DNA of 64,000 nucleotides from Frankia sp. RB7. Its GTDB lineage: Bacteria; Pseudomonadota; Alphaproteobacteria; Rhizobiales; Xanthobacteraceae. The stretch covers positions 1-64,000 of the forward strand of contig JAUEPE010000030.1 of NCBI GenBank assembly GCA_030403585.1, given 5' to 3'. The translations under genes were made by a program, and so were the position numbers. The notes under the pieces were generated by a model, which was not told where the DNA came from, did not search any database, and was given only the letters and a program-made list of their open reading frames with translations. Positions within the stretch are counted from its first letter, which is position 1. Each line of letters starts with the position of its first letter. Below, piece by piece: positions 1-64,000 of this stretch.

Positions 1-414
1 CCGGAGCTGGTGAAGGTGGCCTCGAAGAAATTCCCCGGCCGCGTCGCTGTTGGCCTCGACGCCCGCGACGGCAAGGTCGCGGTCGAAGGCTGGGCCGAGA
101 CCTCGCAGGTCACGGTGCTGGAAATCGCGCAGCGCTTTGAGGATGCCGGCGTCGCCGCCATCATCTTCACCGACATCGCGCGCGACGGCTTGCTCAAGGG
201 CCTGAACCTCGATGCGACCATTGCGCTCGCGGACAGCATCTCGATTCCCGTGATCGCCTCCGGTGGTCTTGCCTCGATCGAGGACGTCAAGGCGATGCTG
301 ACGCCGCGCGCGAAAAAGCTCGCGGGCGCCATCGCCGGCCGCGCGCTCTATGACGGTCGGCTCGATCCCGCCGCCGCCCTCACTCTGATCCGCAACGCGC
401 CGCCCAGGAGCTGA
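1..414 (+). CDS. hisA: HisA, C-terminal part: ProFAR isomerase of histidine biosynthesis
   Basis: This is the C-terminal 137 codons of the (beta/alpha)8-barrel isomerase that converts ProFAR to PRFAR in histidine synthesis. The reading frame is open to the left edge, so the start lies outside the window. Visible family features are the second catalytic aspartate region (FTDIARDG) and the phosphate-binding end VIASGGLAS. It ends 3 bases before hisF, and the hisF ribosome site (aggag, 406-410) lies inside its last codons. It is therefore the distal part of a his operon, with hisB and hisH presumably upstream. The identity is firm; only the missing N-terminus limits the call. Confidence 0.95.
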
Positions 415-417
415 CAC

Positions 418-1194
418 ATGTTCAAGGTGCGCGTGATCCCCTGCCTCGACGTCAAGGACGGCCGCGTCGTCAAGGGCGTCAACTTCGTCGATCTGCGCGA
501 TGCCGGCGATCCCGTCGAAGCCGCGATCGCCTATGACGCGGCCGGCGCCGACGAGCTCACTTTCCTCGACATCACCGCGACCCATGAGAACCGCGGCATC
601 ATGCTGGACGTGGTCCGGCGCACGGCGGAAGCCTGCTTCATGCCGGTCACCGTCGGCGGCGGCGTCCGTGAGGTCAACGACATCAAGACGCTGCTGCGGG
701 CCGGCGCCGACAAGGTCTCGATCAACAGCGCCGCGGTGTCGCGGCGCGAATTCGTCAAGGAAGCCGCTGAAAAGTTCGGCGGGCAGTGCGTGGTGGTCGC
801 GATCGACGCCAAGCGGGTCAAGCGCGCCGGAGGCGGCGAGCGCTGGGAGATCTTCACCCATGGCGGCCGCAACTCGACCGGCATCGACGCCATCGAATAT
901 GCCCAGGAAGTGGTCTCGCTCGGCGCCGGTGAAATTCTGCTCACCTCGATGGACCGCGACGGCACCAGGCAGGGCTTTGACATTCCGCTCACCCGGGCGA
1001 TCGCCGACAGTGTTCCCGTTCCCGTGATCGCCTCGGGCGGCGTCGGCAATCTCGACCACCTCGTCGATGGTATTCGTGACGGGCGTGCGACCGCCGTGCT
1101 GGCCGCCTCGATCTTCCACTTCGGCGAATTCACAATCCGTGAAGCCAAGGAGCATATGGCCCGGCGCGGGTTGCCCATGCGCATGGATGCCTGA
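418..1194 (+). CDS. hisF: HisF, cyclase subunit of imidazole glycerol phosphate synthase
   Basis: HisF uses ammonia delivered by HisH to turn PRFAR into imidazole glycerol phosphate and AICAR, in the cytoplasm. The 258-residue length is normal for the family. Seen: the N-terminal [12 protein letters not shown] with the first catalytic Asp, the central VVAIDAK with the second catalytic Asp, GGGVR, and the C-terminal phosphate loops TSMDRDGT and [11 protein letters not shown] 418 has a Shine-Dalgarno (aggag) 7 bases upstream. It follows hisA directly and precedes hisE, the usual alphaproteobacterial order hisA-hisF-hisE. Confidence 0.98.
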
Positions 1195-1270
1195 CGACTC
1201 CCGTTCATAAAAGTGCTACATACGTCGGCGGGGATTGGCCTCCGGCCGGGTGCGTTTCTGAGTAATTCCG

Positions 1271-1588
1271 ATGTCGCGTTTCACGATCCATGATCTGGCC
1301 GCAACCATCGACGCCCGCGCGGCGTCCAGTGGTGAGGCCTCCTATACCCGCAAGCTCCTGGACAAGGGCGCCGAACATTGCGCCAAGAAGTTCGGTGAGG
1401 AGGCAGTCGAAACCGTAATCGCAGCAGTCGAAAACGATCGTGCGCATCTGATCGCCGAGGGTGCTGACCTGCTCTATCACTTCCTTGTGCTGCTCAAGGT
1501 GCGGGGCGTAAAGCTGGAAGAAGTCGAGGCCGCGCTGGACAAGCGGACGTCGATGTCAGGGTTGGAAGAGAAAGCTTCGCGTAAATAA
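1271..1588 (+). CDS. hisE: HisE, phosphoribosyl-ATP pyrophosphatase
   Basis: This stand-alone HisE of 105 residues hydrolyses phosphoribosyl-ATP to phosphoribosyl-AMP, the second step of histidine synthesis. It is an all-alpha NTP-PPase of the MazG/HisE type. Seen: [23 protein letters not shown] with the EE metal ligands, and a second acidic patch around EGADLLYH. It lies 76 bases after hisF on the same strand and 27 bases before coaA, so it is probably the last his gene of the transcript. HisI, the cyclohydrolase fused to HisE in enterobacteria, is not in the window, as expected where the two are separate genes. Confidence 0.96.
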
Positions 1589-1615
1589 GCAGGTCGCAAC
1601 GGAGAAGGCGGCGTC

Positions 1616-2572
1616 ATGGATATCCGCGCACCCGAGCAGCAATATAATCCGTATCGCATCTATACGCGCCAGGAATGGGCGCATTTGCGTGACGATACGC
1701 CGATGACGCTCGAGCCGGGCGAGTTCGACCGGCTGCGCTCGCTGCACGATCGCCTGGATTTGCAGGAGGTCGAGGACATCTATCTGCCGCTGTCGCGACT
1801 GCTCTCGATCTATGTCGATGCGATGCAGCGCCTGTATTACGCAGAGCGCCAGTTCCTCAACATCCGCGACCGCAAGATGCCCTACATCATCGGCGTCGCC
1901 GGCTCGGTCGCGGTTGGAAAGTCCACCACGGCCCGCGTGCTTCAGGCGCTGCTGGCGCGCTGGTCGCCGCGGCCGAAGGTCGAGCTGATCACCACCGACG
2001 GATTTCTCTATCCCAACGCCGTGCTCGACCGGCAGGGCATCATGCAGAAGAAGGGCTTTCCCGAGAGCTATGATCTGCAGCTGCTGCTGAGTTTCCTGTC
2101 CGACATCAAGGCCGGACGTCGCCATGTCCGCGCGCCCGTCTATTCGCATCTGACCTACGACATCGTGCCGAACCAGTGGGCCGAGATCGACCAGCCCGAC
2201 ATCCTGATCGTCGAGGGCGTCAACGTGCTGCAGACCGGCAAGCTGCCGCGGGACGGCAAGGCGGTGCCGGTCGTTTCCGACTTTTTCGATTTCTCGGTCT
2301 ATATCGACGCCGACGAGGCGGCGCTGCGGCGCTGGTACATCAAGCGCTTCCTGGCGCTGCGCGACACCGCGTTCACCAATCCAAAGTCCTATTTCAACCG
2401 CTATGCGTTGTTGTCGGATGAGGAGGCTACCGCCACCGCCACCGCGATCTGGGAGCGCACCAACCTCGCCAATCTAGAGGACAATATTTTGCCGACCCGT
2501 CCGCGTGCGACGCTGATCCTGAAGAAGGGCGCGGATCACGTGGTGGAGAGCGTGGCGCTCAGGCGGCTGTAG
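1616..2572 (+). CDS. coaA: Type I pantothenate kinase
   Basis: CoaA phosphorylates pantothenate, the first and rate-controlling step of coenzyme A synthesis. The 318-residue length matches bacterial type I kinases. Seen: a P-loop at [13 protein letters not shown] near residue 100, the substrate region TTDGFLYPN, and the GFPESYD and IVEGVNVLQ segments typical of the family. The first ATG has ggag about 11 bases upstream. It lies 27 bases behind hisE, the common rhizobial arrangement, and may be read through from the his operon. It ends in a palindromic spacer facing a gene on the other strand. Confidence 0.97.
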
Positions 2573-2612
2573 GACTACGATATCGGCGCTTGGGGTACGT
2601 TTGCACCCACAT

Positions 2613-2698
2613 CGTCATTGCGAGGAGCGTAGCGACGAAGCAATCCAGGATCCCCCGGCGGAAAGATTCTGGATTGCTTCGCTACGCTCGCAATGACG
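2613..2698. repeat. Palindromic intergenic repeat, family A (copy 1)
   Basis: A long imperfect inverted repeat. The left arm begins cgtcattgcgag and runs to gaagcaatcca; the right arm is tggattgcttcg to caatgacg, with a short GC-rich loop near 2650-2668. A second copy of the same family is at 44377-44462. It occupies the spacer between the convergent coaA and sensor-kinase genes. Inferred role: a REP-type element that may also stop transcription from both sides. Confidence 0.85.
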
Positions 2699-2712
2699 GA
2701 GGAGAGACCTTC

Positions 2713-4938
2713 TTACACCGCCAGCTGCCGCGCCGCCGCCAGCCCGGCCAGCGCCTCGTCCAGCTTTTCGCGATCGAGCGGCTTGATCAGAAATCCGTTC
2801 ATGCCTGCCTCGAAACAGGCGTAGCGATCTTCCACCAGCGTGTTCGCGGTGAGCGCGAGGATCGGCGTGTGGTGGCGACCGGTGGTGGCCTCATGCATGC
2901 GGATACGCTTGGTCGCCTCGATACCGTCGAGCTGCGGCATCTGGATATCCATCAGCACCAGATCATAGGGCGTGCCGGCAGAGCTGGCCGCAAGCCAGGA
3001 TTCCAGCGCGGCCTCGCCATGGACCGCGATGACGACGCGGTGACCGAGCTTTGTGAGAAGCGACCGCATCAGGAGCGCGTTGATCTCGTTGTCTTCGGCG
3101 ACGAGGATCGAGAGACCTTTCGCGGGCGTTCTGATCGCGGCGGGCTCGACGGGCTCGGGCGCGAGATCGGGCGAGGCGACTTCCGGCGCCAGCGAGAGGC
3201 GCGCGGCAAGGGAGGCCGCGCGCAACGGCTTCACCAGGAAGCCGGTGAAGGCCGGCGAGAGCTTATCATGACGCGAGCTCGACGTCAGCAGCACGAGCCG
3301 CTGCGTCGCGTGAGCACGCGCGACTTCGCCCAGGTGATCGGCAACAGCCGGACCGAGCGCACGATCGACCAACACCGCATGCCACGAGCGCTCCGGCAAC
3401 AACGCTTCCGCGACGGACGTATCGGAGACCAGACAGGTCTGGCCACCCCAGCGTTCCAGCCGCCGCGCGATCAGGGACGCCTCGATGCCGTCGGCCACCA
3501 GCAGGATCGACTTGCCGGCGAGGTCCGGTGACGGAAACGCGGTTTGTCCGGCATCGCCCTGCGAGGGCGCGAGCGGGATTGCGACCTCGAAGGTCGAGCC
3601 TTTGCCCGGCTCACTCTCCAAAGTGATGCGACCACCCATGCGCTTGACGATGCGCTCGCTGATGGCGAGGCCAAGCCCGGTGCCGCCATAGGTGCGGGCG
3701 ACGCGGTCATCGGCCTGCTCGAATTCGCGGAAAATGCGCGACTGCGCTTCGGGCGCGATCCCGATGCCGGTGTCGCGAACCAGAAAACTGATCTCGTTCG
3801 GCCAGATGCCGGGTTCGACGATCAGCGCCACGCCGCCGCTGGCAGTGAATTTTATGGCGTTGCCGGCGAGGTTGAGCAGCACCTGGCGCAGCCGTGCGGC
3901 ATCGCCAACGACTTCCAGCGGAAGGCGCTCGTCCACGTAAGCCGCGATCTCGAGGTTTTTCGCCTGCGCGCGCGGCGCCAGCAGCTCGGTAACCTCTTCG
4001 ATCAAGGTCGAGAGCGCAAAGGGACGCTGGTCGAGATCGAGCTTGCCGGCTTCGATCTTGGAATAGTCGAGCAGTTCCTCGATCAGCGCCATCAGCGCTT
4101 CGCCCGAGGTTTTCACCGCCCGGGCGTAAGTGGTCTGCTCCGGCGTCAGCGTGGTGTCGAGCAGGAGGCCGCCCATGCCGATGATGCCGTTGAGGGGGTT
4201 ACGGATCTCGTGCGAGGCCATCGCGAGGAAGCGCGATTTGGCGCGGTTGGCGGCGTCGGCCTGGTCGCGGGCATCCGACAACGCGCGTTCGGTCTCGGTA
4301 CGGTCGGTGACGTCGCGGCCGACACTCTGCAGTTCGGCGGGCTGGCCGGCATCGTGCCGCACAAAGCCCTCGCGCCACGCGATCCAGCGCGCGCCGACAG
4401 GCGTTGCGATCTTCTGGTCGTGGATGCGGGTGCCGTTGCTTTCGCGGGCGCTATCGCCCTGCTCCAGCACGTCGAAATCAAACCGCGTGCCGACCAGTGC
4501 GCTGCGCGCCTGTCCGGCCAACGCGCAATAGGCGTCGTTGGCAAAGGTGATGCGGCCCTGATGGTCGCGCAGCACGATCAGGTCGCCTTGCGATTCGAAC
4601 AGGCTGCGGGCGCGCTCTTCGGCTTCCTTCAGCTCCCAATTGCGATCGATCAGCGCCTCGTTGTGGCCGGCGAGCTTCTTCATCCGCTTGTTGACGAAGC
4701 GCAGCCGCATGCTGAGCGTCGCGAGGCCCAGGCAGGCCAGCGCAAACAGGAAGCTCGCGCCGATCGCAAAGGTGTTGGGATCGTAGCCGGAATTCGGCGC
4801 GCGGCTGCCGGTGACGAAGCCATAGGCGCCGCCGAACGTCGCCGAAAAAATCATGAAGGAGCGGATCGCGAAGGCAATTCGGGGGTGCTGTCGCCTGAAG
4901 CGGCGCATGCGCACCTTGATCCGGAACGTCCGACCCAT
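2713..4938 (-). CDS. Hybrid sensor histidine kinase with two receiver domains
   Basis: A membrane-bound two-component kinase of about 741 residues. In order: two N-terminal membrane segments (roughly residues 20-45 and 60-80), a short coiled linker, one PAS domain (about 105-225), and a HisKA domain with phospho-acceptor His243 in ASHEIRNPLNG. An HATPase domain follows with DTGIGIAP and GGTGLGLAI. The first receiver-like domain is degenerate in its acidic pair but keeps an Asp near 525. The last is a full receiver with AEDNEIN and phospho-acceptor Asp664 in LVLMDIQMP. The start is uncertain: ATG 4938 is chosen, but the frame stays open upstream to a TTG at 5031. No partner regulator lies next to it, so the signal and output are unknown. 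Confidence 0.85.
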   Translation of the reverse strand: MGRTFRIKVRMRRFRRQHPRIAFAIRSFMIFSATFGGAYGFVTGSRAPNSGYDPNTFAIGASFLFALACLGLATLSMRLRFVNKRMKKLAGHNEALIDRNWELKEAEERARSLFESQGDLIVLRDHQGRITFANDAYCALAGQARSALVGTRFDFDVLEQGDSARESNGTRIHDQKIATPVGARWIAWREGFVRHDAGQPAELQSVGRDVTDRTETERALSDARDQADAANRAKSRFLAMASHEIRNPLNGIIGMGGLLLDTTLTPEQTTYARAVKTSGEALMALIEELLDYSKIEAGKLDLDQRPFALSTLIEEVTELLAPRAQAKNLEIAAYVDERLPLEVVGDAARLRQVLLNLAGNAIKFTASGGVALIVEPGIWPNEISFLVRDTGIGIAPEAQSRIFREFEQADDRVARTYGGTGLGLAISERIVKRMGGRITLESEPGKGSTFEVAIPLAPSQGDAGQTAFPSPDLAGKSILLVADGIEASLIARRLERWGGQTCLVSDTSVAEALLPERSWHAVLVDRALGPAVADHLGEVARAHATQRLVLLTSSSRHDKLSPAFTGFLVKPLRAASLAARLSLAPEVASPDLAPEPVEPAAIRTPAKGLSILVAEDNEINALLMRSLLTKLGHRVVIAVHGEAALESWLAASSAGTPYDLVLMDIQMPQLDGIEATKRIRMHEATTGRHHTPILALTANTLVEDRYACFEAGMNGFLIKPLDREKLDEALAGLAAARQLAV

Positions 4939-5056
4939 TGCCACCGACCTTTGACCGAAACCTGCCACCGCCGTTTGCGACGATGTCTCGCCGACCTTGC
5001 GAACAGCTTGAGGCTTTGCGGCGGCCTCCAAACAGGGTTGATGAGGTGTTAACGGC

Positions 5057-5527
5057 TCAGAGTGAGGCGGCCTGGAGGGGGAGCGGGCGGTTGCCGCGGG
5101 CGCCGACGATCAGGGCTGCCGCTTCCTTCTGCGAGAACGTCTTCGAGCGCACATAGATGCGGTAATCGGCCGGGCCTTCAGTGGAGAGATAGATCACCGG
5201 ACCGCCATCGACGGGCTGCGCGGCGATCGTTATGAGGCGGGTCGATGGATTTCCCTGGCAGGCGCCCGGCTCGTCGCTTGCGCCATCGTCGACGACCGCG
5301 AAGTCCGCGACATTCGCATCGTCGGTGATTTGAACCCGCACCGTGGCCCGCTCCGGATCTTCGGTGAAGGCGACATGCACGCCGGCCGTCCAGAACAGCG
5401 ACGTGAGCTCGACCGAGGTCTCGCCGAGGGCGATGCAGGGCTGCGAGACCGATCCGATCTCGTTGCGGGCGAACACCGCGGCTGCCAACAGGGGAACCAC
5501 TGAGGCCAGGATCTTGAAACGCAACAT
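5057..5527 (-). CDS. Exported protein of unknown function
   Basis: A 156-residue protein with a probable signal peptide at the N-terminus (MLRFKILASVVPLLAAAVFA). The rest is soluble with two cysteines, one in SVSQPCIALGE and one in GACQGNP, which could form a periplasmic disulfide. I do not recognise the family. It lies between the hybrid kinase and the YifB gene on the same strand, about 100 bases from each, so it may share a transcript with one of them. Proximity to the kinase allows, but does not show, a role as an accessory periplasmic factor. Confidence 0.7.
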   Translation of the reverse strand: MLRFKILASVVPLLAAAVFARNEIGSVSQPCIALGETSVELTSLFWTAGVHVAFTEDPERATVRVQITDDANVADFAVVDDGASDEPGACQGNPSTRLITIAAQPVDGGPVIYLSTEGPADYRIYVRSKTFSQKEAAALIVGARGNRPLPLQAASL

Positions 5528-5624
5528 GACACTCTACTCGCCGGGCCCGGACTGGAACTTGTGGGCCTTATGGTTTGCAGAGCGTAAAGGAAACTCGTTA
5601 CCGCCGGGTTGATGCGCGGGATGA

Positions 5625-7163
5625 TCACGCCAGCTGGCGCACATCCTCCGCGAGTGCGCGATAGGACAGCGCTTCGGCGAGATGCAGCCGGCCGATCTTG
5701 TCGGCGCCGTCGAGGTCGGCGAGCGTGCGCGCCACCCGCAGCACGCGGTGATAGCCGCGCGCCGACAGCCGCATGGTCTCGGCGGCCTCGCGCAGCAGCT
5801 TCTGTCCCTGCGCGTCCGGCTTGGCGATGTCTTCCAGCACGGACGCCGGCGCTTCGGCATTGGTGCGGACCCGCGGCAGGCCGGCATCCGCGTAGCGCGC
5901 GAGCTGGATGTCGCGTGCCGCCGCTACGCGCGCGGCGACCTCGGCGGAGCCTTCGGCCGGCGGCGGCAGGATCAGATCGGCGGCGGTGACGGCCGGCACT
6001 TCGATGCGCAGATCGATGCGGTCCATCAGCGGGCCGGAGATGCGCGCCTGGTAGTCGCCGGTGCAGCGGTCGATGCGTCCGCGCTTGCAGGCATAGCCGG
6101 GCTCGAACGCGTTGCCGCAGCGGCACGGGTTCATCGCCGCGATCAGCATGAAGCGCGCCGGATATGTCACGCGGTGGTTGGCGCGGGAGACCGAGACCTC
6201 GCCGTTCTCCAGCGGCTGGCGCAGCGAATCCAGCACGCGCGGATCGAACTCGGGCAGCTCGTCGAGGAACAGCACGCCCTGATGCGCCAGCGAGATCTCG
6301 CCGGGCTTTGCACGCGCGCCGCCGCCGGTGAGCGCGGCCATGCTGGCGGAATGATGCGGTGAGCGGAACGGCCGCTGCGACGTCAGCGCACCGCCCTCGA
6401 TCTCGCCTGCGACGGAGGCGATCATCGAGACCTCGAGCAATTCGCCCGGCGACAGCGGCGGCAGGATCGAGGGCAGGCGCGCCGCCAGCATGGATTTGCC
6501 GGCACCGGGCGCGCCGATCATCAAGAGGTGGTGCCCGCCCGCGGCCGCGATCTCCAGCGCGCGCTTGGCGCTCTCCTGGCCCTTGATGTCGCGCAGGTCG
6601 AGCAGTGAGGCCGAGGCCTCGTGCACCTTCGGCACGGGCCGCGACAGCACCTGCGTGCCCTTGAAATGGTTGGCGATCTGAATCAGCGAATGTGCGGCGA
6701 TGATCTGGATATCCGGGCTCGCCCACGCCGCTTCCGAGCCGCAGGCCGCCGGACAGATCAGGCCTTCCTCGCGGACATTGGCGCCGATCGCGGCAGGCAG
6801 AACGCCGGCCACCGGCGCGATCGAGCCGTCGAGGCCGAGTTCGCCGAGCACGGTAAAGCCGGTCAGCGCATCCGGCGGGATCGCGCCGATCGCCGCCATC
6901 AGCCCGAGCGCGATCGGCAGGTCGTAATGGCTGCCTTCCTTCGGGAGGTCGGCGGGCGCGAGATTGACGATGATCCGCCGCGCCGGCAGCGCCAGGCCCG
7001 AGGCGATCAGCGCCGAGCGGACCCGCTCGCGCGCCTCCGACACCGCCTTGTCGGGAAGGCCGACGATGGCGAAGGCCGGAAGGCCCGGCGCGACCTGCAC
7101 CTGCACGTCAACCGCCCGGGCCTCGATCCCTTCAAAGGCGACTGTCGAAACCCGCTGAACCAT
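5625..7163 (-). CDS. YifB/ComM family Mg-chelatase-like AAA+ ATPase
   Basis: A 512-residue cytoplasmic AAA+ protein. Known for the family: ComM is a hexameric helicase that promotes branch migration during natural transformation. Seen: the N-terminal ChlI/Lon-protease-like fold ([24 protein letters not shown]), a Walker A at [10 protein letters not shown], Walker B at [11 protein letters not shown], and a cysteine group (CRCGN...CKRG...C) that may bind metal. A C-terminal Mg-chelatase region closes the protein. ATG 7163 is preferred over the upstream in-frame ATG because ggggag precedes it. A role in DNA uptake is inference; the nearby Tad pilus genes are not competence pili in the classical sense. 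Confidence 0.93.
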
Positions 7164-7359
7164 GCTGCTCCCCTCGCGCAATCAAGGGTAGCAGAGCTCG
7201 ACGACTCTGACAAGAACAATACGGGAACGCAGGCGCGGACGCCATGATCCCTAACGAACGGTAAAAGGGACCAAGACACTAAGCTTCGACTACGCCTCGA
7301 ATGCCACCGGCTACGCTCAGCACATTCCAACGAATGTCCGCTACTCCTAGGGCTGCGGG

Positions 7360-7638
7360 ATGGGCCGTGATCTAACGGGTGAACAAATTCAAATGCTTGC
7401 AAATCGCCGCAGAAGCGAACGTCGGATGTGCACGCGGCTCGCCAAAATCCATTTTGGCGCAGGTTCGTTGCCGCGGGACTGCACGATCACGGATATTTCG
7501 GATGGCGGCGTGAAGGTCGTGGCGGAATTCCTGGAACTGCCGCCGCAATTCACCATCATCTTCGCACCTGATTATTCCCGCCAATGCCGCCTGCGCTGGC
7601 GCATCGGCTGCGAATTCGGCGCGGAATTCACGGACTAG
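7360..7638 (+). CDS. Small PilZ-domain protein
   Basis: A 92-residue protein that is essentially a single PilZ domain, the c-di-GMP receptor fold. Seen: the arginine cluster RRRSERR near residues 16-22 and the DISDGG element about 30 residues later, matching the RxxxR and D/NxSxxG signature. No effector domain is attached, so it should act through a partner. It lies upstream of tadD and near the cpa genes, which invites a link between c-di-GMP and pilus or surface behaviour; that is inference. ATG 7360 has only a weak ribosome site, and an in-frame ATG at 7393 is possible. Confidence 0.8.
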   Translation: MGRDLTGEQIQMLANRRRSERRMCTRLAKIHFGAGSLPRDCTITDISDGGVKVVAEFLELPPQFTIIFAPDYSRQCRLRWRIGCEFGAEFTD

Positions 7639-7721
7639 ACCCTGCCAACGCGTTTCCTTAACGGGAATTTAGCGTTAATCGGCAAAGCATCTCTGATCAG
7701 TCCGCCGGCGGTGATCAGAGT

Positions 7722-8504
7722 ATGTCCAAGCGTTCGTCCCTTGCCTCTCCCCCGGCGAGATTCCTGCTTCCCGCGATTCTGGTGCTTGCCCTCGGTGGCT
7801 GTCAGACCACGAGCCTGGATGATGTGACCGGCGCGCTCGGCGTCGGTGGCAAGTCGGAACCTGCGGCTACGGCGGACGCCAGGCCCGACATGGACGGCCT
7901 GCGCGAGCGCTATCGCGCCAAGCCCAGCGACACCGACATTGCGCTCGCCTACGGCAAGGCGCTGCGCGAGACCGGCCAGCGCGCACAGGCGGTCGCGGTG
8001 ATGGAGCAGGCCGTGCTCGCCCATCCCAGCAATAAGGCGCTGCTCGCCGGCTATGGCCGCGCGCTCGCCGACAATGGCAATTTCCAGCAGGCTTTCGACG
8101 TGCTCGGTCGTGCGCATACGCCGGAGGACCCGGACTGGCGCATCCTGTCGGCGCAGGGCGCCGCGCTCGATCAGCTCGGCCGCAACGAGGAAGCGCAGCA
8201 ATATTATGCGACGGCACTGAAGATCGTGCCGGACGAGCCGCAGGTTTTGTCCAATCTCGGCCTGTCCTACATGCTCCAGAACAATCTGCCGCGGGCCGAA
8301 GACACCATGCGCCGCGCCTACCAGCGCAACCCCGCCAATTCCCGCGTGCGGGCCAATCTCGCTCTGGTGCTGGGACTGGAAGGCAAGCAGGCCGAAGCCG
8401 AGACCATCGTGAAGGCCGATCTGCCGCCGGACCAGGCGGCGGCAAAGGTCACGGCACTGCGCGAGTTGCTGTCAAAGAAGCAACAGCAGCGGGCGGAGAA
8501 GTGA
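7722..8504 (+). CDS. tadD: TadD-like TPR lipoprotein of the Tad pilus system
   Basis: A 260-residue lipoprotein with signal peptide and lipobox LALGGC around residues 20-26. It is followed by a linker and about four tetratricopeptide repeats (for example IALAYGKALRETGQRAQAV and VLSNLGLSYMLQNNLPRAE). Known: TadD is a pilotin-like assembly factor of Tad (Flp) pili, needed for secretin and pilus assembly. It is convergent with cpaE, 45 bases away, which supports the Tad assignment. General TPR lipoproteins look alike, so the specific role rests partly on context. Confidence 0.85.
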   Translation: MSKRSSLASPPARFLLPAILVLALGGCQTTSLDDVTGALGVGGKSEPAATADARPDMDGLRERYRAKPSDTDIALAYGKALRETGQRAQAVAVMEQAVLAHPSNKALLAGYGRALADNGNFQQAFDVLGRAHTPEDPDWRILSAQGAALDQLGRNEEAQQYYATALKIVPDEPQVLSNLGLSYMLQNNLPRAEDTMRRAYQRNPANSRVRANLALVLGLEGKQAEAETIVKADLPPDQAAAKVTALRELLSKKQQQRAEK

Positions 8505-8549
8505 TCCGCCGCTGCCGAGAGTCCTGCGCGCTCGAAAAAGTTCTCGCGC

Positions 8550-9839
8550 CTACGACGCCTTGCGATGCGGAGCGGATCCGCGGCCGGTCCTGCCCTTCAG
8601 CTTCTTGAGCAGCGGTCCGAGCAGCGAACGCTTCGGCTTCTTCACCTCGCCGCGCCCGGCGAGGCGGTTGGCCATATTCTGGAACAGCTCGGTGGTGCGG
8701 TGGCTCTTGGAGACCTCCGCGATCATCTGGCCGTTATTGGCGGCGGTCGAGAACAGCTTTGAATCGAACGGGATCACCGCCAGCGGCTGGCTCTCCATGG
8801 TCTTGGCGAACGATTTGACATCGATCTCGGCGCGCTTGTGCATGCCGACCTGGTTGATGCAGTAGAGCGGCGGCCGGTCGTTCGGCCGCGCCGCCTTGAG
8901 CACGGTCAGCATGTTCTTGGTGTTGCGCAAATTGGCGAGATCCGGCTCGGCCACGATCACGATGTCGTCGGCATTGACCAGCGCGCGCTTGGTCCAGGCC
9001 GACCATTGATGCGGCACGTCGAGCACGATGCAGGGCGTGGTCATGCGCAGCGTGTCGAAGATCGCATCGAACGCTTCGGCGCCGAAATCATAGACGCGAT
9101 CGAGCGTGGCGGGAGCAGCAAGGAGGCTGAGGCGCTCGGTGCATTTGGCGAGCAGGCGCTCCATCAGCGCCGTGTCCGGCCGGTCCTGCGACAGCACCGC
9201 GTTGGCAATGCCCTGCGCCGGATCCTGGTTGTAGTCGAGGCCGGCGGTGCCGAAGGCGAGGTCGAGATCGATCACGACGGAATCGAGCGCGAGGTCGCGC
9301 GCGATGGTCCAGGCCACGTTGTGTGCGACGGTGGAGGCGCCGACGCCGCCCTTGGCACCGACCACGGCGATGACGCGCCCGGTGATGATGGCCTCAGAGG
9401 CCGAGAACAGGCTGCAGATCGAGCGCACGACATCGAGGGTTTCGACCGGCCCGATGACGTAGTCGTTGACGCCGCGACGCACCAGCTCGCGATAGGGCGC
9501 GGTGTCGTTGGGATTGCCGATCACGACCACGCGGGTGCCGGGATCGCAGACGCCGGCGAGGTCGTCGAGGCCTTCGAGGATGTCGCGCGTGCCGTCGGAT
9601 TCGATCACGATCACGTTCGGCGTCGGCATCGTGTCATAGAGTTCGATCGCCGCGGCGAGGCCGCCGCTCTTGGCGGTGAGATGCGCCTTTGCGAGACGGC
9701 GGTCCTGGCCAGCCGCGGTCATCGCGGCGAGCGTCTGCTCGGTCTCGCAGAAGGCCTGCACCGAGATCCGGGGAACCGGCGCAATGTGTTCCTCGGGATG
9801 CTGCGGATCGTCCGCCTCTTCGTCGTGGATGCCCGTCAT
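8550..9839 (-). CDS. cpaE: CpaE/TadZ, polar-localising ATPase of the Tad pilus
   Basis: A 429-residue protein with an N-terminal receiver-like domain (about 25-145) that lacks a clear phospho-acceptor site, then a ParA/MinD-type ATPase. The deviant Walker A is GAKGGVGAST at residues 161-170, followed by VVIDLDLAFGTAGLDYNQDP. Known: CpaE/TadZ places the Tad pilus machine at the cell pole. The C-terminus is basic (KLKGRTGRGSAPHRK). Its ATG overlaps the cpaD stop by 4 bases, so translation is coupled. It is the last gene of the minus-strand cpaBCDE run. CpaF, which often follows cpaE, is absent. Confidence 0.95.
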   Translation of the reverse strand: MTGIHDEEADDPQHPEEHIAPVPRISVQAFCETEQTLAAMTAAGQDRRLAKAHLTAKSGGLAAAIELYDTMPTPNVIVIESDGTRDILEGLDDLAGVCDPGTRVVVIGNPNDTAPYRELVRRGVNDYVIGPVETLDVVRSICSLFSASEAIITGRVIAVVGAKGGVGASTVAHNVAWTIARDLALDSVVIDLDLAFGTAGLDYNQDPAQGIANAVLSQDRPDTALMERLLAKCTERLSLLAAPATLDRVYDFGAEAFDAIFDTLRMTTPCIVLDVPHQWSAWTKRALVNADDIVIVAEPDLANLRNTKNMLTVLKAARPNDRPPLYCINQVGMHKRAEIDVKSFAKTMESQPLAVIPFDSKLFSTAANNGQMIAEVSKSHRTTELFQNMANRLAGRGEVKKPKRSLLGPLLKKLKGRTGRGSAPHRKAS

Positions 9840-10570
9840 TTGCCTGTATCGCTGAGTTTGGCCTTGTCAGCCTCGGGATAAGTGGTCGCGGTGGAAGCGC
9901 CCTTGCGGTAGCGGTCGAACGCGATGTCGCGCCGTGCGGTATAGGCCGGCGTCTCCGCGCGGGGCTGCTCGAGGTCGGCGGGGTTGTCGATCATCGCGGC
10001 AAGATTGCGCTGGGTGGCGCAGCCGAGATTGAAGTAGGGCTGGTTCTCGTTGTGGCCGGGATCGAGGATCGATGGTCCCATGTCCTCGGGCCACAACCCG
10101 CAGGGGCCGGCGACCGCCGCGATCCTGGAGTAGCTCAGCCGGATGGTCGGCAGCAGGGCGGGATCTTCGGGACGATAGGAGTGCTGGACGATGGCGCGCG
10201 ACGGCACGCCGCTGCTGCCGAGCACGCCGCGGATTTCGCGATAGGTCGCAGCAGCCGCGCGCGAATTGGTGGTGTCGATGGGCACGTCGACGACGACGGA
10301 GCCGGTGCCTTCGCGCACCCAGTCCTGGGCAATGCCCATCACGTCGGCGTGCTGCGCGGTCGAAAGTCCGCCGCGCGCCTTGCCGACGAAAATCACGATC
10401 GAGCGCTTGGCTTCCTGCACCGCGATCGGGTGACGCATGCGGTAGTCGGTCGGCACCGTCTGGGTGGTGGCGACGTCGCCCGTGGTGTTGCAGGCTCCCA
10501 GCATGACGGAGAGCCCCGTCAGCGCGAGCGCGATGCGCAAATTGCGACGTCGATCATTTGTCTTCGTCAT
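9836..10570 (-). CDS. cpaD: CpaD, pilus assembly lipoprotein
   Basis: A 244-residue outer-membrane-associated lipoprotein of the Tad apparatus. Seen: signal peptide with lipobox LGAC followed by NTTGD near residue 27, and the family segments DYRMRHPIAVQEA and the C-terminal NLGCATQRNLAAMIDNPADL. Known: CpaD acts with the secretin CpaC. It lies 63 bases after cpaC and overlaps cpaE by 4 bases, consistent with one operon. Confidence 0.95.
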   Translation of the reverse strand: MTKTNDRRRNLRIALALTGLSVMLGACNTTGDVATTQTVPTDYRMRHPIAVQEAKRSIVIFVGKARGGLSTAQHADVMGIAQDWVREGTGSVVVDVPIDTTNSRAAAATYREIRGVLGSSGVPSRAIVQHSYRPEDPALLPTIRLSYSRIAAVAGPCGLWPEDMGPSILDPGHNENQPYFNLGCATQRNLAAMIDNPADLEQPRAETPAYTARRDIAFDRYRKGASTATTYPEADKAKLSDTGK

Positions 10571-10633
10571 CGCTTCATCCCCTCTTGCCCAAGTCTTGTC
10601 CCAAGTCTTGTCCCGGTCCCCAAACCGTTGGTG

Positions 10634-12154
10634 TCAGTCGATGATGAAGCCAAAATCACCGCGATTGCCCTCGATCGGATCGACGCGGCGCGCGATGCCG
10701 TAGAGGCGGTTCATGCGGCCGAGCAGCGCCGACTGCGCATCCGACGACGGCGCGAAGCCGTCATCGGGCCGCGATAATTCCTTCTGGGCGACCGCGCGCA
10801 CCACATAGGGCGTCACGATCACCATCAGTTCGGTCTCGTTGTTGACGAAGTCCTGGCTGCGGAACAGCGCGCCGAGGATCGGCACCTGATCCATGCCGGG
10901 CAGGCCGTTGACGGCCTGCTTGGTCTGCTGCTGAATCAGGCCGGCCATCGCCATCGAGCCGCCCGAGGGAATTTCCAGCGTCGTCTCGGCGCGACGGGTC
11001 TGGACCGAGGGGATGGTGATCGAGTTGGTCGAGCTCGAGGACAGCGCCTGCGACACGGTGATGGAGTTCTGGTTCGACAGCTCCGAGACCTCGGTCATCA
11101 CCCGCAGGCTGATGCGGCCTTCGCTCAGCACGACCGGGGTGAAGTTCAGCGAGATGCCGAACTTCTTGTAGGTGATCTGGGTGGTACAGACATGCGTGGT
11201 CGGGTCGCAGGCGTAGCCCCCGGGAATTGGAAATTCGCCACCGGCGATGAAGGTCGCCGATTCACCGGAGATCGCCGTCAGGCTCGGCTCGGCCAGGGTG
11301 CGCATCACGCCGGCGGTTTCCATCGCGCGCATCGTGGCGCTGACGGTGGCAACGCCCTTGGCGAGGCCGGCAACGCCGAGCCCGTTGCCGCTGACCAGCG
11401 GTCCGCCGCTGGCCGAGAACGGGTTGGAATTGTTGAAATTCACCACTGCGGTCCCGGCGTTCAGGCTGGCGCTGAGATCGACACCCAATTGCTTGACGAT
11501 GTCGCGGCGGACTTCGCCGACGACGACCTTCAGCATCACCTGATCGCGGCCGCGCACGACGATGTTGTTGACGACCTTGTCGGGGCCGCCGACGAGCTTG
11601 GCGGCGACGTCGCCGGCCTGCTGGGCCTCGACCGGGCTCGACACCGAGCCGGTCAGCATTACGCTGTCGCCGACGCCCTCGATCTGCACGCCCGGTAGCG
11701 CTGAGCGCAGCGCCGTGCGCATGCCGTTGAGGTCGCGCTTGACCGCGATGTCGTAGGAAGCGACCTGCTGGCCGTCGGCGGAGAAGAACACTACGTTGGT
11801 CTGTCCGACCGTGCCGCCGATGATATAGGCGCGCTGCGCCGAGCGGATCACCGCGTTGGCGATCTTGGGATCGGCCACCAGCACGTCCTTGACCTCGCGC
11901 GGCAGGTCGATGACGACCGACTTGCCGACGCCGAGCGACAGTGAACGGGTCCGCGCCGGCGCGATGGTCGCAACCGGCGACACGCCGAGGTCCGGCGCCT
12001 GCATCGGCGCCTGGTCTCCGACCGGCGCATCCGCAGCGCGGACGAAATCGGGGGCTGCGACCAGCCCCAGTAACAGCATTGCCCCTGCCCAGAACGAGCC
12101 GGCGCGCTTCCCCCGAATGCGCAGGCCCATCCGATTGTCCCCGTACTTCATCAT
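10634..12154 (-). CDS. cpaC: CpaC/RcpA, outer-membrane secretin of the Tad pilus
   Basis: A 506-residue type II/III secretin family protein that forms the outer-membrane channel for the Flp pilus. In order: signal peptide (about 15-41), the pilus/flagellar N-terminal domain (SLSLGVGKSVVIDLPREVKDVLVADPKIANAVI), a BON-like segment near residues 150-200 (VMLTGSVSSPVEAQQAGDVA), then the secretin domain with VPILGALFRS near the end. Two adjacent ATGs are possible at the start. It lies 7 bases after cpaB and is clearly co-transcribed. Confidence 0.96.
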   Translation of the reverse strand: MMKYGDNRMGLRIRGKRAGSFWAGAMLLLGLVAAPDFVRAADAPVGDQAPMQAPDLGVSPVATIAPARTRSLSLGVGKSVVIDLPREVKDVLVADPKIANAVIRSAQRAYIIGGTVGQTNVVFFSADGQQVASYDIAVKRDLNGMRTALRSALPGVQIEGVGDSVMLTGSVSSPVEAQQAGDVAAKLVGGPDKVVNNIVVRGRDQVMLKVVVGEVRRDIVKQLGVDLSASLNAGTAVVNFNNSNPFSASGGPLVSGNGLGVAGLAKGVATVSATMRAMETAGVMRTLAEPSLTAISGESATFIAGGEFPIPGGYACDPTTHVCTTQITYKKFGISLNFTPVVLSEGRISLRVMTEVSELSNQNSITVSQALSSSSTNSITIPSVQTRRAETTLEIPSGGSMAMAGLIQQQTKQAVNGLPGMDQVPILGALFRSQDFVNNETELMVIVTPYVVRAVAQKELSRPDDGFAPSSDAQSALLGRMNRLYGIARRVDPIEGNRGDFGFIID

Positions 12155-12161
12155 GTCCCCA

Positions 12162-12980
12162 TCACTTCTGTGACGTCAGTTGTCGCGCCTGCACGCCGTA
12201 GCGGATCACGTTCACGCCGCTCGAACGCTGTTTGAGCGCCTGGTCCTCAGGTGCGCCGTCGGAGGCGCTGGCATCGGCGATGCTGCGCAGTGCAAGTGTC
12301 AGCGTGCCGCCCTGGCGCGAGGCCGAGAGCGTCGCGACCTGGTCGGGCCGGAGCTCGAGCGTGACGGTCTTGCCGACGACGGCGTTCTGGCCGTCCTTCT
12401 CCTTCGGCGCCTGGTCGATGGCGAGCACGCGGATGTTGGTCAGGACGACCTCTGACAGGATCAGGTCATTGCCGCCGGTCGAGCCGTTGGCGCCGTCGGG
12501 ATTCTTCAGGCGGCGCGTCAGGACGATGTCGACGCGGTCGTTCGGCAGGATGAAGCCGCCGGCCGCGGTCTCGGCGGAGATCTCGGTGGACACGGCCCGC
12601 ATGCCGGACGGCAGGATCGCGGCCATGAAGCCGGAGCCGTCGGCTCTCACCAGCTTCTGCTCGCGGATCGGCTCGCCCTGCATCAAGGGTACGCGCGCGA
12701 TCGAGCCGGCGATCTGGGTCTGTGCGTCGGGCCTGCTGTCGCGGCGGATGAAGGCGCTGCTTGCGGTCGATTGCGGCCAGGTCTGCCATTGCAGATCCTC
12801 GGCCTTCACGGCCTGGCCGAGCTGAATGTCGGATTTGGCGACGAGCACCTCGACCGTCGGCAGCTTCTCGGCCACCGGGAGCGCGGGCGCGGGTTTGTTG
12901 TCGTAGCCGCTCGCCAGATACGCAGCGACGCCGCCGGCGCCCAGCGCGATGACGAGAACGACAATGCGTGCGGTGTTCAT
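12162..12980 (-). CDS. cpaB: CpaB/RcpC, Tad pilus assembly protein
   Basis: A 272-residue protein with one N-terminal membrane or signal segment (RIVVLVIALGAGGVAAYLASG), then an SAF-type domain (PTVEVLVAKSDIQLGQAVKAEDLQWQ) and a later RcpC domain (GFILPNDRVDIVLTRR). Known: CpaB sits in the periplasm next to the secretin. It is the first gene of the run here; cpaA and Flp pilin genes, which usually precede cpaB, are missing. Upstream is a 443-base gene-free region that must hold the promoter. Confidence 0.94.
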   Translation of the reverse strand: MNTARIVVLVIALGAGGVAAYLASGYDNKPAPALPVAEKLPTVEVLVAKSDIQLGQAVKAEDLQWQTWPQSTASSAFIRRDSRPDAQTQIAGSIARVPLMQGEPIREQKLVRADGSGFMAAILPSGMRAVSTEISAETAAGGFILPNDRVDIVLTRRLKNPDGANGSTGGNDLILSEVVLTNIRVLAIDQAPKEKDGQNAVVGKTVTLELRPDQVATLSASRQGGTLTLALRSIADASASDGAPEDQALKQRSSGVNVIRYGVQARQLTSQK

Positions 12981-13423
12981 ACGCTTCTACTCTTACGCGG
13001 GGCACTCGAACCGCGCGTGGCGGGTTCCCCCGCATCGATGAGTAGGGAGTAAAAGTATAAGGGGTGTTGCGAGACCGAGTGTGATGGTCAGTGATGCTAC
13101 TGGTTTTGGGCAGATGGTGAATGCCGCGTTAGTCGGACGGCGCCGGCCCCGTAGATTCACGCAAGCGCGCTCATGCGTTCGCACGAGGCGCGGGGCGTCA
13201 TGGTGAATGGGTGGTTAGTGATGTGTCACGTCAGGAGTGCCGTCCCAAACGACGGTGGTCGCCCGTCATCCTGAGGTGCGAGCTCTTGCGAGCCTCGAAG
13301 GATGCACGGCCCTGATGCCTCGACGCCACCACCAGCCGGGCCGTCGCCCTTCGAGGGCCGCTGAAGAAGCGGCCACCTCAGGGTGACGGTGACGGATTGA
13401 ATACCCGGGCTACGCGCCGCCGC
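12981..13423. other. Gene-free region upstream of cpaB
   Basis: 443 bases between cpaB and the end of gshB, both on the minus strand. The half nearest cpaB should contain the cpa promoter, but I cannot assign the boxes by eye. I looked for a short Flp pilin gene (55-70 codons with a hydrophobic G/E..Y prepilin motif) on both strands and found none. The half nearest gshB is a palindromic repeat listed separately. Confidence 0.6.
13264..13388. repeat. Palindromic intergenic repeat, family B (copy 1)
   Basis: The outer arms are cgtcatcctgaggtg at the left and cacctcagggtgacg at the right. Inside are the words gcctcgaaggatg and cccttcgagggccgc. The same vocabulary (cctgaggnnc, tctcgaaggatgg) recurs at 30087-30217, so this is a dispersed family. 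It lies behind gshB on the promoter side of nothing obvious and may act as the gshB transcription end. Confidence 0.75.
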
Positions 13424-14368
13424 CTACTTCGCCCGCTTCTGCTCGATCACGTCCCAGACCTTGGCCGCAACATCGGGGCCGCCGAGCCGCGCGATGGCGC
13501 GGATGCCGGTGGGCGAGGTCACGTTGATCTCGGTGAGGTTGCCGTTGATGACGTCGATGCCGACGAACAGCAGTCCGCGCTCGCGCAGCGCCGGGCCGAC
13601 GGTGGCGCAAATCTCGCGTTCGCGCGGGGTCAGCTCGGTCTCCTTTGCCGCACCGCCGCGCACCATGTTGGAGCGGAGGTCGTCGGCGGCCGGCACGCGG
13701 TTCACCGCGCCTGCGAATTCGCCATTGACCAGGATGATGCGCTTGTCGCCGAGCTTCACCTCGGGGATGAACTGCTGGATCACCCAGGCCTCTTTGAAGG
13801 TCACCGAGAACATGTCGTAGAGCGAGCCGAAATTCATGTCCTGCGGCATCACGCGGAAGACCGCCGCGCCGCCATGGCCGTGCAGCGGCTTCATCACGAC
13901 GGCACCATGCTTGTCGCGGAACGCGTTGATCTCATCGAGGTCGCGCGAGATCAGCGTCGGCGGCATCAGCTGCGGAAAATTCATCACGAACAGCTTTTCG
14001 GGCGCGTTGCGCACCGAAGCGGGATCGTTGACGACCAGCGTCTTCGGGTGAATGCGCTCGAGCAAATGCGTCGAGGTGATGTAGGCGAGGTCGAACGGCG
14101 GATCCTGGCGCAGCAGCACCACGTCGAAGCCGTTCAGCGCCTCGCGCCTGGCCTCGCCGAGGGTGAAGTGATCGCCGGGCTCGTCGCGCACGGTCAGGAG
14201 CTGGACGGGTGCGACGATCTCTTCGCCGACCATCGAGAGTTTGTCGGGCGTGTAATAGGACAGGCCGTGGCCGCGCTTCTGTGCCTCCAGGAGCAGCGCA
14301 AAGGTGGAATCGCCCTTGATGTTGATGCGGGCGATGGGGTCCATCTGGACGGCGACGTTCAATTTCAT
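13424..14368 (-). CDS. gshB: Glutathione synthetase
   Basis: GshB ligates gamma-glutamylcysteine and glycine with ATP to make glutathione. It is an ATP-grasp protein of 314 residues, the usual length. Seen: N-terminal [22 protein letters not shown], the phosphate-binding segment [15 protein letters not shown], and the C-terminal metal-binding [17 protein letters not shown] 14368 is chosen because conserved homology begins there; the frame stays open upstream. It follows yraN and rsmI on the same strand with a 10-base gap, the conserved alphaproteobacterial neighbourhood. Confidence 0.97.
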
Positions 14369-14378
14369 GGTCTGCCTT

Positions 14379-14780
14379 TCAGGTCGAGGCGTCGAATGCC
14401 GCCAACACATGGCGCGGAAGTGATCGCGGCGCAATCAGCATGGCGTCGAATCTCAATTCGAATTCCGCATGCTCGGGATGCGTGGCAAGCCAGCCCTGCG
14501 CGGCGTCGATGATGCGCTGTTGCTGGCGCGGCGTCACCGCATAGGCGGCCTCATCGAGGCTGGCGCGCGCCTTGACCTCGACGAAGGCGATCAAATTGCG
14601 ACGGCGCGCCACGAGGTCGATCTCGCCATGCGGGGTGCGGTAGCGCTTGGCGAGGATGCGGTAGCCCTTCGCCATCAGGAAAGCCGCGGCGCGGCTCTCG
14701 GCCGAGATGCCGGTGCGGAATGCGGCGACGCGCTCGGGTGAGGCCACTTTTGGTTCCGCTGTGTCCTTAGTCTTCGCCAT
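14379..14780 (-). CDS. YraN (UPF0102) family nuclease-fold protein
   Basis: A 133-residue protein of the UPF0102 family, which has an endonuclease-like (PD-(D/E)xK) fold and no firmly established role. Seen: [32 protein letters not shown], where the D and E-x-K of the fold are in GEIDLVA and FVEVKA. The start at 14780 overlaps the end of rsmI by 14 bases, so the two are probably co-translated. The family commonly sits beside rsmI, as here. Confidence 0.92.
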
Positions 14781-15717
14781 CGCTGCCTCGCAAATCTTTT
14801 GCGAGCTCGAGCGCGCGGGCATAGACCTCGCGGCGCGGCCGCCCCGAGAGCGCGACCGCGTGCGCGACGGCGTCCTTGACGCTATGCGTGGCGAGCTGCT
14901 CGCGCAGGAGATCGTCCAGCGCATCCGATGTCAGCACATCGGCATCCGCGGCAGGCGGAGCGATCACCAGCACGAATTCGCCGCGCGTCTCCAGCGTGTC
15001 TGCCTGGCGCGCCAGCTCGCTCAGCGTCGCGCGCGAAATCTCCTCGTGCAGTTTTGTCAGCTCGCGGCAGATCGCGGCTTCGCGGCTGCCCATGATCTCG
15101 GCGAGCTCGGCGAGCGTGTCCTGGACGCGGTTGCCGGAGTCGAACATCACCAGCGTCGCATCGATGCGGGCAAGCTCAGTGAGGCGCGACCGTCGTGCGG
15201 CGGATTTCGACGGCAAAAATCCCTCGAAGAAGAAACGGTCGGTCGGAAGTGCTGCGACCGACAGTGCCGCCAGCACCGAGGACGGGCCCGGCAGCGCATA
15301 AACCGCATGGCCGGCGGCGCAGACCTCGCGCACCAGCTTGTAACCGGGATCGGAAATCAATGGCGTGCCGGCATCCGATACCAGCGCGATCGAGCCGCCT
15401 GCGGCAAGCGCCTCCAGGATCTTTGGGCGGGCGGCCTCGGCATTGTGCTCGTGATATTGCTTGAGCTGCGCCGAGATGTCGTAGCGCTCGGTCAGGCGCC
15501 GGGTGATGCGGGTGTCCTCGCAGGCGATGACGTCGACCCCGGCCAGCGTTTGCAGCGCGCGCAGGGTGATGTCGCCGAGATTGCCGATCGGGGTTGCGAC
15601 CAGATAGAGGCCGGCCGCCGGCTTCGGCGCCGCGAGCCGATGGGCGTCGATGGAGAAACCGCGCGGGGCGGCGTCTGTGCCTTCAGGCGTATTTATCGGG
15701 GCCGGCTTTGCGCGCAT
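14767..15717 (-). CDS. rsmI: RsmI, 16S rRNA (cytidine-1402-2'-O)-methyltransferase
   Basis: RsmI 2'-O-methylates C1402 in the decoding centre of 16S rRNA using SAM. It is a 316-residue member of the tetrapyrrole-methylase fold. Seen: [20 protein letters not shown], and [12 protein letters not shown], the three diagnostic segments. The N-terminal 35 residues are an unconserved extension, so a slightly shorter protein is possible. It is divergent from the LpoA-like gene across a 338-base spacer and leads the rsmI-yraN-gshB run. Confidence 0.96.
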
Positions 15718-16055
15718 AATGAATCGAACTTAGGCATGATCCCTGGGGCTGGGAACCTGTCCCTTGAAAAAGATCGTACCGGGTGAGGGGCGAGGAAGGG
15801 CTGGAATGTGATGGATGCGGCATCACATTCCCTAGGAATGAAGCGTCAGCGCCATATTCGCGGCGGAAACGCCGCCTTGATGCTGGATGATGGACGGCGA
15901 ACAGCCAGCCAGGAACCGAGGGCAGCCGCGTTAAGCGGCCATTATCCTTTTGTTTTGGTTAACTATTTGCCGACAATATGCCTGAATCCGCGGCTTCTGT
16001 CGCGGCAAGATTTGTTGTGATCGGCTGGCGACGGCTGGTCAGAAGAGAAGCTGCC
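15718..16055. other. Divergent promoter region between rsmI and the LpoA-like gene
   Basis: 338 bases without a credible gene. It should contain the promoters of rsmI (leftward) and the LpoA-like lipoprotein (rightward). A stretch around 15940-15975 is locally AT-rich (ttatccttttgttttggttaac), the likeliest core-promoter area for the rightward gene. I cannot assign exact boxes. A 70-codon frame here shows no family features and was not called. Confidence 0.5.
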
Positions 16056-17291
16056 ATGGTGGGCCCGCGTGATCCGAAGTCTTCCGTTCAGGGGCCCCGT
16101 TTCTCGGGCGCGACCCGACGGAGTGCGCTTGGCCTGCTGCTGGGTACGCCGCTGCTGTCGGCCTGCGCCGGCGTGCAGCAGAGCCTCAGCCAGTTTTCCA
16201 ACCCGTTCTCCAGCTCCTCTCCGCCGCCGGCCCAGCCGGCCGGCCCGCCGCAGCAGGCGACCACCGCCGGCACCGGCGGCGTGAAGGTTGCCGTGATCCT
16301 GCCGCTCTCGGCGGCCGGCAATGCCGGGCTCGCGGCGCAATCCATGCGCAACGCCGCCGAGATGGCGCTGGCCGAGTTCCAGAACCCGAACATCCAGCTC
16401 CTGATCAAGGACGACAATGGCAGCCCGCAGGGCGCGCAAGCCGGCGCGCAGCAGGCGGTCGACGAAGGCGCCGAAATCATTTTGGGGCCGCTGTTCGCGC
16501 AGTCGGTCCCCGCCGTGGCCCAGGTCGCGCGCACGCGCGGCATCTCGGTGATGGCGTTCTCGACCGATTCGAGCATCGCCGGCCGCGGCGTCTATCTCTT
16601 GAGCTTCCTGCCGGAGTCCGACGTCAATCGCATCGTCGAATATTCCGCCAGCATCGGAAAACGCGCAGTCGCCGTGCTGGTGCCCGACAATGCCTATGGC
16701 AATGTGGTCGAAGCCGCGGTGAAGGCCGCGGTACCCCGGCGCGGCGGACGCATCGTCGCGTTCGAGAAATACGGCGCCGATCGTGCCACGCCGGCGCGCA
16801 CCGTGGCGCAGCAGCTCGGCAGCGCGGATGCGTTGTTCATTGCCGATGACGGCGATGCCGTCGTCGCGGTGGCGGATGCGATGACCGCAGCGGGCGCGAA
16901 TCTGCGCAACATCCAGCTGCTCGGTACTGGTCTCTGGGACAGCCCGCGCGTCTATGCCAGTCCGGCGCTGCAGGGGGGCCTCTATGCCGCGCCAGATCCC
17001 GCCGGCTTCCGTGCGTTCTCCGGCCGCTATCGCACCAAATACGGTGCCGATCCGATCCGCACCGCGACGCTCGCCTATGACGCGGTCGCGCTTGTGGCAG
17101 CGCTCGCGCGCACGCAGGGCACCACGCGCTTCTCGTCCGACGTGCTCACCAACCCGTCGGGCTTCGCCGGCATCGACGGCCTGTTCCGCTTCCGCGCCGA
17201 CGGCACCAACGAGCGTGGGCTCGCTGTGATGAAGGTGACGACGGGCGGCGGTGTTGCGGTCGCGGGCTCGCCGAAGAGTTTTGGGGCGTAG
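16056..17291 (+). CDS. LpoA/YraM-like penicillin-binding protein activator lipoprotein
   Basis: A 411-residue lipoprotein with a periplasmic-binding-protein type I fold. Seen: a signal peptide after an unusual basic N-tail, with lipobox LLSAC, a Ser/Pro-rich linker (SSSSPPPAQPAGPPQQ), then VKVAVILPLSAAGNAGLAAQSMRNAAEMALAE typical of this fold. Known: the C-terminal domain of E. coli LpoA activates PBP1A; alphaproteobacterial relatives lack its N-terminal TPR part, as here. ATG 16056 is preferred over an upstream in-frame start because of the position of the signal peptide. The rsmI-yraN neighbourhood is the same as that of E. coli lpoA. Confidence 0.88.
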   Translation: MVGPRDPKSSVQGPRFSGATRRSALGLLLGTPLLSACAGVQQSLSQFSNPFSSSSPPPAQPAGPPQQATTAGTGGVKVAVILPLSAAGNAGLAAQSMRNAAEMALAEFQNPNIQLLIKDDNGSPQGAQAGAQQAVDEGAEIILGPLFAQSVPAVAQVARTRGISVMAFSTDSSIAGRGVYLLSFLPESDVNRIVEYSASIGKRAVAVLVPDNAYGNVVEAAVKAAVPRRGGRIVAFEKYGADRATPARTVAQQLGSADALFIADDGDAVVAVADAMTAAGANLRNIQLLGTGLWDSPRVYASPALQGGLYAAPDPAGFRAFSGRYRTKYGADPIRTATLAYDAVALVAALARTQGTTRFSSDVLTNPSGFAGIDGLFRFRADGTNERGLAVMKVTTGGGVAVAGSPKSFGA

Positions 17292-17310
17292 CTCGAAACT
17301 ACGGTGCCGT

Positions 17311-17397
17311 AGGGTGGGTTAGCCGAAGGCGTAACCCACCATGCTTCAGCGCACGCGGGACGTAGTTGGTGGGTTACGCTTCGCAAACCCACCCTAC
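17311..17397. repeat. Palindromic intergenic repeat, family C (copy 1)
   Basis: The outer arms are gtagggtgggttagc at the left and the inverted form ending aacccaccctac at the right, with an inner ggcgtaacccacc / ggtgggttacgc pair. A second copy is at 31865-31952. It fills the convergent junction between the LpoA-like gene and hemW. Confidence 0.85.
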
Positions 17398-17406
17398 GAG
17401 ATCACG

Positions 17407-18621
17407 CTATGCCGCGAGATCGGCGACCACTGCGTCCAGCACCGGGAATCCGCTGCTCGTGACGCGCAACCGGCCCGTTGCGTCGACCGTGATCGCGCCT
17501 TCCTCGCGCAGCAGCGCGATGCGTTTGGGGTCTAGCGATCGGCCGGAGAGCGCGGTGTAGCGCTCGGGGTCGATACCTTCGGCCAAACGCAGTCCCATCA
17601 GCAGGAATTCGTCGGCGCGTTCCTCGCTGTTGAGGAGATCGTCGGTGACGACGCCGTGGCCGCTGCTTTCGACCCGCATCAGCCAGGCTTCGGGACGCTT
17701 CTCGGTGGCGGTGGCATGCCTGATGCCGTCGATATCGAGGCGGCCATGCGCGCCGGGACCGACGCCGGCATATTCCTCGCCGCGCCAGTACACGAGATTG
17801 TGCCGGCACTCGGCACCGCGCCGCGCGTGATTGGAAATCTCGTAAGCCGGCAAACCGAGCTTGTCGCAGGTCTCCTGCGTCACGTCATAGAGCGCGCGCG
17901 CGACCGCTTCGTCCGGCGTCTTCAATTTGCCGGCCTGGTGCAGGCCGAAGAATGGCGTGCCTTCTTCGATGGTCAGCTGATAGAGCGACAGATGTTCGGC
18001 CGCTTCATCGATCGCGAGACGCAGCTCGTCGGCCCACATCGCCGGCGTCTGGTCCGGACGGGCGTAGATCAGGTCGAACGAGTAACGATCGAACGAGCGA
18101 CGCGCGATCGCAACGGCATCGAGCGCTTCGCGCGCGCTGTGCATGCGGCCCAGCGCCTTCAGCGAAGCATCGTCGAGCGCCTGGACGCCGAGCGAGACGC
18201 GATTGACGCCGGCGGTGCGATAGCCGGCGAAGCGCGTGGCTTCGACACTGGTCGGGTTTGCCTCGAGCGTCACTTCGACGTCGCCTGCGACTTTCCAGTG
18301 CTTGCCGATCGCATCCAGCACGGCGCCGACGGTTGCCGGCTGCATCAGCGACGGTGTGCCGCCGCCGAGGAAGATCGAGGTGACCTCGCGGCCGGGTGAG
18401 CGCTGCGCGGTCGTTTCGATCTCGCGCGCGAAGGCGGAGGCAAACCGCGTCTCGTCGATCGGGGCGTGGCGGACATGGCTGTTGAAGTCGCAATAGGGGC
18501 ACTTCGACAGGCAGAACGGCCAGTGCACGTAGACGCCGAAGGCTTCGGATTCTTGTTTTGACGCGTTTTCCTGGCGCGAACCGGTATCCACTTCGCTCGA
18601 AAACGCTCTAGCGCGGCTCAA
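17407..18621 (-). CDS. hemW: HemW, radical-SAM haem chaperone (CPO-III-like)
   Basis: A 404-residue radical-SAM protein. Known: HemW binds haem and a 4Fe-4S cluster and is thought to deliver haem; it was long mis-annotated as oxygen-independent coproporphyrinogen oxidase. Seen: the cluster motif [11 protein letters not shown] (CxxxCxxC), GGGTPSL, and the C-terminal EGI segment. The start is odd. The conserved region begins at GVYVHWPF, and the codons before it (about 30) come from a palindromic repeat. TTG 18621 has ggag 7 bases upstream; GTG 18591 is the alternative. With TTG it overlaps the rdgB end by 14 bases. It is the third gene of rph-rdgB-hemW. Confidence 0.9.
18553..18610. repeat. 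REP-like palindrome lying across the rdgB stop and hemW start
   Basis: On the minus strand it reads agcgttttcgagcgaagt, then ggataccggttcgcg, then an inverted arm gaaaacgcgtcaaaacaag. The arms gcgttttc and gaaaacgc pair. It supplies the TAG stop of rdgB (18608-18610) and encodes the [16 protein letters not shown] segment at the hemW N-terminus. From general knowledge, similar units are scattered between genes in Bradyrhizobium; no second copy is visible in this window, so the family call rests on that recollection. Confidence 0.7.
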
Positions 18622-19243
18622 GGCAGATCTCCGCCAGTTTCACGAAGGCGCGGGCGCGGTGCGACAGGCCGAGGCCGAGCGGCGGCAGGCCGTGCTTCTC
18701 GATGCTGGTCATCTCGCCGAAGGTGCGGTCGTAACCATCAGGCAAGAACATCGGATCGTAGCCGAAGCCGGCGGTGCCGCGCGGCGGCCAGACCAGCGTG
18801 CCGTCGACGCGCGCCTCGACCTCCTCGAGATGACCGTCAGGCCAGGCGACGCAGAGCGCCGAGACGAAATGCGATCCACGTTTGTCGGGCGTGGTGGCGC
18901 CACGCTCCTGCAACAGGCGCTCGATCTGCGCCATTGCGGCAGCGAAGTCTTTGCTTGGACCGGCCCAGCGTGCGGAGAAAATGCCGGGCGCGCCGTCGAG
19001 CGCGTCGACCACGATGCCGGAATCATCGGCGAAAGCGGGAAGCTTGGTCGCCTGCGCCGCCGCGATCGCCTTGATCGCCGCGTTGCTGCGGAAATCGTTG
19101 CCGGTCTCGTCGGGCTCGGGCAGGCCGAGCTCGCCGGCCGACACCACCTCGATGCCGTGAGGCGCGAGCAGCTCCTTCATCTCGGCGAGCTTGCCGGGAT
19201 TGTGGGTCGCGATGACGAGCTTTCCAGTGATTCGGCGGTGCAT
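18608..19243 (-). CDS. rdgB: RdgB, XTP/dITP pyrophosphatase (HAM1 family)
   Basis: A 211-residue house-cleaning enzyme that removes ITP, dITP and XTP from the nucleotide pool. Seen: the N-terminal [15 protein letters not shown], the catalytic [16 protein letters not shown], and FGYDPMFLP with the SHRARAF end, all diagnostic. ATG 19243 lies 11 bases after the rph stop. The rph-rdgB-hemW order is conserved in alphaproteobacteria. The TAG stop sits in a repeat element. Confidence 0.97.
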
Positions 19244-19254
19244 GGGCCTATTGA

Positions 19255-19968
19255 CTACGCGACAGCCAGTTTCTGCAAGTCCACCAGACGCGCGATGCCT
19301 TTTTGCGCCAGGGCGATCAGCGCGAGGAACTCGTCCTGCGTAAACGGCTCGCGTTCCGCGGTGCCCTGTACCTCGATGATGCGGCCGTCGCCGGTCATGA
19401 CGAAATTGGCATCGGTCTCGGCTGCCGAATCCTCGGCATAGTCGAGATCCAGCACCGGCTTGCCCTGATAGATGCCGCAGGAGATCGCGGCGACGTTGTC
19501 GCGCATCACGTTGGCCTTGATCATGTTGCGCGTCTTCATCCAGTTGATGCAGTCGGCGAGTGCGACCCAGGCGCCGGTGATCGAGGCGGTGCGGGTGCCG
19601 CCGTCGGCCTGGAGCACGTCGCAATCGACCGTGATCTGGCGTTCGCCAAGCGCTTCGAGATCGACGATGGTGCGCAACGAACGGCCGATCAGGCGCTGGA
19701 TCTCGACGGTGCGGCCGCTCTGCTTGCCGGCGGCAGCTTCGCGGCGGGTGCGTTCGGAGGTCGCGCGCGGCAGCATGCCGTATTCGGCGGTGACCCAGCC
19801 GCGGCCCTGGCCCTTCAGCCACGGCGGCAGGCGGTCTTCCAGCGTGGCGGTGACCAGCACATGGGTGTCGCCGAATTTCACGAGGCAGGAGCCTTCCGCA
19901 TATTTGACCACGCCACGCTCGAGCGTCACGGGGCGCAATTCGTCGGGCGCACGGCGGCTGGGCCGCAT
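19255..19968 (-). CDS. rph: RNase PH
   Basis: RNase PH trims the 3' ends of tRNA precursors by phosphorolysis. It has 237 residues, as expected. Seen: [32 protein letters not shown], the phosphate-binding RTASITGAW region and the metal-site aspartates in [23 protein letters not shown] 19968 is where homology starts; the frame continues upstream. It is divergent from hrcA over 163 bases, a conserved pairing. Confidence 0.97.
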
Positions 19969-20131
19969 GGGAAATCCTCCAAAACTCGCAGGGTAAGGGC
20001 TATTCGCGGTGCTTGTAGGGGGGCTGGGGGTGAGCAGCAAGGCTTTTCAGTCCCCGGAGAACCGCAAAACCCCGCTTGTCAGGGGCCGTCCGGATGGACA
20101 AGTTATGTGCAGCCGAGAGGAGTTACCGTCT

Positions 20132-21220
20132 GTGGCCCATCACGATCCGATCCATCTGATCGCGCCGCGCGCGGGCCTCGCCCAGCTCAACGAGCGTTCC
20201 CGCGACATCTTTCGTCAAATTGTCGAAAGCTACCTCGCGACCGGCGAGCCGGTCGGCTCGCGCAACATCTCGCGTCTGATCGCGATGCCGCTATCGCCGG
20301 CCTCGGTCCGCAACGTCATGGCCGATCTGGAACAGCTCGGCCTGATCTATGCTCCGCACACCTCCGCCGGAAGGCTGCCGACGGAACTCGGCCTGCGCTT
20401 CTTCGTCGACGCCCTGATGCAGGTTGGCGACCTCACTGACGCCGAGCGGCAGTCGATCCAGAGCCAGCTGACTTCGGTCGGCCACGCCCAATCGGTCGAG
20501 GCGGCGCTGTCGGAAGCATTGACGCGGCTGTCCGGCCTCACTCGCGCCGCCGCCGTGGTGCTGACGCCAAAATCCAATTCGCGCCTGAAACATATCGAAT
20601 TCGTCCGTCTGGAACCCGAGAAGGCGCTCGTGATCCTGGTCGGCGAGGACGGCCAGGTCGAAAACCGTGTGTTGACCCTTCCGCCCGGAGTTCCGTCCTC
20701 GGCGTTGACGGAGGCCGGCAATTTCCTCAATGCGCGGATTCGCGGCCGGACGCTGGCCGAGGCCCGGCTCGAGCTGGAAACCGCACTGGGCGAAGCCCGT
20801 GCCGAGCTTGACCAGCTCACCCAGAAGGTCATCGCAGCCGGCATCGCCAGTTGGTCCGGCGGCGAGAATGAAAATCGTCAGCTGATCGTGCGGGGCCACG
20901 CCAATCTGCTGGAGGATTTGCACGCGCTGGAGGACCTCGAGCGGGTCCGGCTGCTGTTTGACGACCTTGAAACCAAGCGCGGCGTGGTCGATCTGCTCGG
21001 CCGCGCCGAGACCGCCGAGGGCGTGAGAATCTTCATCGGTTCCGAGAACAAGCTGTTTTCCCTGTCGGGCTCCTCCACCATCATCTCGCCCTATCGAGAC
21101 GCGGCCGGTCACATCGTCGGAGTTTTGGGCGTGATAGGGCCGACCCGGCTGAATTATGCCCGTGTGATCCCGACCGTGGACTACGCCGCCCGCATCGTCA
21201 GCCGCCTTTTGGGGGGCTGA
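20132..21220 (+). CDS. hrcA: HrcA, heat-inducible transcription repressor
   Basis: HrcA represses groESL-type heat-shock genes through CIRCE operators and is itself stabilised by GroEL. The protein is 362 residues from GTG 20132, which has an excellent gagaggag 9 bases upstream; an in-frame ATG at 20105 lacks such a site. Seen: the winged helix ([34 protein letters not shown]), [19 protein letters not shown], and the C-terminal [17 protein letters not shown]. It is followed by grpE after 98 bases. I see no CIRCE element in front of it or of any other gene in the window, so its targets lie elsewhere. Confidence 0.97.
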
Positions 21221-21318
21221 CCGGCATTTGAGGCGATCACGGGCGCTTGATTTTCGGCGTCCGAAGCACGATATCCGGGCCAGCAAAATCCCGTAAGACC
21301 AGTTCGAAAAGAGAGCCG

Positions 21319-21924
21319 ATGACCGATCGAGACCGGCAACCCGAAGACACGACCGCCGCGACCGGCGAGCCGGTGGTGTCAAAGCCCTACATCATGCCCG
21401 ACGATCCCGAGCCGGGTTCGGTGGAATTGCTGCAGAAGGAAGCCGCCGAGGCGCGTGACCGCATGCTGCGGACGCTGGCCGAGATGGAAAATCTGCGCAA
21501 GCGGACCGCCAAGGAGGTCGCTGACTCCAAGCTCTACGGCGTCACCGGCTTTGCCCGCGACGTGCTCGACATCGCCGACAATCTCCAGCGTGCGCTCGAT
21601 GCCATTCCGGCCGAGACCCGCGCTGCGGCCGATCCCGGCATGACCTCTTTGATCGAGGGCGTCGAGCTCACCGAGCGTTCGCTGCTCAACGCGCTGGAAA
21701 AGCACGGCGTGAAGAAGTTCGATCCGCAAGGCCAGAAGTTCGATCCGAACTTCCAGCAGGCGATGTACGAGGTGCCGGATGCGTCGGTGCCCGCAGGCAC
21801 CGTGGTGCAGGTCATGCAGGCCGGCTATACCATCGGCGATCGTGTGCTGCGCCCGGCGCTGGTCGGCGTCGCCAAGGGTGGCGCCAAGCCCGCGCCCGCC
21901 GCGAACAGCAACGAAGCGAACTGA
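21319..21924 (+). CDS. grpE: GrpE, nucleotide exchange factor of DnaK
   Basis: A 201-residue co-chaperone that releases ADP from DnaK. Seen: the long N-terminal coiled coil ([28 protein letters not shown]), and the C-terminal beta domain with [15 protein letters not shown] and [29 protein letters not shown] 21319 has a gagag-type ribosome site. It lies 98 bases behind hrcA; cttg at 21246-21249 with gatat about 20 bases on could be a promoter of its own, but I do not call it. The partner dnaK is 2.4 kb downstream. Confidence 0.97.
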
Positions 21925-21930
21925 GTTCTG

Positions 21931-22021
21931 GCGTCATTCCGGGGCCGCTCGTAGAGCCGAACCCGGAATCTCGAGGTTCGCAGGTGCGCAATTAGCGCAC
22001 CGTAGCTCGATGCTTCGCATC
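21931..22021. repeat. Palindromic intergenic repeat, family D
   Basis: It begins gcgtcattccggggc and contains the inverted-type word gaacccggaatctcgag, then a separate short hairpin with arms gtgcgc and gcgcac around 21983-21999. It fills the convergent junction of grpE and the nicotinamidase-like gene. A single copy is seen here; it resembles the dispersed rhizobial elements of this type. Confidence 0.6.
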
Positions 22022-22045
22022 GCCCTGGAACGACTGATTATTGTC

Positions 22046-22768
22046 TTACGCGCTGACCGCGATATCCGCAGACTGAATCCGCTTCACGCCGGCCTTGGCC
22101 ATGTCAGCCCAGGCCTTGGCGAGCGAGCCCTGATTGTCGATGCCGCGGCAGGCGTCTTCCACCACGTAAACCTCGAAACCCGCCTTGCGCGCATCGAGCG
22201 CGGTCCAGGCGACGCAGAAGTCGGTCGCAAGACCCGCAACGAAGACGCGCTTGATCTTGCGGCCCTTCAGATAGCCGGCAAGTCCGGTCGAGGTCTTGCC
22301 GTCGGCTTCGAGGAACGCCGAATAGCTGTCGACGTCCTTGTGGAAACCCTTGCGGATGATGAGCTCGGCCTGCGGGATCGAGAGGTCCTTCGACAGCGAG
22401 GCGCCGTCGGTGCCCTGCACGCAATGGTCGGGCCACAGCACCTGCTTGCCGTAGGGCAGGTCGATGGTCTCGAACGGCTTCTTGCCGGAATGCGCTGACG
22501 CGAACGAGACGTGGCCGGGCGTGTGCCAGTCTTGCGTCATCACCACATTCGAAAACGCTTTCGCGATTCTGTTGATGACGGGCACGACCTGCTCGCCTTC
22601 CTTCACCGCGAGGCTGCCACCCGGCAGGAAGCAGTTTTGCACGTCGATCACGAGCAGTGCGGATGTGTTGTCCGGCTTTATTGTGGCCGCTGCGAAAAGC
22701 GCGCTTGGAGCAAGGCTCGCGAGCGCCGTGGTCCCCAGCGCCGCCAAGATTTGTCGTCGATCAAGCAT
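22046..22768 (-). CDS. Nicotinamidase/pyrazinamidase-like protein with an export signal
   Basis: A 240-residue isochorismatase-fold hydrolase that should convert nicotinamide to nicotinate. Seen: the catalytic Asp in VIDVQNCFLPGGSL, metal ligands DWHTPGHVSF, WPDHCVQGTDGA, and the nucleophile Cys in GLATDFCVAWT. Unusually, it starts MLDRRQILAALGTTALASLAPSA, a twin-arginine-like signal, so the enzyme is probably periplasmic rather than cytoplasmic. ATG 22768 starts exactly at this signal; an upstream in-frame ATG would bury it. No NAD-salvage partner is adjacent, so nicotinamide use from outside the cell is inference. Confidence 0.88.
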   Translation of the reverse strand: MLDRRQILAALGTTALASLAPSALFAAATIKPDNTSALLVIDVQNCFLPGGSLAVKEGEQVVPVINRIAKAFSNVVMTQDWHTPGHVSFASAHSGKKPFETIDLPYGKQVLWPDHCVQGTDGASLSKDLSIPQAELIIRKGFHKDVDSYSAFLEADGKTSTGLAGYLKGRKIKRVFVAGLATDFCVAWTALDARKAGFEVYVVEDACRGIDNQGSLAKAWADMAKAGVKRIQSADIAVSA

Positions 22769-22973
22769 CGTCCGCCTCCCCTCAAGGTTGATCCAATGGG
22801 GCAAGCCTAATTCCGTTCGTGTACGAACAAAAGCCCGAAAATGCAGGCGGCGCTCGTGAGCGGTTGGGCTTGAGCCGCGGGCTCCGGTGCACCTCTCCCG
22901 CTTGCTTGCGGGAGAGGTCGACGCGCTCGCAGAGCGCGGCGGGGGAGGGAGCGCATCTCGCTCGTGGATGCGG

Positions 22974-23912
22974 CTAACCCTTCGGCTGGATGCTGTCGCG
23001 CACGGTGCGGAAGCGGGTGAAGGCGTCCGGCCATTGGTCGCGCGGCGCGCTGGCGATGATGCGCAGCGAGGTGCCGCCGCCGAAGCGGATCCACTGCACC
23101 ACCGTCACCGGGGTCTTGTCCTTGCCACTGACTCCGTCGATCCGGGTCTCGAAGCCCGGCTGGCCGTTGATGCGGATCGGCTCGGACATGGTGACGCGGG
23201 ACTCGCGCACGCCGGGGATCTGGATCGCGGCTTCCTGGGCGAAGCGGGCGCGGTCGTCGGCCTGCTGCGGGGTCGAGCCGATCAGGCCGAGGATCATGAA
23301 CGGCTTCGATTCATAGCCCGAGCTCTCGTTGCCGTCGGCCAGGATGATGCTCGAGCCCGGCACCAGCGTACGGATGTCCTTGAAGCCGGCGAGATCGGCG
23401 ATCTTGAACGGCATCAGCCCGAGCTGCTCGTCAGCCGAGACCTCCTTGCGGGTGGTGGCGGTCGCAAACATCTGCCGCACCGCCTCGTCGGTGTAGATCT
23501 TCGAGGCGTTCTCGGGGACCTGCACCGCGACATAGCCGGAGAAGCCGGTGCCCGGCACGATCATCGAATAGCGCCTCACCGCCGTCGTGCCGGCCTTGCC
23601 ACTCTCGGTGGTGAAATAGGCAAGGCCCGCTTGTGTCTCGATCTTGTCCGGCTTGACGCCGTTGTTGCCGGCCGGATTGGCGTTGAAGGCGCCCACGACC
23701 TCGCCATAGGCCGCCGGCGGCAGCTCGGTGATCAGCACCTTGACGCTGCCGTCCTCGCTCTCGAAGCCCGGAAAGGTTTTGGCCGTGCTCAGCCCGACCA
23801 GCGGCACCATGCCGAGCCGCAAGCCGGGCGGGAAGATGGCGTCGGCGGCAAGCACCGGAAGTGCCGTGGCAACGAGGAGAGCGAGCGCGGCGAGGGGGCG
23901 GGTCAGCTTCAT
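22974..23912 (-). CDS. Exported protein of unknown function
   Basis: A 312-residue protein with a clear signal peptide (MKLTRPLAALALLVATALPVLA, cleavage likely after ADA). The mature part has no cysteine pattern or enzyme motif that I recognise. It contains repeated beta-type segments ending in a conserved-looking tail (VVQWIRFGGGTSLRIIASAPRDQWPDAFTRFRTVRDSI), which resembles the layout of proteins that bind something at the periplasmic face. It stands alone between a repeat-rich spacer and the dnaK promoter region. Confidence 0.75.
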   Translation of the reverse strand: MKLTRPLAALALLVATALPVLAADAIFPPGLRLGMVPLVGLSTAKTFPGFESEDGSVKVLITELPPAAYGEVVGAFNANPAGNNGVKPDKIETQAGLAYFTTESGKAGTTAVRRYSMIVPGTGFSGYVAVQVPENASKIYTDEAVRQMFATATTRKEVSADEQLGLMPFKIADLAGFKDIRTLVPGSSIILADGNESSGYESKPFMILGLIGSTPQQADDRARFAQEAAIQIPGVRESRVTMSEPIRINGQPGFETRIDGVSGKDKTPVTVVQWIRFGGGTSLRIIASAPRDQWPDAFTRFRTVRDSIQPKG

Positions 23913-24322
23913 GGGCACTCTGATTGGTTCACATTGAGGCCGTTCGATGGTCGGCCGACATAGCCGTTACTTGGCCGCTTTGTCGCGCGAAGCAGCCCCA
24001 TGACGAGGCTGTCCGGCAGGTCGGCCTTTTAGCGGGTTTGGCGCGCCGGTAACAGGGCCGGGCCCAATCATGGCGGCGGGGCTGGCAGATCGCCGAACCT
24101 GTTAATATTTCATCACCCGCAAGGGCGGTCGAGCCCGGATATGATCTTCCAAAACCCAATGTTTTCACGGCCGAAACTTGCGTTCGGTCCTTGCGGGCCC
24201 CTCCCCCCCTCCTATATGAGCCTCAATCATCGCAATATCGCGAATGTTTGATCTTAGGGGGTTTCGGTTCGGGTGCCTTCTGGGCCCAGCCAACCTGCCG
24301 CAAAAACAAGGATATCAGGACC
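23913..24322. other. Upstream region of dnaK
   Basis: 410 bases with no gene. The half nearest dnaK holds the heat-shock-type promoter listed separately, and about 100 bases of untranslated leader. The half nearest the minus-strand exported gene should hold that gene's promoter. The hairpin-like words in 23995-24060 are not strong. I saw no CIRCE (ttagcactc ... gagtgctaa). Confidence 0.6.
24190..24217 (+). promoter_or_regulatory. Sigma-32 (RpoH) type promoter of dnaK
   Basis: cttg at 24190-24193, a 17-base spacer, then cctatat at 24211-24217. This fits the alphaproteobacterial RpoH consensus (CTTG, 17-18 bases, CYTATNT) very well. It predicts a start near 24224 and a leader of about 100 bases before dnaK. 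Heat induction of dnaK would then come from RpoH rather than from HrcA. Confidence 0.82.
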
Positions 24323-26224
<1,902 letters not shown>

Positions 26225-26497
26225 GCCCGAGAGGGTATGATGCAGACGGCTTGGACCCCACACGCTCTCACCGCCTCCCCCTTCAGGGGGGAGGCTGTCG
26301 TGTCGGGCTCGACGGGCCAGGACTCCTCCGAGCAAGACTCTTTTGAAGTCGGTCCCGTTACGATCGATCAATTCCCAGCCGCTATACTCAACGCTGCCAT
26401 GCAGCCCTCTGCCATGACGCGGAAGGCTGCCTATATCGTTGCGTGGCGACGTTGTTTCGCTCCGACTTGAATCGCGATTGGATAGACCGAGTTGAAC

Positions 26498-27631
26498 ATG
26501 TCTACGTCCGCCAAGCGCTGCTACTACGAAACCCTCGAAGTCGAACGCTCTGCCGACGATTCCGTGCTGAAATCGTCCTTCCGCAAGCTTGCGATGAAGT
26601 TTCACCCCGACCGCAATCCCGGGGACGACACCAGCGAGATCAAGTTCAAGGAAATCAACGAGGCCTACGAGGTCCTGAAGGACAAGGACAAGCGCGCGGC
26701 CTATGACCGTTTCGGCCACGCCGCTTTCGAGCAAGGCGGTCCTGGCGGCGGCGCCGGCTTCGGCGCGGGCTTCGCCTCCTCCTTCTCCGACATCTTCGAA
26801 GATCTGTTCGGCATGGCCGGGCAACGCGGCCGCGGCGGCCGCGAGCGTGGCGCCGACCTGCGCTACAACATGGAAATCACCCTCGAGGAAGCCTTTGGCG
26901 GCAAGACCGCGCAGATCGAGATTCCTGTCTCGGTGACCTGCGAGGCCTGCTCGGGCATCGGCGCCAAGGCCGGCACCAAGCCCAAGACCTGCTCGACCTG
27001 CGGCGGCGCCGGCCGCGTGCGGCAGTCGCAGGGCTTCTTCACCCTCGAGCGCACCTGCCCCGGCTGCCAGGGCCGCGGCCAGATGATCGAGGACGCCTGC
27101 CCGTCCTGTTCGGGCCAGGGTCGCGTCACCCGCGAGCGGAATCTGTCGGTCAACATTCCCCAGGGCGTCGAGGACGGCACCCGGATCAGGCTCGCCGGAG
27201 AAGGCGAGGCCGGCGTTCGTGGCGGCCCGCCCGGCGACCTCTACATCTTCCTGTCGCTGGCCCAGCACCAGTTCTTCCAGCGCGACGGCGCCGATTTGCA
27301 TTGTCGCGTGCCGATCTCGATGGTGACCGCGGCGCTCGGCGGCGAATTCGAGGTGCCGACCATCGACAAGAACAAGGCCAAGGTGAAAGTGCCGGCCGGA
27401 ACCCAGTCCGCCCGCCGATTCCGCATTGCATCAAAAGGCATGCCGGTGCTGCGCTCGCGCCAGATGGGCGACATGTACGTCCAGGTCGTGGTCGAGACCC
27501 CGCAGAACCTCACCAAGAAACAGCAGGAATTGCTGGCCGAGTTCGAAAAGCTCTCCTCCGGCAACACCCAGCCGGAATCAGAGGGCTTCTTCACCAAGGT
27601 CAAGGATTTCTTCGGTAATCGGGCGAATTGA
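26498..27631 (+). CDS. dnaJ: DnaJ, Hsp40 co-chaperone
   Basis: A 377-residue type I DnaJ that delivers substrates to DnaK and stimulates its ATPase. In order: J domain (about 4-70, with HPD in KFHPDRN), a Gly-rich linker ([17 protein letters not shown]), and four CxxCxGxG-type zinc repeats ([32 protein letters not shown]). The C-terminal substrate domains follow. A second in-frame start, TTG 26492, is less likely. The 273-base gap after dnaK includes a palindromic cctccccctt/aggggggagg hairpin (26274-26293), so dnaJ expression may be partly uncoupled. Confidence 0.98.
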
Positions 27632-27724
27632 GCCGTCTTGACCGTATCGCCTTCGGCCTATACGTCTTTATGACCATTTTCTGACACGCCGCTGTCACGC
27701 GGTCTCGTCCCGTCCGGTCCAGAC

Positions 27725-28324
27725 ATGCCATTGCCGTCGTCCGCGCGTGCGTTGAAGAAGCCCCGTCTTGATGACGAGGTGCGCTTTCTCAGATCGTGGA
27801 TCGAAAAGCCTCTCCACATGGGCGCAGTGATGCCGTCGGGCAAGCTGCTGGCCCGGACCATGGCCCGTTACGTCGATGTGAATTCGGATGCTCCGGTGGT
27901 CGAGCTTGGGCCCGGCACGGGCGCCATCACCTCGGCGCTGGTCGAGCGCGGTGTTGATCAGAAGCGTCTCGTCCTTGTCGAGTACAATCCCGGCTTCTGC
28001 GCGCTTTTGCGCGACCGCTATCCGCAGGCCAAAGTCGTGCAGGGCGATGCCTATCGCCTTCGTGACACGCTCTGGAACGTTCTAAGCGCGCCCGCCTCCG
28101 CCGTCGTGTCCGGCCTGCCGCTGGTCACAAAACCTATGCTGACGCGGCTGCGGCTCATTCGTGATGCCTTCACGGCGCTCGCGCCTGGCGCGCCCTTCGT
28201 GCAGTTCACCTATGCGGTGGTGCCGCCGATCCCGAAATCGCTGCCCGGCGTGTCCACAGAGGCCTCGGAACGGATCTGGATGAACCTTCCGCCGGCCCGC
28301 GTCTGGGTGTATCGCAAGGACTAA
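27725..28324 (+). CDS. pmtA: PmtA-type phosphatidylethanolamine N-methyltransferase
   Basis: A 199-residue SAM-dependent enzyme that methylates phosphatidylethanolamine on the way to phosphatidylcholine. Seen: motif I of SAM methyltransferases (VVELGPGTGAITSAL), motif II-like (VLVEYNPGFCALLRDRYP), and the basic N-terminus RFLRSWIEKPLHMGAVMPSG typical of rhizobial-type PmtA. Known: phosphatidylcholine is important for plant symbiosis in rhizobia, and pmtA lies behind dnaKJ in Bradyrhizobium. It is 93 bases after dnaJ and could be read from the same promoter. Confidence 0.92.
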   Translation: MPLPSSARALKKPRLDDEVRFLRSWIEKPLHMGAVMPSGKLLARTMARYVDVNSDAPVVELGPGTGAITSALVERGVDQKRLVLVEYNPGFCALLRDRYPQAKVVQGDAYRLRDTLWNVLSAPASAVVSGLPLVTKPMLTRLRLIRDAFTALAPGAPFVQFTYAVVPPIPKSLPGVSTEASERIWMNLPPARVWVYRKD

Positions 28325-28381
28325 TTCCGCCGGCTTCCTCTGATGCGCGGCGGACTCGTTTCGCCGAACGTATTGGATAGG

Positions 28382-28960
28382 ATGTCAGCCCCGAAAATCC
28401 TGGTCATTCCCGGCTCGCTGCGCACCGGCTCGCACAACGCGAAGCTGGCGGCGGTCGCTGCCCATGAATTCGCCCAGGCCGGCGTCGACATCACCCGCAT
28501 CTCGCTCGCCGATTTTCCGCTGCCGATTTACGACGGCGATCTCCAGGCCAAGTCAGGCCTGCCCAAGCACGCCATCAATCTCAAGCGCATGATCGGCGCG
28601 CATCACGGTGTGCTGATCGTCTCCCCAGAGTACAACGCCTCGGTGCCGCCGCTGCTGAAGAATGCGATCGACTGGGTCAGCCGCGTGCAGGATCCGCACG
28701 AGGCGCGCGGCGACGTCTTCCGCAACCGCGCCTTCGCGCTCGCCGGCGCTTCGCAGAGCCGGCTTGGCGCCGCTCGCGCGCTGCAGGCGTTGCGGCTGAT
28801 CCTGACGTCCTGCCACGCCAATGTGATCGCCAGTCAGTTTACGCTCGCCTTTGCCGACCAGGCCTATGACGATATGGACAGGCTTAAGACCCAGGCCGAC
28901 AGCGATGGGCTGAAGGAGATGGTGCGGCAGTTGATCGACATTTCCCAACGCATGATGTGA
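28382..28960 (+). CDS. NADPH-dependent FMN reductase
   Basis: A 192-residue flavodoxin-like reductase. Seen: the N-terminal phosphate loop PGSLRTGSHNAKLA, and the FMN contact VSPEYNASVPPLLKNAIDWVSR, both typical of the ArsH/SsuE-like FMN_red family. The physiological partner is not visible here. It lies 57 bases after pmtA and 6 bases before pyrF, so it is likely co-transcribed with pyrF. ATG 28382 is preferred over an in-frame upstream ATG that adds unconserved residues. Confidence 0.9.
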   Translation: MSAPKILVIPGSLRTGSHNAKLAAVAAHEFAQAGVDITRISLADFPLPIYDGDLQAKSGLPKHAINLKRMIGAHHGVLIVSPEYNASVPPLLKNAIDWVSRVQDPHEARGDVFRNRAFALAGASQSRLGAARALQALRLILTSCHANVIASQFTLAFADQAYDDMDRLKTQADSDGLKEMVRQLIDISQRMM

Positions 28961-28966
28961 GGTGAC

Positions 28967-29680
28967 ATGACGCCAGCCGAAATCGCCCTGAAGGACCGCC
29001 TGATCGTTGCGCTCGATTTGCCCAGCGTCGATGCCGCGGAGGCGATGATCGCGAAGCTCGGCGACAGCGTCACCTTCTACAAGATCGGCTATCGCCTCGC
29101 TTATGCCGGCGGCTTGCCGCTGGTCGCCAAGCTGGCCGACAAGGGCAAGAAGGTCTTTCTCGATCTCAAAATGCACGACATCGGCAACACCGTGGCGCAA
29201 GGCGTCGAGAGCATCACCAAGCTAGGTGCAACCTTCCTGACCGTGCATGCCTATCCGCAGACCATGAAGGGCGCCGTCGAAGGCCGCGGCACTTCGAGCC
29301 TGAAGATCCTCGCCGTCACGGTGCTAACCTCCTACAACGAGGACGATATGCACGCGGCCGGCTATCGGCTCGGCGTCTCCGAGCTCGTCGAAGCGCGCGC
29401 GCAGCAGGCACAGGTGCTCGGTATCGACGGCCTCGTGTCGTCGCCCGAGGAAGTAGGAAGCCTGCGCAAGATCGTCGGCCACCAGATGCATCTCGTCACC
29501 CCCGGTATTCGCCCGGCGGGTTCGGCAACCGGCGACCAGAAGCGCATCATGACGCCCGGTCGCGCGATTGTCGCGGGCGCGGATTATCTCGTCGTCGGGC
29601 GGCCGGTGGTGGAAGCCTCTGACCCCAAGGCGGTCGCAGAAGCCATCCAGGCCGAGATCGCGCAGGCGCTCGGAGCATGA
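28967..29680 (+). CDS. pyrF: PyrF, orotidine 5'-phosphate decarboxylase
   Basis: The last step of UMP synthesis, removing CO2 from OMP in a TIM barrel of 237 residues. Seen: [16 protein letters not shown], the catalytic [11 protein letters not shown] (D-K-x-x-D), VTPGIRPAG, and [19 protein letters not shown]. It starts 6 bases after the flavin-reductase gene. The final codon and stop (gcatga, 29675-29680) lie inside a palindromic repeat, so the C-terminus may have been set by the insertion of that element. Confidence 0.97.
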
Positions 29681-29721
29681 TCCGGAAAAGTGTGAAGCGA
29701 TTTTCCGATCAGATCATGCTC
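29673..29721. repeat. Short palindrome, family E (copy 1), inside the pyrF 3' end
   Basis: Arms gagcatgatc and gatcatgctc enclose ggaaaagtgtgaagcg and a second arm pair (ggaaaa / ttttcc). Near-identical copies are at 31156-31204 and, inverted, at 47128-47176. This copy supplies the last Ala codon and TGA of pyrF. Confidence 0.88.
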
Positions 29722-29752
29722 AAATAGAGATCAACAACCAAGGAGAAGAATA

Positions 29753-30064
29753 ATGGCAAAAGGCTATTGGATCGGACGCGTCGATGTGAGCAGTGACGAG
29801 GGCTACAAGCCCTACGCCGTCGCCAACGGTCCGATCTTCAAGAAATGGGGCGCCCGCTTCGCCGTCCGCGCCGGCAAGTTCACCACCGTCGAGGGCGCCA
29901 GCCGCACCCGCAACGTCGTGATCGAATTCCCGGACTATGAGACCGCAATCGCCTGCTACAATTCCCCGGAATACCAGGCCAACATCAAGGTGCGCCAGCC
30001 GCACTCGATCGCCGACCTCATCATCATCGAGGGCTATGACGGCCCGCAGCCGGCGGACGGTTGA
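29753..30064 (+). CDS. DUF1330 (dimeric alpha-beta barrel) protein
   Basis: A 103-residue protein of the DUF1330 family, small ferredoxin-like barrels of unknown catalytic role. Seen: KGYWIGRVDVSSDEGYKPYAVANGPIFKKWGARFAVRAG and the C-terminal VIEFPDYETAIACYNSPEYQ, which are standard family segments. It has an excellent ribosome site (aaggag, 29740-29745). It is separated from pyrF by a palindrome and from dapB by a large repeat, so it may be its own unit. Confidence 0.9.
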   Translation: MAKGYWIGRVDVSSDEGYKPYAVANGPIFKKWGARFAVRAGKFTTVEGASRTRNVVIEFPDYETAIACYNSPEYQANIKVRQPHSIADLIIIEGYDGPQPADG

Positions 30065-30086
30065 GGCACGGTCAGCGCGCGCGCCT

Positions 30087-30217
30087 CGTCCTTCGAGACG
30101 ACCGCTCTGCGGTCTCCTCAGGATGAGGCTAAGCAGCATCGGCACCCGTCGAATTTGCTGCCACGTACTCGGACCTCATCCTGAGGGCCCGCCGTAGGCG
30201 GGCGTCTCGAAGGATGG
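30087..30217. repeat. Palindromic intergenic repeat, family B (copy 2, double unit)
   Basis: Two inverted units: ccttcgagacg to tcctcaggatgag at the left, and cctcatcctgagg to cgtctcgaaggatgg at the right. Together they form a large hairpin of about 130 bases between the DUF1330 gene and dapB. It shares its words with 13264-13388. The rest of the 267-base gap shows nothing else. Confidence 0.8.
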
Positions 30218-30331
30218 CCGCAGGCAACCTGCCCTCCAGGGGAAGGCAGGTTGCGGCTGCGTCTCCTTGATCCGCCCCTCGGTTGCCGGAACTGCCTGTC
30301 GCCGCTACAACGGCGCTGAGAGGATCGCACC

Positions 30332-31147
30332 ATGTCAGACATGCGCTTGATTGTTGCTGGAGCCGGCGGCCGGATGGGCCGTGCCCTGACGCGGGCGATT
30401 GCCGACAGCAAAGGCGCGGTGCTGGCTGGCGCCCTGGAGGCGCCGGGCTCGGAGCTGCTCGGCAAGGATGCCGGCGTGCTCGCAGGGCTGCCGGCCAATG
30501 GCATCAAGCTGTCGGCTGACCTCTGGGCGATGTCGAAAGAGGCCGACGGCATTTTGGATTTCACCGTGCCGGCCGCGACCATCGCCAATGTCGCGATCGC
30601 GGCCGAGCGCGGCATCGTGCACGTCGTCGGCACCACTGGCCTGTCGGCCTCCGATAACGCCGTGATCAAGAGCGTCACCAATCGCGCCATCGTCGTGCAA
30701 TCGGGCAATATGAGCCTGGGCGTCAATCTGCTTGCCGCCGTGGTCAAGCGCGTCGCCAAGGCGCTCGACGAGAGTTTCGACATCGAGATCGTCGAAGCCC
30801 ATCATCGCATGAAGGTCGATGCGCCCTCCGGTACTGCGCTGATGCTGGGCCAGTCTGCAGCCAGCGGCCGCGGCATCTCGCTCGAGGACAATGCGGAACG
30901 CGGCCGCGACGGCATCACCGGCGCGCGCAAGCCGGGCGCGATCGGCTTTGCCTCCCTGCGCGGCGGCACCGTCGCCGGCGAGCACAGCGTGACCTTCCTC
31001 GGCCCGTTCGAGCGCCTGACGCTGTCGCATCTCGCCGAAGACCGCATGCTGTTCGCGCACGGCGCGCTGAAGGCGGCGCTGTGGGCGCATGGCAAGAAGC
31101 CGGGACATTACTCCATGGCCGACGTGCTCGGCCTCGCTGATATCTGA
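30332..31147 (+). CDS. dapB: DapB, 4-hydroxy-tetrahydrodipicolinate reductase
   Basis: Catalyses the NAD(P)H step to tetrahydrodipicolinate in lysine and diaminopimelate synthesis. It has 271 residues. Seen: the Rossmann start [28 protein letters not shown], and the catalytic [16 protein letters not shown] with the substrate motif. It feeds peptidoglycan as well as protein synthesis. The operon context is weak: a repeat lies upstream and another palindrome between it and gpmA. Confidence 0.97.
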
Positions 31148-31155
31148 ACGAAGGC

Positions 31156-31204
31156 GAGCATGATCCGGAAAAGTGTGAAGCGGTTTTCCGACAAGATCAT
31201 GCTC
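31156..31204. repeat. Short palindrome, family E (copy 2)
   Basis: Arms gagcatgatccgg and caagatcatgctc, almost identical to 29673-29721 (two differences in the middle: cggttttccgac). It lies 8 bases after the dapB stop and 26 bases before gpmA, and here touches neither coding region. Confidence 0.88.
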
Positions 31205-31230
31205 AAATAATAACTGGAACGGAAATAGTC

Positions 31231-31854
31231 ATGAGCGAACGTCTTCTCGTGCTGGTGCGGCACGGCCAGAGCGAATGGAACCTGAAGAACCTGTTCACGG
31301 GCTGGAAGGATCCTGACCTCACCGAGCTCGGCGTGAAGGAAGCCGGTGAGGCTGGCCGCAAGCTGAAGGCGCAGGGCCTCGTGTTCGACGTCGCCTACAC
31401 ATCGGTGCTCACGCGCGCGCAGCACACGCTCGACCTCATTCTCGGCGAGCTCGGCCAGAAGGGCCTGCCGACATCGAAGGACCTCGCGCTGAACGAGCGC
31501 GACTATGGCGATCTCTCCGGCCTCAACAAGGACGACGCGCGCAAGAAGTGGGGTGAGGACCAGGTCCTGATCTGGCGCCGCTCCTACGACGTGCCGCCGC
31601 CCGGCGGCGAAAGCCTGAAGGACACGCTGGCGCGGGCGCTGCCGTATTACGTGCAGGAAATCCTGCCCGGCGTGCTCAACGGCAAGCGCACGCTCGTCGC
31701 CGCGCACGGCAACTCGCTGCGTGCGCTGATCATGGTGCTCGAGAAGCTCTCGCCCGAAGGCATCTTGAAGCGCGAGCTCGCCACCGGCGTGCCGATCATC
31801 TACCGCCTCAACGCGGATTCGACGGTGGCGTCGAAGCTGGATCTGGCAGGCTGA
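31231..31854 (+). CDS. gpmA: 2,3-BPG-dependent phosphoglycerate mutase
   Basis: Interconverts 3- and 2-phosphoglycerate in glycolysis and gluconeogenesis. Seen: the catalytic [19 protein letters not shown] with the phosphorylated His, [14 protein letters not shown], and the second catalytic His in [14 protein letters not shown]. At 207 residues it is shorter than E. coli GpmA (250), but this is normal for rhizobial enzymes. It lies 83 bases after dapB across a repeat. Confidence 0.95.
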
Positions 31855-31864
31855 GCAGGATCTC

Positions 31865-31952
31865 GTAGGGTGGGTTAGCGCAGCGTAACCCACCACTTCT
31901 GATCTCGCGGAAACTAAAGAGGTGAGTTACGCCTGCGGCTGACCCACCCTAC
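31865..31952. repeat. Palindromic intergenic repeat, family C (copy 2)
   Basis: Arms gtagggtgggttagcgcag at the left and ctgacccaccctac at the right, with the inner pair gtaacccacc / ggtgagttacg. Same family as 17311-17397. It fills the convergent junction of gpmA and the Ada-like gene. Confidence 0.85.
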
Positions 31953-31961
31953 GGCACCGTC

Positions 31962-32858
31962 CTACTGCACCCCGAGCTGCCCGGCTTCCCAGCCCAGCAT
32001 CGCCTGCTTGCGGGTAATGCCCCAGTGATAGCCGGTGAGCGTGCCGCTCTTGCCGAGCGCGCGGTGGCAGGGCACGACGAACGAGACCGGGTTCCTGCCG
32101 ACGGCCGCGCCGACGGCGCGCGAGGCCTTCGGATTGTCGATGTTGCAGGCGATGTCGGAATAGGACACTGCGCGCCCCATCGGGATCTTCAACAGCGTCT
32201 CCCACACCCGCACCTCGAAATCGGTGCCGATCATCACCACGCGCAACGGCTGATCCGGCCGCCAAAGTTTCGTATCGAAGATGCGCTGCGCCAGCGGCGC
32301 GGTGCCTTCGTGGTCTTCGACGTAAGTTGCGTTCCGCCAGCGCCGTGTCATGTCGGCAAGCGCTTCTTTCTCTTCACCGGGATCGGCGAAGGCGAGCCCC
32401 GATAATCCGCGATCGGTCGCGATCACGATCGCGGTCCCGAAGGGTGAGGGATGGAAGCCGTAGCGCAAGGTGAGGCCCGCGCCGCCGTTCTTCCATTCAC
32501 CCGGCGACATCGCTTCATGCGTGACGAAGAGATCGTGCAGCCGGCCCGGCCCCGAGAGGCCTGAGTCGAGCGCGGCGTCGAGGATACTCGCGGAGTCCCT
32601 GAGCAGCCCCTTGGCGTGGTCGAGCGTCAGCGCCTGCATGAAAGCCTTCGGAGTGATCGAGGCCCAGCGGCGGAACAGATGGTGCAGCTCATCCGGCGTG
32701 ACGCCGGCCGCATCGGCCATCGCCTCGATGGTCGGCTGAGCGCGCCAATTCTCCGAGATGAAGGCGATGGCCCGGCGCACCGAATCATAGTCGCGCAGCG
32801 CGGCGTTCTGGGGGCCCGGCTTGGCCAGGCGCTGGTCATGTATGGCGAGTGTCATCAT
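31962..32858 (-). CDS. Ada/Ogt-type methylated-DNA-protein cysteine methyltransferase with an AraC domain
   Basis: A 298-residue DNA-repair protein that removes methyl groups from O6-methylguanine by suicide transfer. Domains: an AraC-type helix-turn-helix at about 25-120 (ADAAGVTPDELHHLFRRWASITPKAF), then the Ogt methyltransferase with the active site VVPCHRALG and the preceding NPVSFV. The N-terminal zinc domain of E. coli Ada (phosphotriester repair, Cys38) is absent. So this protein can transfer methyl from O6-mG, but any methyl-sensing transcription role is open. Confidence 0.93.
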   Translation of the reverse strand: MMTLAIHDQRLAKPGPQNAALRDYDSVRRAIAFISENWRAQPTIEAMADAAGVTPDELHHLFRRWASITPKAFMQALTLDHAKGLLRDSASILDAALDSGLSGPGRLHDLFVTHEAMSPGEWKNGGAGLTLRYGFHPSPFGTAIVIATDRGLSGLAFADPGEEKEALADMTRRWRNATYVEDHEGTAPLAQRIFDTKLWRPDQPLRVVMIGTDFEVRVWETLLKIPMGRAVSYSDIACNIDNPKASRAVGAAVGRNPVSFVVPCHRALGKSGTLTGYHWGITRKQAMLGWEAGQLGVQ

Positions 32859-32913
32859 GACCGGAAATGTAGGAGAGGCAGGGGTGCGATACCACCCGAT
32901 TTCCGACTGCGCG

Positions 32914-33447
32914 TCAGGTCACCGGGTTGTAGGTCGGGCCGCGCCGGGCGGCGTTGAGTGCTTCAATCAAGCCTTTGTAAAAGCTTGCCTTTTCTTCCGG
33001 TCCGAGGAACCTGGCGATCTGGATCTGGTGGCCCCGCGAGATCAGATAGAGATGCTCGATGCCAAAATCCTCGTCGACTTCCATGTCGAGGCGGACCCAG
33101 AGCGGATTGAAGGTCCATTCGGCGACCTGGCCGCGATGGCTGATGCGCCGCACGCGCAATTCAGAGGTCGTGACCGTGATCTCCTCGCGCGCCCGCGCGC
33201 TGCGGAAATTGGCCTTGAAGGCCCACCAGACGACGAGAACGTCGAGGCCGAAAAAGCCGAACACCGGCCAGGCCCCCTTCATCAGGAAGACAATGCCGGT
33301 GACGAAGCTGACGACGCTCAGGAACAGCATCACGGCGAGAAAGCCGCTGCGGTTCAGCGAGCGATGCGGCGTCAGCAGCGCGGAGAAGATCTGCTGCTCG
33401 GCATGATCTTCAAGATCCTGGCGCTCAATTTCGTTGCCTGTGCTCAT
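32914..33447 (-). CDS. DUF2244 integral membrane protein
   Basis: A 177-residue protein with two close membrane helices (about 36-56 and 59-79: FLAVMLFLSVVSFVTGIVFL, AWPVFGFFGLDVLVVWWAF) and a soluble C-terminal part of beta type (EITVTTSELRVRRISHRGQVAEWTFNPLWVRL), as in DUF2244. The function is unknown; such proteins often sit near cytochrome or electron-transport genes, but here the neighbour is nth. It is divergent from nth with only 22 bases between start codons. Confidence 0.85.
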   Translation of the reverse strand: MSTGNEIERQDLEDHAEQQIFSALLTPHRSLNRSGFLAVMLFLSVVSFVTGIVFLMKGAWPVFGFFGLDVLVVWWAFKANFRSARAREEITVTTSELRVRRISHRGQVAEWTFNPLWVRLDMEVDEDFGIEHLYLISRGHQIQIARFLGPEEKASFYKGLIEALNAARRGPTYNPVT

Positions 33448-33469
33448 CGTCCCTCAGTATATCCCGATC

Positions 33470-34216
33470 ATGGCGAAAATCACCCGCAGGCCGGTCCCGC
33501 GCAAAGCGGCGGTGCCGAAGAAAAAGGCAAAGGCAGCCGTCGCGAAGCCACCCGCGAAGAAATCGCTCAAGGCTATGAAACCCTGGACCCCGGCCGAGGT
33601 TCACGAGGTCTTCAGCCGCTTCCGCAAAGCCAATCCCGAGCCGAAGGGCGAGCTCGAGCACGTTAATCCGTTCACGCTGCTGGTTGCCGTGGTGCTGTCG
33701 GCGCAGGCAACCGACGCCGGGGTCAACAAGGCGACGCGCGCATTGTTCGAGATCGCCGACACGCCGCAGAAGATGCTCGACCTCGGCGAAGAACGCTTGC
33801 GCGAGTACATCAAGACTATCGGCCTCTATCGCACCAAGGCCAGGAACGTGATTGCGCTGTCGGCGAAGGTCCTCAGCGATTTCGGCGGCGAGGTGCCGCG
33901 CACGCGCGCCGAGATCGAGTCGCTGCCGGGTGCGGGACGCAAGACCGCCAACGTCGTGCTCAACATGGCCTTCGGCGAGCACACGATGGCGGTCGACACC
34001 CATGTCTTCCGCGTCGGCAATCGCACCGGACTCGCGCCCGGCAAGACGCCGCTCGAAGTCGAGCTTGGTCTCGAAAAGGTGATCCCGTCCGAATTCATGC
34101 TGCACGCCCATCATTGGCTGATCCTGCACGGCCGCTATACTTGCCTCGCGCGCAAGCCGCGCTGCGAGGTCTGCCTGATCAACGATCTCTGTCGATGGCC
34201 GGAGAAGACGGTGTGA
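33470..34216 (+). CDS. nth: Endonuclease III
   Basis: A bifunctional DNA glycosylase/AP lyase for oxidised pyrimidines, 248 residues. Seen: the helix-hairpin-helix LPGAGRKTANVVLN containing the catalytic Lys, the catalytic Asp in VDTHVFRV, and the C-terminal 4Fe-4S cluster CLARKPRCEVCLINDLC (C-x6-C-x2-C-x5-C). The N-terminus carries a Lys/Pro/Ala-rich tail (RKAAVPKKKAKAAVAKPPAKKS), longer than in E. coli, probably a DNA-binding extension. ATG 33470 leaves a 22-base divergent spacer to the DUF2244 gene. Confidence 0.97.
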   Translation: MAKITRRPVPRKAAVPKKKAKAAVAKPPAKKSLKAMKPWTPAEVHEVFSRFRKANPEPKGELEHVNPFTLLVAVVLSAQATDAGVNKATRALFEIADTPQKMLDLGEERLREYIKTIGLYRTKARNVIALSAKVLSDFGGEVPRTRAEIESLPGAGRKTANVVLNMAFGEHTMAVDTHVFRVGNRTGLAPGKTPLEVELGLEKVIPSEFMLHAHHWLILHGRYTCLARKPRCEVCLINDLCRWPEKTV

Positions 34217-34253
34217 GCGCGGCCTGCGGGCAAAGTGGTTTTGGGGGCCTATC

Positions 34254-35390
34254 GTGAGTCAGCAGGAACAAGCTTCGTCGCCACCGCCGGTTGCCACACC
34301 GGCTCCGCCGCCCAGGCCGACGCAGCGGCCGGCGAGTTCGCTCTGGAGCCGGCTCGCGATCCCGCTGTTTGCCGTGATCGTCGCGCTCGCCTTCGTCGCG
34401 CTGGCGACGCTGCGGTTCGACGAATGGGTCGGCAATGCCGTGGTCCAGACCACCAATGACGCCTATGTCCGCGCCGAGCTGACGCGGCTTGCGAGCCGCG
34501 TCTCCGGTGAGGTGCTGACCGTTGCGGTGACGGATTTCCAGCGCGTCAAGGCCGGCGATCTCCTGATCCAGATCGATCCCGCCGATTACGAGGCCCAGGT
34601 CGCGCAGTCCGAGGCCGCCGTTGCCGCCGCACAAGCCGTGCTCGACAATCTCGCCAACCAGATCGAGCTGCAATATGCAACCATCGCGCAGGCCGAGGCC
34701 GCGCGCCTGTCGGCGGAGGCCCTGGAAGTCGAGGCAAAGCAGGAACAGGAGCGCCAGCAATCGCTGACGCAGACCGAAGCCGGCACGCGGCAGCGGCTCG
34801 AGCAGGCGGTCGCGGGTCTTGCCAAGGCGCAGGCCGACGTGCGCGCCAGCCGCGCGGTGATTGCCGCCCAGCAGCATCAGCTCGAGGTCCTGCAAGGCAC
34901 CAGGAAGCAGCGCGCCGCCGATCTCGATGCCACCAAGGCCACGCTGGCGAGCGTCAAGCTGAAGCTCGGTTACACCAGGATCACCGCGCCGTTCGACGGC
35001 GTCGTCGGCGAGCGTCAGGTGCAGCCCGGCGATTACGTCAATATCGGCACCAACCTTATCAACGTGGTACCACTGCCGAAGGTCTATGTGATCGCGAACT
35101 ACAAGGAGACCCAGCTTACGCACGTGGTGCCGGGCCAGCCGGTCGAGATCACCGTCGACAGTTTTTCGCGCGAAAAGCTGCGCGGCAGGGTCGAGCGCAT
35201 TGCGCCCGCGACCGGTGCGCAGGTCGCGCTGCTGCCGCCGGACAATGCCACCGGCAATTTCACCAAGGTCGTGCAGCGCATTCCCGTCCGCATTCAGTTC
35301 GACGATAACCAGCCCTTGCTGGCGCGGCTCGTGCCGGGCATGTCGGTCGTCACCAGCATCGACACGAAGGACGCGAATGGCGGCAAATGA
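34254..35390 (+). CDS. EmrA-type HlyD-family periplasmic adaptor of a drug efflux pump
   Basis: A 378-residue membrane-fusion protein. Seen: a Pro-rich cytoplasmic tail, one membrane helix (about 37-57), the biotinyl-lipoyl half SRVSGEVLTVAVTDFQRVKAGDLLIQIDPADY, a long alpha-hairpin (about 108-215), the second lipoyl half YTRITAPFDGVVGERQVQPGDYV and a beta barrel. Known: EmrA couples the EmrB transporter to an outer-membrane channel. It overlaps the MFS gene by 14 bases, so the two are translated together. No TolC-type gene is near. Confidence 0.93.
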   Translation: MSQQEQASSPPPVATPAPPPRPTQRPASSLWSRLAIPLFAVIVALAFVALATLRFDEWVGNAVVQTTNDAYVRAELTRLASRVSGEVLTVAVTDFQRVKAGDLLIQIDPADYEAQVAQSEAAVAAAQAVLDNLANQIELQYATIAQAEAARLSAEALEVEAKQEQERQQSLTQTEAGTRQRLEQAVAGLAKAQADVRASRAVIAAQQHQLEVLQGTRKQRAADLDATKATLASVKLKLGYTRITAPFDGVVGERQVQPGDYVNIGTNLINVVPLPKVYVIANYKETQLTHVVPGQPVEITVDSFSREKLRGRVERIAPATGAQVALLPPDNATGNFTKVVQRIPVRIQFDDNQPLLARLVPGMSVVTSIDTKDANGGK

Positions 35391-37005
35391 CGATGCCGGC
35401 CACGGGCCAGTCTCGCGCGGCGGCATCGGGCCACAGCCGCTGTTTGCGGTCGCCGCCGTCCTGCTCGGCTCGTTCCTCACCAATGTCGACAGTCGCCTGA
35501 CCACGGTCGGCTTGCCCGATCTGCGCGGCGCGTTCTCGCTCTCATTCGACGAGGGCGCGTGGCTCTCCACCGCCGGCATTGGCTCGCAAATCCTCATTGC
35601 GCCGGCGGTGCCGTGGCTTGCGACCGTGTTCGGCCTGCGGCGTGTGCTCGGCATCCCGAGTCTCGTCTATGCCGTCATCTCGCTGATCGTCCCGCTCGTG
35701 CACGACTATCAGACGTTGATGGCTCTCAGCGTCGTGCACGGCCTGTTGCTCGGCACCTTCGTGCCGGCGACGCTGATGATCGTGTTCCGCAATCTGCCGA
35801 CCCGCTGGTGGCTACCGGCGATCGCGCTCTATTCGATCCGCGTCGGCTTTGCACTCGATACATCGAGCTCGCTGGTCGGCTTCTATGTCGACCATCTCGG
35901 CTGGCAATGGGTGTACTGGCAGAGCGTCGTGATCGCGCCCTTGATGGGCCTGATGGTCTATCTCGGCACGCCGAACGAGCCGGTCAACCGCGCGCTGCTG
36001 CGCGAGGCCGATTGGGGCGGCATGCTGCTGCTCGGTGTATCGGTCTCGATGATCTATGCCGGGCTCGACCAGGGCAATCGGCTGGACTGGCTCGGCTCCG
36101 GCACGGTGATGGCGCTGATTGTCGGCGGCGCAGTGCTGTTCGCGGGCTTCCTCATCAATGAGTCGCTGGTGCGCCAGCCCTGGGCGCATGTGAACGTGCT
36201 GTTCTCGCGCAATGTCGGATTGGGGCTGATCCTGATCCTGCTCTACACGCTGACCAGCCTATCCAACGCGTCGCTGGTGCCGAACTTCCTCGGTAACGTC
36301 GTCCTGCTCAGGCCGGAGCAGAGCGGCCTGCTGTTGCTCACTTATGGCGCGCTGCCGATGTTCGTGCTGGTGCCGATCTCGATCTGGCTGCTACGGCATT
36401 TCGATGCGCGCCTGGTGGTGGTGGCCGGATTTGCCTGCTTTGCCGCAGCCAATCTCTGGGGCACCCAGCTCACCCACGACTGGGCCCGCGAGGACTTCAT
36501 CGGCATCGTCCTGCTCCAGGCGATCGGGCAGTCGCTGACCTTGCTGCCGCTCATCATCACGCTGCTGTCGAACTCCGATCCGAGCCGTGCCACCTCGTTT
36601 GCCGCCTATATCCAGATCATGCGGCTCGGCGGCGCCGAGATCGGCGTGGCGCTGATGGGGACGTGGCTGCGCGTCCGCGAGCAGGTCCATTCCTTCTATA
36701 TCGGACAGAACCTCGAAGTCGGCGACGTCAACGTGGTACGCGCGCTGATGCAGCTTGCAGATCAGTTCGCGGCCCACGGCGAGGGATCGGCACAGGCACG
36801 CGCGGTCGGCACGCTTGCAAGCTTCGTCGCGCGCGAGGCCAATGTGCTCGCCTATATCGATGGTTTTTGGCTGTGCTTCTGGCTGGCGATGGTCGCGCTC
36901 GGCTTCGTCGCCCTGATCACCCGCGCGCCGCCGGGCCCGTTCACGCCGGCGCCGTTCGGTTTCGCCAAGACGGTGCTGAGGAAATGCGGAGTGAAGGTGG
37001 CCTAA
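35377..37005 (+). CDS. EmrB-type MFS multidrug transporter (DHA2)
   Basis: A 542-residue, probably 14-helix, proton-driven transporter. Seen: the first helix PLFAVAAVLLGSFLTNVDSRLTTVGLPDLRG, the conserved loop after helix 2, and a long C-terminal pair of helices. ATG 35377 lies inside the last codons of the EmrA-like gene (overlap 14 bases). Typical substrates of this pair are hydrophobic or uncoupling compounds; the specific one cannot be read from sequence. The convergent neighbour is only 6 bases away. Confidence 0.93.
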   Translation: MAANDDAGHGPVSRGGIGPQPLFAVAAVLLGSFLTNVDSRLTTVGLPDLRGAFSLSFDEGAWLSTAGIGSQILIAPAVPWLATVFGLRRVLGIPSLVYAVISLIVPLVHDYQTLMALSVVHGLLLGTFVPATLMIVFRNLPTRWWLPAIALYSIRVGFALDTSSSLVGFYVDHLGWQWVYWQSVVIAPLMGLMVYLGTPNEPVNRALLREADWGGMLLLGVSVSMIYAGLDQGNRLDWLGSGTVMALIVGGAVLFAGFLINESLVRQPWAHVNVLFSRNVGLGLILILLYTLTSLSNASLVPNFLGNVVLLRPEQSGLLLLTYGALPMFVLVPISIWLLRHFDARLVVVAGFACFAAANLWGTQLTHDWAREDFIGIVLLQAIGQSLTLLPLIITLLSNSDPSRATSFAAYIQIMRLGGAEIGVALMGTWLRVREQVHSFYIGQNLEVGDVNVVRALMQLADQFAAHGEGSAQARAVGTLASFVAREANVLAYIDGFWLCFWLAMVALGFVALITRAPPGPFTPAPFGFAKTVLRKCGVKVA

Positions 37006-37011
37006 TCACCG

Positions 37012-37752
37012 TCACCGCATCTGCCGCGCTGGCTCGATCAGCTCGGGCCGCGGTCCCGACAGCCGCTTGTGCATGTGAACCATGAAGGCCATGGCGAAGA
37101 TCGGCGTCGCCAGGTTGACGATCGGGATCGAGACGAAGGCTGCGATGAACAGGCCCGCGGTGAAGATCGTTGCGGCATTGTCGCGCCGCATCGCCTTGGC
37201 GTCCTCCGGCGAACGGAAGCGCATCGCCGCGAGCTCGAAATATTCGCGGCCCAACAGCCAGGCGGCAGCGAGGAAGAAGATCAGGAAACCGGCGCCGGCC
37301 AGGAACACGAACGGCAGCGCGATCAGATAGACCAAAATCGTCAACACCGCGGTCTTGATGCCCTCGAAGATCGCCTGGTTGAAAGGCAGTGCCGTGCCCG
37401 GCCGCTCGGCCGGATAATATTCGCGTTCGACGATATCGGCGACGTCATCGACGAAGAAGCTCGCCACCAGCGATGTGATGGCGGGCATCAGGAAAACGCT
37501 GCCGAACACGACGCCGAAACCGGCCGCAATCGAGATGATCCAGGAGAGCACCTCCAGCGACGAATGCCAGCCCGGCCCGAGCAGGCCCTCAAGCCAGACC
37601 TCGCCGTGGGTCGCGAACCAGCTCAGCAGCCGCTGCAACCCGATCGCAAGCACGACGATCAGCACCAGCGCAAACCCGATCGATCGCCACAGGATCGAGC
37701 GCATCGGCGACGATATCATTTGCGACAGCGCCTTGACGGTGGCATCCAGCAT
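37012..37752 (-). CDS. CysZ/EI24-family membrane protein
   Basis: A 246-residue protein with about four to six membrane segments (IGFALVLIVVLAIGLQRLL, ISIAAGFGVVFGSVFLMPAITSLVASFFVDDVADIVE, VLTILVYLIALPFVFLAGAGFLIFFLAAAWLLGREYFE, FTAGLFIAAFVSIPIVNLATPIFA). The loop FVDDVADIVER and LGREYFELAAMR are hallmarks of the EI24/CysZ family. E. coli CysZ takes up sulfate, but many alphaproteobacterial members are uncharacterised; no cys genes are adjacent, so the substrate is unclear. Confidence 0.85.
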   Translation of the reverse strand: MLDATVKALSQMISSPMRSILWRSIGFALVLIVVLAIGLQRLLSWFATHGEVWLEGLLGPGWHSSLEVLSWIISIAAGFGVVFGSVFLMPAITSLVASFFVDDVADIVEREYYPAERPGTALPFNQAIFEGIKTAVLTILVYLIALPFVFLAGAGFLIFFLAAAWLLGREYFELAAMRFRSPEDAKAMRRDNAATIFTAGLFIAAFVSIPIVNLATPIFAMAFMVHMHKRLSGPRPELIEPARQMR

Positions 37753-37836
37753 GGGAACCTCTCACGAAACCACCCGCGAGAGGTAGACACCCCGGGCCGC
37801 TTCGGCAAGGGAGGCTGACCTAGCGTTCCATGCGGC

Positions 37837-39009
37837 CTATGGCTCCGCCACAATGCTGGCCCAGCAGGTGATGGCGCTGCAGACCGTGCTCCAGCGGCCA
37901 AATCCCTTGTAGATCTGGGCGGCGACTTGTTCCTGTTGCTTCAGCGTGCCTTCAGCCTTGATCTGCGGGTCGGAGACGTTGCGGATCGCGAGCCAGCGCG
38001 GCGCCTTGGTACCCATCTCCTGTGCGACGAGGCCCAGGATGGCGTCGCCCATCTCGGAGACGTCGCCGAGCCCCTGCAGACCGAAGTGATTGTCCGAGGT
38101 GTCGAAGCCGAAGAAATCGGTGGTCACCACGGACGACGACAGCTCGCCCGGCCTGGCGACGAAGATCTTCGGCGCGCGGGTGTTCGTCTTCGGCAATTGC
38201 CCGGCATTGGCCTTGAACAGCGTCTTGGCCGTTGCGAATTTCGTCGTCTTGGCCGATTTGCTGGAAAAATGCTCCTGCGCGAACGGCTGCTTCTTGAACT
38301 TCGAGAGGCAGTCGAAGCGCACGATCGGGCTGACGACGACGTCGCCAACCTCGACCTGCTTGCCGATGCCGCCGGCCGTGCCGGTGGTGATCACGAGCGT
38401 TGGCTGCACCTCGGTGATGATCTGGCGCCAGACGTCGATGTTCGGCAGTTGCGGGCCGTCCTGCGACATGTGCGAATCGGATTTAAAGACGACCACCTTC
38501 TTCTTGCCGATCGTCGTGGTCCAGAAGGCGCCGAGCCGCTTCAGCTCCTTGGCCGGGCAGCCGTTGCGCATCTTCTTGGAGATGGTCGCGTAATTATGCG
38601 TGTAGGGCAAATAGTCGTTGTGCGAGTCCTTACCCGGCGTCAGCACGCGGCTGAGCGCGTGGCCTTCGTCGACGGTCCAGGTCACGACCAGCACGTCGGC
38701 GCGCGGCAGCGGGCCCTTGCCGTTGCCCGCCGGCTTCGGCCCGGTCTGCGGCGCAAGGCCCTTGGGCCAGGGAATGTCGGTGAAGCGCGACAGCCCGGTC
38801 GCGGTCGAGAAGGCCATGAACGCGCGGCCTTCGGTCGATTCGGAATCGAAATCGATGATCTCGCGCTGAAAGTCCTCGGGCGCGACCTTCGCGCTCTTCT
38901 TCACGGCGGCATCCGCGATGCGCTTGACCACGAAGGTTTCGCGCGGCGGCGGTGTGGTGATCGGATCGAACCCGAGATTCTTCACGACCCATTTGCGGTC
39001 AGCAGGCAT
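37837..39009 (-). CDS. Nucleoside-phosphorylase-superfamily protein of unknown substrate
   Basis: A 390-residue protein. The C-terminal half has the PNP/MTA-nucleosidase fold signs: TLVITTGTAGGIGKQVEVGDVVVSP (phosphate/ribose loop), a shortened EMGDAILGLVAQEMG, and the catalytic WLAIRNVSDP. The N-terminal 130 residues are not typical (RADVLVVTWTVDEGHALSRVLTPG begins the fold). It is larger than MtnN (about 230) and lacks a signal peptide. ATG 39009 is the start nearest the conserved part. It is divergent from an S53 protease across 269 bases. The substrate is unknown; purine-nucleoside cleavage is inference. Confidence 0.8.
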   Translation of the reverse strand: MPADRKWVVKNLGFDPITTPPPRETFVVKRIADAAVKKSAKVAPEDFQREIIDFDSESTEGRAFMAFSTATGLSRFTDIPWPKGLAPQTGPKPAGNGKGPLPRADVLVVTWTVDEGHALSRVLTPGKDSHNDYLPYTHNYATISKKMRNGCPAKELKRLGAFWTTTIGKKKVVVFKSDSHMSQDGPQLPNIDVWRQIITEVQPTLVITTGTAGGIGKQVEVGDVVVSPIVRFDCLSKFKKQPFAQEHFSSKSAKTTKFATAKTLFKANAGQLPKTNTRAPKIFVARPGELSSSVVTTDFFGFDTSDNHFGLQGLGDVSEMGDAILGLVAQEMGTKAPRWLAIRNVSDPQIKAEGTLKQQEQVAAQIYKGFGRWSTVCSAITCWASIVAEP

Positions 39010-39278
39010 CACGCGATCTCCGCCAATTGTTTTTGACAAGCATCCTTCATTGGTCGGCCGGGCCAGCCGACGGTTGCAATCTGAGGTCGAAATAGTAGGC
39101 AGAGAACGGTCCGGACTATTGACCGATTTCGTGCCGATTTGGGGCGGCAGAGAATTGACCCTGCCAAACAAGGCTAGTTTTGAAAAAATCGCTCAATCAT
39201 CTGAACCAATTCGCCGTTGAGATTACACCTATAGTTGAGGTGCGACAATCCGCCTTCCAATCACAAACGGAGGAAGTC

Positions 39279-40934
39279 ATGGCAAGCTCGACTACAAGCT
39301 CGACCAAGCGCGTCGCGCTGGTGAACAGCGCCCGGAAATTGCCGAAGGGTGCCAAGCTCATCGGCGCGGCCGATCCCAAGCAGGAAATCGAGATCAGCGT
39401 TCGCCTGCGCGCCAGGCGCGCCGACGATGAACAGGTGATGGCGCTCGGCGCGCAACCGCCGCGCGAGCGGGAATATCTTTCCCGCGCCGAGTTCGCCGCG
39501 CAGATGGGCGCCGATACCGCCGACGTCGCCAAGATCGATGATTTCGCGCACCACCACGAGCTCAACGTCAAGAGCGTGCACCTGGCCTCCCGCACGGTGA
39601 AGCTGACCGGTACGGTGAAGGCGATGAACGCCGCCTTCGGCGTCAAGCTCAACAAGGTCAAGCACGACGGCGCGACCTATCGCATGCGCAAGGGCAATGT
39701 GCAGATCCCCGCCGAGCTCGAAGGCATCGTGGTCGGCGTGCACGGCCTGGACAACCGGCCGGTGGCGCAGCCGCATTTCCGGCGCAGGATGGCGAAAAAG
39801 GGTGCGACCGCGCGTGCGGGCCAAGGCGGCAGCTTCTCGGTCGAGCAGATCGCGCAGCTCTACGACTTCCCGGGCGGCGAGACCGGCGCCGGCCAGTGCA
39901 TCGCCATCATCGAACTCAATGACATCGACCAGAAGGGCCATCCCACGGGGGCAGGCTACAAGACGTCGGACCTGAAGACCTTCTTCAAGAAGGCGGGCAT
40001 TCCGATGCCGCGGATTGTCCCCGCGAGCGTCGACGGCGGCGCCAACAAGCCCGGCCATTCCGATGCCGACGGCGAGGTCGTGCTCGACATCGAGGTGGCC
40101 GGCGCGATCGCGCCCGGTGCCAGGATCGTGGTCTATTTCGCGCCCAACACCACCAACGGCTTCATCGACGCGGTGAAAGCCGCCGTCCACGACACCGCGC
40201 GAAAGCCTTCGGTGATCTCGATCAGCTGGGGCGGACCGGAAGATCCGGCCGGCTCACAGCAATTCGTCGACGGCCTCAACGAGGCGATCCGGGATGCCGC
40301 GGCGATGGGCGTCACCGTCTGTGTCGCCTCCGGCGACAACGGTTCCGCCGACATGGCCGACGGATGGGACGGCAAGCCGCACGCCGATTTCCCGGCCTCG
40401 AGCCCGTTTGCACTGGCCTGCGGCGGGACCAATCTGAAGGCGTCGAATGGCTCCATCACCGAAACGGTCTGGAACGGTGGCCCGCAGGATGGCGCCGGTG
40501 GCGGCGGCGTCAGCATCGTATTCCCGAGGCCGCAATACCAGGCCCACGCGCACGTGCCGAAATCGCCGTCGCATTCGGTCGGGCGCGGCGTGCCCGACGT
40601 TTCCGGCGATGCGGATCCCGCGACCGGCTACCAGATCTTCCTCAATGGCGTCATGACCACGATCGGCGGCACCAGCGCGGTGGCGCCGCTGATGGCCGGG
40701 TTGATCGCCCGCATCAACGAGGCCACGACCAAGAAATTCGGCAAGACGGTCGGCTTCATCAACCCGCTGATCTATGCCTCGCATGCGCAAGGGGTGTTCC
40801 GCGACATCACGATCGGCAACAACGACATCACCGGCTCCCTGCACGGCATGTACAAGGCCGGCCCCGGCTGGGACGCTTGCTCCGGCCTCGGCGTTCCCAA
40901 CGGCGCGGCGTTGCAGAATTTGCTGGCAGCGTAG
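39279..40934 (+). CDS. S53 family serine-carboxyl peptidase (sedolisin/kumamolisin-like)
   Basis: A 551-residue protease with an N-terminal pro-kumamolisin activation domain (about 40-175) and a catalytic domain. Seen: Glu266 and Asp270 in GEVVLDIE, the nucleophile Ser466 in GGTSAVAP, and the C-terminal calcium site DITIGNND with PGWDACSGLGVPNG. ATG 39279 has ggagga upstream. There is no Sec or Tat signal peptide, only a Ser/Thr-rich start, so secretion by another route (or cell lysis) is implied. Known: these enzymes work at acid pH. The divergent partner is a phosphorylase-like protein. Confidence 0.92.
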   Translation: MASSTTSSTKRVALVNSARKLPKGAKLIGAADPKQEIEISVRLRARRADDEQVMALGAQPPREREYLSRAEFAAQMGADTADVAKIDDFAHHHELNVKSVHLASRTVKLTGTVKAMNAAFGVKLNKVKHDGATYRMRKGNVQIPAELEGIVVGVHGLDNRPVAQPHFRRRMAKKGATARAGQGGSFSVEQIAQLYDFPGGETGAGQCIAIIELNDIDQKGHPTGAGYKTSDLKTFFKKAGIPMPRIVPASVDGGANKPGHSDADGEVVLDIEVAGAIAPGARIVVYFAPNTTNGFIDAVKAAVHDTARKPSVISISWGGPEDPAGSQQFVDGLNEAIRDAAAMGVTVCVASGDNGSADMADGWDGKPHADFPASSPFALACGGTNLKASNGSITETVWNGGPQDGAGGGGVSIVFPRPQYQAHAHVPKSPSHSVGRGVPDVSGDADPATGYQIFLNGVMTTIGGTSAVAPLMAGLIARINEATTKKFGKTVGFINPLIYASHAQGVFRDITIGNNDITGSLHGMYKAGPGWDACSGLGVPNGAALQNLLAA

Positions 40935-41007
40935 ACGGAGAGGCTCTCTCCCATCCCTCTCCTCGTTTCTTGCGGGGAGGGGGATACGCACCGTCTATTT
41001 GGCAAGC

Positions 41008-41454
41008 CTAATCGTGCCGATGCCCGTGCTTCCGCACCTTGGCCGGCTTGCTCTCTCCCGTCGGGATCATCACCACACGTCCATAACGCACGCCACGCTC
41101 CGCGATGATGTGGTCGGCGAAATGCTTGACCTCGGCAGCATCGCCCTTCAGCGCCGTCATCTCCATGCAATTGTTGTCGTCGAGATGGACGTGCAGCGTC
41201 GCGAGCGCGAGGTCGTGATGACCGTGGAATTCCTGCACCAGCCGCTTTGAGAGATCGCGCGCGGCGTGGTCGTAGACATAGACGAGGCCGGCGACGCAGG
41301 GGCCGCTCTGGGCCGTGTCCTCGCTCGATTGCTGCAGCCCGGCGCGGGCGAGATCGCGGATGATCTCCGAGCGGTTCTGGTAGCCGCGCGCCTCGGCTGC
41401 GGCATCGATCTCCGCCAGCAAATCGTCCTCGATCGTGATGGTAATCCGCTGCAT
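41008..41454 (-). CDS. nikR: NikR-type nickel-responsive regulator
   Basis: A 148-residue ribbon-helix-helix repressor. Seen: the N-terminal RHH (QRITITIEDDLLAEIDAAAEARGYQNRSEIIRDL), the ACT-like C-terminal domain with the nickel ligands in EFHGHHD and TLHVHLDDNNCMEM (His, His, Cys), and a His-rich tail RKHGHRHD. Known: NikR represses nickel uptake when nickel is plentiful. No nik or hup genes are in the window, so its target is distant. It stands alone between the S53 protease and the copper ATPase. Confidence 0.92.
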   Translation of the reverse strand: MQRITITIEDDLLAEIDAAAEARGYQNRSEIIRDLARAGLQQSSEDTAQSGPCVAGLVYVYDHAARDLSKRLVQEFHGHHDLALATLHVHLDDNNCMEMTALKGDAAEVKHFADHIIAERGVRYGRVVMIPTGESKPAKVRKHGHRHD

Positions 41455-41481
41455 CAGGTCCTCTCCGCGCGTACCGCTCTT

Positions 41482-41640
41482 CTTACCTCGCCCCGCTTGC
41501 GGGGAGAGGTAAGAATTCGAGCGTAGCTTGAATTCCGGGTGAGGGGGACTCTCCGCGAATGCAACTCTTACCGCCGTTGTGGAAGCAGCCCCTCACCCCA
41601 ACCCTCTCCCCGTAAGAACGGGGCGAGGGGGCGCACCGTC
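41482..41640. repeat. GC-rich hairpins, family F, between nikR and copA
   Basis: A perfect-looking hairpin cttacctcgccccgc / ggggagaggtaag (41482-41513) and a second element near 41582-41640 (cctcaccccaaccctctccc, then ggggcgaggggg). The same word set (ctccccgc-nn-gcggggag) recurs at 49608-49641, 50055-50078, 61185-61317 and in part at 22890-22950 and 40940-40985. It is a common rhizobial intergenic family. Confidence 0.7.
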
Positions 41641-41658
41641 GCTGCGGCTACTACGCCC

Positions 41659-44046
41659 TCACAGCCGCGTCCCACGCAGCCGCAAGGCATTCCCGACCAC
41701 GCTCACCGAGGACAGCGCCATCGCAGCTGCCGCGATGATCGGCGACAGCAGCACGCCGAAGGCGGGATAGAGGATGCCGGCGGCGATCGGAATGCCGGCG
41801 GCGTTGTAGATGAAGGCGAAGAGCAGGTTTTGCCGGATATTGCTCATCGTCGCCTGCGACAGTTTTCGCGCGCGAACGATGCCGATGAGGTCGCCCTTGA
41901 GCAGGGTGATGCCCGCGCTTTCCATCGCCACATCGGTGCCGGTACCCATGGCGATGCCGACCTCGGCCGCCGCCAGCGCCGGCGCGTCGTTGACGCCGTC
42001 GCCGGCCATCGCGACGCTGCGGCCGGCCTTTTGCAGTTTTGTGACCACCGCGCTCTTCTGGTCGGGTAGCACCTCGGCCTCGACATCGGCAATGCCGAGC
42101 CTTCGCGCGACGGCTTCAGCCGTGGTGCGGTTGTCGCCGGTCAGCATGATGACCTTGATGCCTTCGGCGGCGAGCGCTTTCAGCGCCTCCGGGGTCGAAA
42201 CCTTGACCGGATCGGCGATGGCAAACAGTCCGGCGAGCCTGCCGTCGATCGCCATGTTGATCACGGTGGCGCCGTCGCCACGCAGGCGTTCGGCCTCGGC
42301 GTCGAGCGTCCCGGTGTCGATGTCGATCGATGCGAAGTATTTTGCATTGCCGAGCACGATAGTTTTGCCATCGACATTGCCAGTCGCGCCCTTGCCCGTC
42401 GGCGAGTCGAACTCTTCGACTTGGCTCAGCGCAAGCTGCTTCTCTTTGGCTGCACGTACGACCGCCTCAGCCAACGGATGCTCGCTGGCGCGCTCGACGC
42501 TGGCTGCAAGCCGGAGGATGTCATCCTCGGCCAAGCCGGCTGCCGGCACTATAGCGACGACTTTCGGCTTGCCTTCGGTCAGCGTGCCGGTCTTGTCGAC
42601 CACCAGCGTGTCGATCTTCTCCATCCGCTCCAGGACTTCGGCATTCTTGATCAGCACGCCGGCTTGCGCGCCGCGGCCGACGCCGACCATGATCGACATC
42701 GGGGTCGCCAGACCCAGCGCGCAGGGGCAGGCGATGATCAGCACGCTGACGGCGGCGACGAGGCCGAAAGCGAGCCTCGGTTCCGGCCCGAACCAGGCCC
42801 ACGTGGCGAAGGCGATGACAGCGACAGCGATGACGGTCGGCACGAACCAGCCCGCGACCCGGTCCGCCAGCCGCTGAATCGGTGCGCGCGAGCGTTGTGC
42901 ATCCGCGACCATCTGCACGATTTGCGACAGCAGCGTCTCGCGCCCAACCTTGTCGGCCCGCATGATGAAGCTGCCGGACTGGTTGAGTGTGCCGGCGATC
43001 ACCTTGGCGCCAACCTCCTTGGTGACAGGCATGGATTCGCCGGTCACGAGCGATTCATCGAGCGAGGAGCGGCCTTCGAGAATGATGCCGTCGACCGGCA
43101 CCTTTTCGCCGGGACGCACGCGGAGGGAATCACCGGCGTGAAGCGAGTCGATTTCGACCTCATGCTCGCTGCCATCGGCATCGACGCGGCGCGCGGTCTT
43201 CGGCGCGAGACGCAACAGCGCCTTGATCGCGCCCGAGGTCGCATCGCGGGCGCGCAGCTCCAGTACCTGGCCGAGCAAAACCAGAACGGTGATGACCGCG
43301 GCCGCTTCGAAATAGACGGCGACCGCGCCCCCATGGCCGCGGAAGGTGGCGGGGAAAATCTGCGGCGCGACGGTGCCGATCAGGCTGTAGACATAGGCAA
43401 CGCCGGTGCCCATTGCGATCAGCGTGAACATGTTGAGGTTGCGCGTCAGCAGTGACTTCCAGCCGCGGACGAAGAACGGCCAGCCGGCCCAGACCACGAC
43501 CGGGGTCGCAAAGACGAGCTGGATCCAGTTCGACAAAGTCGGGTCGATCCAGTTGTGCGGACCCGCGAGGTGCCCGCCCATCTCCAGTACCACAGGCGGC
43601 AGCGCCAGCGCGCCGCCGATCCAGAACCGCCGCGTCATGTCGGCGAGCTCCGGATTGGGTCCGGTCTCCAGGCTCGCGACCTCCGGCTCCAGCGCCATGC
43701 CGCAGATCGGGCAGCTGCCGGGTCCGACCTGGCGGATCTCCGGATGCATCGGGCAGGTGTAGATCGTGCCCGCCGGCATCTCCGGCTCGGGCGTTTTTTC
43801 TTTTGCGAGATATTTTGCGGGATCGGCAGCGAATTTGGTGCGGCAGCCAGCCGAGCAGAAATGGAAGGTTTTGCCGTGATGATCAAAGCGGTGCTTCGAG
43901 GTCGCGGGATCGACCGTCATGCCGCAGACGGGATCGAGCACCTTTGTTGCGGCTGCGTCATGGTGATGGGCATGGCCAGCACGATCGCCATGGCCGCCGC
44001 AGCATGAGGCGGCCGCGTGATGATGCCCGTGGTCCGCGTCGTCCAT
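41659..44046 (-). CDS. copA: Copper-exporting P1B-type ATPase with YHS and heavy-metal-binding domains
   Basis: A 795-residue metal-pumping ATPase. In order: a His-rich start ([24 protein letters not shown]), a YHS domain ([30 protein letters not shown]), a small metal-binding domain ([22 protein letters not shown]), eight membrane helices with the CPC motif in [11 protein letters not shown], and the phosphorylation site [13 protein letters not shown] in SEHPLAEAV and a GDGVND hinge follow. There is no classical HMA domain. ATG 44046 has ggag 7 bases upstream. It is divergent from csoR, with a CsoR-type operator between, so copper export under CsoR control is well supported. Confidence 0.95.
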
Positions 44047-44068
44047 TCCAATGCTCCGGCCTTGCAAC

Positions 44069-44089
44069 ATATACCCTAGGGGGGTATAT
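44069..44089. promoter_or_regulatory. CsoR operator between copA and csoR
   Basis: Perfect inverted repeat atataccc (44069-44076), a 5-base spacer taggg, then gggtatat (44082-44089). It matches the GC-box-flanked-by-TA form of CsoR operators. It is 23 bases from copA and 8 from csoR, so one bound tetramer should block both divergent promoters until copper binds. Confidence 0.88.
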
Positions 44090-44096
44090 AGACGTC

Positions 44097-44372
44097 ATGC
44101 GCAAGGACATCAAGGCATCCGTCGGAAAACGTCTCGGCCGGATTGAGGGCCAGGTTCGCGGCCTCTCGAAAATGGTCGAGGAGGACCGCTACTGCATCGA
44201 CATCGTCACGCAGATCTCGGCGGTGCGCGCCGCGCTGCGCCGGGTGGAGGAAGAGGTTTTGAAGGATCACGTCGCCCATTGCGTCGAGCACGCGATCTCG
44301 AGCGGCGACAAGGCGGATCAGCGCGAGAAGATCGCGGAGCTGATGGCGGTGATTGGACGGGCGGAGCGGTAG
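44097..44372 (+). CDS. csoR: CsoR-type copper-sensing repressor
   Basis: A 91-residue all-helical repressor of the CsoR/RcnR family (DUF156). The copper ligands of true CsoR are present as Cys (YCIDI), His and Cys (DHVAHC, spacing H-x3-C), and there is no N-terminal His that would mark RcnR. It should lose DNA binding when Cu(I) is bound. It is divergent from copA over an inverted-repeat operator. ATG 44097 has only a weak ribosome site next to the operator. Confidence 0.92.
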   Translation: MRKDIKASVGKRLGRIEGQVRGLSKMVEEDRYCIDIVTQISAVRAALRRVEEEVLKDHVAHCVEHAISSGDKADQREKIAELMAVIGRAER

Positions 44373-44376
44373 GTCT

Positions 44377-44462
44377 CGTCATTGCGAGCGGAGCGAAGCA
44401 ATCCAGAATCCCACCGCGGCGGCAGTCTGGATTGCTCCGTCGCTTCGCTCCTCGCAATGATG
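44377..44462. repeat. Palindromic intergenic repeat, family A (copy 2)
   Basis: Left arm cgtcattgcgagcggagcga to gcaatccag, right arm ctggattgctccg to ctcgcaatgatgg. It is the second copy of the family at 2613-2698, and again fills a convergent junction (csoR and the NlpC/P60-like gene). Confidence 0.85.
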
Positions 44463-44479
44463 GTCGCGAGAGTGATGCC

Positions 44480-45454
44480 TTAAGCCGCCATCTCCCACGC
44501 GCGCGCCCGCGCGCGATACATCGCGAGATCGTTCAGCAGCACAAAATGCTCGGAACAGGTGGTCTCCATCTCCGCAGCCGCTTCGCGCATCATTTGCTCA
44601 GCCGGAACTTCAATCTGCGCTTCTTCGTCAATCGCTTCAGGAACGAGCGGCGGCGCACGGAGCGTTTCTGGAAACACCCCGAATGAGCCTGCTACCTCCT
44701 CGAGCGGCTTTTGCTTGTCGGCCCAGTGCAAGGCTGTGTAGTCGAAGCCGTGCACGATGGTGGGTTTGACCACTTCGAAATAGGGCGAGATATCGAAGTC
44801 GCGGGGCATGTAGAGCGAGGAATCGCGGATGTGCAGGATCTCGCGGCGCGCGGCGCGGCTGCCGGCCTTGGTGATCTTCGGCAGGATCGGATAGCGCACG
44901 GCGTCGAAAGCCTGCGCGATCAGTGCCGAGCAGATGATCTTGGTCGGATCGCCCGAGCCGATCGCGATCATGCGCCGCCGCCAGCGCTGCGGGATCGGCA
45001 GCGGGATCAGGAAGCGCATCAGATCGATGATGTTCTTGGTGTCATAACCGAAGCCGATGCGGTTGATCGCGTAGCGGCACACCGTGGTGCGGTCTTCGTA
45101 GGACAGCCCGACCGGGCGGCAAATGCGGGTGTGGTAGGGGAAATATTTTGACAACGGCGCCGAGGTGACGCCCTCTCCGATATTGGCCTCGATCAGCACG
45201 TGCGGCTCGCCGTCGGGCTCTACCGCACCCTCGATAGGGCCGACATAGAGCGCGGCATGGGACCAGGTCGACTGCGTCAGATATTTGATGATGCCGGAGA
45301 TGCGGTTGTTGCCCTCGACCAGCATCACGTCGCCGGGCTCGATGACGCCGCGCAGGTGCTCGGGATCGCTCGGTGTGAACGGCTCGTAGCCCGGCACCTC
45401 CTTCGAGAGGTACGCGGCAATCACCTTGCCGACTGAATCTAGGACCGTCCCCAT
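44480..45454 (-). CDS. Permuted NlpC/P60 (YiiX/YebB-like) cysteine hydrolase
   Basis: A 324-residue cytoplasmic or membrane-associated protein of the circularly permuted NlpC/P60 class. Seen: the His motif STWSHAALYVGPIE, the acidic ligand in VLIEANIGEGV, and the nucleophile Cys in IICSALIAQAFDAV, in the permuted order H...E...C. Known relatives cleave amide or ester bonds of lipids or peptidoglycan fragments; the substrate here is unknown. ATG 45454 is chosen; an in-frame TTG at 45508 adds 18 residues. The C-terminal 60 residues are acidic and unconserved. Confidence 0.85.
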   Translation of the reverse strand: MGTVLDSVGKVIAAYLSKEVPGYEPFTPSDPEHLRGVIEPGDVMLVEGNNRISGIIKYLTQSTWSHAALYVGPIEGAVEPDGEPHVLIEANIGEGVTSAPLSKYFPYHTRICRPVGLSYEDRTTVCRYAINRIGFGYDTKNIIDLMRFLIPLPIPQRWRRRMIAIGSGDPTKIICSALIAQAFDAVRYPILPKITKAGSRAARREILHIRDSSLYMPRDFDISPYFEVVKPTIVHGFDYTALHWADKQKPLEEVAGSFGVFPETLRAPPLVPEAIDEEAQIEVPAEQMMREAAAEMETTCSEHFVLLNDLAMYRARARAWEMAA

Positions 45455-45641
45455 GAACTCCCCCGGGCCTTTCTGGCCATCTTTTTTTCCATCTGTACCA
45501 TGGTCCAAACCTGTTGCAATTCAGTTCATGGCTCTGTGACTTCAAGCACGATTGATTCACCATGATGGTTGCTGCGCAACATCAGATGCGGCAAGGTTCG
45601 TGGGCTGTTCCCGTTCGCCGCAAGTCCCCGGAAACCATGAC

Positions 45642-47030
45642 ATGACAATCACGCGCCGCAGCTTTCTATCGGCGTCGGCGGCCTTGGCTGCAGCGCCGGT
45701 CCTGCGCGCGACCGCTGCGCCCTTGCCGCGCGAGGCTGACATTGTCGTGATCGGCGCCGGTGCGGCCGGAATCGCTGCAGCGCGGCGCGTCATGGCGGCC
45801 AATCGCAAGGTGGTCGTGGTGGAGGCGGCGTCGCAAATCGGCGGGCGCTGCATCACCGACAGCACCACTTTCGACGTGCCGTTCGATCGTGGCGCACGCT
45901 GGATGCATAATCCCGACACCAACCCGATGATCCGGCTGGCGCGCAATGCCGGGCTCGATGTCGCTCCGGCACCGTCGGGCCAGAAGATGCGCATCGGCCG
46001 CCGCAATGCCCGTGCGGGCGAGACTGAGGAGTTTCTGGCAGCACTTGTGCGCGCCAACCGTGCCATCGACGAGGCCTCGCGCGGCAAGCTCGACACATCC
46101 TGCGCGTCGGTCCTGCCAAAAGATCTCGGCGATTGGGCGGGGGCGGCCGAATTCGTGCTCGGCGCGAGTTTTGCCGGCAAGGACCTGAAGGAGCTGTCGG
46201 CGATCGACAAGGCGCGTGCGCAGGACCGCAACGCCCCGATCGCCTGTCGCCAGGGTCTGGGCACGCTGATCGCCAAGCTCGGCGAGCAGGCGCCGGTCGT
46301 GCTTGCGACACCGGCGAGCCGGATTGTCTGGAGCAATCGCGATGTCAGCGTGGAGACGCAGGCTGGGAAGATCAACGCCCGTGCGGCCATCATCACGGTT
46401 TCGACCAACGTACTCGCGAGCGGAGCGATCAAGTTCGCGCCTGACATCCCCAAGCGCACCCTTGATGCGGCCTCTAAACTCGGCCTTGGCAGCTACGATC
46501 ACATCGTGCTGCAACTGCCGGGAAATCCGCTCGGGCTGTCGCGCGACGATATCCTGATCGAGCAGAGCAACTCGACGCGCACCGCACTGATGTACGCCAA
46601 TATCGGCGGCTCCTCGCTGTGCTCGATCGACGTCGGCGGCTCGTTCGGCCGCGACCTCTCCGGCCAGGGGGAGAAGGCGATGGCGGCCTTCGCGAAGGAG
46701 TGGATCACAAAACTGTTCGGCAGCGAGGCGGCAGCCAATGTGCAGAAGACCGCTGTGACGCGCTGGAACGCCTCGCCCTATGTCATGGGCGCGATGTCGG
46801 CGGCCTCTCCCGGCGGCCAGCTTTCGCGAAAAGTTTTGTCCGAGCCGATCGGCAACATGTTCCTCGCCGGCGAAGCCACGCATGAGACGCTGTGGGGCAC
46901 GGTCGATGGCGCCTGGGACAGCGGCGAGCGCGCCGCGGACGCGGCACTCCGCAAGATCGGCGCGCTGAAGGACGAGCCGGCCGAGGTGCCGACGCAATCG
47001 ACGAAGCGGCGGCGAGCACCGAGGAACTAA
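45642..47030 (+). CDS. Exported flavin-dependent amine oxidase
   Basis: A 462-residue FAD enzyme of the monoamine-oxidase family. Seen: a Tat signal peptide (RRSFLSASAALAAAPVLRATAA), the FAD Rossmann motif VVIGAGAAGIAAARRVM with EAASQIGGRC, and the C-terminal flavin contact MFLAGEATHETLWGTVDGAWDSGERAA. ATG 45642 puts the Tat signal at the N-terminus; the frame continues upstream but adds no homology. It should oxidise an amine or polyamine in the periplasm. Its gene ends in a strong hairpin. Confidence 0.93.
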   Translation: MTITRRSFLSASAALAAAPVLRATAAPLPREADIVVIGAGAAGIAAARRVMAANRKVVVVEAASQIGGRCITDSTTFDVPFDRGARWMHNPDTNPMIRLARNAGLDVAPAPSGQKMRIGRRNARAGETEEFLAALVRANRAIDEASRGKLDTSCASVLPKDLGDWAGAAEFVLGASFAGKDLKELSAIDKARAQDRNAPIACRQGLGTLIAKLGEQAPVVLATPASRIVWSNRDVSVETQAGKINARAAIITVSTNVLASGAIKFAPDIPKRTLDAASKLGLGSYDHIVLQLPGNPLGLSRDDILIEQSNSTRTALMYANIGGSSLCSIDVGGSFGRDLSGQGEKAMAAFAKEWITKLFGSEAAANVQKTAVTRWNASPYVMGAMSAASPGGQLSRKVLSEPIGNMFLAGEATHETLWGTVDGAWDSGERAADAALRKIGALKDEPAEVPTQSTKRRRAPRN

Positions 47031-47034
47031 ACTC

Positions 47035-47070
47035 TCTCGGTCGTCCCGGCCTTCGCCGGGACGACCGAGA
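47035..47070. terminator. Perfect 16-bp hairpin behind the amine-oxidase gene
   Basis: Arms tctcggtcgtcccggc (47035-47050) and gccgggacgaccgaga (47055-47070) with loop cttc, starting 4 bases after the TAA. There is no T-run, so it may act as a terminator, an RNA-stability element or a repeat unit. The next gene, pheT, faces it from the other strand. Confidence 0.75.
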
Positions 47071-47127
47071 TGGTGACGCTGACGTCCTTGGGAAGGAAAT
47101 CTGCGAGGGTCATGCTCTTTGATTCTG

Positions 47128-47176
47128 GAGCATGATGTTGTCCGAAAACCGCTTCACACTTTTCGGCATCATGCTC
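47128..47176. repeat. Short palindrome, family E (copy 3), inside the pheT 3' end
   Basis: Inverted copy of the element at 29673 and 31156: gagcatgatg / catcatgctc arms with aaaaccgcttcacactttt between. On the pheT strand it gives gagcatga..., so it supplies the final Ala codon and TGA of pheT. Confidence 0.88.
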
Positions 47177-49577
47177 GTAGAGAGCCGCCGGTCTTCTTCG
47201 TGACCTCCGCCACGATCTTCGCGGCAACCGCCTCGATCTCCTGGTCGGTCAGCGTCTTCTCGCGCGGCTGGATCGTCACGGCGATGCCGATCGACTTCTT
47301 GCCGTCGTCGATGCCCTTGCCCTCGTAGACGTCGAATACGTTGACGCCGGTGATCAGCTTCTTGTCGACATTTTGCGCGGCGCGCACGATGTCGCCAGCC
47401 TTCACGGCGCGGTCGACGATGAAGGCGAAGTCGCGCGACACCGGCTGGAACGCCGACAGCTCGATCAGCGGCTTGGCGCGGGTCGGCTTCTTCTTCGCTT
47501 CCGGGATACGGTCGAGGATCACCTCGAACACCATCAGCGGGCCGTCGGCGCCAAGGGCTTCCAGCGCGCGCGGATGCATCTCGCCGAAAGTGCCGAGCAC
47601 GTTCTGCGGGCCGATCTGGATCGTGCCGGAGCGGCCCGGATGCAGCCAGGCGGGACCGCCGGCGACGATCTGGAGCGCCTGCATCGGCGCGCCGGCCGCT
47701 GCCAGCATGGCGAGCGCATCGGCCTTGGCGTCGAACAAATCGGCCTGCGCCGAGCCCGACCAGTGCCGTCCCAATCCCTCCGACGACGCGAGGCCGCGGC
47801 GCACGCCGCTCGCAGCCATGAACTGATCCTGCGGGCGATCGCCCCTGAACACCTGGCCGACCTCGAACAGCACGACGTCGCCAAAACCACGATCGGCATT
47901 GGCCTGTGCGGCCGCGACCAGGCCCGGCAGCAGGCTCGGCCGCATGTCGGAAAGATCGGCGGCGATCGGGTTGGCGACCTCGAGCTCGTGCTGGCCGCCG
48001 CCGAACAATTTTGCGGCAGGCTTCGTGATGAACGACCACGTCACGGCTTCGGTCATGCCACGGCTCGCGAGCGAGCGCCGTGCACGTCGGGTGCGAAGCT
48101 GCAGCGGCGTCAGCACGGATTTGCGCGCGTCCTCGCCACGCTCGAACGGCGTCATCGGCACCTTGTTGACGCCGTAGATGCGGACGACTTCCTCGACGAT
48201 GTCGGCCTTGCCGTGAACGTCGGTGCGCCAGGACGGCACCGCGACCTTCACCACGGGGCCGGGGCCCGCCATCAAGAAGCCGAGACGCGCCAGGATGTGC
48301 TTCATCTCGACCTGCGGCACCTCGATGCCGGAGAGACGCTTGACCTCGGTGAGCGGGAAATCGATCACGCGATCGTCGCCGAAGGTTTTGCCGACCACGA
48401 AATTCTCCGACGGCATGCCGCCGCACAGCTCCAGCACCAGCTTGGTGGCGAGCTCCAGCCCCGGCACCATGAAGGCCGGATCGACGCCGCGCTCGAAGCG
48501 GTAGCGCGCATCCGAATTGATGCCGAGCTTGCGGCCGGTCTGGGCGACGTTGATCTCGTTCCACAGCGCCGATTCGATCAGCACGTCGGTGGTATTCTCA
48601 TCACAGCCCGAGGCTTCGCCACCCATGATGCCGGCGAGCGATTCGACGCCGTGCTGGTCCGCGATCACGCAGATCGAGGGATCGAGATTGTAGGCGCGGC
48701 CGTCGAGCGCGAGCAGCGCCTCGCCATCGCGGGCACGGCGCACCACGAGATTGCCCACCACCTTCTTGGCGTCGAACACGTGCAGCGGACGCGCGTGGTC
48801 GTAGGTCATGAAGTTGGTGATGTCGACCAGCGCATTGATCGGGCGCAGGCCGATCGCGGTCAGCCGCTTCTGCAGCCATTCCGGCGACGGGCCGTTCTTC
48901 ACGCCGCGCACGAGGCGCAATGCAAAGCCCGGGCACAGCGCGGCGTCCTCGACCGTGACCTTTACCGGACAGGGGAATTCACCCTTGATCGGCTTGATGG
49001 CCGGGTCCTTGAATTTGCCCATGTCGGCGGCGGCGAGGTCGCGCGCGATGCCGTGCACGCCGGTGCAGTCCTGCCGGTTCGGCGTCAAATTGATCTCGAT
49101 TACGGGATCGCCAAGGGCTGCCCATTCGGCGTAACCGGCGCCGATCGGCGCATCCGCAGGCAATTCCATGATGCCGTCATGGTCGTTGGAGATCTGCAAT
49201 TCGGCGGCCGAGCACAGCATGCCGCGGCTCTCGACGCCGCGGATGGTGCCGACACCGAGCGTGATGTCCTTGCCGGGAATGTAGGTGCCGGGCGGAGAGA
49301 ACACGCTGACCAGCCCGGCGCGCGCATTCGGCGCCCCGCACACGACCTGCACCGGCGCGCCGCCGTCACCGGTGTCGACCATGCAGACGCGCAAGCGATC
49401 GGCATTGGGATGCTGCTCGGCCGAAATCACCTTCGCAATGGTGAACGGCTTCAGCGCCTTCGCCTTGTCCTCGATGTTCTCGACCTCGAGCCCGATCATG
49501 GTGAGCTTGTCGGCAAGCTTTTCCAGCGGCTCGTTGGTGTCGAGATGATCCTTCAGCCAGGAGAGGGTGAATTTCAT
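47169..49577 (-). CDS. pheT: Phenylalanyl-tRNA synthetase beta subunit
   Basis: The 802-residue beta subunit of the alpha2beta2 PheRS that charges tRNA-Phe. In order: an EMAP/OB tRNA-binding domain (about 40-155, [18 protein letters not shown]), the B3/B4 editing domains, B5 ([29 protein letters not shown] belongs to the editing part), and the C-terminal FDX-ACB domain ([24 protein letters not shown]). The start ATG overlaps the stop of the DUF559 gene (ATGA). The last codon and stop come from a repeat element. pheS is 660 bases upstream, not adjacent. Confidence 0.97.
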
Positions 49578-50032
49578 GGCTGCTTTTTCTCCACGGAGAC
49601 GGTCTGCTCCCTCTCCCGCTTGCGGGGGAGGGCTGGGGTGGGCGCTCTCTCCGCGATGGTCGTCGCGATTGTTTCGAGAACGCCGGCACGATTGGTCATG
49701 ACATCGAGATTGTCGAAGCGGAGTACCTTGAAGCCCTTCGCTTCGATTGTGGCAGAGCGACGCGCATCGGCGCGCTCGCCATCGTCCGAGAAGTGTTGGC
49801 CGCCATCAAGCTCGATGACGAGCTTTGCCGCGTGGCAGATGAAATCGGCGACGTAGCGCTCGATCGGCACCTGGCGGCGGAAACTCGCGCCATTCAATCG
49901 GTTGCCACGCAGCTCTGACCAGAGGATACGCTCGGCGTCAGTCGAATTGCGTCTGAGCGCGCGCGCATTGGTTCGCAGCTTCGCCGGCACTTTCCAGTCC
50001 GGATGTTCAGGATCGACCATCGGCAACCCCAT
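49574..50032 (-). CDS. DUF559 (Vsr-like endonuclease fold) protein lodged between pheS and pheT
   Basis: A protein of about 152 residues with a core that is clearly DUF559: [53 protein letters not shown], and [14 protein letters not shown]. The D and E-x-D of a nuclease-like PD-(D/E)xK fold are visible (ADF, IELDGGQ). Function is unknown; a nuclease is inferred. ATG 50032 or 50020 is chosen because everything upstream in frame is repeat sequence. The C-terminal 25 residues (around [13 protein letters not shown]) are also repeat-derived. Its TGA overlaps the pheT ATG, so the two are translated together. Confidence 0.85.
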
Positions 50033-50054
50033 CGAGGAGACACCCTCACCCCAA

Positions 50055-50078
50055 CCCTCCCCCGCAAGCGGGAGAGGG
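50055..50078. repeat. GC-rich hairpin, family F, between pheS and the DUF559 gene
   Basis: ccctcccccgc / gggagaggg arms within a 203-base spacer (50033-50235) that also carries similar words near 50150-50190. Like 49608-49641 inside the DUF559 gene, it belongs to the ctcccc-gc-nn-gcggggag family. Confidence 0.7.
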
Positions 50079-50235
50079 AGTCCGACCTGTCGGTCGGATA
50101 GAGCATAAGTATCCATGAGACAAACGCCGCGCGCTCGCTCTATCCATTCCCTCCCCCGCCTGCGAGTGAGGGTCAGGGAGAGGGCTGTCTCCGCCGAGGG
50201 AACGGAGAGAGTCGTCTTCTGTGCGAGCAAGCTCA

Positions 50236-51318
50236 TCACGAGCTCAGCCCTCCCGCGAGGGTCGGTACTTCGAGCGGCTTGAAGCCGTAATGGTTGAGCC
50301 AGCGGACGTCGTTGTCGAACAGCTGGCGCAGGTCGGCGATGCCGTATTTCAGCATGGCGATGCGGTCGATGCCCATGCCCCAGGCAAAGCCCTGGTACTC
50401 GTCGGGATCGATGCCGCAGGCGCGCAGCACGTTCGGATGCACCATGCCGCAGCCGAGGATCTCCATCCAGTCGTCGCCCTCGCCGAAACGGATCTCGTTC
50501 TTGTCGCGGCGGCACTGCAGATCGACCTCGAGCGACGGCTCGGTGAAGGGAAAGAACGACGGGCGGAAGCGCATGTTGATGTGGTCGACCTCGAAGAACG
50601 CCTTGCAGAACTCGTGCAGGATCCATTTGAGGTGGCCGAGATGCGAGTGCTTGTCGATGACGAGGCCTTCGACCTGGTGGAATTGCGGCGTGTGGGTCGC
50701 ATCCGAATCGATGCGGTAGGTGCGGCCCGGGCAGATCACGCGGATCGGCGGCTTCTGGGTGAGCATGGTGCGCACCTGCACCGGCGAGGTGTGGGTGCGC
50801 AGCAGCATGCGCGAGCCGTCCTCCTTCGGATGGAAGAAGAAGGTGTCGTGCATCTCGCGCGCCGGATGGCCTTCCGGAAAATTCAGTTTGGTGAAGTTGT
50901 AATCGTCGGTCTCGATGTCGGGACCTTCAGCGACGGAGAATCCCATGTCGGCGAAGATCGTGGTCACCTCGTCCCAGACCTGGCTCAGCGGATGGATGCG
51001 GCCGGCTTCAGCCGGCGTATCGCGCAGCGGCAAGGTGACGTCGACGGTCTCGGACGCCAGCCGTGCATCGAGCGCTGCGGACTTCAGCAAATCGCGCCGT
51101 GCGCCGAGCGCCTCGGTGACCTTGTCCTTGGCCTGGTTGATTGCCGCGCCTTGCGTCTTGCGCTCGTCGGGCGACATCTTGCCGAGCGTGGCAAGCAGCG
51201 CCGAGATCGAGCCCTTCTTGCCGAGGGCTGCGACGCGCACCGCTTCGAGCGCGGCTTCATCGCCGGCGGCGGCGATCTGGTCGAGGATGGAAGTTTCGAG
51301 CGTTGCGAGGTCGGACAC
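50236..51318 (-). CDS. pheS: Phenylalanyl-tRNA synthetase alpha subunit
   Basis: The 360-residue catalytic alpha subunit of PheRS. Seen: an N-terminal coiled coil (about 1-100), motif 2 [23 protein letters not shown] and motif 3 [20 protein letters not shown] 51318 is chosen: aagga stands 7 bases upstream, whereas the longer frame to 51378 has no homology. It follows rplT with a 150-base spacer that holds an oppositely oriented small gene and probably the pheS promoter. Confidence 0.97.
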
Positions 51319-51468
51319 AGTCAAATCCTTGCTGCCAAATTCGGCTGGGTTGTCGCCGCCCGAAGGCCGTAACGTCAAGCAAAAAGCCGGTCATTTCGGG
51401 CATAGGACCAGCTGGGTTGAACCTCGCGCGGGGGCCGGGCACCAAGGGGATACGAGGAGACCTTTGCG

Positions 51469-51882
51469 ATGCTTGCGAAATCCTGTTTGGCCGCTCTCGC
51501 CATCGTTCTGTCGGTCGCAGGTCACCCGGCGCGTGCCGTGGTCTGCATGGACAAATCCATGACGCTCGACGAAGTCGCCGACACCATCAGCGCCCAGAAG
51601 GGCTGCGAAAGCGCGATGAAGGTCTTCAGGGATTGCGAACTGACCGCGAGCGGCGACGTCGAGCTCGGCGCTGCCGTCGAAAAGAAATGCGAGGCAGACT
51701 TCAAGTCCGGCCTCAACGCGGCCGAGAGGCAAGCCTACAAACGCGAGATGCGCGTATGCGACCGCAAGTACCGGAACAAGTCCGGCACCATGTATCTCTC
51801 GTTTACGGCATTCTGCCGGGCGGAAGTCGCCCAGCGCTACTCGCAACGCGCGCTGAAGGCCGCGGGCCAGAAGGCCCGCTAG
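51469..51882 (+). CDS. Small exported cysteine-rich protein of unknown function
   Basis: A 137-residue protein with a signal peptide (CLAALAIVLSVAGHPARA) and six cysteines in the mature part (VCMDK, GCESA, DCELT, KCEAD, VCDRKY, FCRAE), enough for three disulfides. I do not recognise the family; the layout resembles small periplasmic Cys proteins such as LprI-like ones, but with little sequence support. It lies on the opposite strand between rplT and pheS, ending 8 bases before the end of rplT. Confidence 0.75.
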   Translation: MLAKSCLAALAIVLSVAGHPARAVVCMDKSMTLDEVADTISAQKGCESAMKVFRDCELTASGDVELGAAVEKKCEADFKSGLNAAERQAYKREMRVCDRKYRNKSGTMYLSFTAFCRAEVAQRYSQRALKAAGQKAR

Positions 51883-51890
51883 CACAAGCC

Positions 51891-52250
51891 TCAGGCCGCG
51901 AGCGCGGCTTTGGCCTTCTCGGCGATCAGCTGGAACGACGCGGGCTCGTGGATCGCGAGATCCGACAGGACCTTGCGGTCCACAGTGATCCCGGACTTGG
52001 CCATGCCGTCGATAAATCGGCTGTAGGTCAGGCCGAACGGACGAACGGCGGCGTTGATGCGCTGGATCCAGAGCGCGCGGAAAGTCCGCTTCTTGCGCTT
52101 GCGGTCACGGAACGCGTACTGCATGGCCTTATCGACGGCCGGCTTGGCGGTGCGGATCGTGTTCTTGCGGCGGCCGCGGAAACCCTTGGCGGCCTTGTAG
52201 ACTTTCTTGTGCTTGGCGTGGGCGGTCACACCGCGTTTGACGCGAGACAT
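51891..52250 (-). CDS. rplT: Ribosomal protein L20
   Basis: The 119-residue 50S protein that initiates large-subunit assembly and, in many bacteria, represses its own operon. Seen: [28 protein letters not shown] and the C-terminal SYSRFIDGM-like [24 protein letters not shown]. It lies 80 bases after rpmI on the same strand. Confidence 0.99.
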
Positions 52251-52330
52251 GACAAAATCCTTCAGAGATGACTTGGTTTTTCGGATCGCCGCTCAAAGCG
52301 CGGCGCGGGTGGCAGTGATCGTGGACGCGA

Positions 52331-52531
52331 TCAGGCGTTCGGCAAGAAGTACTTCTTGACGTTGTCGCCGTCGGTCTTGAACAGCACCGCGGTGCCGCGA
52401 AGCTGACGGATCTGCTTCTTCGTCCGCTTGATCATGCCGTGACGCTTGCTGCGATGAGCGAACATCACTTTGCCGGTGGCAGTCACCTTGAAGCGCTTTT
52501 TAGCGCCCGATTTGGTCTTCAGCTTGGGCAT
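52331..52531 (-). CDS. rpmI: Ribosomal protein L35
   Basis: A 66-residue basic 50S protein. Seen: [17 protein letters not shown] and the C-terminal [16 protein letters not shown]. It is followed by rplT. infC, usually immediately upstream, is separated here by an opposite-strand gene and about 740 bases. Confidence 0.98.
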
Positions 52532-52807
52532 TTTGCTCTCCTATGGCCACAACAGAATACCGCCTGCGAAGGCGGCTGGCCGTCTAAAATGCTCGTTAGA
52601 GCGTTGATTGTGCTCAGGTTTTTGCGAACTAGCGCAAAAACCCGCACGAGACACCGCCACGGCAGCCCTTAATCAGCCGGGCGATGAAGGCCGGGCTTAT
52701 GACAGAGAACGGGCGAATTGGCAACGATGAACCGCCCGAACCCGGGCGCCGACTATTCGGAATTGCTATCTCCTTGTCCAAGTCGTGTCGCTCGGAGCAG
52801 GACCAAA

Positions 52808-53206
52808 ATGGCCCATTTTTCCCAATCGATCTTGTCTGTTTTCACTCGTCCGCGCCACCTGGCGCTGTTCGCTGTGCTTGCTGTCACTGCCGTTCCGTCG
52901 ACCGCCGATGCCCGCATCAGCGGCTATGACGGCGTCTGGAATGTCACTTTCGCGACCACCCGCGGCAATTGCAGCTCGGGCTACAGCGTCCCCTTCACCG
53001 TCACCGGCACCCGGGTGTCGTCCGCCGGCGGCGGACGTGTGTCCGGCACGGTCAATCGCGGTGGCGCTGTCGCGGTTCAGGTCTCGGTCGGCGCCTCCCA
53101 CGCCACCGGCGGTGGCCGGCTCGGCGGCGCGGCGGGTGCGGGCTCCTGGCGGGGCATCATCTCTGGCGACCAATGCAGCGGTACCTGGCAGGCGTCACGG
53201 ACCTGA
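52808..53206 (+). CDS. Small exported Gly/Ser-rich protein of unknown function
   Basis: A 132-residue protein. A signal peptide (about 1-32, HLALFAVLAVTAVPSTADA) leads to a mature part beginning RISGYDGVWNVTFATTRGNCSSG. It has one likely disulfide (NCSSG and DQCSGTW) and a Gly-rich middle (SSAGGGRVSGTVNRGGAV). I do not recognise the family, though the DGVWNVTF/GTWQASR ends resemble small lipocalin-like domains that often start DGxW. It lies on the opposite strand between infC and rpmI and ends in a shared hairpin. Confidence 0.75.
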   Translation: MAHFSQSILSVFTRPRHLALFAVLAVTAVPSTADARISGYDGVWNVTFATTRGNCSSGYSVPFTVTGTRVSSAGGGRVSGTVNRGGAVAVQVSVGASHATGGGRLGGAAGAGSWRGIISGDQCSGTWQASRT

Positions 53207-53210
53207 AACA

Positions 53211-53241
53211 AAACGGCCCGCCGGAGATCCGGACGGGCCGT
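53211..53241. terminator. Bidirectional hairpin terminator between the exported gene and infC
   Basis: Arms aacggcccgccgga (53211-53224) and tccggacgggccgtt (53227-53241), one bulged base, loop about 2-3 bases. It is followed by tgaatttt rightward and preceded by aaa on the left, so it works for both strands. It serves the convergent ends of the small exported gene (stop 53206) and infC (stop 53269). Confidence 0.85.
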
Positions 53242-53268
53242 TGAATTTTCAGTCCTGAAGAGCAGCGC

Positions 53269-53808
53269 TCAGCGCGGCGCCAGGACCATGACGACCTGAC
53301 GGCCCTCGAACCGGGCGTCCTGCTCGACCTTGGCGAGCGCGGCGACGTCGGTCTTGATCTTGTCCAGCAGCTTGGTGCCGATCTCCTGGTGCGCCATTTC
53401 GCGGCCGCGATAGCGCAGGGTGATCTTGACCTTGTCGCCTTCTTCGAAGAACCGCAGCATCGCGCGCATCTTCACGTCATAGTCGTGATCGTCGATCATC
53501 GGGCGGAGCTTGATCTCCTTGATCTCGACGGTCTTCTGACGCTTGCGGGCTTCCGCGGCTTTCTTCTGGGCGCCATACTTGTACTTCCCGTAGTCCATGA
53601 TCTTGCAGACGGGAGGGCTGACATTTGGCGAAATCTCGACCAGATCCATGCCCGCTTCCTGGGCCATCTTGATAGCCATCATCGTCTCGACGGTGCCTTT
53701 GTTGTCACCGGTCTGATCGATCAGCTGGATCTGCGCATTTCGAATATCATCATTGATGCGCGGCCCGTCTTTGCTGGCAACGGGCGGGGCTCTATTGGGA
53801 CGGCGAAT
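53269..53808 (-). CDS. infC: Translation initiation factor IF-3, with an ATT start codon
   Basis: IF-3 keeps 30S and 50S subunits apart and checks initiation codons. It has 179 residues from ATT 53806-53808. Seen: the N-domain [23 protein letters not shown] and the C-domain ending [16 protein letters not shown]...QVVMVLAPR. The rare ATT start is chosen because ggag lies 8 bases upstream and homology begins there; the longer frame to 53871 has no matching sequence. Known: E. coli infC also starts at a rare AUU, which lets IF-3 repress its own synthesis. It is upstream of rpmI-rplT but separated by another gene. Confidence 0.95.
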
Positions 53809-54059
53809 GGGTGGCTCTCCGAAGTTGTGAAAGGAAGCGGCTATTTTGCAGGAAGAAGCGTTTGCCGGCAAGCAACTCGCTCCTGCGGGGAGCGAAAACC
53901 CTCAAATGCGAGGCATTTTGGCCACGCCCATCGGCACGGTGCTCGACATAGACACCTTGCACCTGTTCCGCAAGCGTCCCAAAGGGTCAATACCAATATA
54001 GGGTTGCTTCGCCGAATGCGCCCGGACAGGTCAAACCCCACCGCCAGAGTAAACGTTCC

Positions 54060-54848
54060 ATGACCCCAGCAATTCCCGATGCCGTGCTCAACTTTGTCGA
54101 ATTGGGCGAGGGTCCGTCAGCGCGCCGGATCGCCGTGCGGAGCCGTGCCGGACGTGGGCCCGGCCTGGTCTGGCTCGGCGGCTTCAAGTCCGACATGCAG
54201 GGCGGCAAGGCGGTGGCGCTCGACGGCTGGGCCGGCGAGCATGGCCGTGCCGCGGTCCGGTTCGACTATTCCGGCCATGGTGAATCCAGCGGCGATTTCG
54301 CCGACGGAACCATCGGAAGCTGGCTCGAGGACAGCGTTGCGGTGTTCGAGCGGTTCTGCACCGGTCCGCAAATCCTGATCGGTTCCTCCATGGGCGGCTG
54401 GATGGCGCTGCTGCTTGCGCGCGAGATCAGGAAGCGTTCGGGAAAGGCCTCGCTGGCCGGCCTGGTGCTGATCGCGCCCGCGCCCGACTTCACGGAAGAG
54501 CTGATGTGGAAGAACTTTTCGCCCGAGGTGAAGAAAGAGATCGAGACCAACGGGTTTTGGCTGCGGCCGTCCGAATATGGCGACGGCACACCCTATCCGA
54601 TCACGCGCAAGCTGATCGAAGAGGGGCGCAACCATCTCGTGCTCGGCAGCGCCATCGATCTCGGCTGTCCCGTCCGCATCCTGCAAGGCGCCCAGGATCC
54701 CGACGTGCCGTGGCAGCATGCTTTCGCTTTGACGCACCGCCTGCCCGCCGACGACGTCGTGCTCACCATGATCCAGGACGGCGATCATCGCCTGTCGCGC
54801 CCGCAAGACATCGCGCGCATTCTTGCCGCGGTGGCGGAGATCGGTTGA
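54060..54848 (+). CDS. Alpha/beta hydrolase
   Basis: A 262-residue hydrolase. Seen: the oxyanion region LVWLGGFKSDMQGGKA, the nucleophile elbow GSSMGGW (Ser), and the C-terminal catalytic His in QDGDHRLSRPQD, with an Asp in GAQDPDVPW. The layout resembles the ABHD10/serine aminopeptidase-like hydrolases with a cap of about 60 residues. The substrate is unknown. It is followed after 35 bases by an NTF2-like gene and is divergent from infC. Confidence 0.9.
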   Translation: MTPAIPDAVLNFVELGEGPSARRIAVRSRAGRGPGLVWLGGFKSDMQGGKAVALDGWAGEHGRAAVRFDYSGHGESSGDFADGTIGSWLEDSVAVFERFCTGPQILIGSSMGGWMALLLAREIRKRSGKASLAGLVLIAPAPDFTEELMWKNFSPEVKKEIETNGFWLRPSEYGDGTPYPITRKLIEEGRNHLVLGSAIDLGCPVRILQGAQDPDVPWQHAFALTHRLPADDVVLTMIQDGDHRLSRPQDIARILAAVAEIG

Positions 54849-54883
54849 AGTAGGCCACAACAAGAAACACGAAAGGCAATCCA

Positions 54884-55351
54884 ATGACCACCACCGCCAT
54901 GCTGCGCGCGTTCTGCGACGCTGTCGAACAACGCAACGGTCGTGCCTTCGCCGATCTGTTCACCGAGGACGGCGTCTATCACGACGTGTTCTATGGCGCG
55001 TTCGCAGGCCGCGACAAGATCGCCGCGATGGTCGACGACTTCTTCTATCGCACGGCGACGGATTTTCGCTGGGACATGCATGACCCCGTCAGCAACGGCA
55101 CCACGCTCTATGCGCGCTACACCTTCAGCTATAAATCAACGCTGCCGGACGCGAACGGCGCGCGGGCGATGTTCGAGGGCGTTGCGATCATGACGCTGCG
55201 CGACGGCAAGATCGCCGGTTATCACGAGGTCGCCAACACTGCGCCGGCGTTCGTCGATCTGAAGTTTGCGCCGGAGCGGATTGCGAAGATCGTCGGCAAG
55301 CAGGGCGCGGAGCTCAAGGCGCGGCCGGAGATGAAGCGGCATTTGGCGTGA
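54884..55351 (+). CDS. NTF2-like (SnoaL-type) protein
   Basis: A 155-residue cone-shaped alpha+beta fold seen in ketosteroid isomerases and many binding proteins. Seen: RAFCDAVEQRNGRAFADLFTEDGVYHD, a region of charge, and the central VSNGTTLYARYTFSYKS. Function unknown; many are small-molecule binders. It is 35 bases downstream of the hydrolase and may share its transcript. Its stop faces the thioesterase gene, 10 bases away. Confidence 0.85.
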   Translation: MTTTAMLRAFCDAVEQRNGRAFADLFTEDGVYHDVFYGAFAGRDKIAAMVDDFFYRTATDFRWDMHDPVSNGTTLYARYTFSYKSTLPDANGARAMFEGVAIMTLRDGKIAGYHEVANTAPAFVDLKFAPERIAKIVGKQGAELKARPEMKRHLA

Positions 55352-55361
55352 TGGCGGAGCC

Positions 55362-56156
55362 CTACGGCGGCGGCTTTGGCATCGGCTTGCGCTGCGCAAG
55401 TGCTGCGACCGTCGCGGTGCCGATCGGGCCCTGCTCGTCATAGAGCCAGCATTCGCCAATCGCGACGCCGTCGGTCGCTTGGTGGTTCACCGCGTCGAAA
55501 CCGATCCAGTTCGTCACCGGCAAACGGTGCAGATAAATCGTCACGTCGCTGTTGATGTAGCCGAGCCCCTTGTCGCCGGCATTGGCAAACGGGCTCGCGA
55601 AATCGGCACCCGTAGCGACATGGACGAACGGCGTCATCGGCACGCCCGCAACCAGCTCGCGCACCTCGCTCATCCAGAGCCGGCGCGGTCCGAGCGAGCC
55701 CATATGGCCGACGATCGGCCGTGTCGTCCATTTACCGTTCATGCCGAGCCTGGGATCGGTCGGCTTTGGAATGTCGTCCGGCCTCGGCACGTCCCAGTTC
55801 GGCGGTGACCAGACATTGCCGTCGGGGTTTTGCGTCCGCCGCAACAGTTGGCAGGAGGCGCGCGCCATGCTGACGCCGCCCGAGACAAACTCCGCCTCGA
55901 TCACGCGGATGCGCAGGCCGTCGCGCACCAGCCGCGTCGTCACTTCGATCGGCTTGTCGATGGTCGGCAGCCGAAACATGTCGACGGTCAACCGCGCCGG
56001 CACGAATTCAGGCCCGGAATGGCGCTCCTCGATGGCGAAGCCGAGCAGGCCGATGATGACGCGTCCGTGCAGCGATTTCGGATCCCACGGGCCGTTGGCG
56101 ACTTCCGTCGGATGGAATGTGTCGCCGTCGCGGGTGAAGAAAGGCATGTTTGTCAT
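55362..56156 (-). CDS. Acyl-CoA thioesterase-like protein (double hotdog)
   Basis: A 264-residue protein with two tandem hotdog folds of the TesB type. Seen: PFFTRDGDTFHPTEVANGPWDPKSLHGRVIIGLLGFAIEERH for the first, and the C-terminal YINSDVTIYLHRLPVTNWIGFDAVNHQATDGVAIGECWLYDEQGPIGTATVAALAQ for the second. It should hydrolyse an acyl-CoA. ATG 56156 is chosen because the upstream extension is unconserved. It follows queG by 32 bases on the same strand. Confidence 0.88.
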   Translation of the reverse strand: MTNMPFFTRDGDTFHPTEVANGPWDPKSLHGRVIIGLLGFAIEERHSGPEFVPARLTVDMFRLPTIDKPIEVTTRLVRDGLRIRVIEAEFVSGGVSMARASCQLLRRTQNPDGNVWSPPNWDVPRPDDIPKPTDPRLGMNGKWTTRPIVGHMGSLGPRRLWMSEVRELVAGVPMTPFVHVATGADFASPFANAGDKGLGYINSDVTIYLHRLPVTNWIGFDAVNHQATDGVAIGECWLYDEQGPIGTATVAALAQRKPMPKPPP

Positions 56157-56188
56157 GACGCGCGACCTTGAAGGAACGCGCGGGAAAA

Positions 56189-57322
56189 TCAAGTCTGGGA
56201 AACAGCCCGCCATTCCTCGCGAACGCTCTCGTCGCACTCGCCGCCAAGTGCTGCAGACCTGGCCGCTTCAAACGCGTCCCACTCGACCAACTGTCCCAAC
56301 GCCCACACCGCAGCCCCACGCACCAGCGGGCTCGTATCATCGAGCAATCGCCGCGCTTCCTCCGCCAGCGCCGGCTCGCCGGAGTTGCCAATCGCAATCA
56401 GCACGTTGCGCAGGAAACGATCGCGACCAATCCGCTTCACCGGGGACTTCGTGAACAGCGCGCGGAACGCGGCGTCGTCGAGCCGTGACAGTTCAGCGAG
56501 ACCCGGCGCGCGCAATTCGTCACGCGCGGCGAGCTTGGCTTCGCGTCCCTCCTGCGCAAACTTGTTCCAGGGGCAGGCCGCGAGGCAATCGTCGCAACCA
56601 TAGATGCGGTTGCCGATGCTCTTGCGAAATTCCTGCGGGATCGGTCCCTTGTTCTCGATGGTGAGATAGGAGATGCAGCGTCGCGCATCGAGCTTGTAGG
56701 GTGCGGGAAACGCCGAGGTCGGACAGATGTCGAGACAGGCCTGGCACGAGCCGCAATGATCGATCTCGGCGTCGTCGCGCGGCAGTTCGAGCGTGGTGTA
56801 GATCGCGCCGAGAAACAGCCACGAGCCGAACTCGCGCGAGACCAGGTTGGTGTGCTTGCCCTGCCAGCCGAGATGGGCTGCTTGCGCGAGCGGCTTCTCC
56901 ATCACCGCCGCGGTGTCGACGAACACCTTCACTTCCGATGGCGCGGTGGCGACCAGCCAGCGCGCCAGCGCCTTCAGCCGCTTCTTGATGAGGTCGTGAT
57001 AATCGTCGCCCTGCGCATAGACCGAGATCGCCGCGCGCGTGCGCTCTCGCAGGATCGCGAGCGGATCGGAGTCGGGGCCGTAGTTGACCCCGAGCATGAT
57101 CACCGAGCGCACATCGGCCCACAGCCCGCGTGGATCGACGCGGCGCTCCGGCTGCGCGGCGAGCCAGTCCATGTCGCCATGGCCGCCCGAGGCGATGAAC
57201 TCAAGAAAATACTTTCCAGCGTTCTGGATCGTGCCGGGCGCGGTGATGCCGATGCAGTCGAAGCCGAGCGCCTGCGCCTCGCGCGCCAGCGCCGCCTTCA
57301 GTTCAGTCGGATCGGAGTTCAG
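56189..57322 (-). CDS. queG: QueG, epoxyqueuosine reductase
   Basis: Reduces epoxyqueuosine to queuosine in tRNA with a cobalamin and two 4Fe-4S clusters. Seen: [16 protein letters not shown], the cluster cysteines [12 protein letters not shown] and [11 protein letters not shown], and a HEAT-like C-terminus ([14 protein letters not shown]). The start is unclear: no ATG fits. CTG 57322 begins LNSDPTELK, where homology starts, giving 377 residues and overlapping the FzlA-like stop (CTGA); an ATG at 57370 would overlap by 52 bases. It is the second gene of a pair with the FzlA-like gene. Confidence 0.92.
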
Positions 57323-58011
57323 AAATCCAGGTCCACGTAGGTCCGCGATGCCGGCACGCCCGCCAGCCATTCGCTCAGCAGCGGACGGAACGACGGGCGG
57401 GATTTCACCCGCGCGTACCACGCCTTTGCTGCGTCGTCCTCGCTCCATGGCACGTCGCCCAGATAGTCGATCGCCGAGAGATGCGCCGCGGCGGCGAGAT
57501 CCGCGTAGGTGGGCCGGTCGCCGGCGAGGAAGTTACGCGTCTGCGCCAGCCAGCCGATATAGGCCAGATGATAGCGCACGTTGGCCTTGGCGGCGCGCAT
57601 CACGTCCGCCGACGGCGGTCCGCCGCCACTGTCCTCGCTCATGAAGCGCTTGTAGATGCGCTCGGTGACGAGGGGATGGGAGACTTCCTCGAAGAATTTT
57701 TCGTTGAACCAGGCCATCAGCCGGCGCACCTCGACGCGCTCGGCGATCGTCTCCGGCATCAGCCGCTTGGGGCCCATCTCGGCGCCATAGGCCTCATCGA
57801 GATACTCGGCGATGATGGCCGCGCCGGGGATCGGCGGTTGTTCGTCGTCCACCAGCACCGGCGTCGTGCCGGCCGCATTGAGCAGCAGAAATGCCTCGCG
57901 CCGTTCCCAGCTGCGCTCCTCGGCCAGCTTCAGCTCGAGCCCGTATTCGCCTGCGATCAGACGGATGAAGCGCGAATGCGGACAGAACGGATGATGAAAC
58001 AGCGTAAACAT
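57319..58011 (-). CDS. FzlA-like glutathione S-transferase-fold protein
   Basis: A 230-residue GST-fold protein. Seen: an N-terminal thioredoxin-like half ([55 protein letters not shown]) and a helical half, ending in an acidic TYVDLDF tail. Known: Caulobacter FzlA, a GST relative lacking GST activity, binds FtsZ and is needed for constriction; its C-terminal tail is important. The tail and length here fit that group, but I cannot exclude an ordinary GST. The stop overlaps the queG start by 4 bases. Confidence 0.85.
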
Positions 58012-58180
58012 GAAGCCTTTGACTATTTGATGGTGCTTAAGAATCCATCAATGTTTGTGCGGCGCCACACTAGTCTTTCAAAACCGCGAGGCAAGGGCGC
58101 GTTAGCGCATTTTGCGATTGCGAGCGAGGGGCGAATAGGCGAGAAGAGCCCCGCTTTTCCAGCGGAAATGGACCGTAAAT

Positions 58181-58987
58181 ATGTCAGATGCAATACGGGC
58201 AGTGATCCTCGGCATCATCGAGGGTGTGACCGAGTTCCTTCCCGTTTCCTCGACCGGCCATTTGCTGCTTGCGGAGCGCTTCTTCGGCCTTGGCGAGGGC
58301 GCTTTCTGGGATTCGTTTACGGTTTTGATCCAGCTCGGCGCGATCCTCGCGATCGTCGTGCTGTACTTCAAGAAATTGTGGGACGTCGCGATCGGCATGT
58401 TCACGGGCGATGCCTATGCGCGCCGCTTCGTGATCGGCGTGCTGGTGGCGTTCCTGCCTGCGGTCGTCGTCGGTCTCGTCGCCGGCAAATACATCAAGAG
58501 CATGCTGTTCAATCCGTGGGTGGTGTGCTTCTCGCTGATCGTCGGCGGCGCCATCCTGTTGTGGGTCGACCGGCTCGATCTCAAGGTGCGCGAGCGTGAT
58601 GCCACCAAGTTTCCGCTGCTGATGTACCTCTATATCGGCATCGCGCAGTGCATCGCGATGATCCCGGGCGTGTCACGCTCCGGCGCCAGCATCGTCGCGG
58701 CGATGTTTTTGGGCGCGGACAAGCGCGCGGCGGCAGAGTTCTCGTTCTTCCTCGCCATCCCCACCATGATCGGCGCGTTCGCCTACGATTTCTACAAGAA
58801 CCGCTCCGAGATGACGATGGACCACATGGGCATCGTCGCGATCGGCTTCGTGGTGTCGTTCATCACCGCGATCATCGTGGTGAAGGCGTTCCTCGGATAC
58901 GTCACCCGCCACGGCTTCGTGGTATTCGCCTGGTGGCGCGTCATCGTCGGCACGCTCGGCCTGATCGCGCTGGCGCTCGGCCGTTAA
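58181..58987 (+). CDS. uppP: UppP, undecaprenyl-diphosphate phosphatase
   Basis: A 268-residue membrane phosphatase that recycles the lipid carrier for peptidoglycan and other envelope polymers. Seen: GIIEGVTEFLPVSSTGHLLL with the acidic/Ser loop, and MIPGVSRSGASIVAAMFLG, the two inverted-repeat active-site halves, among about eight helices. It confers bacitracin resistance when overproduced (old name BacA). It is followed after 94 bases by a DprE1-like gene in the same direction. Confidence 0.97.
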   Translation: MSDAIRAVILGIIEGVTEFLPVSSTGHLLLAERFFGLGEGAFWDSFTVLIQLGAILAIVVLYFKKLWDVAIGMFTGDAYARRFVIGVLVAFLPAVVVGLVAGKYIKSMLFNPWVVCFSLIVGGAILLWVDRLDLKVRERDATKFPLLMYLYIGIAQCIAMIPGVSRSGASIVAAMFLGADKRAAAEFSFFLAIPTMIGAFAYDFYKNRSEMTMDHMGIVAIGFVVSFITAIIVVKAFLGYVTRHGFVVFAWWRVIVGTLGLIALALGR

Positions 58988-59081
58988 CCTTTGACAATCT
59001 GCTGACGCGCCTCAACGCAATATCAGCTTTTGACCGGTAGGCAGTGTCCGGAGCGGGGTGGCCCGCAGGCGGAGCTGACCA

Positions 59082-60413
59082 ATGACCCTCGTCAGCGGCT
59101 GGGGGCGTTTCCCGGTCGTCGATAGCGAAGTGCTGCGGCCGCGGTCGTTCGAGGCCGTGGGTGCGGCTGTCGCCGACGTGACCGGCTCCGTGGCCCGGGG
59201 CAATGGCCGCGCCTATGGCGATGCCGCGATCGGTGCCATCAGGACGATCGGGATGACCGGGTTCGACCGGGTCAGGTCGTTCGATCCGGCGACCGGCCGC
59301 ATCCGCCTGGAAGCCGGCGTGCTGCTGTCCGACCTGATCGACACCTTTGGCCCGCGCGGCTTCCTGCCCTTCGTGGTTCCGGGCACGCGGTTCGTGTCGG
59401 TCGGCGGCGCCATCGCCGCCGACGTGCATGGCAAGAACCATCATGGCGAGGGCGGTTTTGGCCGCTACGTCGACAGCATCTTGCTGCGCACCGGGCAGGG
59501 CGAGACCATCGAGATCTCGCGCGAACAAAACTCCGATGCCTTCTTCGCGACCATCGGCGGTATGGGCCTCACGGGTGTGATCCTCGAGGCCACGATGCGG
59601 CTGCGCTCCGTGGAGACCGGCTGGATCCGCGAGCGCGTGATCTCTGCATCCGATCTCGACGCTGCGCTGCGCGCGCTCGAGGCGAGCTTCTCCGCGACCT
59701 ATTCGGTGGCGTGGATCGATTGCGCGGCGCGCGGGCGCGACCTCGGCCGCTCGCTGATCTATCTCGGCGAGCACGCTCGCGTCGATGAGTTGACTGAGGG
59801 CGCCGATCGCTTTCCCGTCGGCAAGAATCCCGGGCTCGCCGTGCCGATCGATCTGCCGTCGATGACGCTCAATCGCATCAGCATTCGCGCCTTCAACGCG
59901 CTCTATTACCGCATGGGCGCAAGGCGCGCCGGCGGCGACCATGTGGTCTCGCTCTATCCGTATTTCTTTCCGCTCGACAGCATCGGTGACTGGAATCGCA
60001 TCTACGGACGGCGCGGCTTCCTCCAGCATCAATGCGTGATCCCGGAGCCAGGTGCGCGCGCCGTGCTCGGCGACATCCTCGATCTTGTCTCGAAGCGCGG
60101 CGATGCCTCGTTCCTCGCGGTGCTGAAGAAGCTCGGCCATGGCGATGGCCTGTTGTCGTTTCCGTTGCCCGGCTACACGCTGGCGCTGGATTTCCCGGTG
60201 AAGGGCGACATCCTGAATTTCCTCGACGAGATCGACCGTCTCGTCGTCGCCGCCGGCGGACGGCTTTATCTCGCCAAGGACGCGCGCCAGTCGCGCGCGA
60301 CGTTCGAAGCCGGCTATCCCGCTCTGTCGCGCTTCAACGCGATCCGCAAATCGCTCGATCCCGCCCAAAACATCCGCTCAAAGCTTTCACAACGCCTGTT
60401 CGATGAGGTTTAA
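59082..60413 (+). CDS. DprE1-like FAD-dependent decaprenylphosphoryl-ribose oxidase
   Basis: A 443-residue FAD enzyme. The sequence follows mycobacterial DprE1 closely: ARGNGRAYGDAA, PGTRFVSVGGAIAADVHGKNHH, an AYPYFFPLD-like LYPYFFPLDSIGDWNRIYG, and the C-terminal RLYLAKDARQSRATFE. Known: DprE1 oxidises DPR, and DprE2 then reduces it to decaprenylphosphoryl-arabinose. At the position of the drug-sensitive Cys387 of DprE1 (motif NICVDFP) this protein has Ala368 (TLALDFP). The next gene, 3 bases on, is DprE2-like, so the pair makes a predicted arabinosyl donor. Confidence 0.93.
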   Translation: MTLVSGWGRFPVVDSEVLRPRSFEAVGAAVADVTGSVARGNGRAYGDAAIGAIRTIGMTGFDRVRSFDPATGRIRLEAGVLLSDLIDTFGPRGFLPFVVPGTRFVSVGGAIAADVHGKNHHGEGGFGRYVDSILLRTGQGETIEISREQNSDAFFATIGGMGLTGVILEATMRLRSVETGWIRERVISASDLDAALRALEASFSATYSVAWIDCAARGRDLGRSLIYLGEHARVDELTEGADRFPVGKNPGLAVPIDLPSMTLNRISIRAFNALYYRMGARRAGGDHVVSLYPYFFPLDSIGDWNRIYGRRGFLQHQCVIPEPGARAVLGDILDLVSKRGDASFLAVLKKLGHGDGLLSFPLPGYTLALDFPVKGDILNFLDEIDRLVVAAGGRLYLAKDARQSRATFEAGYPALSRFNAIRKSLDPAQNIRSKLSQRLFDEV

Positions 60414-60416
60414 GCC

Positions 60417-61157
60417 GTGACGTCACGCAAGACCGTTCTGGTGCTCGGTGGCTCCTCCGATATCGGCCGCGCCGCCGCACGCGCCTTTGCCAAGGCCGGC
60501 TACGATGTCGGCCTCGCCGGCCGCGATGCCACAGCGTTGGAGCCTGACGCGGCGGATTTGCGCGCGCGCTACAATATCGAAGCGAGCACGTGGACATTCG
60601 ACGTGCTCGACACGGCTTCGTTCGACGGCTTTGTCGCTGGCCTTCCCGTGTTGCCCGAAATCGTCGTCTCGGTCATTGGCCTGCTCGGCGTGCAGCCAAC
60701 CGCCGAGAGCGACCTCGCGCACGCCACCACGATCATGCGCTCGAACTACGAGGGACCGTCGCTGATCCTTGGCCTGTTCGCCGAAAAATTTCTGGCGCGC
60801 GGCAATGGCACGATCGTCGGCGTGTCGTCCGTCGCGGGCGATCGCGGCCGCGCCTCGAACTATGTCTACGGCTCGGCCAAAGCCGGCCTCTCCGCGTTCC
60901 TGTCAGGCCTGCGCGCCCGCGCCAGCCGTGGCGGCGTTCATGTCGTCACCGTAAAACCCGGCTTCGTCCGCACCAAGATGACGGAAGGCATGAAGCTGAT
61001 CGGCCCGCTCACCGTCGACGCGCCGATCGTCGGCGATGCGATCCTCAGCGCCGTCGAGAAGAAGACCGACGTCGTCTATGTCAGCGGCAAATGGCGTCTC
61101 GTGATGCTCATCATCAAGACGCTGCCGGAGGCGGTGTTCAAGAAGCTGAAGTTTTGA
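60417..61157 (+). CDS. DprE2-like short-chain dehydrogenase/reductase
   Basis: A 246-residue SDR with a GTG start, 3 bases after the DprE1-like stop. Seen: the NAD(P) motif VLVLGGSSDIGRAAARAFAK, the catalytic Ser in VGVSSVAGDRG and YVYGSAKAG (Tyr-x3-Lys), and the C-terminal KTLPEAVFKKL that matches the tail of DprE2. It should reduce the keto-intermediate to decaprenylphosphoryl-D-arabinose. Its operon partners for arabinose transfer are outside the window. Confidence 0.92.
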   Translation: MTSRKTVLVLGGSSDIGRAAARAFAKAGYDVGLAGRDATALEPDAADLRARYNIEASTWTFDVLDTASFDGFVAGLPVLPEIVVSVIGLLGVQPTAESDLAHATTIMRSNYEGPSLILGLFAEKFLARGNGTIVGVSSVAGDRGRASNYVYGSAKAGLSAFLSGLRARASRGGVHVVTVKPGFVRTKMTEGMKLIGPLTVDAPIVGDAILSAVEKKTDVVYVSGKWRLVMLIIKTLPEAVFKKLKF

Positions 61158-61184
61158 AGCTGCTGCAGCCGCGATAGCGGTCTG

Positions 61185-61317
61185 CTCCCTCGCCCCGTTC
61201 TTACGGGGAGAGGGTTGGGGCGAGGGGCCTCTATCCGCACGTGAGGTCGTCGAGAGACCTGTACCCCCTCACCCGATCGCTTCGCGATCGACCTCTCCCC
61301 GCAAGCGGGGCGAGGTT
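61185..61317. repeat. GC-rich hairpins, family F, behind the DprE2-like gene
   Basis: Three hairpins: ctccctcgccccg / cggggagaggg (61185-61213), cgatcgc / gcgatcg (61274-61290) and acctctccccgc / gcggggcgaggt (61291-61317). Between them is little else. They fill the convergent junction with the NDUFA9-like gene. Confidence 0.75.
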
Positions 61318-61327
61318 AGGAACAACC

Positions 61328-62293
61328 TCACGCGCTCTTGCGCTGGAACTGACCCTGCGGGCGGAAACGCCAGAGGTATTGCGGGGCGATCGCTTCCAGC
61401 GAATCGGCGGTGATGCCGAGGCCTTCCAGCGTGAGCCCGGCGGCCTTCGCCGCATCCGACACGACATTGTCGCGCTCGAGCAGGGTCACCTGGTCCGGCG
61501 TCAGCTTCAGCGCGCCCGGCGCGAATTGCAGGAAGTTGGCCTTGAAGCGGGCGAGGCCGAACGGCAGCGAGATTAGCGCCGGCTTGCGATCGGCAATAGT
61601 GACGATGGCCTCGATGATCTCGCGCATGGTCAGCACTTCGGGCCCGCCGAGCTCGTAGGTCGCGCCCGCCTTGGCCTTGCCGTCGACGGCATCCGCGATC
61701 GCGGTGGCGACGTCGCCGACATAGACCGGCTGCATCTTCGTCTCGGCGCCGATCAGCGGCAGCACAGGCGACATCCGCGCCAGCGCGGCAAAGCGGTTGG
61801 TGAACTGGTCCTCGGGGCCGAATATCACTGACGGACGGAAGATCGTGGCCGACGGTACCGCGGCCGTCACAGCCGCCTCACCGGCCGCCTTGGCCTTGGC
61901 GTAGCGCGAGGGTGATTCGGCATCGGCGCCGATGGCGGAGACGTGGATCAGCCTTGCGCCGACGGCGGCTGCCGCCTTGGCGACGGTCTCGGCGCCCTTG
62001 GCCTGGACGGCGTCGAAGGTCTGCCCGCCGCCCTCCGTGAGGATGCCGACCAGATTGATCACGACATCCGAATCGCGCACCGCCGCCTCGACCGAGGCCG
62101 GGTAGCGCAGATTGGCCTGGATGGTGTGGACCTGCCCGACCTTGCCGGAGGGCTGGAGGTATCCGGCCAGTTCCGGCCGCCGCACCGCGACCCGGACCCG
62201 GTAATCCCGCCGGCACAGCGCGCGGACGACATTCCGGCCCAAAAACCCCGATCCGCCGAAAACCGTGACGAGAGTTTCCGTATTCGATGCCAT
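61328..62293 (-). CDS. NDUFA9-like complex I-associated SDR-fold protein
   Basis: A 321-residue Rossmann-fold protein. Seen: VTVFGGSGFLGRNVVRALCRRDYRVRVAVRRPE (NAD(P) binding), YAKAKAAGE and the atypical-SDR layout without a clear YxxxK catalytic pair, as in NDUFA9, an accessory subunit of complex I. Alphaproteobacterial homologues are often annotated complex I NAD(P)H-binding. Enzymatic activity is doubtful; a binding or assembly role is inferred. ATG 62293 marks the start of homology. Confidence 0.87.
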   Translation of the reverse strand: MASNTETLVTVFGGSGFLGRNVVRALCRRDYRVRVAVRRPELAGYLQPSGKVGQVHTIQANLRYPASVEAAVRDSDVVINLVGILTEGGGQTFDAVQAKGAETVAKAAAAVGARLIHVSAIGADAESPSRYAKAKAAGEAAVTAAVPSATIFRPSVIFGPEDQFTNRFAALARMSPVLPLIGAETKMQPVYVGDVATAIADAVDGKAKAGATYELGGPEVLTMREIIEAIVTIADRKPALISLPFGLARFKANFLQFAPGALKLTPDQVTLLERDNVVSDAAKAAGLTLEGLGITADSLEAIAPQYLWRFRPQGQFQRKSA

Positions 62294-62437
62294 CGGCCTG
62301 GGTCCATTCCTGCGGGAGAGTAGCGTGTTATCAGGCTTGTATCGGCCCGGTTTGCAATGCGCAATCGGCATCCCGAACCATGAATTGACAACCGCGTCAC
62401 TGAACCGTAGTAACCGCCTCCGTGCCCCAAACGGCAT

Positions 62438-62524
<87 letters not shown>

Positions 62525-62607
62525 CCCCCAACTCAAGTAGTTGAAATCGCTCATTTGCAGGGAATTTGAGCCGCTGACCGGTACACAAGACCGGGACACA
62601 GCGCTCA

Positions 62608-62732
62608 TGCCGTACCGAATGGCCTACATCGCTCGTCTGGTCGACTCAGATCGCAGGCGAACTGCAGGCGGCTTCGTCAGTCGCTCAGGCAAGCGCTACG
62701 CGCCGACAGCCGTTGCCCGGATGCTAGACTAG
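62608..62732 (+). pseudogene. Possible recombinase C-terminal remnant next to tRNA-Leu
   Basis: A short frame (about 41 codons) ends in a sequence of the kind GFVSRSGKRYAPTAVARML, reminiscent of the C-terminal part of recombinases or helix-turn-helix tails, just 84 bases after a tRNA gene. A second stop-free stretch (62744-62844, ending KADDPKRLRGLSAR) could be another piece. Neither has a start, a full domain or flanking direct repeats that I can see. A tRNA-Leu 3' end is a common integration site, which makes the idea reasonable, but the evidence is weak. Confidence 0.3.
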
Positions 62733-62831
62733 GTGAGCCATGAACGACGTTCACCGCGCTCGCGGCCAAAGCCGTCGTCGCTATGTGGGAAAAGGTCGGC
62801 AAAGCTGATGACCCCAAGCGCCTAAGAGGTC

Positions 62832-63317
62832 TCAGTGCTCGTTGACGGCAGCGCCGAGCTTGATCAGGCTCAGCGAGCGGTTCGCGGTCTCGCGCAGGCG
62901 GCAGTAGCTCGCGTCGCCCGGATACATGCCGGGCTCGACTTTGTCGAAGACCGCGCAGAAGCGATCACGCGACGCGGCGAAAGTTTTCTGCGAGTCCTCG
63001 ACCGCCTTGATCACGTCGGCGAACCCGCCGGCCTGAACCTTCTTTAGCGCCTCACTGGTTTTCTGCGTCCAAATGGCGAGTTCGCGCGCCGCGCAGGCTT
63101 TCCATTTGGCGACGTCGTCATTCGCGCCCTTTGCCGCCTTGATGCAGGGGTCGGCGACGAGCCCGACGCACGCGCCGCCAAAACCGCCGGTTTTCTCCGC
63201 GGTCTTCAGGCAGGTATCGATCACTGCAAGATCGGCTGGCGCGGTACCTTGGGCGAAAACCATCGATGCGAGCGGGAGGCTTGCGGCGAGCATCGCGGCG
63301 GCAAGTTTGAGCTTCAT
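62832..63317 (-). CDS. LprI/DUF1311-like exported cysteine protein
   Basis: A 161-residue exported protein. Signal peptide at 1-23 (KLAAAMLAASLPLASMVFA). The mature part has the spaced cysteines DTCLKT, GACVGL, DPCIKA, KACAAREL, RFCAVF and YCRLRETANR, with a W in AIWTQK, fitting the LprI family that includes lysozyme-inhibitor-like proteins. It is AT-poor and unrelated to its neighbours. It ends near the remnants that follow tRNA-Leu. Confidence 0.75.
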   Translation of the reverse strand: MKLKLAAAMLAASLPLASMVFAQGTAPADLAVIDTCLKTAEKTGGFGGACVGLVADPCIKAAKGANDDVAKWKACAARELAIWTQKTSEALKKVQAGGFADVIKAVEDSQKTFAASRDRFCAVFDKVEPGMYPGDASYCRLRETANRSLSLIKLGAAVNEH

Positions 63318-63669
63318 CGGAGATCTCCGTTCGGCGCATCGAAAAGATGGAACACAATACCACTGCGAGTAAATGAAGCTCAGCGAGACGGTAGACATGC
63401 GGCTGTGGCGGAAGGGCCGGACGGCGAGTGGGAAGAGGAAACGAGGGGGTATGCGGCTTCGGCTACGCCCTCTTCAATCAATGCCTTTGAATGCGCCTTT
63501 GACATGACTTACGAGATTTTCGACCAAAAGGTTATACATGCAACCTTGGTCATCGAAGGCCCAGCGTTGGTTCACCTGAATGTGGAATAGGAGCTACGCT
63601 GACGAATAATGACGGCGGGACCGGTTAAGGCACGCACTGGCCATGCTGCTTCTCCGCTAGCGGCCAACC
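63318..63669. other. Gene-free region between the LprI-like and MFS genes
   Basis: 352 bases. Part of it (63480-63590) is locally AT-richer and has a short open frame ending LVIEGPALVHLNVE, but no start or homology that I can support, so I leave it uncalled. It should include the LprI-like promoter at its left side. I see no repeat. Confidence 0.5.
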
Positions 63670-64000
63670 TCAAACCACGCTCCTCCCCGCCCGCTCCGCC
63701 ACAGACTTCTGCACGAAATACATCGCGACCAGCGTGATGATCGTCGTGGTGACGACGACATAGCCGATCCGCTCGAAATGCAGCAGCGAGCCGTCCGGTT
63801 GTTGCGAGATGATCGCGGCCGCCAGCACCGAGCCAAGCCCGCCGGAAAGCTGCTGCAGCGAGGCGCTGACTGCGCTGAACGAGCCGCGCTGGCTCTGGTC
63901 CGGGATCGCAGAGATCAGCGCCTGCGACGGGATCATGCGCGAGAAGATGCCGACGAACATCAGCACGTTGACGATGATCGCGGTCACCAGCGAGACGTGG
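63670..64000 (-). CDS. MFS transporter, C-terminal fragment
   Basis: The last 109 codons of a membrane transporter that begins beyond the right edge. Seen: IVNVLMFVGIFSRMIPSQALISAIPDQSQRGSFSAVSASLQQLSGGLGSVLAAAIISQQ, the loop and helices typical of the C-terminal half of MFS efflux carriers, and the last helix YVVVTTTIITLVAMYFVQ. The substrate is unknown. The stop codon is at 63670. Confidence 0.85.
   Translation of the reverse strand, partial: HVSLVTAIIVNVLMFVGIFSRMIPSQALISAIPDQSQRGSFSAVSASLQQLSGGLGSVLAAAIISQQPDGSLLHFERIGYVVVTTTIITLVAMYFVQKSVAERAGRSVV

Follow-up and report, generated by a model that had tools for sequence, protein, structure and literature searches.

A DprE1/DprE2-like gene pair in the window, by which we mean the entire 64,000-nucleotide stretch analyzed (C61:1-64000 of its contig), very probably contributes to the synthesis of a polyprenyl-phosphoryl-arabinofuranose donor, a product that we predict from the sequences of the enzymes. 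We consider it probable that the pair carries out a two-step epimerization within a polyprenyl-phosphoryl-D-arabinofuranose pathway, and the donor pathway is likely both real and in use. Such a donor is of a known kind and is present also outside actinobacteria. The initial annotation, made from the window, had proposed a polyprenyl-phosphoryl-arabinose donor; with the DprE1/DprE2-type pair now joined by a phosphoribosyltransferase partner, that reading is probably right. The unexpected part of the finding is the decayed phosphatase half of this partner.

The first gene of the pair (59082-60413, forward strand) encodes a 443-residue DprE1-like FAD oxidase, a putative polyprenylphosphoryl-ribose 2′-oxidase. 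Its residues 4-439 align with NF053785 (419 bits, E 2.5e-125) and residues 5-439 with M. smegmatis DprE1 (4aut, E 1.1e-83), a match far beyond chance. The gene is single in the genome, where the other seven matches to the DprE1 model score 57 bits or less. Following after 3 bases, with a GTG start, is the gene for a 246-residue DprE2-like SDR reductase (60417-61157, forward strand), which scores 188 bits against NF053786 and passes the PRK07102 (NF005489) cut-off. The best solved match of this reductase is mycobacterial DprE2 (21gq_C, E 4.9e-32), the next being an unrelated SDR at 2.6e-21. All coordinates and matches thus bore out the earlier description of two full-length DprE1/DprE2 likenesses, 3 bases apart and behind uppP. 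Because 419 and 188 bits fall under the NCBIfam equivalog cut-offs of 500 and 250 bits, we do not file the pair as NCBI equivalogs and say instead that the two proteins would work like DprE1 and DprE2. Six residues of the DprE1-like protein are invariant in 39 relatives, namely H116, which we take to be the FAD-linking His, K399, presumably the catalytic Lys, Q315 and Q317, assumed to be the pocket Gln residues of DprE1, and K118 and Y45. A promoter scan of 57900-62600 returned no sigma-70 site.

The partner enzyme lies beyond the window. Starting 1.2 kb past its end and 4 kb downstream of the DprE2-like gene, on the same strand, is a gene for a UbiA-type phosphoribosyltransferase whose HAD domain has degenerated (C61:65171-66532, forward strand), the fourth of four UbiA matches in the genome. 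The protein passes the PRK08238 cut-off, with decaprenyl-phosphate phosphoribosyltransferase as the next models, aligns with the solved DPPR synthase 8j8j at E 1.2e-24 and keeps the ND..D...DR.HPTKR.R motif. A close homologue (L183), as modeled, moreover resembles 8j8j in fold, with a TM of 0.82 on the target. The initial annotation had suggested searching the genome for just such a transferase and held that its absence everywhere would count against an arabinose donor; the search found it next door. Further downstream are genes for RNase D, lptC and lptA, and then lptB and rpoN (these two named by eye), so that the neighbors of the locus, which also include fzlA, uppP and an epimerase-like gene, are not those of a nod operon.

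Among 117 Bradyrhizobium genomes, a draw from the larger Bradyrhizobium group, DprE1 was present in 57 (E cut-offs of 1e-60 for DprE1 and both GT87 proteins discussed below, 1e-40 for UbiA and 1e-10 for DUF6798). Forty-six of these, the window included, represent its lineage (identity of 78-94% for the others), and a second lineage at 57-62% identity accounts for the remaining 11. DprE1 and UbiA occurred together in 55 genomes, DprE1 alone in 2 (G227 and G254), UbiA alone in 6 and neither in 54. Fisher values for gene pairs were 8.5e-24 and 2.7e-15; they are tempered by a tree of 70 genomes (without G211 and the 11 genomes of the second lineage, and with 25 of the genomes lacking DprE1 as a sample), on which DprE1 changes only 5 times. 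The pair is dispensable, since some genomes of the window's lineage have lost it. In 80 named loci with the nearest DprE1 relatives, some of them short, we found DprE2 in 77, UbiA in 65, GtrA in 43 and UppP in 12, the relatives' genes having been predicted with a simple script based on a GC position score, which is likely to have added or missed single ORFs. The usual order in relatives is HAD-UbiA, GtrA, DprE1, DprE2, followed in some by a GT-C gene. In the second Bradyrhizobium lineage, HAD-UbiA, DprE1 and DprE2 are neighbors, usually together with a GT87 gene.

When we aligned the UbiA proteins of the window's lineage with HAD-UbiA fusions of other taxa, the second Asp of HAD motif I was replaced by Glu or Gln, and both the motif III Lys and the second acidic residue of motif IV were missing; the nucleophile, the first Asp of motif I, was also lost in 2 of 41 rows. 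All five counted motif residues were kept in 0/41 rows of the window's lineage and 0/10 of the second Bradyrhizobium lineage, compared with 46/49 rows from other taxa and 4/6 Bradyrhizobium UbiA proteins not beside DprE1, a count that may hold a few genomes twice where named loci are also G-numbered genomes. From the list of 47 named UbiA rows, 44 entered the alignment; the 18 of 65 UbiA-bearing named loci outside that list either have no HAD part or have a motif I off the pattern. Judged by these motifs, the HAD domain is very likely catalytically dead. Because the motifs are lost, another phosphatase would have to remove the 5′-phosphate, as in mycobacteria.

The remnant itself is under some constraint (dN/dS 0.27, next to 0.162 for the UbiA half), and in the predicted model of the L183 homologue it appears as a small alpha/beta part preceding the UbiA domain. 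One account of these observations, which we regard as unlikely though worth stating, is that the HAD half died in both DprE1/E2-bearing Bradyrhizobium lineages while staying attached and under selection as a structural or regulatory element, and that the 5′-phosphate would be removed by a non-dedicated membrane phosphatase, UppP being one candidate, or only after epimerization. In Rhizobium sp. IRBG74, arabinosylation is reduced but persists when noeN, which encodes a putative phosphatase, is lost, according to the part of that report available to us (PMC5080398). A stand-in phosphatase is therefore possible. The decayed half raises the question of which enzyme dephosphorylates in Gram-negative arabinose pathways, the same question that the noeN mutant poses.

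In the pathway that we propose, the 5′-phosphate would be removed, in the window's lineage probably by another phosphatase rather than by the attached HAD domain. The DprE1-like enzyme would oxidize C2 and the DprE2-like enzyme would reduce it back to give the arabinose epimer, as suggested by homology. An unlinked flippase would then flip the lipid, and a GT-C enzyme in the periplasm would attach arabinose to a surface glycan or protein. No GtrA was found among the genes called in the locus; the only GtrA match of the genome is a 375-residue protein at C118 with a GT2-like start (by eye), that is, a GT2 fusion, and it adjoins another membrane protein. There is likewise no GT-C gene beside the pair in this genome's locus. 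A polytopic DUF6798 protein that adjoins UbiA in 6 of 13 bearers (G205, G215, G222, G231, G244 and G308) was considered as the transferase and rejected, as this genome has no match to it.

The genome does encode three GT87 proteins, and our best candidate for the last step is the one at C39:62682-64085, which is about 50% identical to the GT87 beside DprE1/E2 in the second Bradyrhizobium lineage. Homologues occur in 39 of the 117 genomes, 38 of which have DprE1 (the exception is G201), and 19 of the 57 DprE1-bearing genomes are without this GT87 at the threshold used. On the 70-genome tree, the GT87-DprE1 link comprises 4 independent pairs, of which on average 3.5 agree and 0 disagree; four pairs are too few for a sign test to give 0.05, and the Fisher value makes the link look stronger than it is. 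Among the 80 named loci, a GT87 gene is near DprE1 in 6. By sequence, the protein gave no match to solved structures up to E 10. Its homologue from B. altum (L197) has the GT-C fold, with PimE as the nearest structure (Z 25.7, rmsd 3.8 over 354 residues) and lower scores, Z of about 7-9, against mycobacterial arabinosyltransferases. Because the best solved match is a mannosyltransferase, the donor of this GT87 need not be arabinose, and a literature search for GT87 together with AftC found no paper. We therefore name the C39 protein tentatively, rating its chance of being the transferase at a little below even. Thus, of the GT-C arabinosyltransferases that the initial annotation had proposed to look for, one candidate emerged, and none is linked to the pair.

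A destination on the Tad pilus, which had been suggested from the window, fared poorly. Another GT87 gene (C5:57502-58839) does stand behind a small Flp-like pilin gene (L263:6896-7132, recognized by eye), which would offer a route for arabinose onto Tad pilins. However, only 14 of the 46 genomes (of 117) that carry this GT87 have DprE1, as against 57 of 117 overall. The pilin-adjacent GT87 is thus negatively associated with DprE1, and it found no support as a pilin route; as a built-in control for the C39 GT87 link, it goes the other way. Moreover, 46 kb separate the pair from the window's own Tad genes (8550-12980, identified by eye), and no Flp-like pilin motif was found in the 64-kb window. 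We accordingly regard pilin arabinosylation as the least probable of the alternatives considered here. Only marginally more credible is a different product of the pair, some other keto or epimer sugar lipid. Both proteins score under the equivalog cut-offs, and several pocket positions are unlike M. smegmatis DprE1: in the 4aut alignment A368 stands in place of a Cys, and two positions before it an Asn is replaced by Thr. Against this, DprE1 and DprE2 are far closer to the two proteins than any other solved structure, and a phosphoribosyltransferase is linked or co-occurring.

Two further explanations, equal to each other in weight and slightly less remote, are still improbable, and both start from the dead HAD domain. 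The pathway could be a decaying relic in which the phosphatase is dead, GtrA is gone, the transferase is unlinked and the other genes are being lost in turn. Incomplete HAD motifs in 41/41 rows, the confinement of the genome's only GtrA domain to a GT2 fusion elsewhere, and the loss of the pair from several relatives, with DprE2 beside a truncated UbiA in G252, would agree with such decay. However, dN/dS values point to purifying selection on DprE1 (0.157), DprE2 (0.135) and the UbiA domain (0.162), near that of uppP (0.122), as estimated from 300 random pairs per gene in 32-44 of 46 genomes, those outside the length windows being excluded. The invariant catalytic residues of DprE1 and the retention or loss of DprE1 and UbiA mostly together likewise argue for a pathway in use. 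Alternatively, UppP could have a function within the system: it could be the missing 5′-phosphatase, or it could provide lipid carrier where the pathway ties carrier up. The uppP (BacA) gene, for an undecaprenyl-diphosphate phosphatase (58181-58987, forward strand; PF02673 E 7e-81, NF001389 above cut-off), ends 94 bases before the DprE1-like gene. This arrangement is kept in 45/45 related Bradyrhizobium loci whose contig reaches uppP (46 were fetched, one contig starting just before DprE1). Carrier supply also matters to such pathways: in Corynebacterium, blocking DprE1 causes carrier starvation that is relieved by more UppS, as described in the part of the paper we could consult (PMC3937683). 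On the other hand, the genome encodes no BacA protein other than UppP, a housekeeping copy, and uppP is present in 25/25 sampled Bradyrhizobium genomes without DprE1. In 22 of those 25 it is directly followed by the epimerase-like gene that here lies 3′ of DprE2; the other three have DprE2 alone, a contig end and another ORF, one each. The 12 named loci with UppP all belong to the window's Bradyrhizobium lineage, with 0/68 outside it, and the common position may reflect one ancestral event. The neighborhood of UppP consequently says little, since it is the sole copy and is positioned identically in relatives that have no pair, and the 22 empty sites suggest a single location behind a housekeeping gene where the pair sits or from which it was lost. 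We therefore set aside as unproven the earlier claim that UppP is a dedicated part of the system and treat uppP as an adjacent housekeeping gene rather than a demonstrated pathway member.

The preferred reading, an arabinofuranose donor pathway, has precedents. In the portion of their survey accessible to us, Kelly et al. (2024, PMC11127046) describe three-component systems in which a UbiA phosphoribosyl synthase carrying a HAD phosphatase is combined with a flippase and a GT-C enzyme, and assign DprE1/E2 homologues to arabinofuranose-bearing polysaccharides made with them; our finding is thus a case of a known kind. As in those pentofuranose systems, a UbiA-family synthase fused to HAD, DprE1/E2 and a GT-C last step would act here, whereas the HAD (PRP) domain is without its motifs and neither a flippase nor a GT-C is in the locus. 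The survey also widens the scope given earlier for such donors outside actinobacteria: pilins and Nod factors stand, and arabinofuranose-bearing polysaccharides are to be added. Likened by gene type, noeCHOP of Azorhizobium and noeCNHOP of Rhizobium sp. IRBG74 likewise combine UbiA-, DprE1- and DprE2-type genes in rhizobia, although those genes serve Nod-factor arabinosylation, as far as the accessible parts of the reports go (PMC2443382, PMC5080398), and the present locus is not in a nod operon. Our search for arabinofuranose in Bradyrhizobium found no report in the literature accessible to us. The second Bradyrhizobium lineage (for example B. altum, L197; L126) has the same four enzyme types with a HAD that is degenerate too; unlike in the window, its genes are contiguous, with GT87 directly beside DprE2 and no UppP neighbor.

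For the gap left by the initial annotation there is now a named enzyme and, for the transfer step, a candidate; the question of which molecule bears D-arabinofuranose in Bradyrhizobium is reduced to a simple deletion test. With the mycobacterial DPA pathway (Rv3806c UbiA, Rv3807c, DprE1/DprE2, Rv3789 and Emb/Aft GT-C) the system shares a UbiA phosphoribosyltransferase, DprE1 and DprE2 that are homologous over their length, and a separate phosphatase would have to act, as Rv3807c does there. It differs in that the HAD domain of the UbiA protein has decayed, a linked GtrA-type flippase is absent and the candidate transferase is a GT87 rather than Emb. Lastly, the mycobacterial Cys replaced here by A368 is, we assume, the target of covalent benzothiazinones, and this Cys-to-Ala change predicts insensitivity to them.

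The Tad genes of the window (8550-12980) apparently consist of cpaB, C, D and E only, as judged by eye, and a motif search of the window returned no Flp pilin motif. Elsewhere in the genome, on contig C5, we found a small Flp-like pilin gene, recognized by eye, that is followed immediately by a GT87 gene. The two genes together span C5:57499-59131, corresponding to 5500-7132 of the fetched locus L263, and are adjoined by genes for two polytopic proteins without a family assignment. This suggests a possible pilin glycosylation locus, separate from DprE1. By the GT87 gene on contig C39 lies an EamA-family transporter (6605-7486 of the fetched locus L264). Such a transporter adjoined or lay close to the GT87 gene in 7 of the 21 loci examined and is a possible flippase.

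DprE1 is absent from the Bradyrhizobium genome G222, and its HAD-UbiA gene adjoins that of a DUF6798 polytopic protein (7478-10825 of locus L136); here the HAD-UbiA product may be a ribofuranose donor instead of an arabinofuranose donor. A second UbiA of genome G233, whose HAD domain is degenerate, adjoins a GT87 gene (9524-12270 of locus L141) in a stretch that lacks DprE1. In genome G252, the DprE1 search gave no match and a stop codon shortens UbiA, while DprE2 remains between uppP and the epimerase-like gene (locus L142). We read this as the pathway in the course of being lost.

In the window's contig, a tRNA-Leu (cag) gene (62438-62524) follows the epimerase-like gene and precedes UbiA, which lies farther downstream. 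How far UbiA stands from the DprE1/DprE2 pair differs among relatives: the spacing starts at about 4 kb and reaches 28 kb in G143 and 117 kb in G298, a variation resembling that at an island insertion site.
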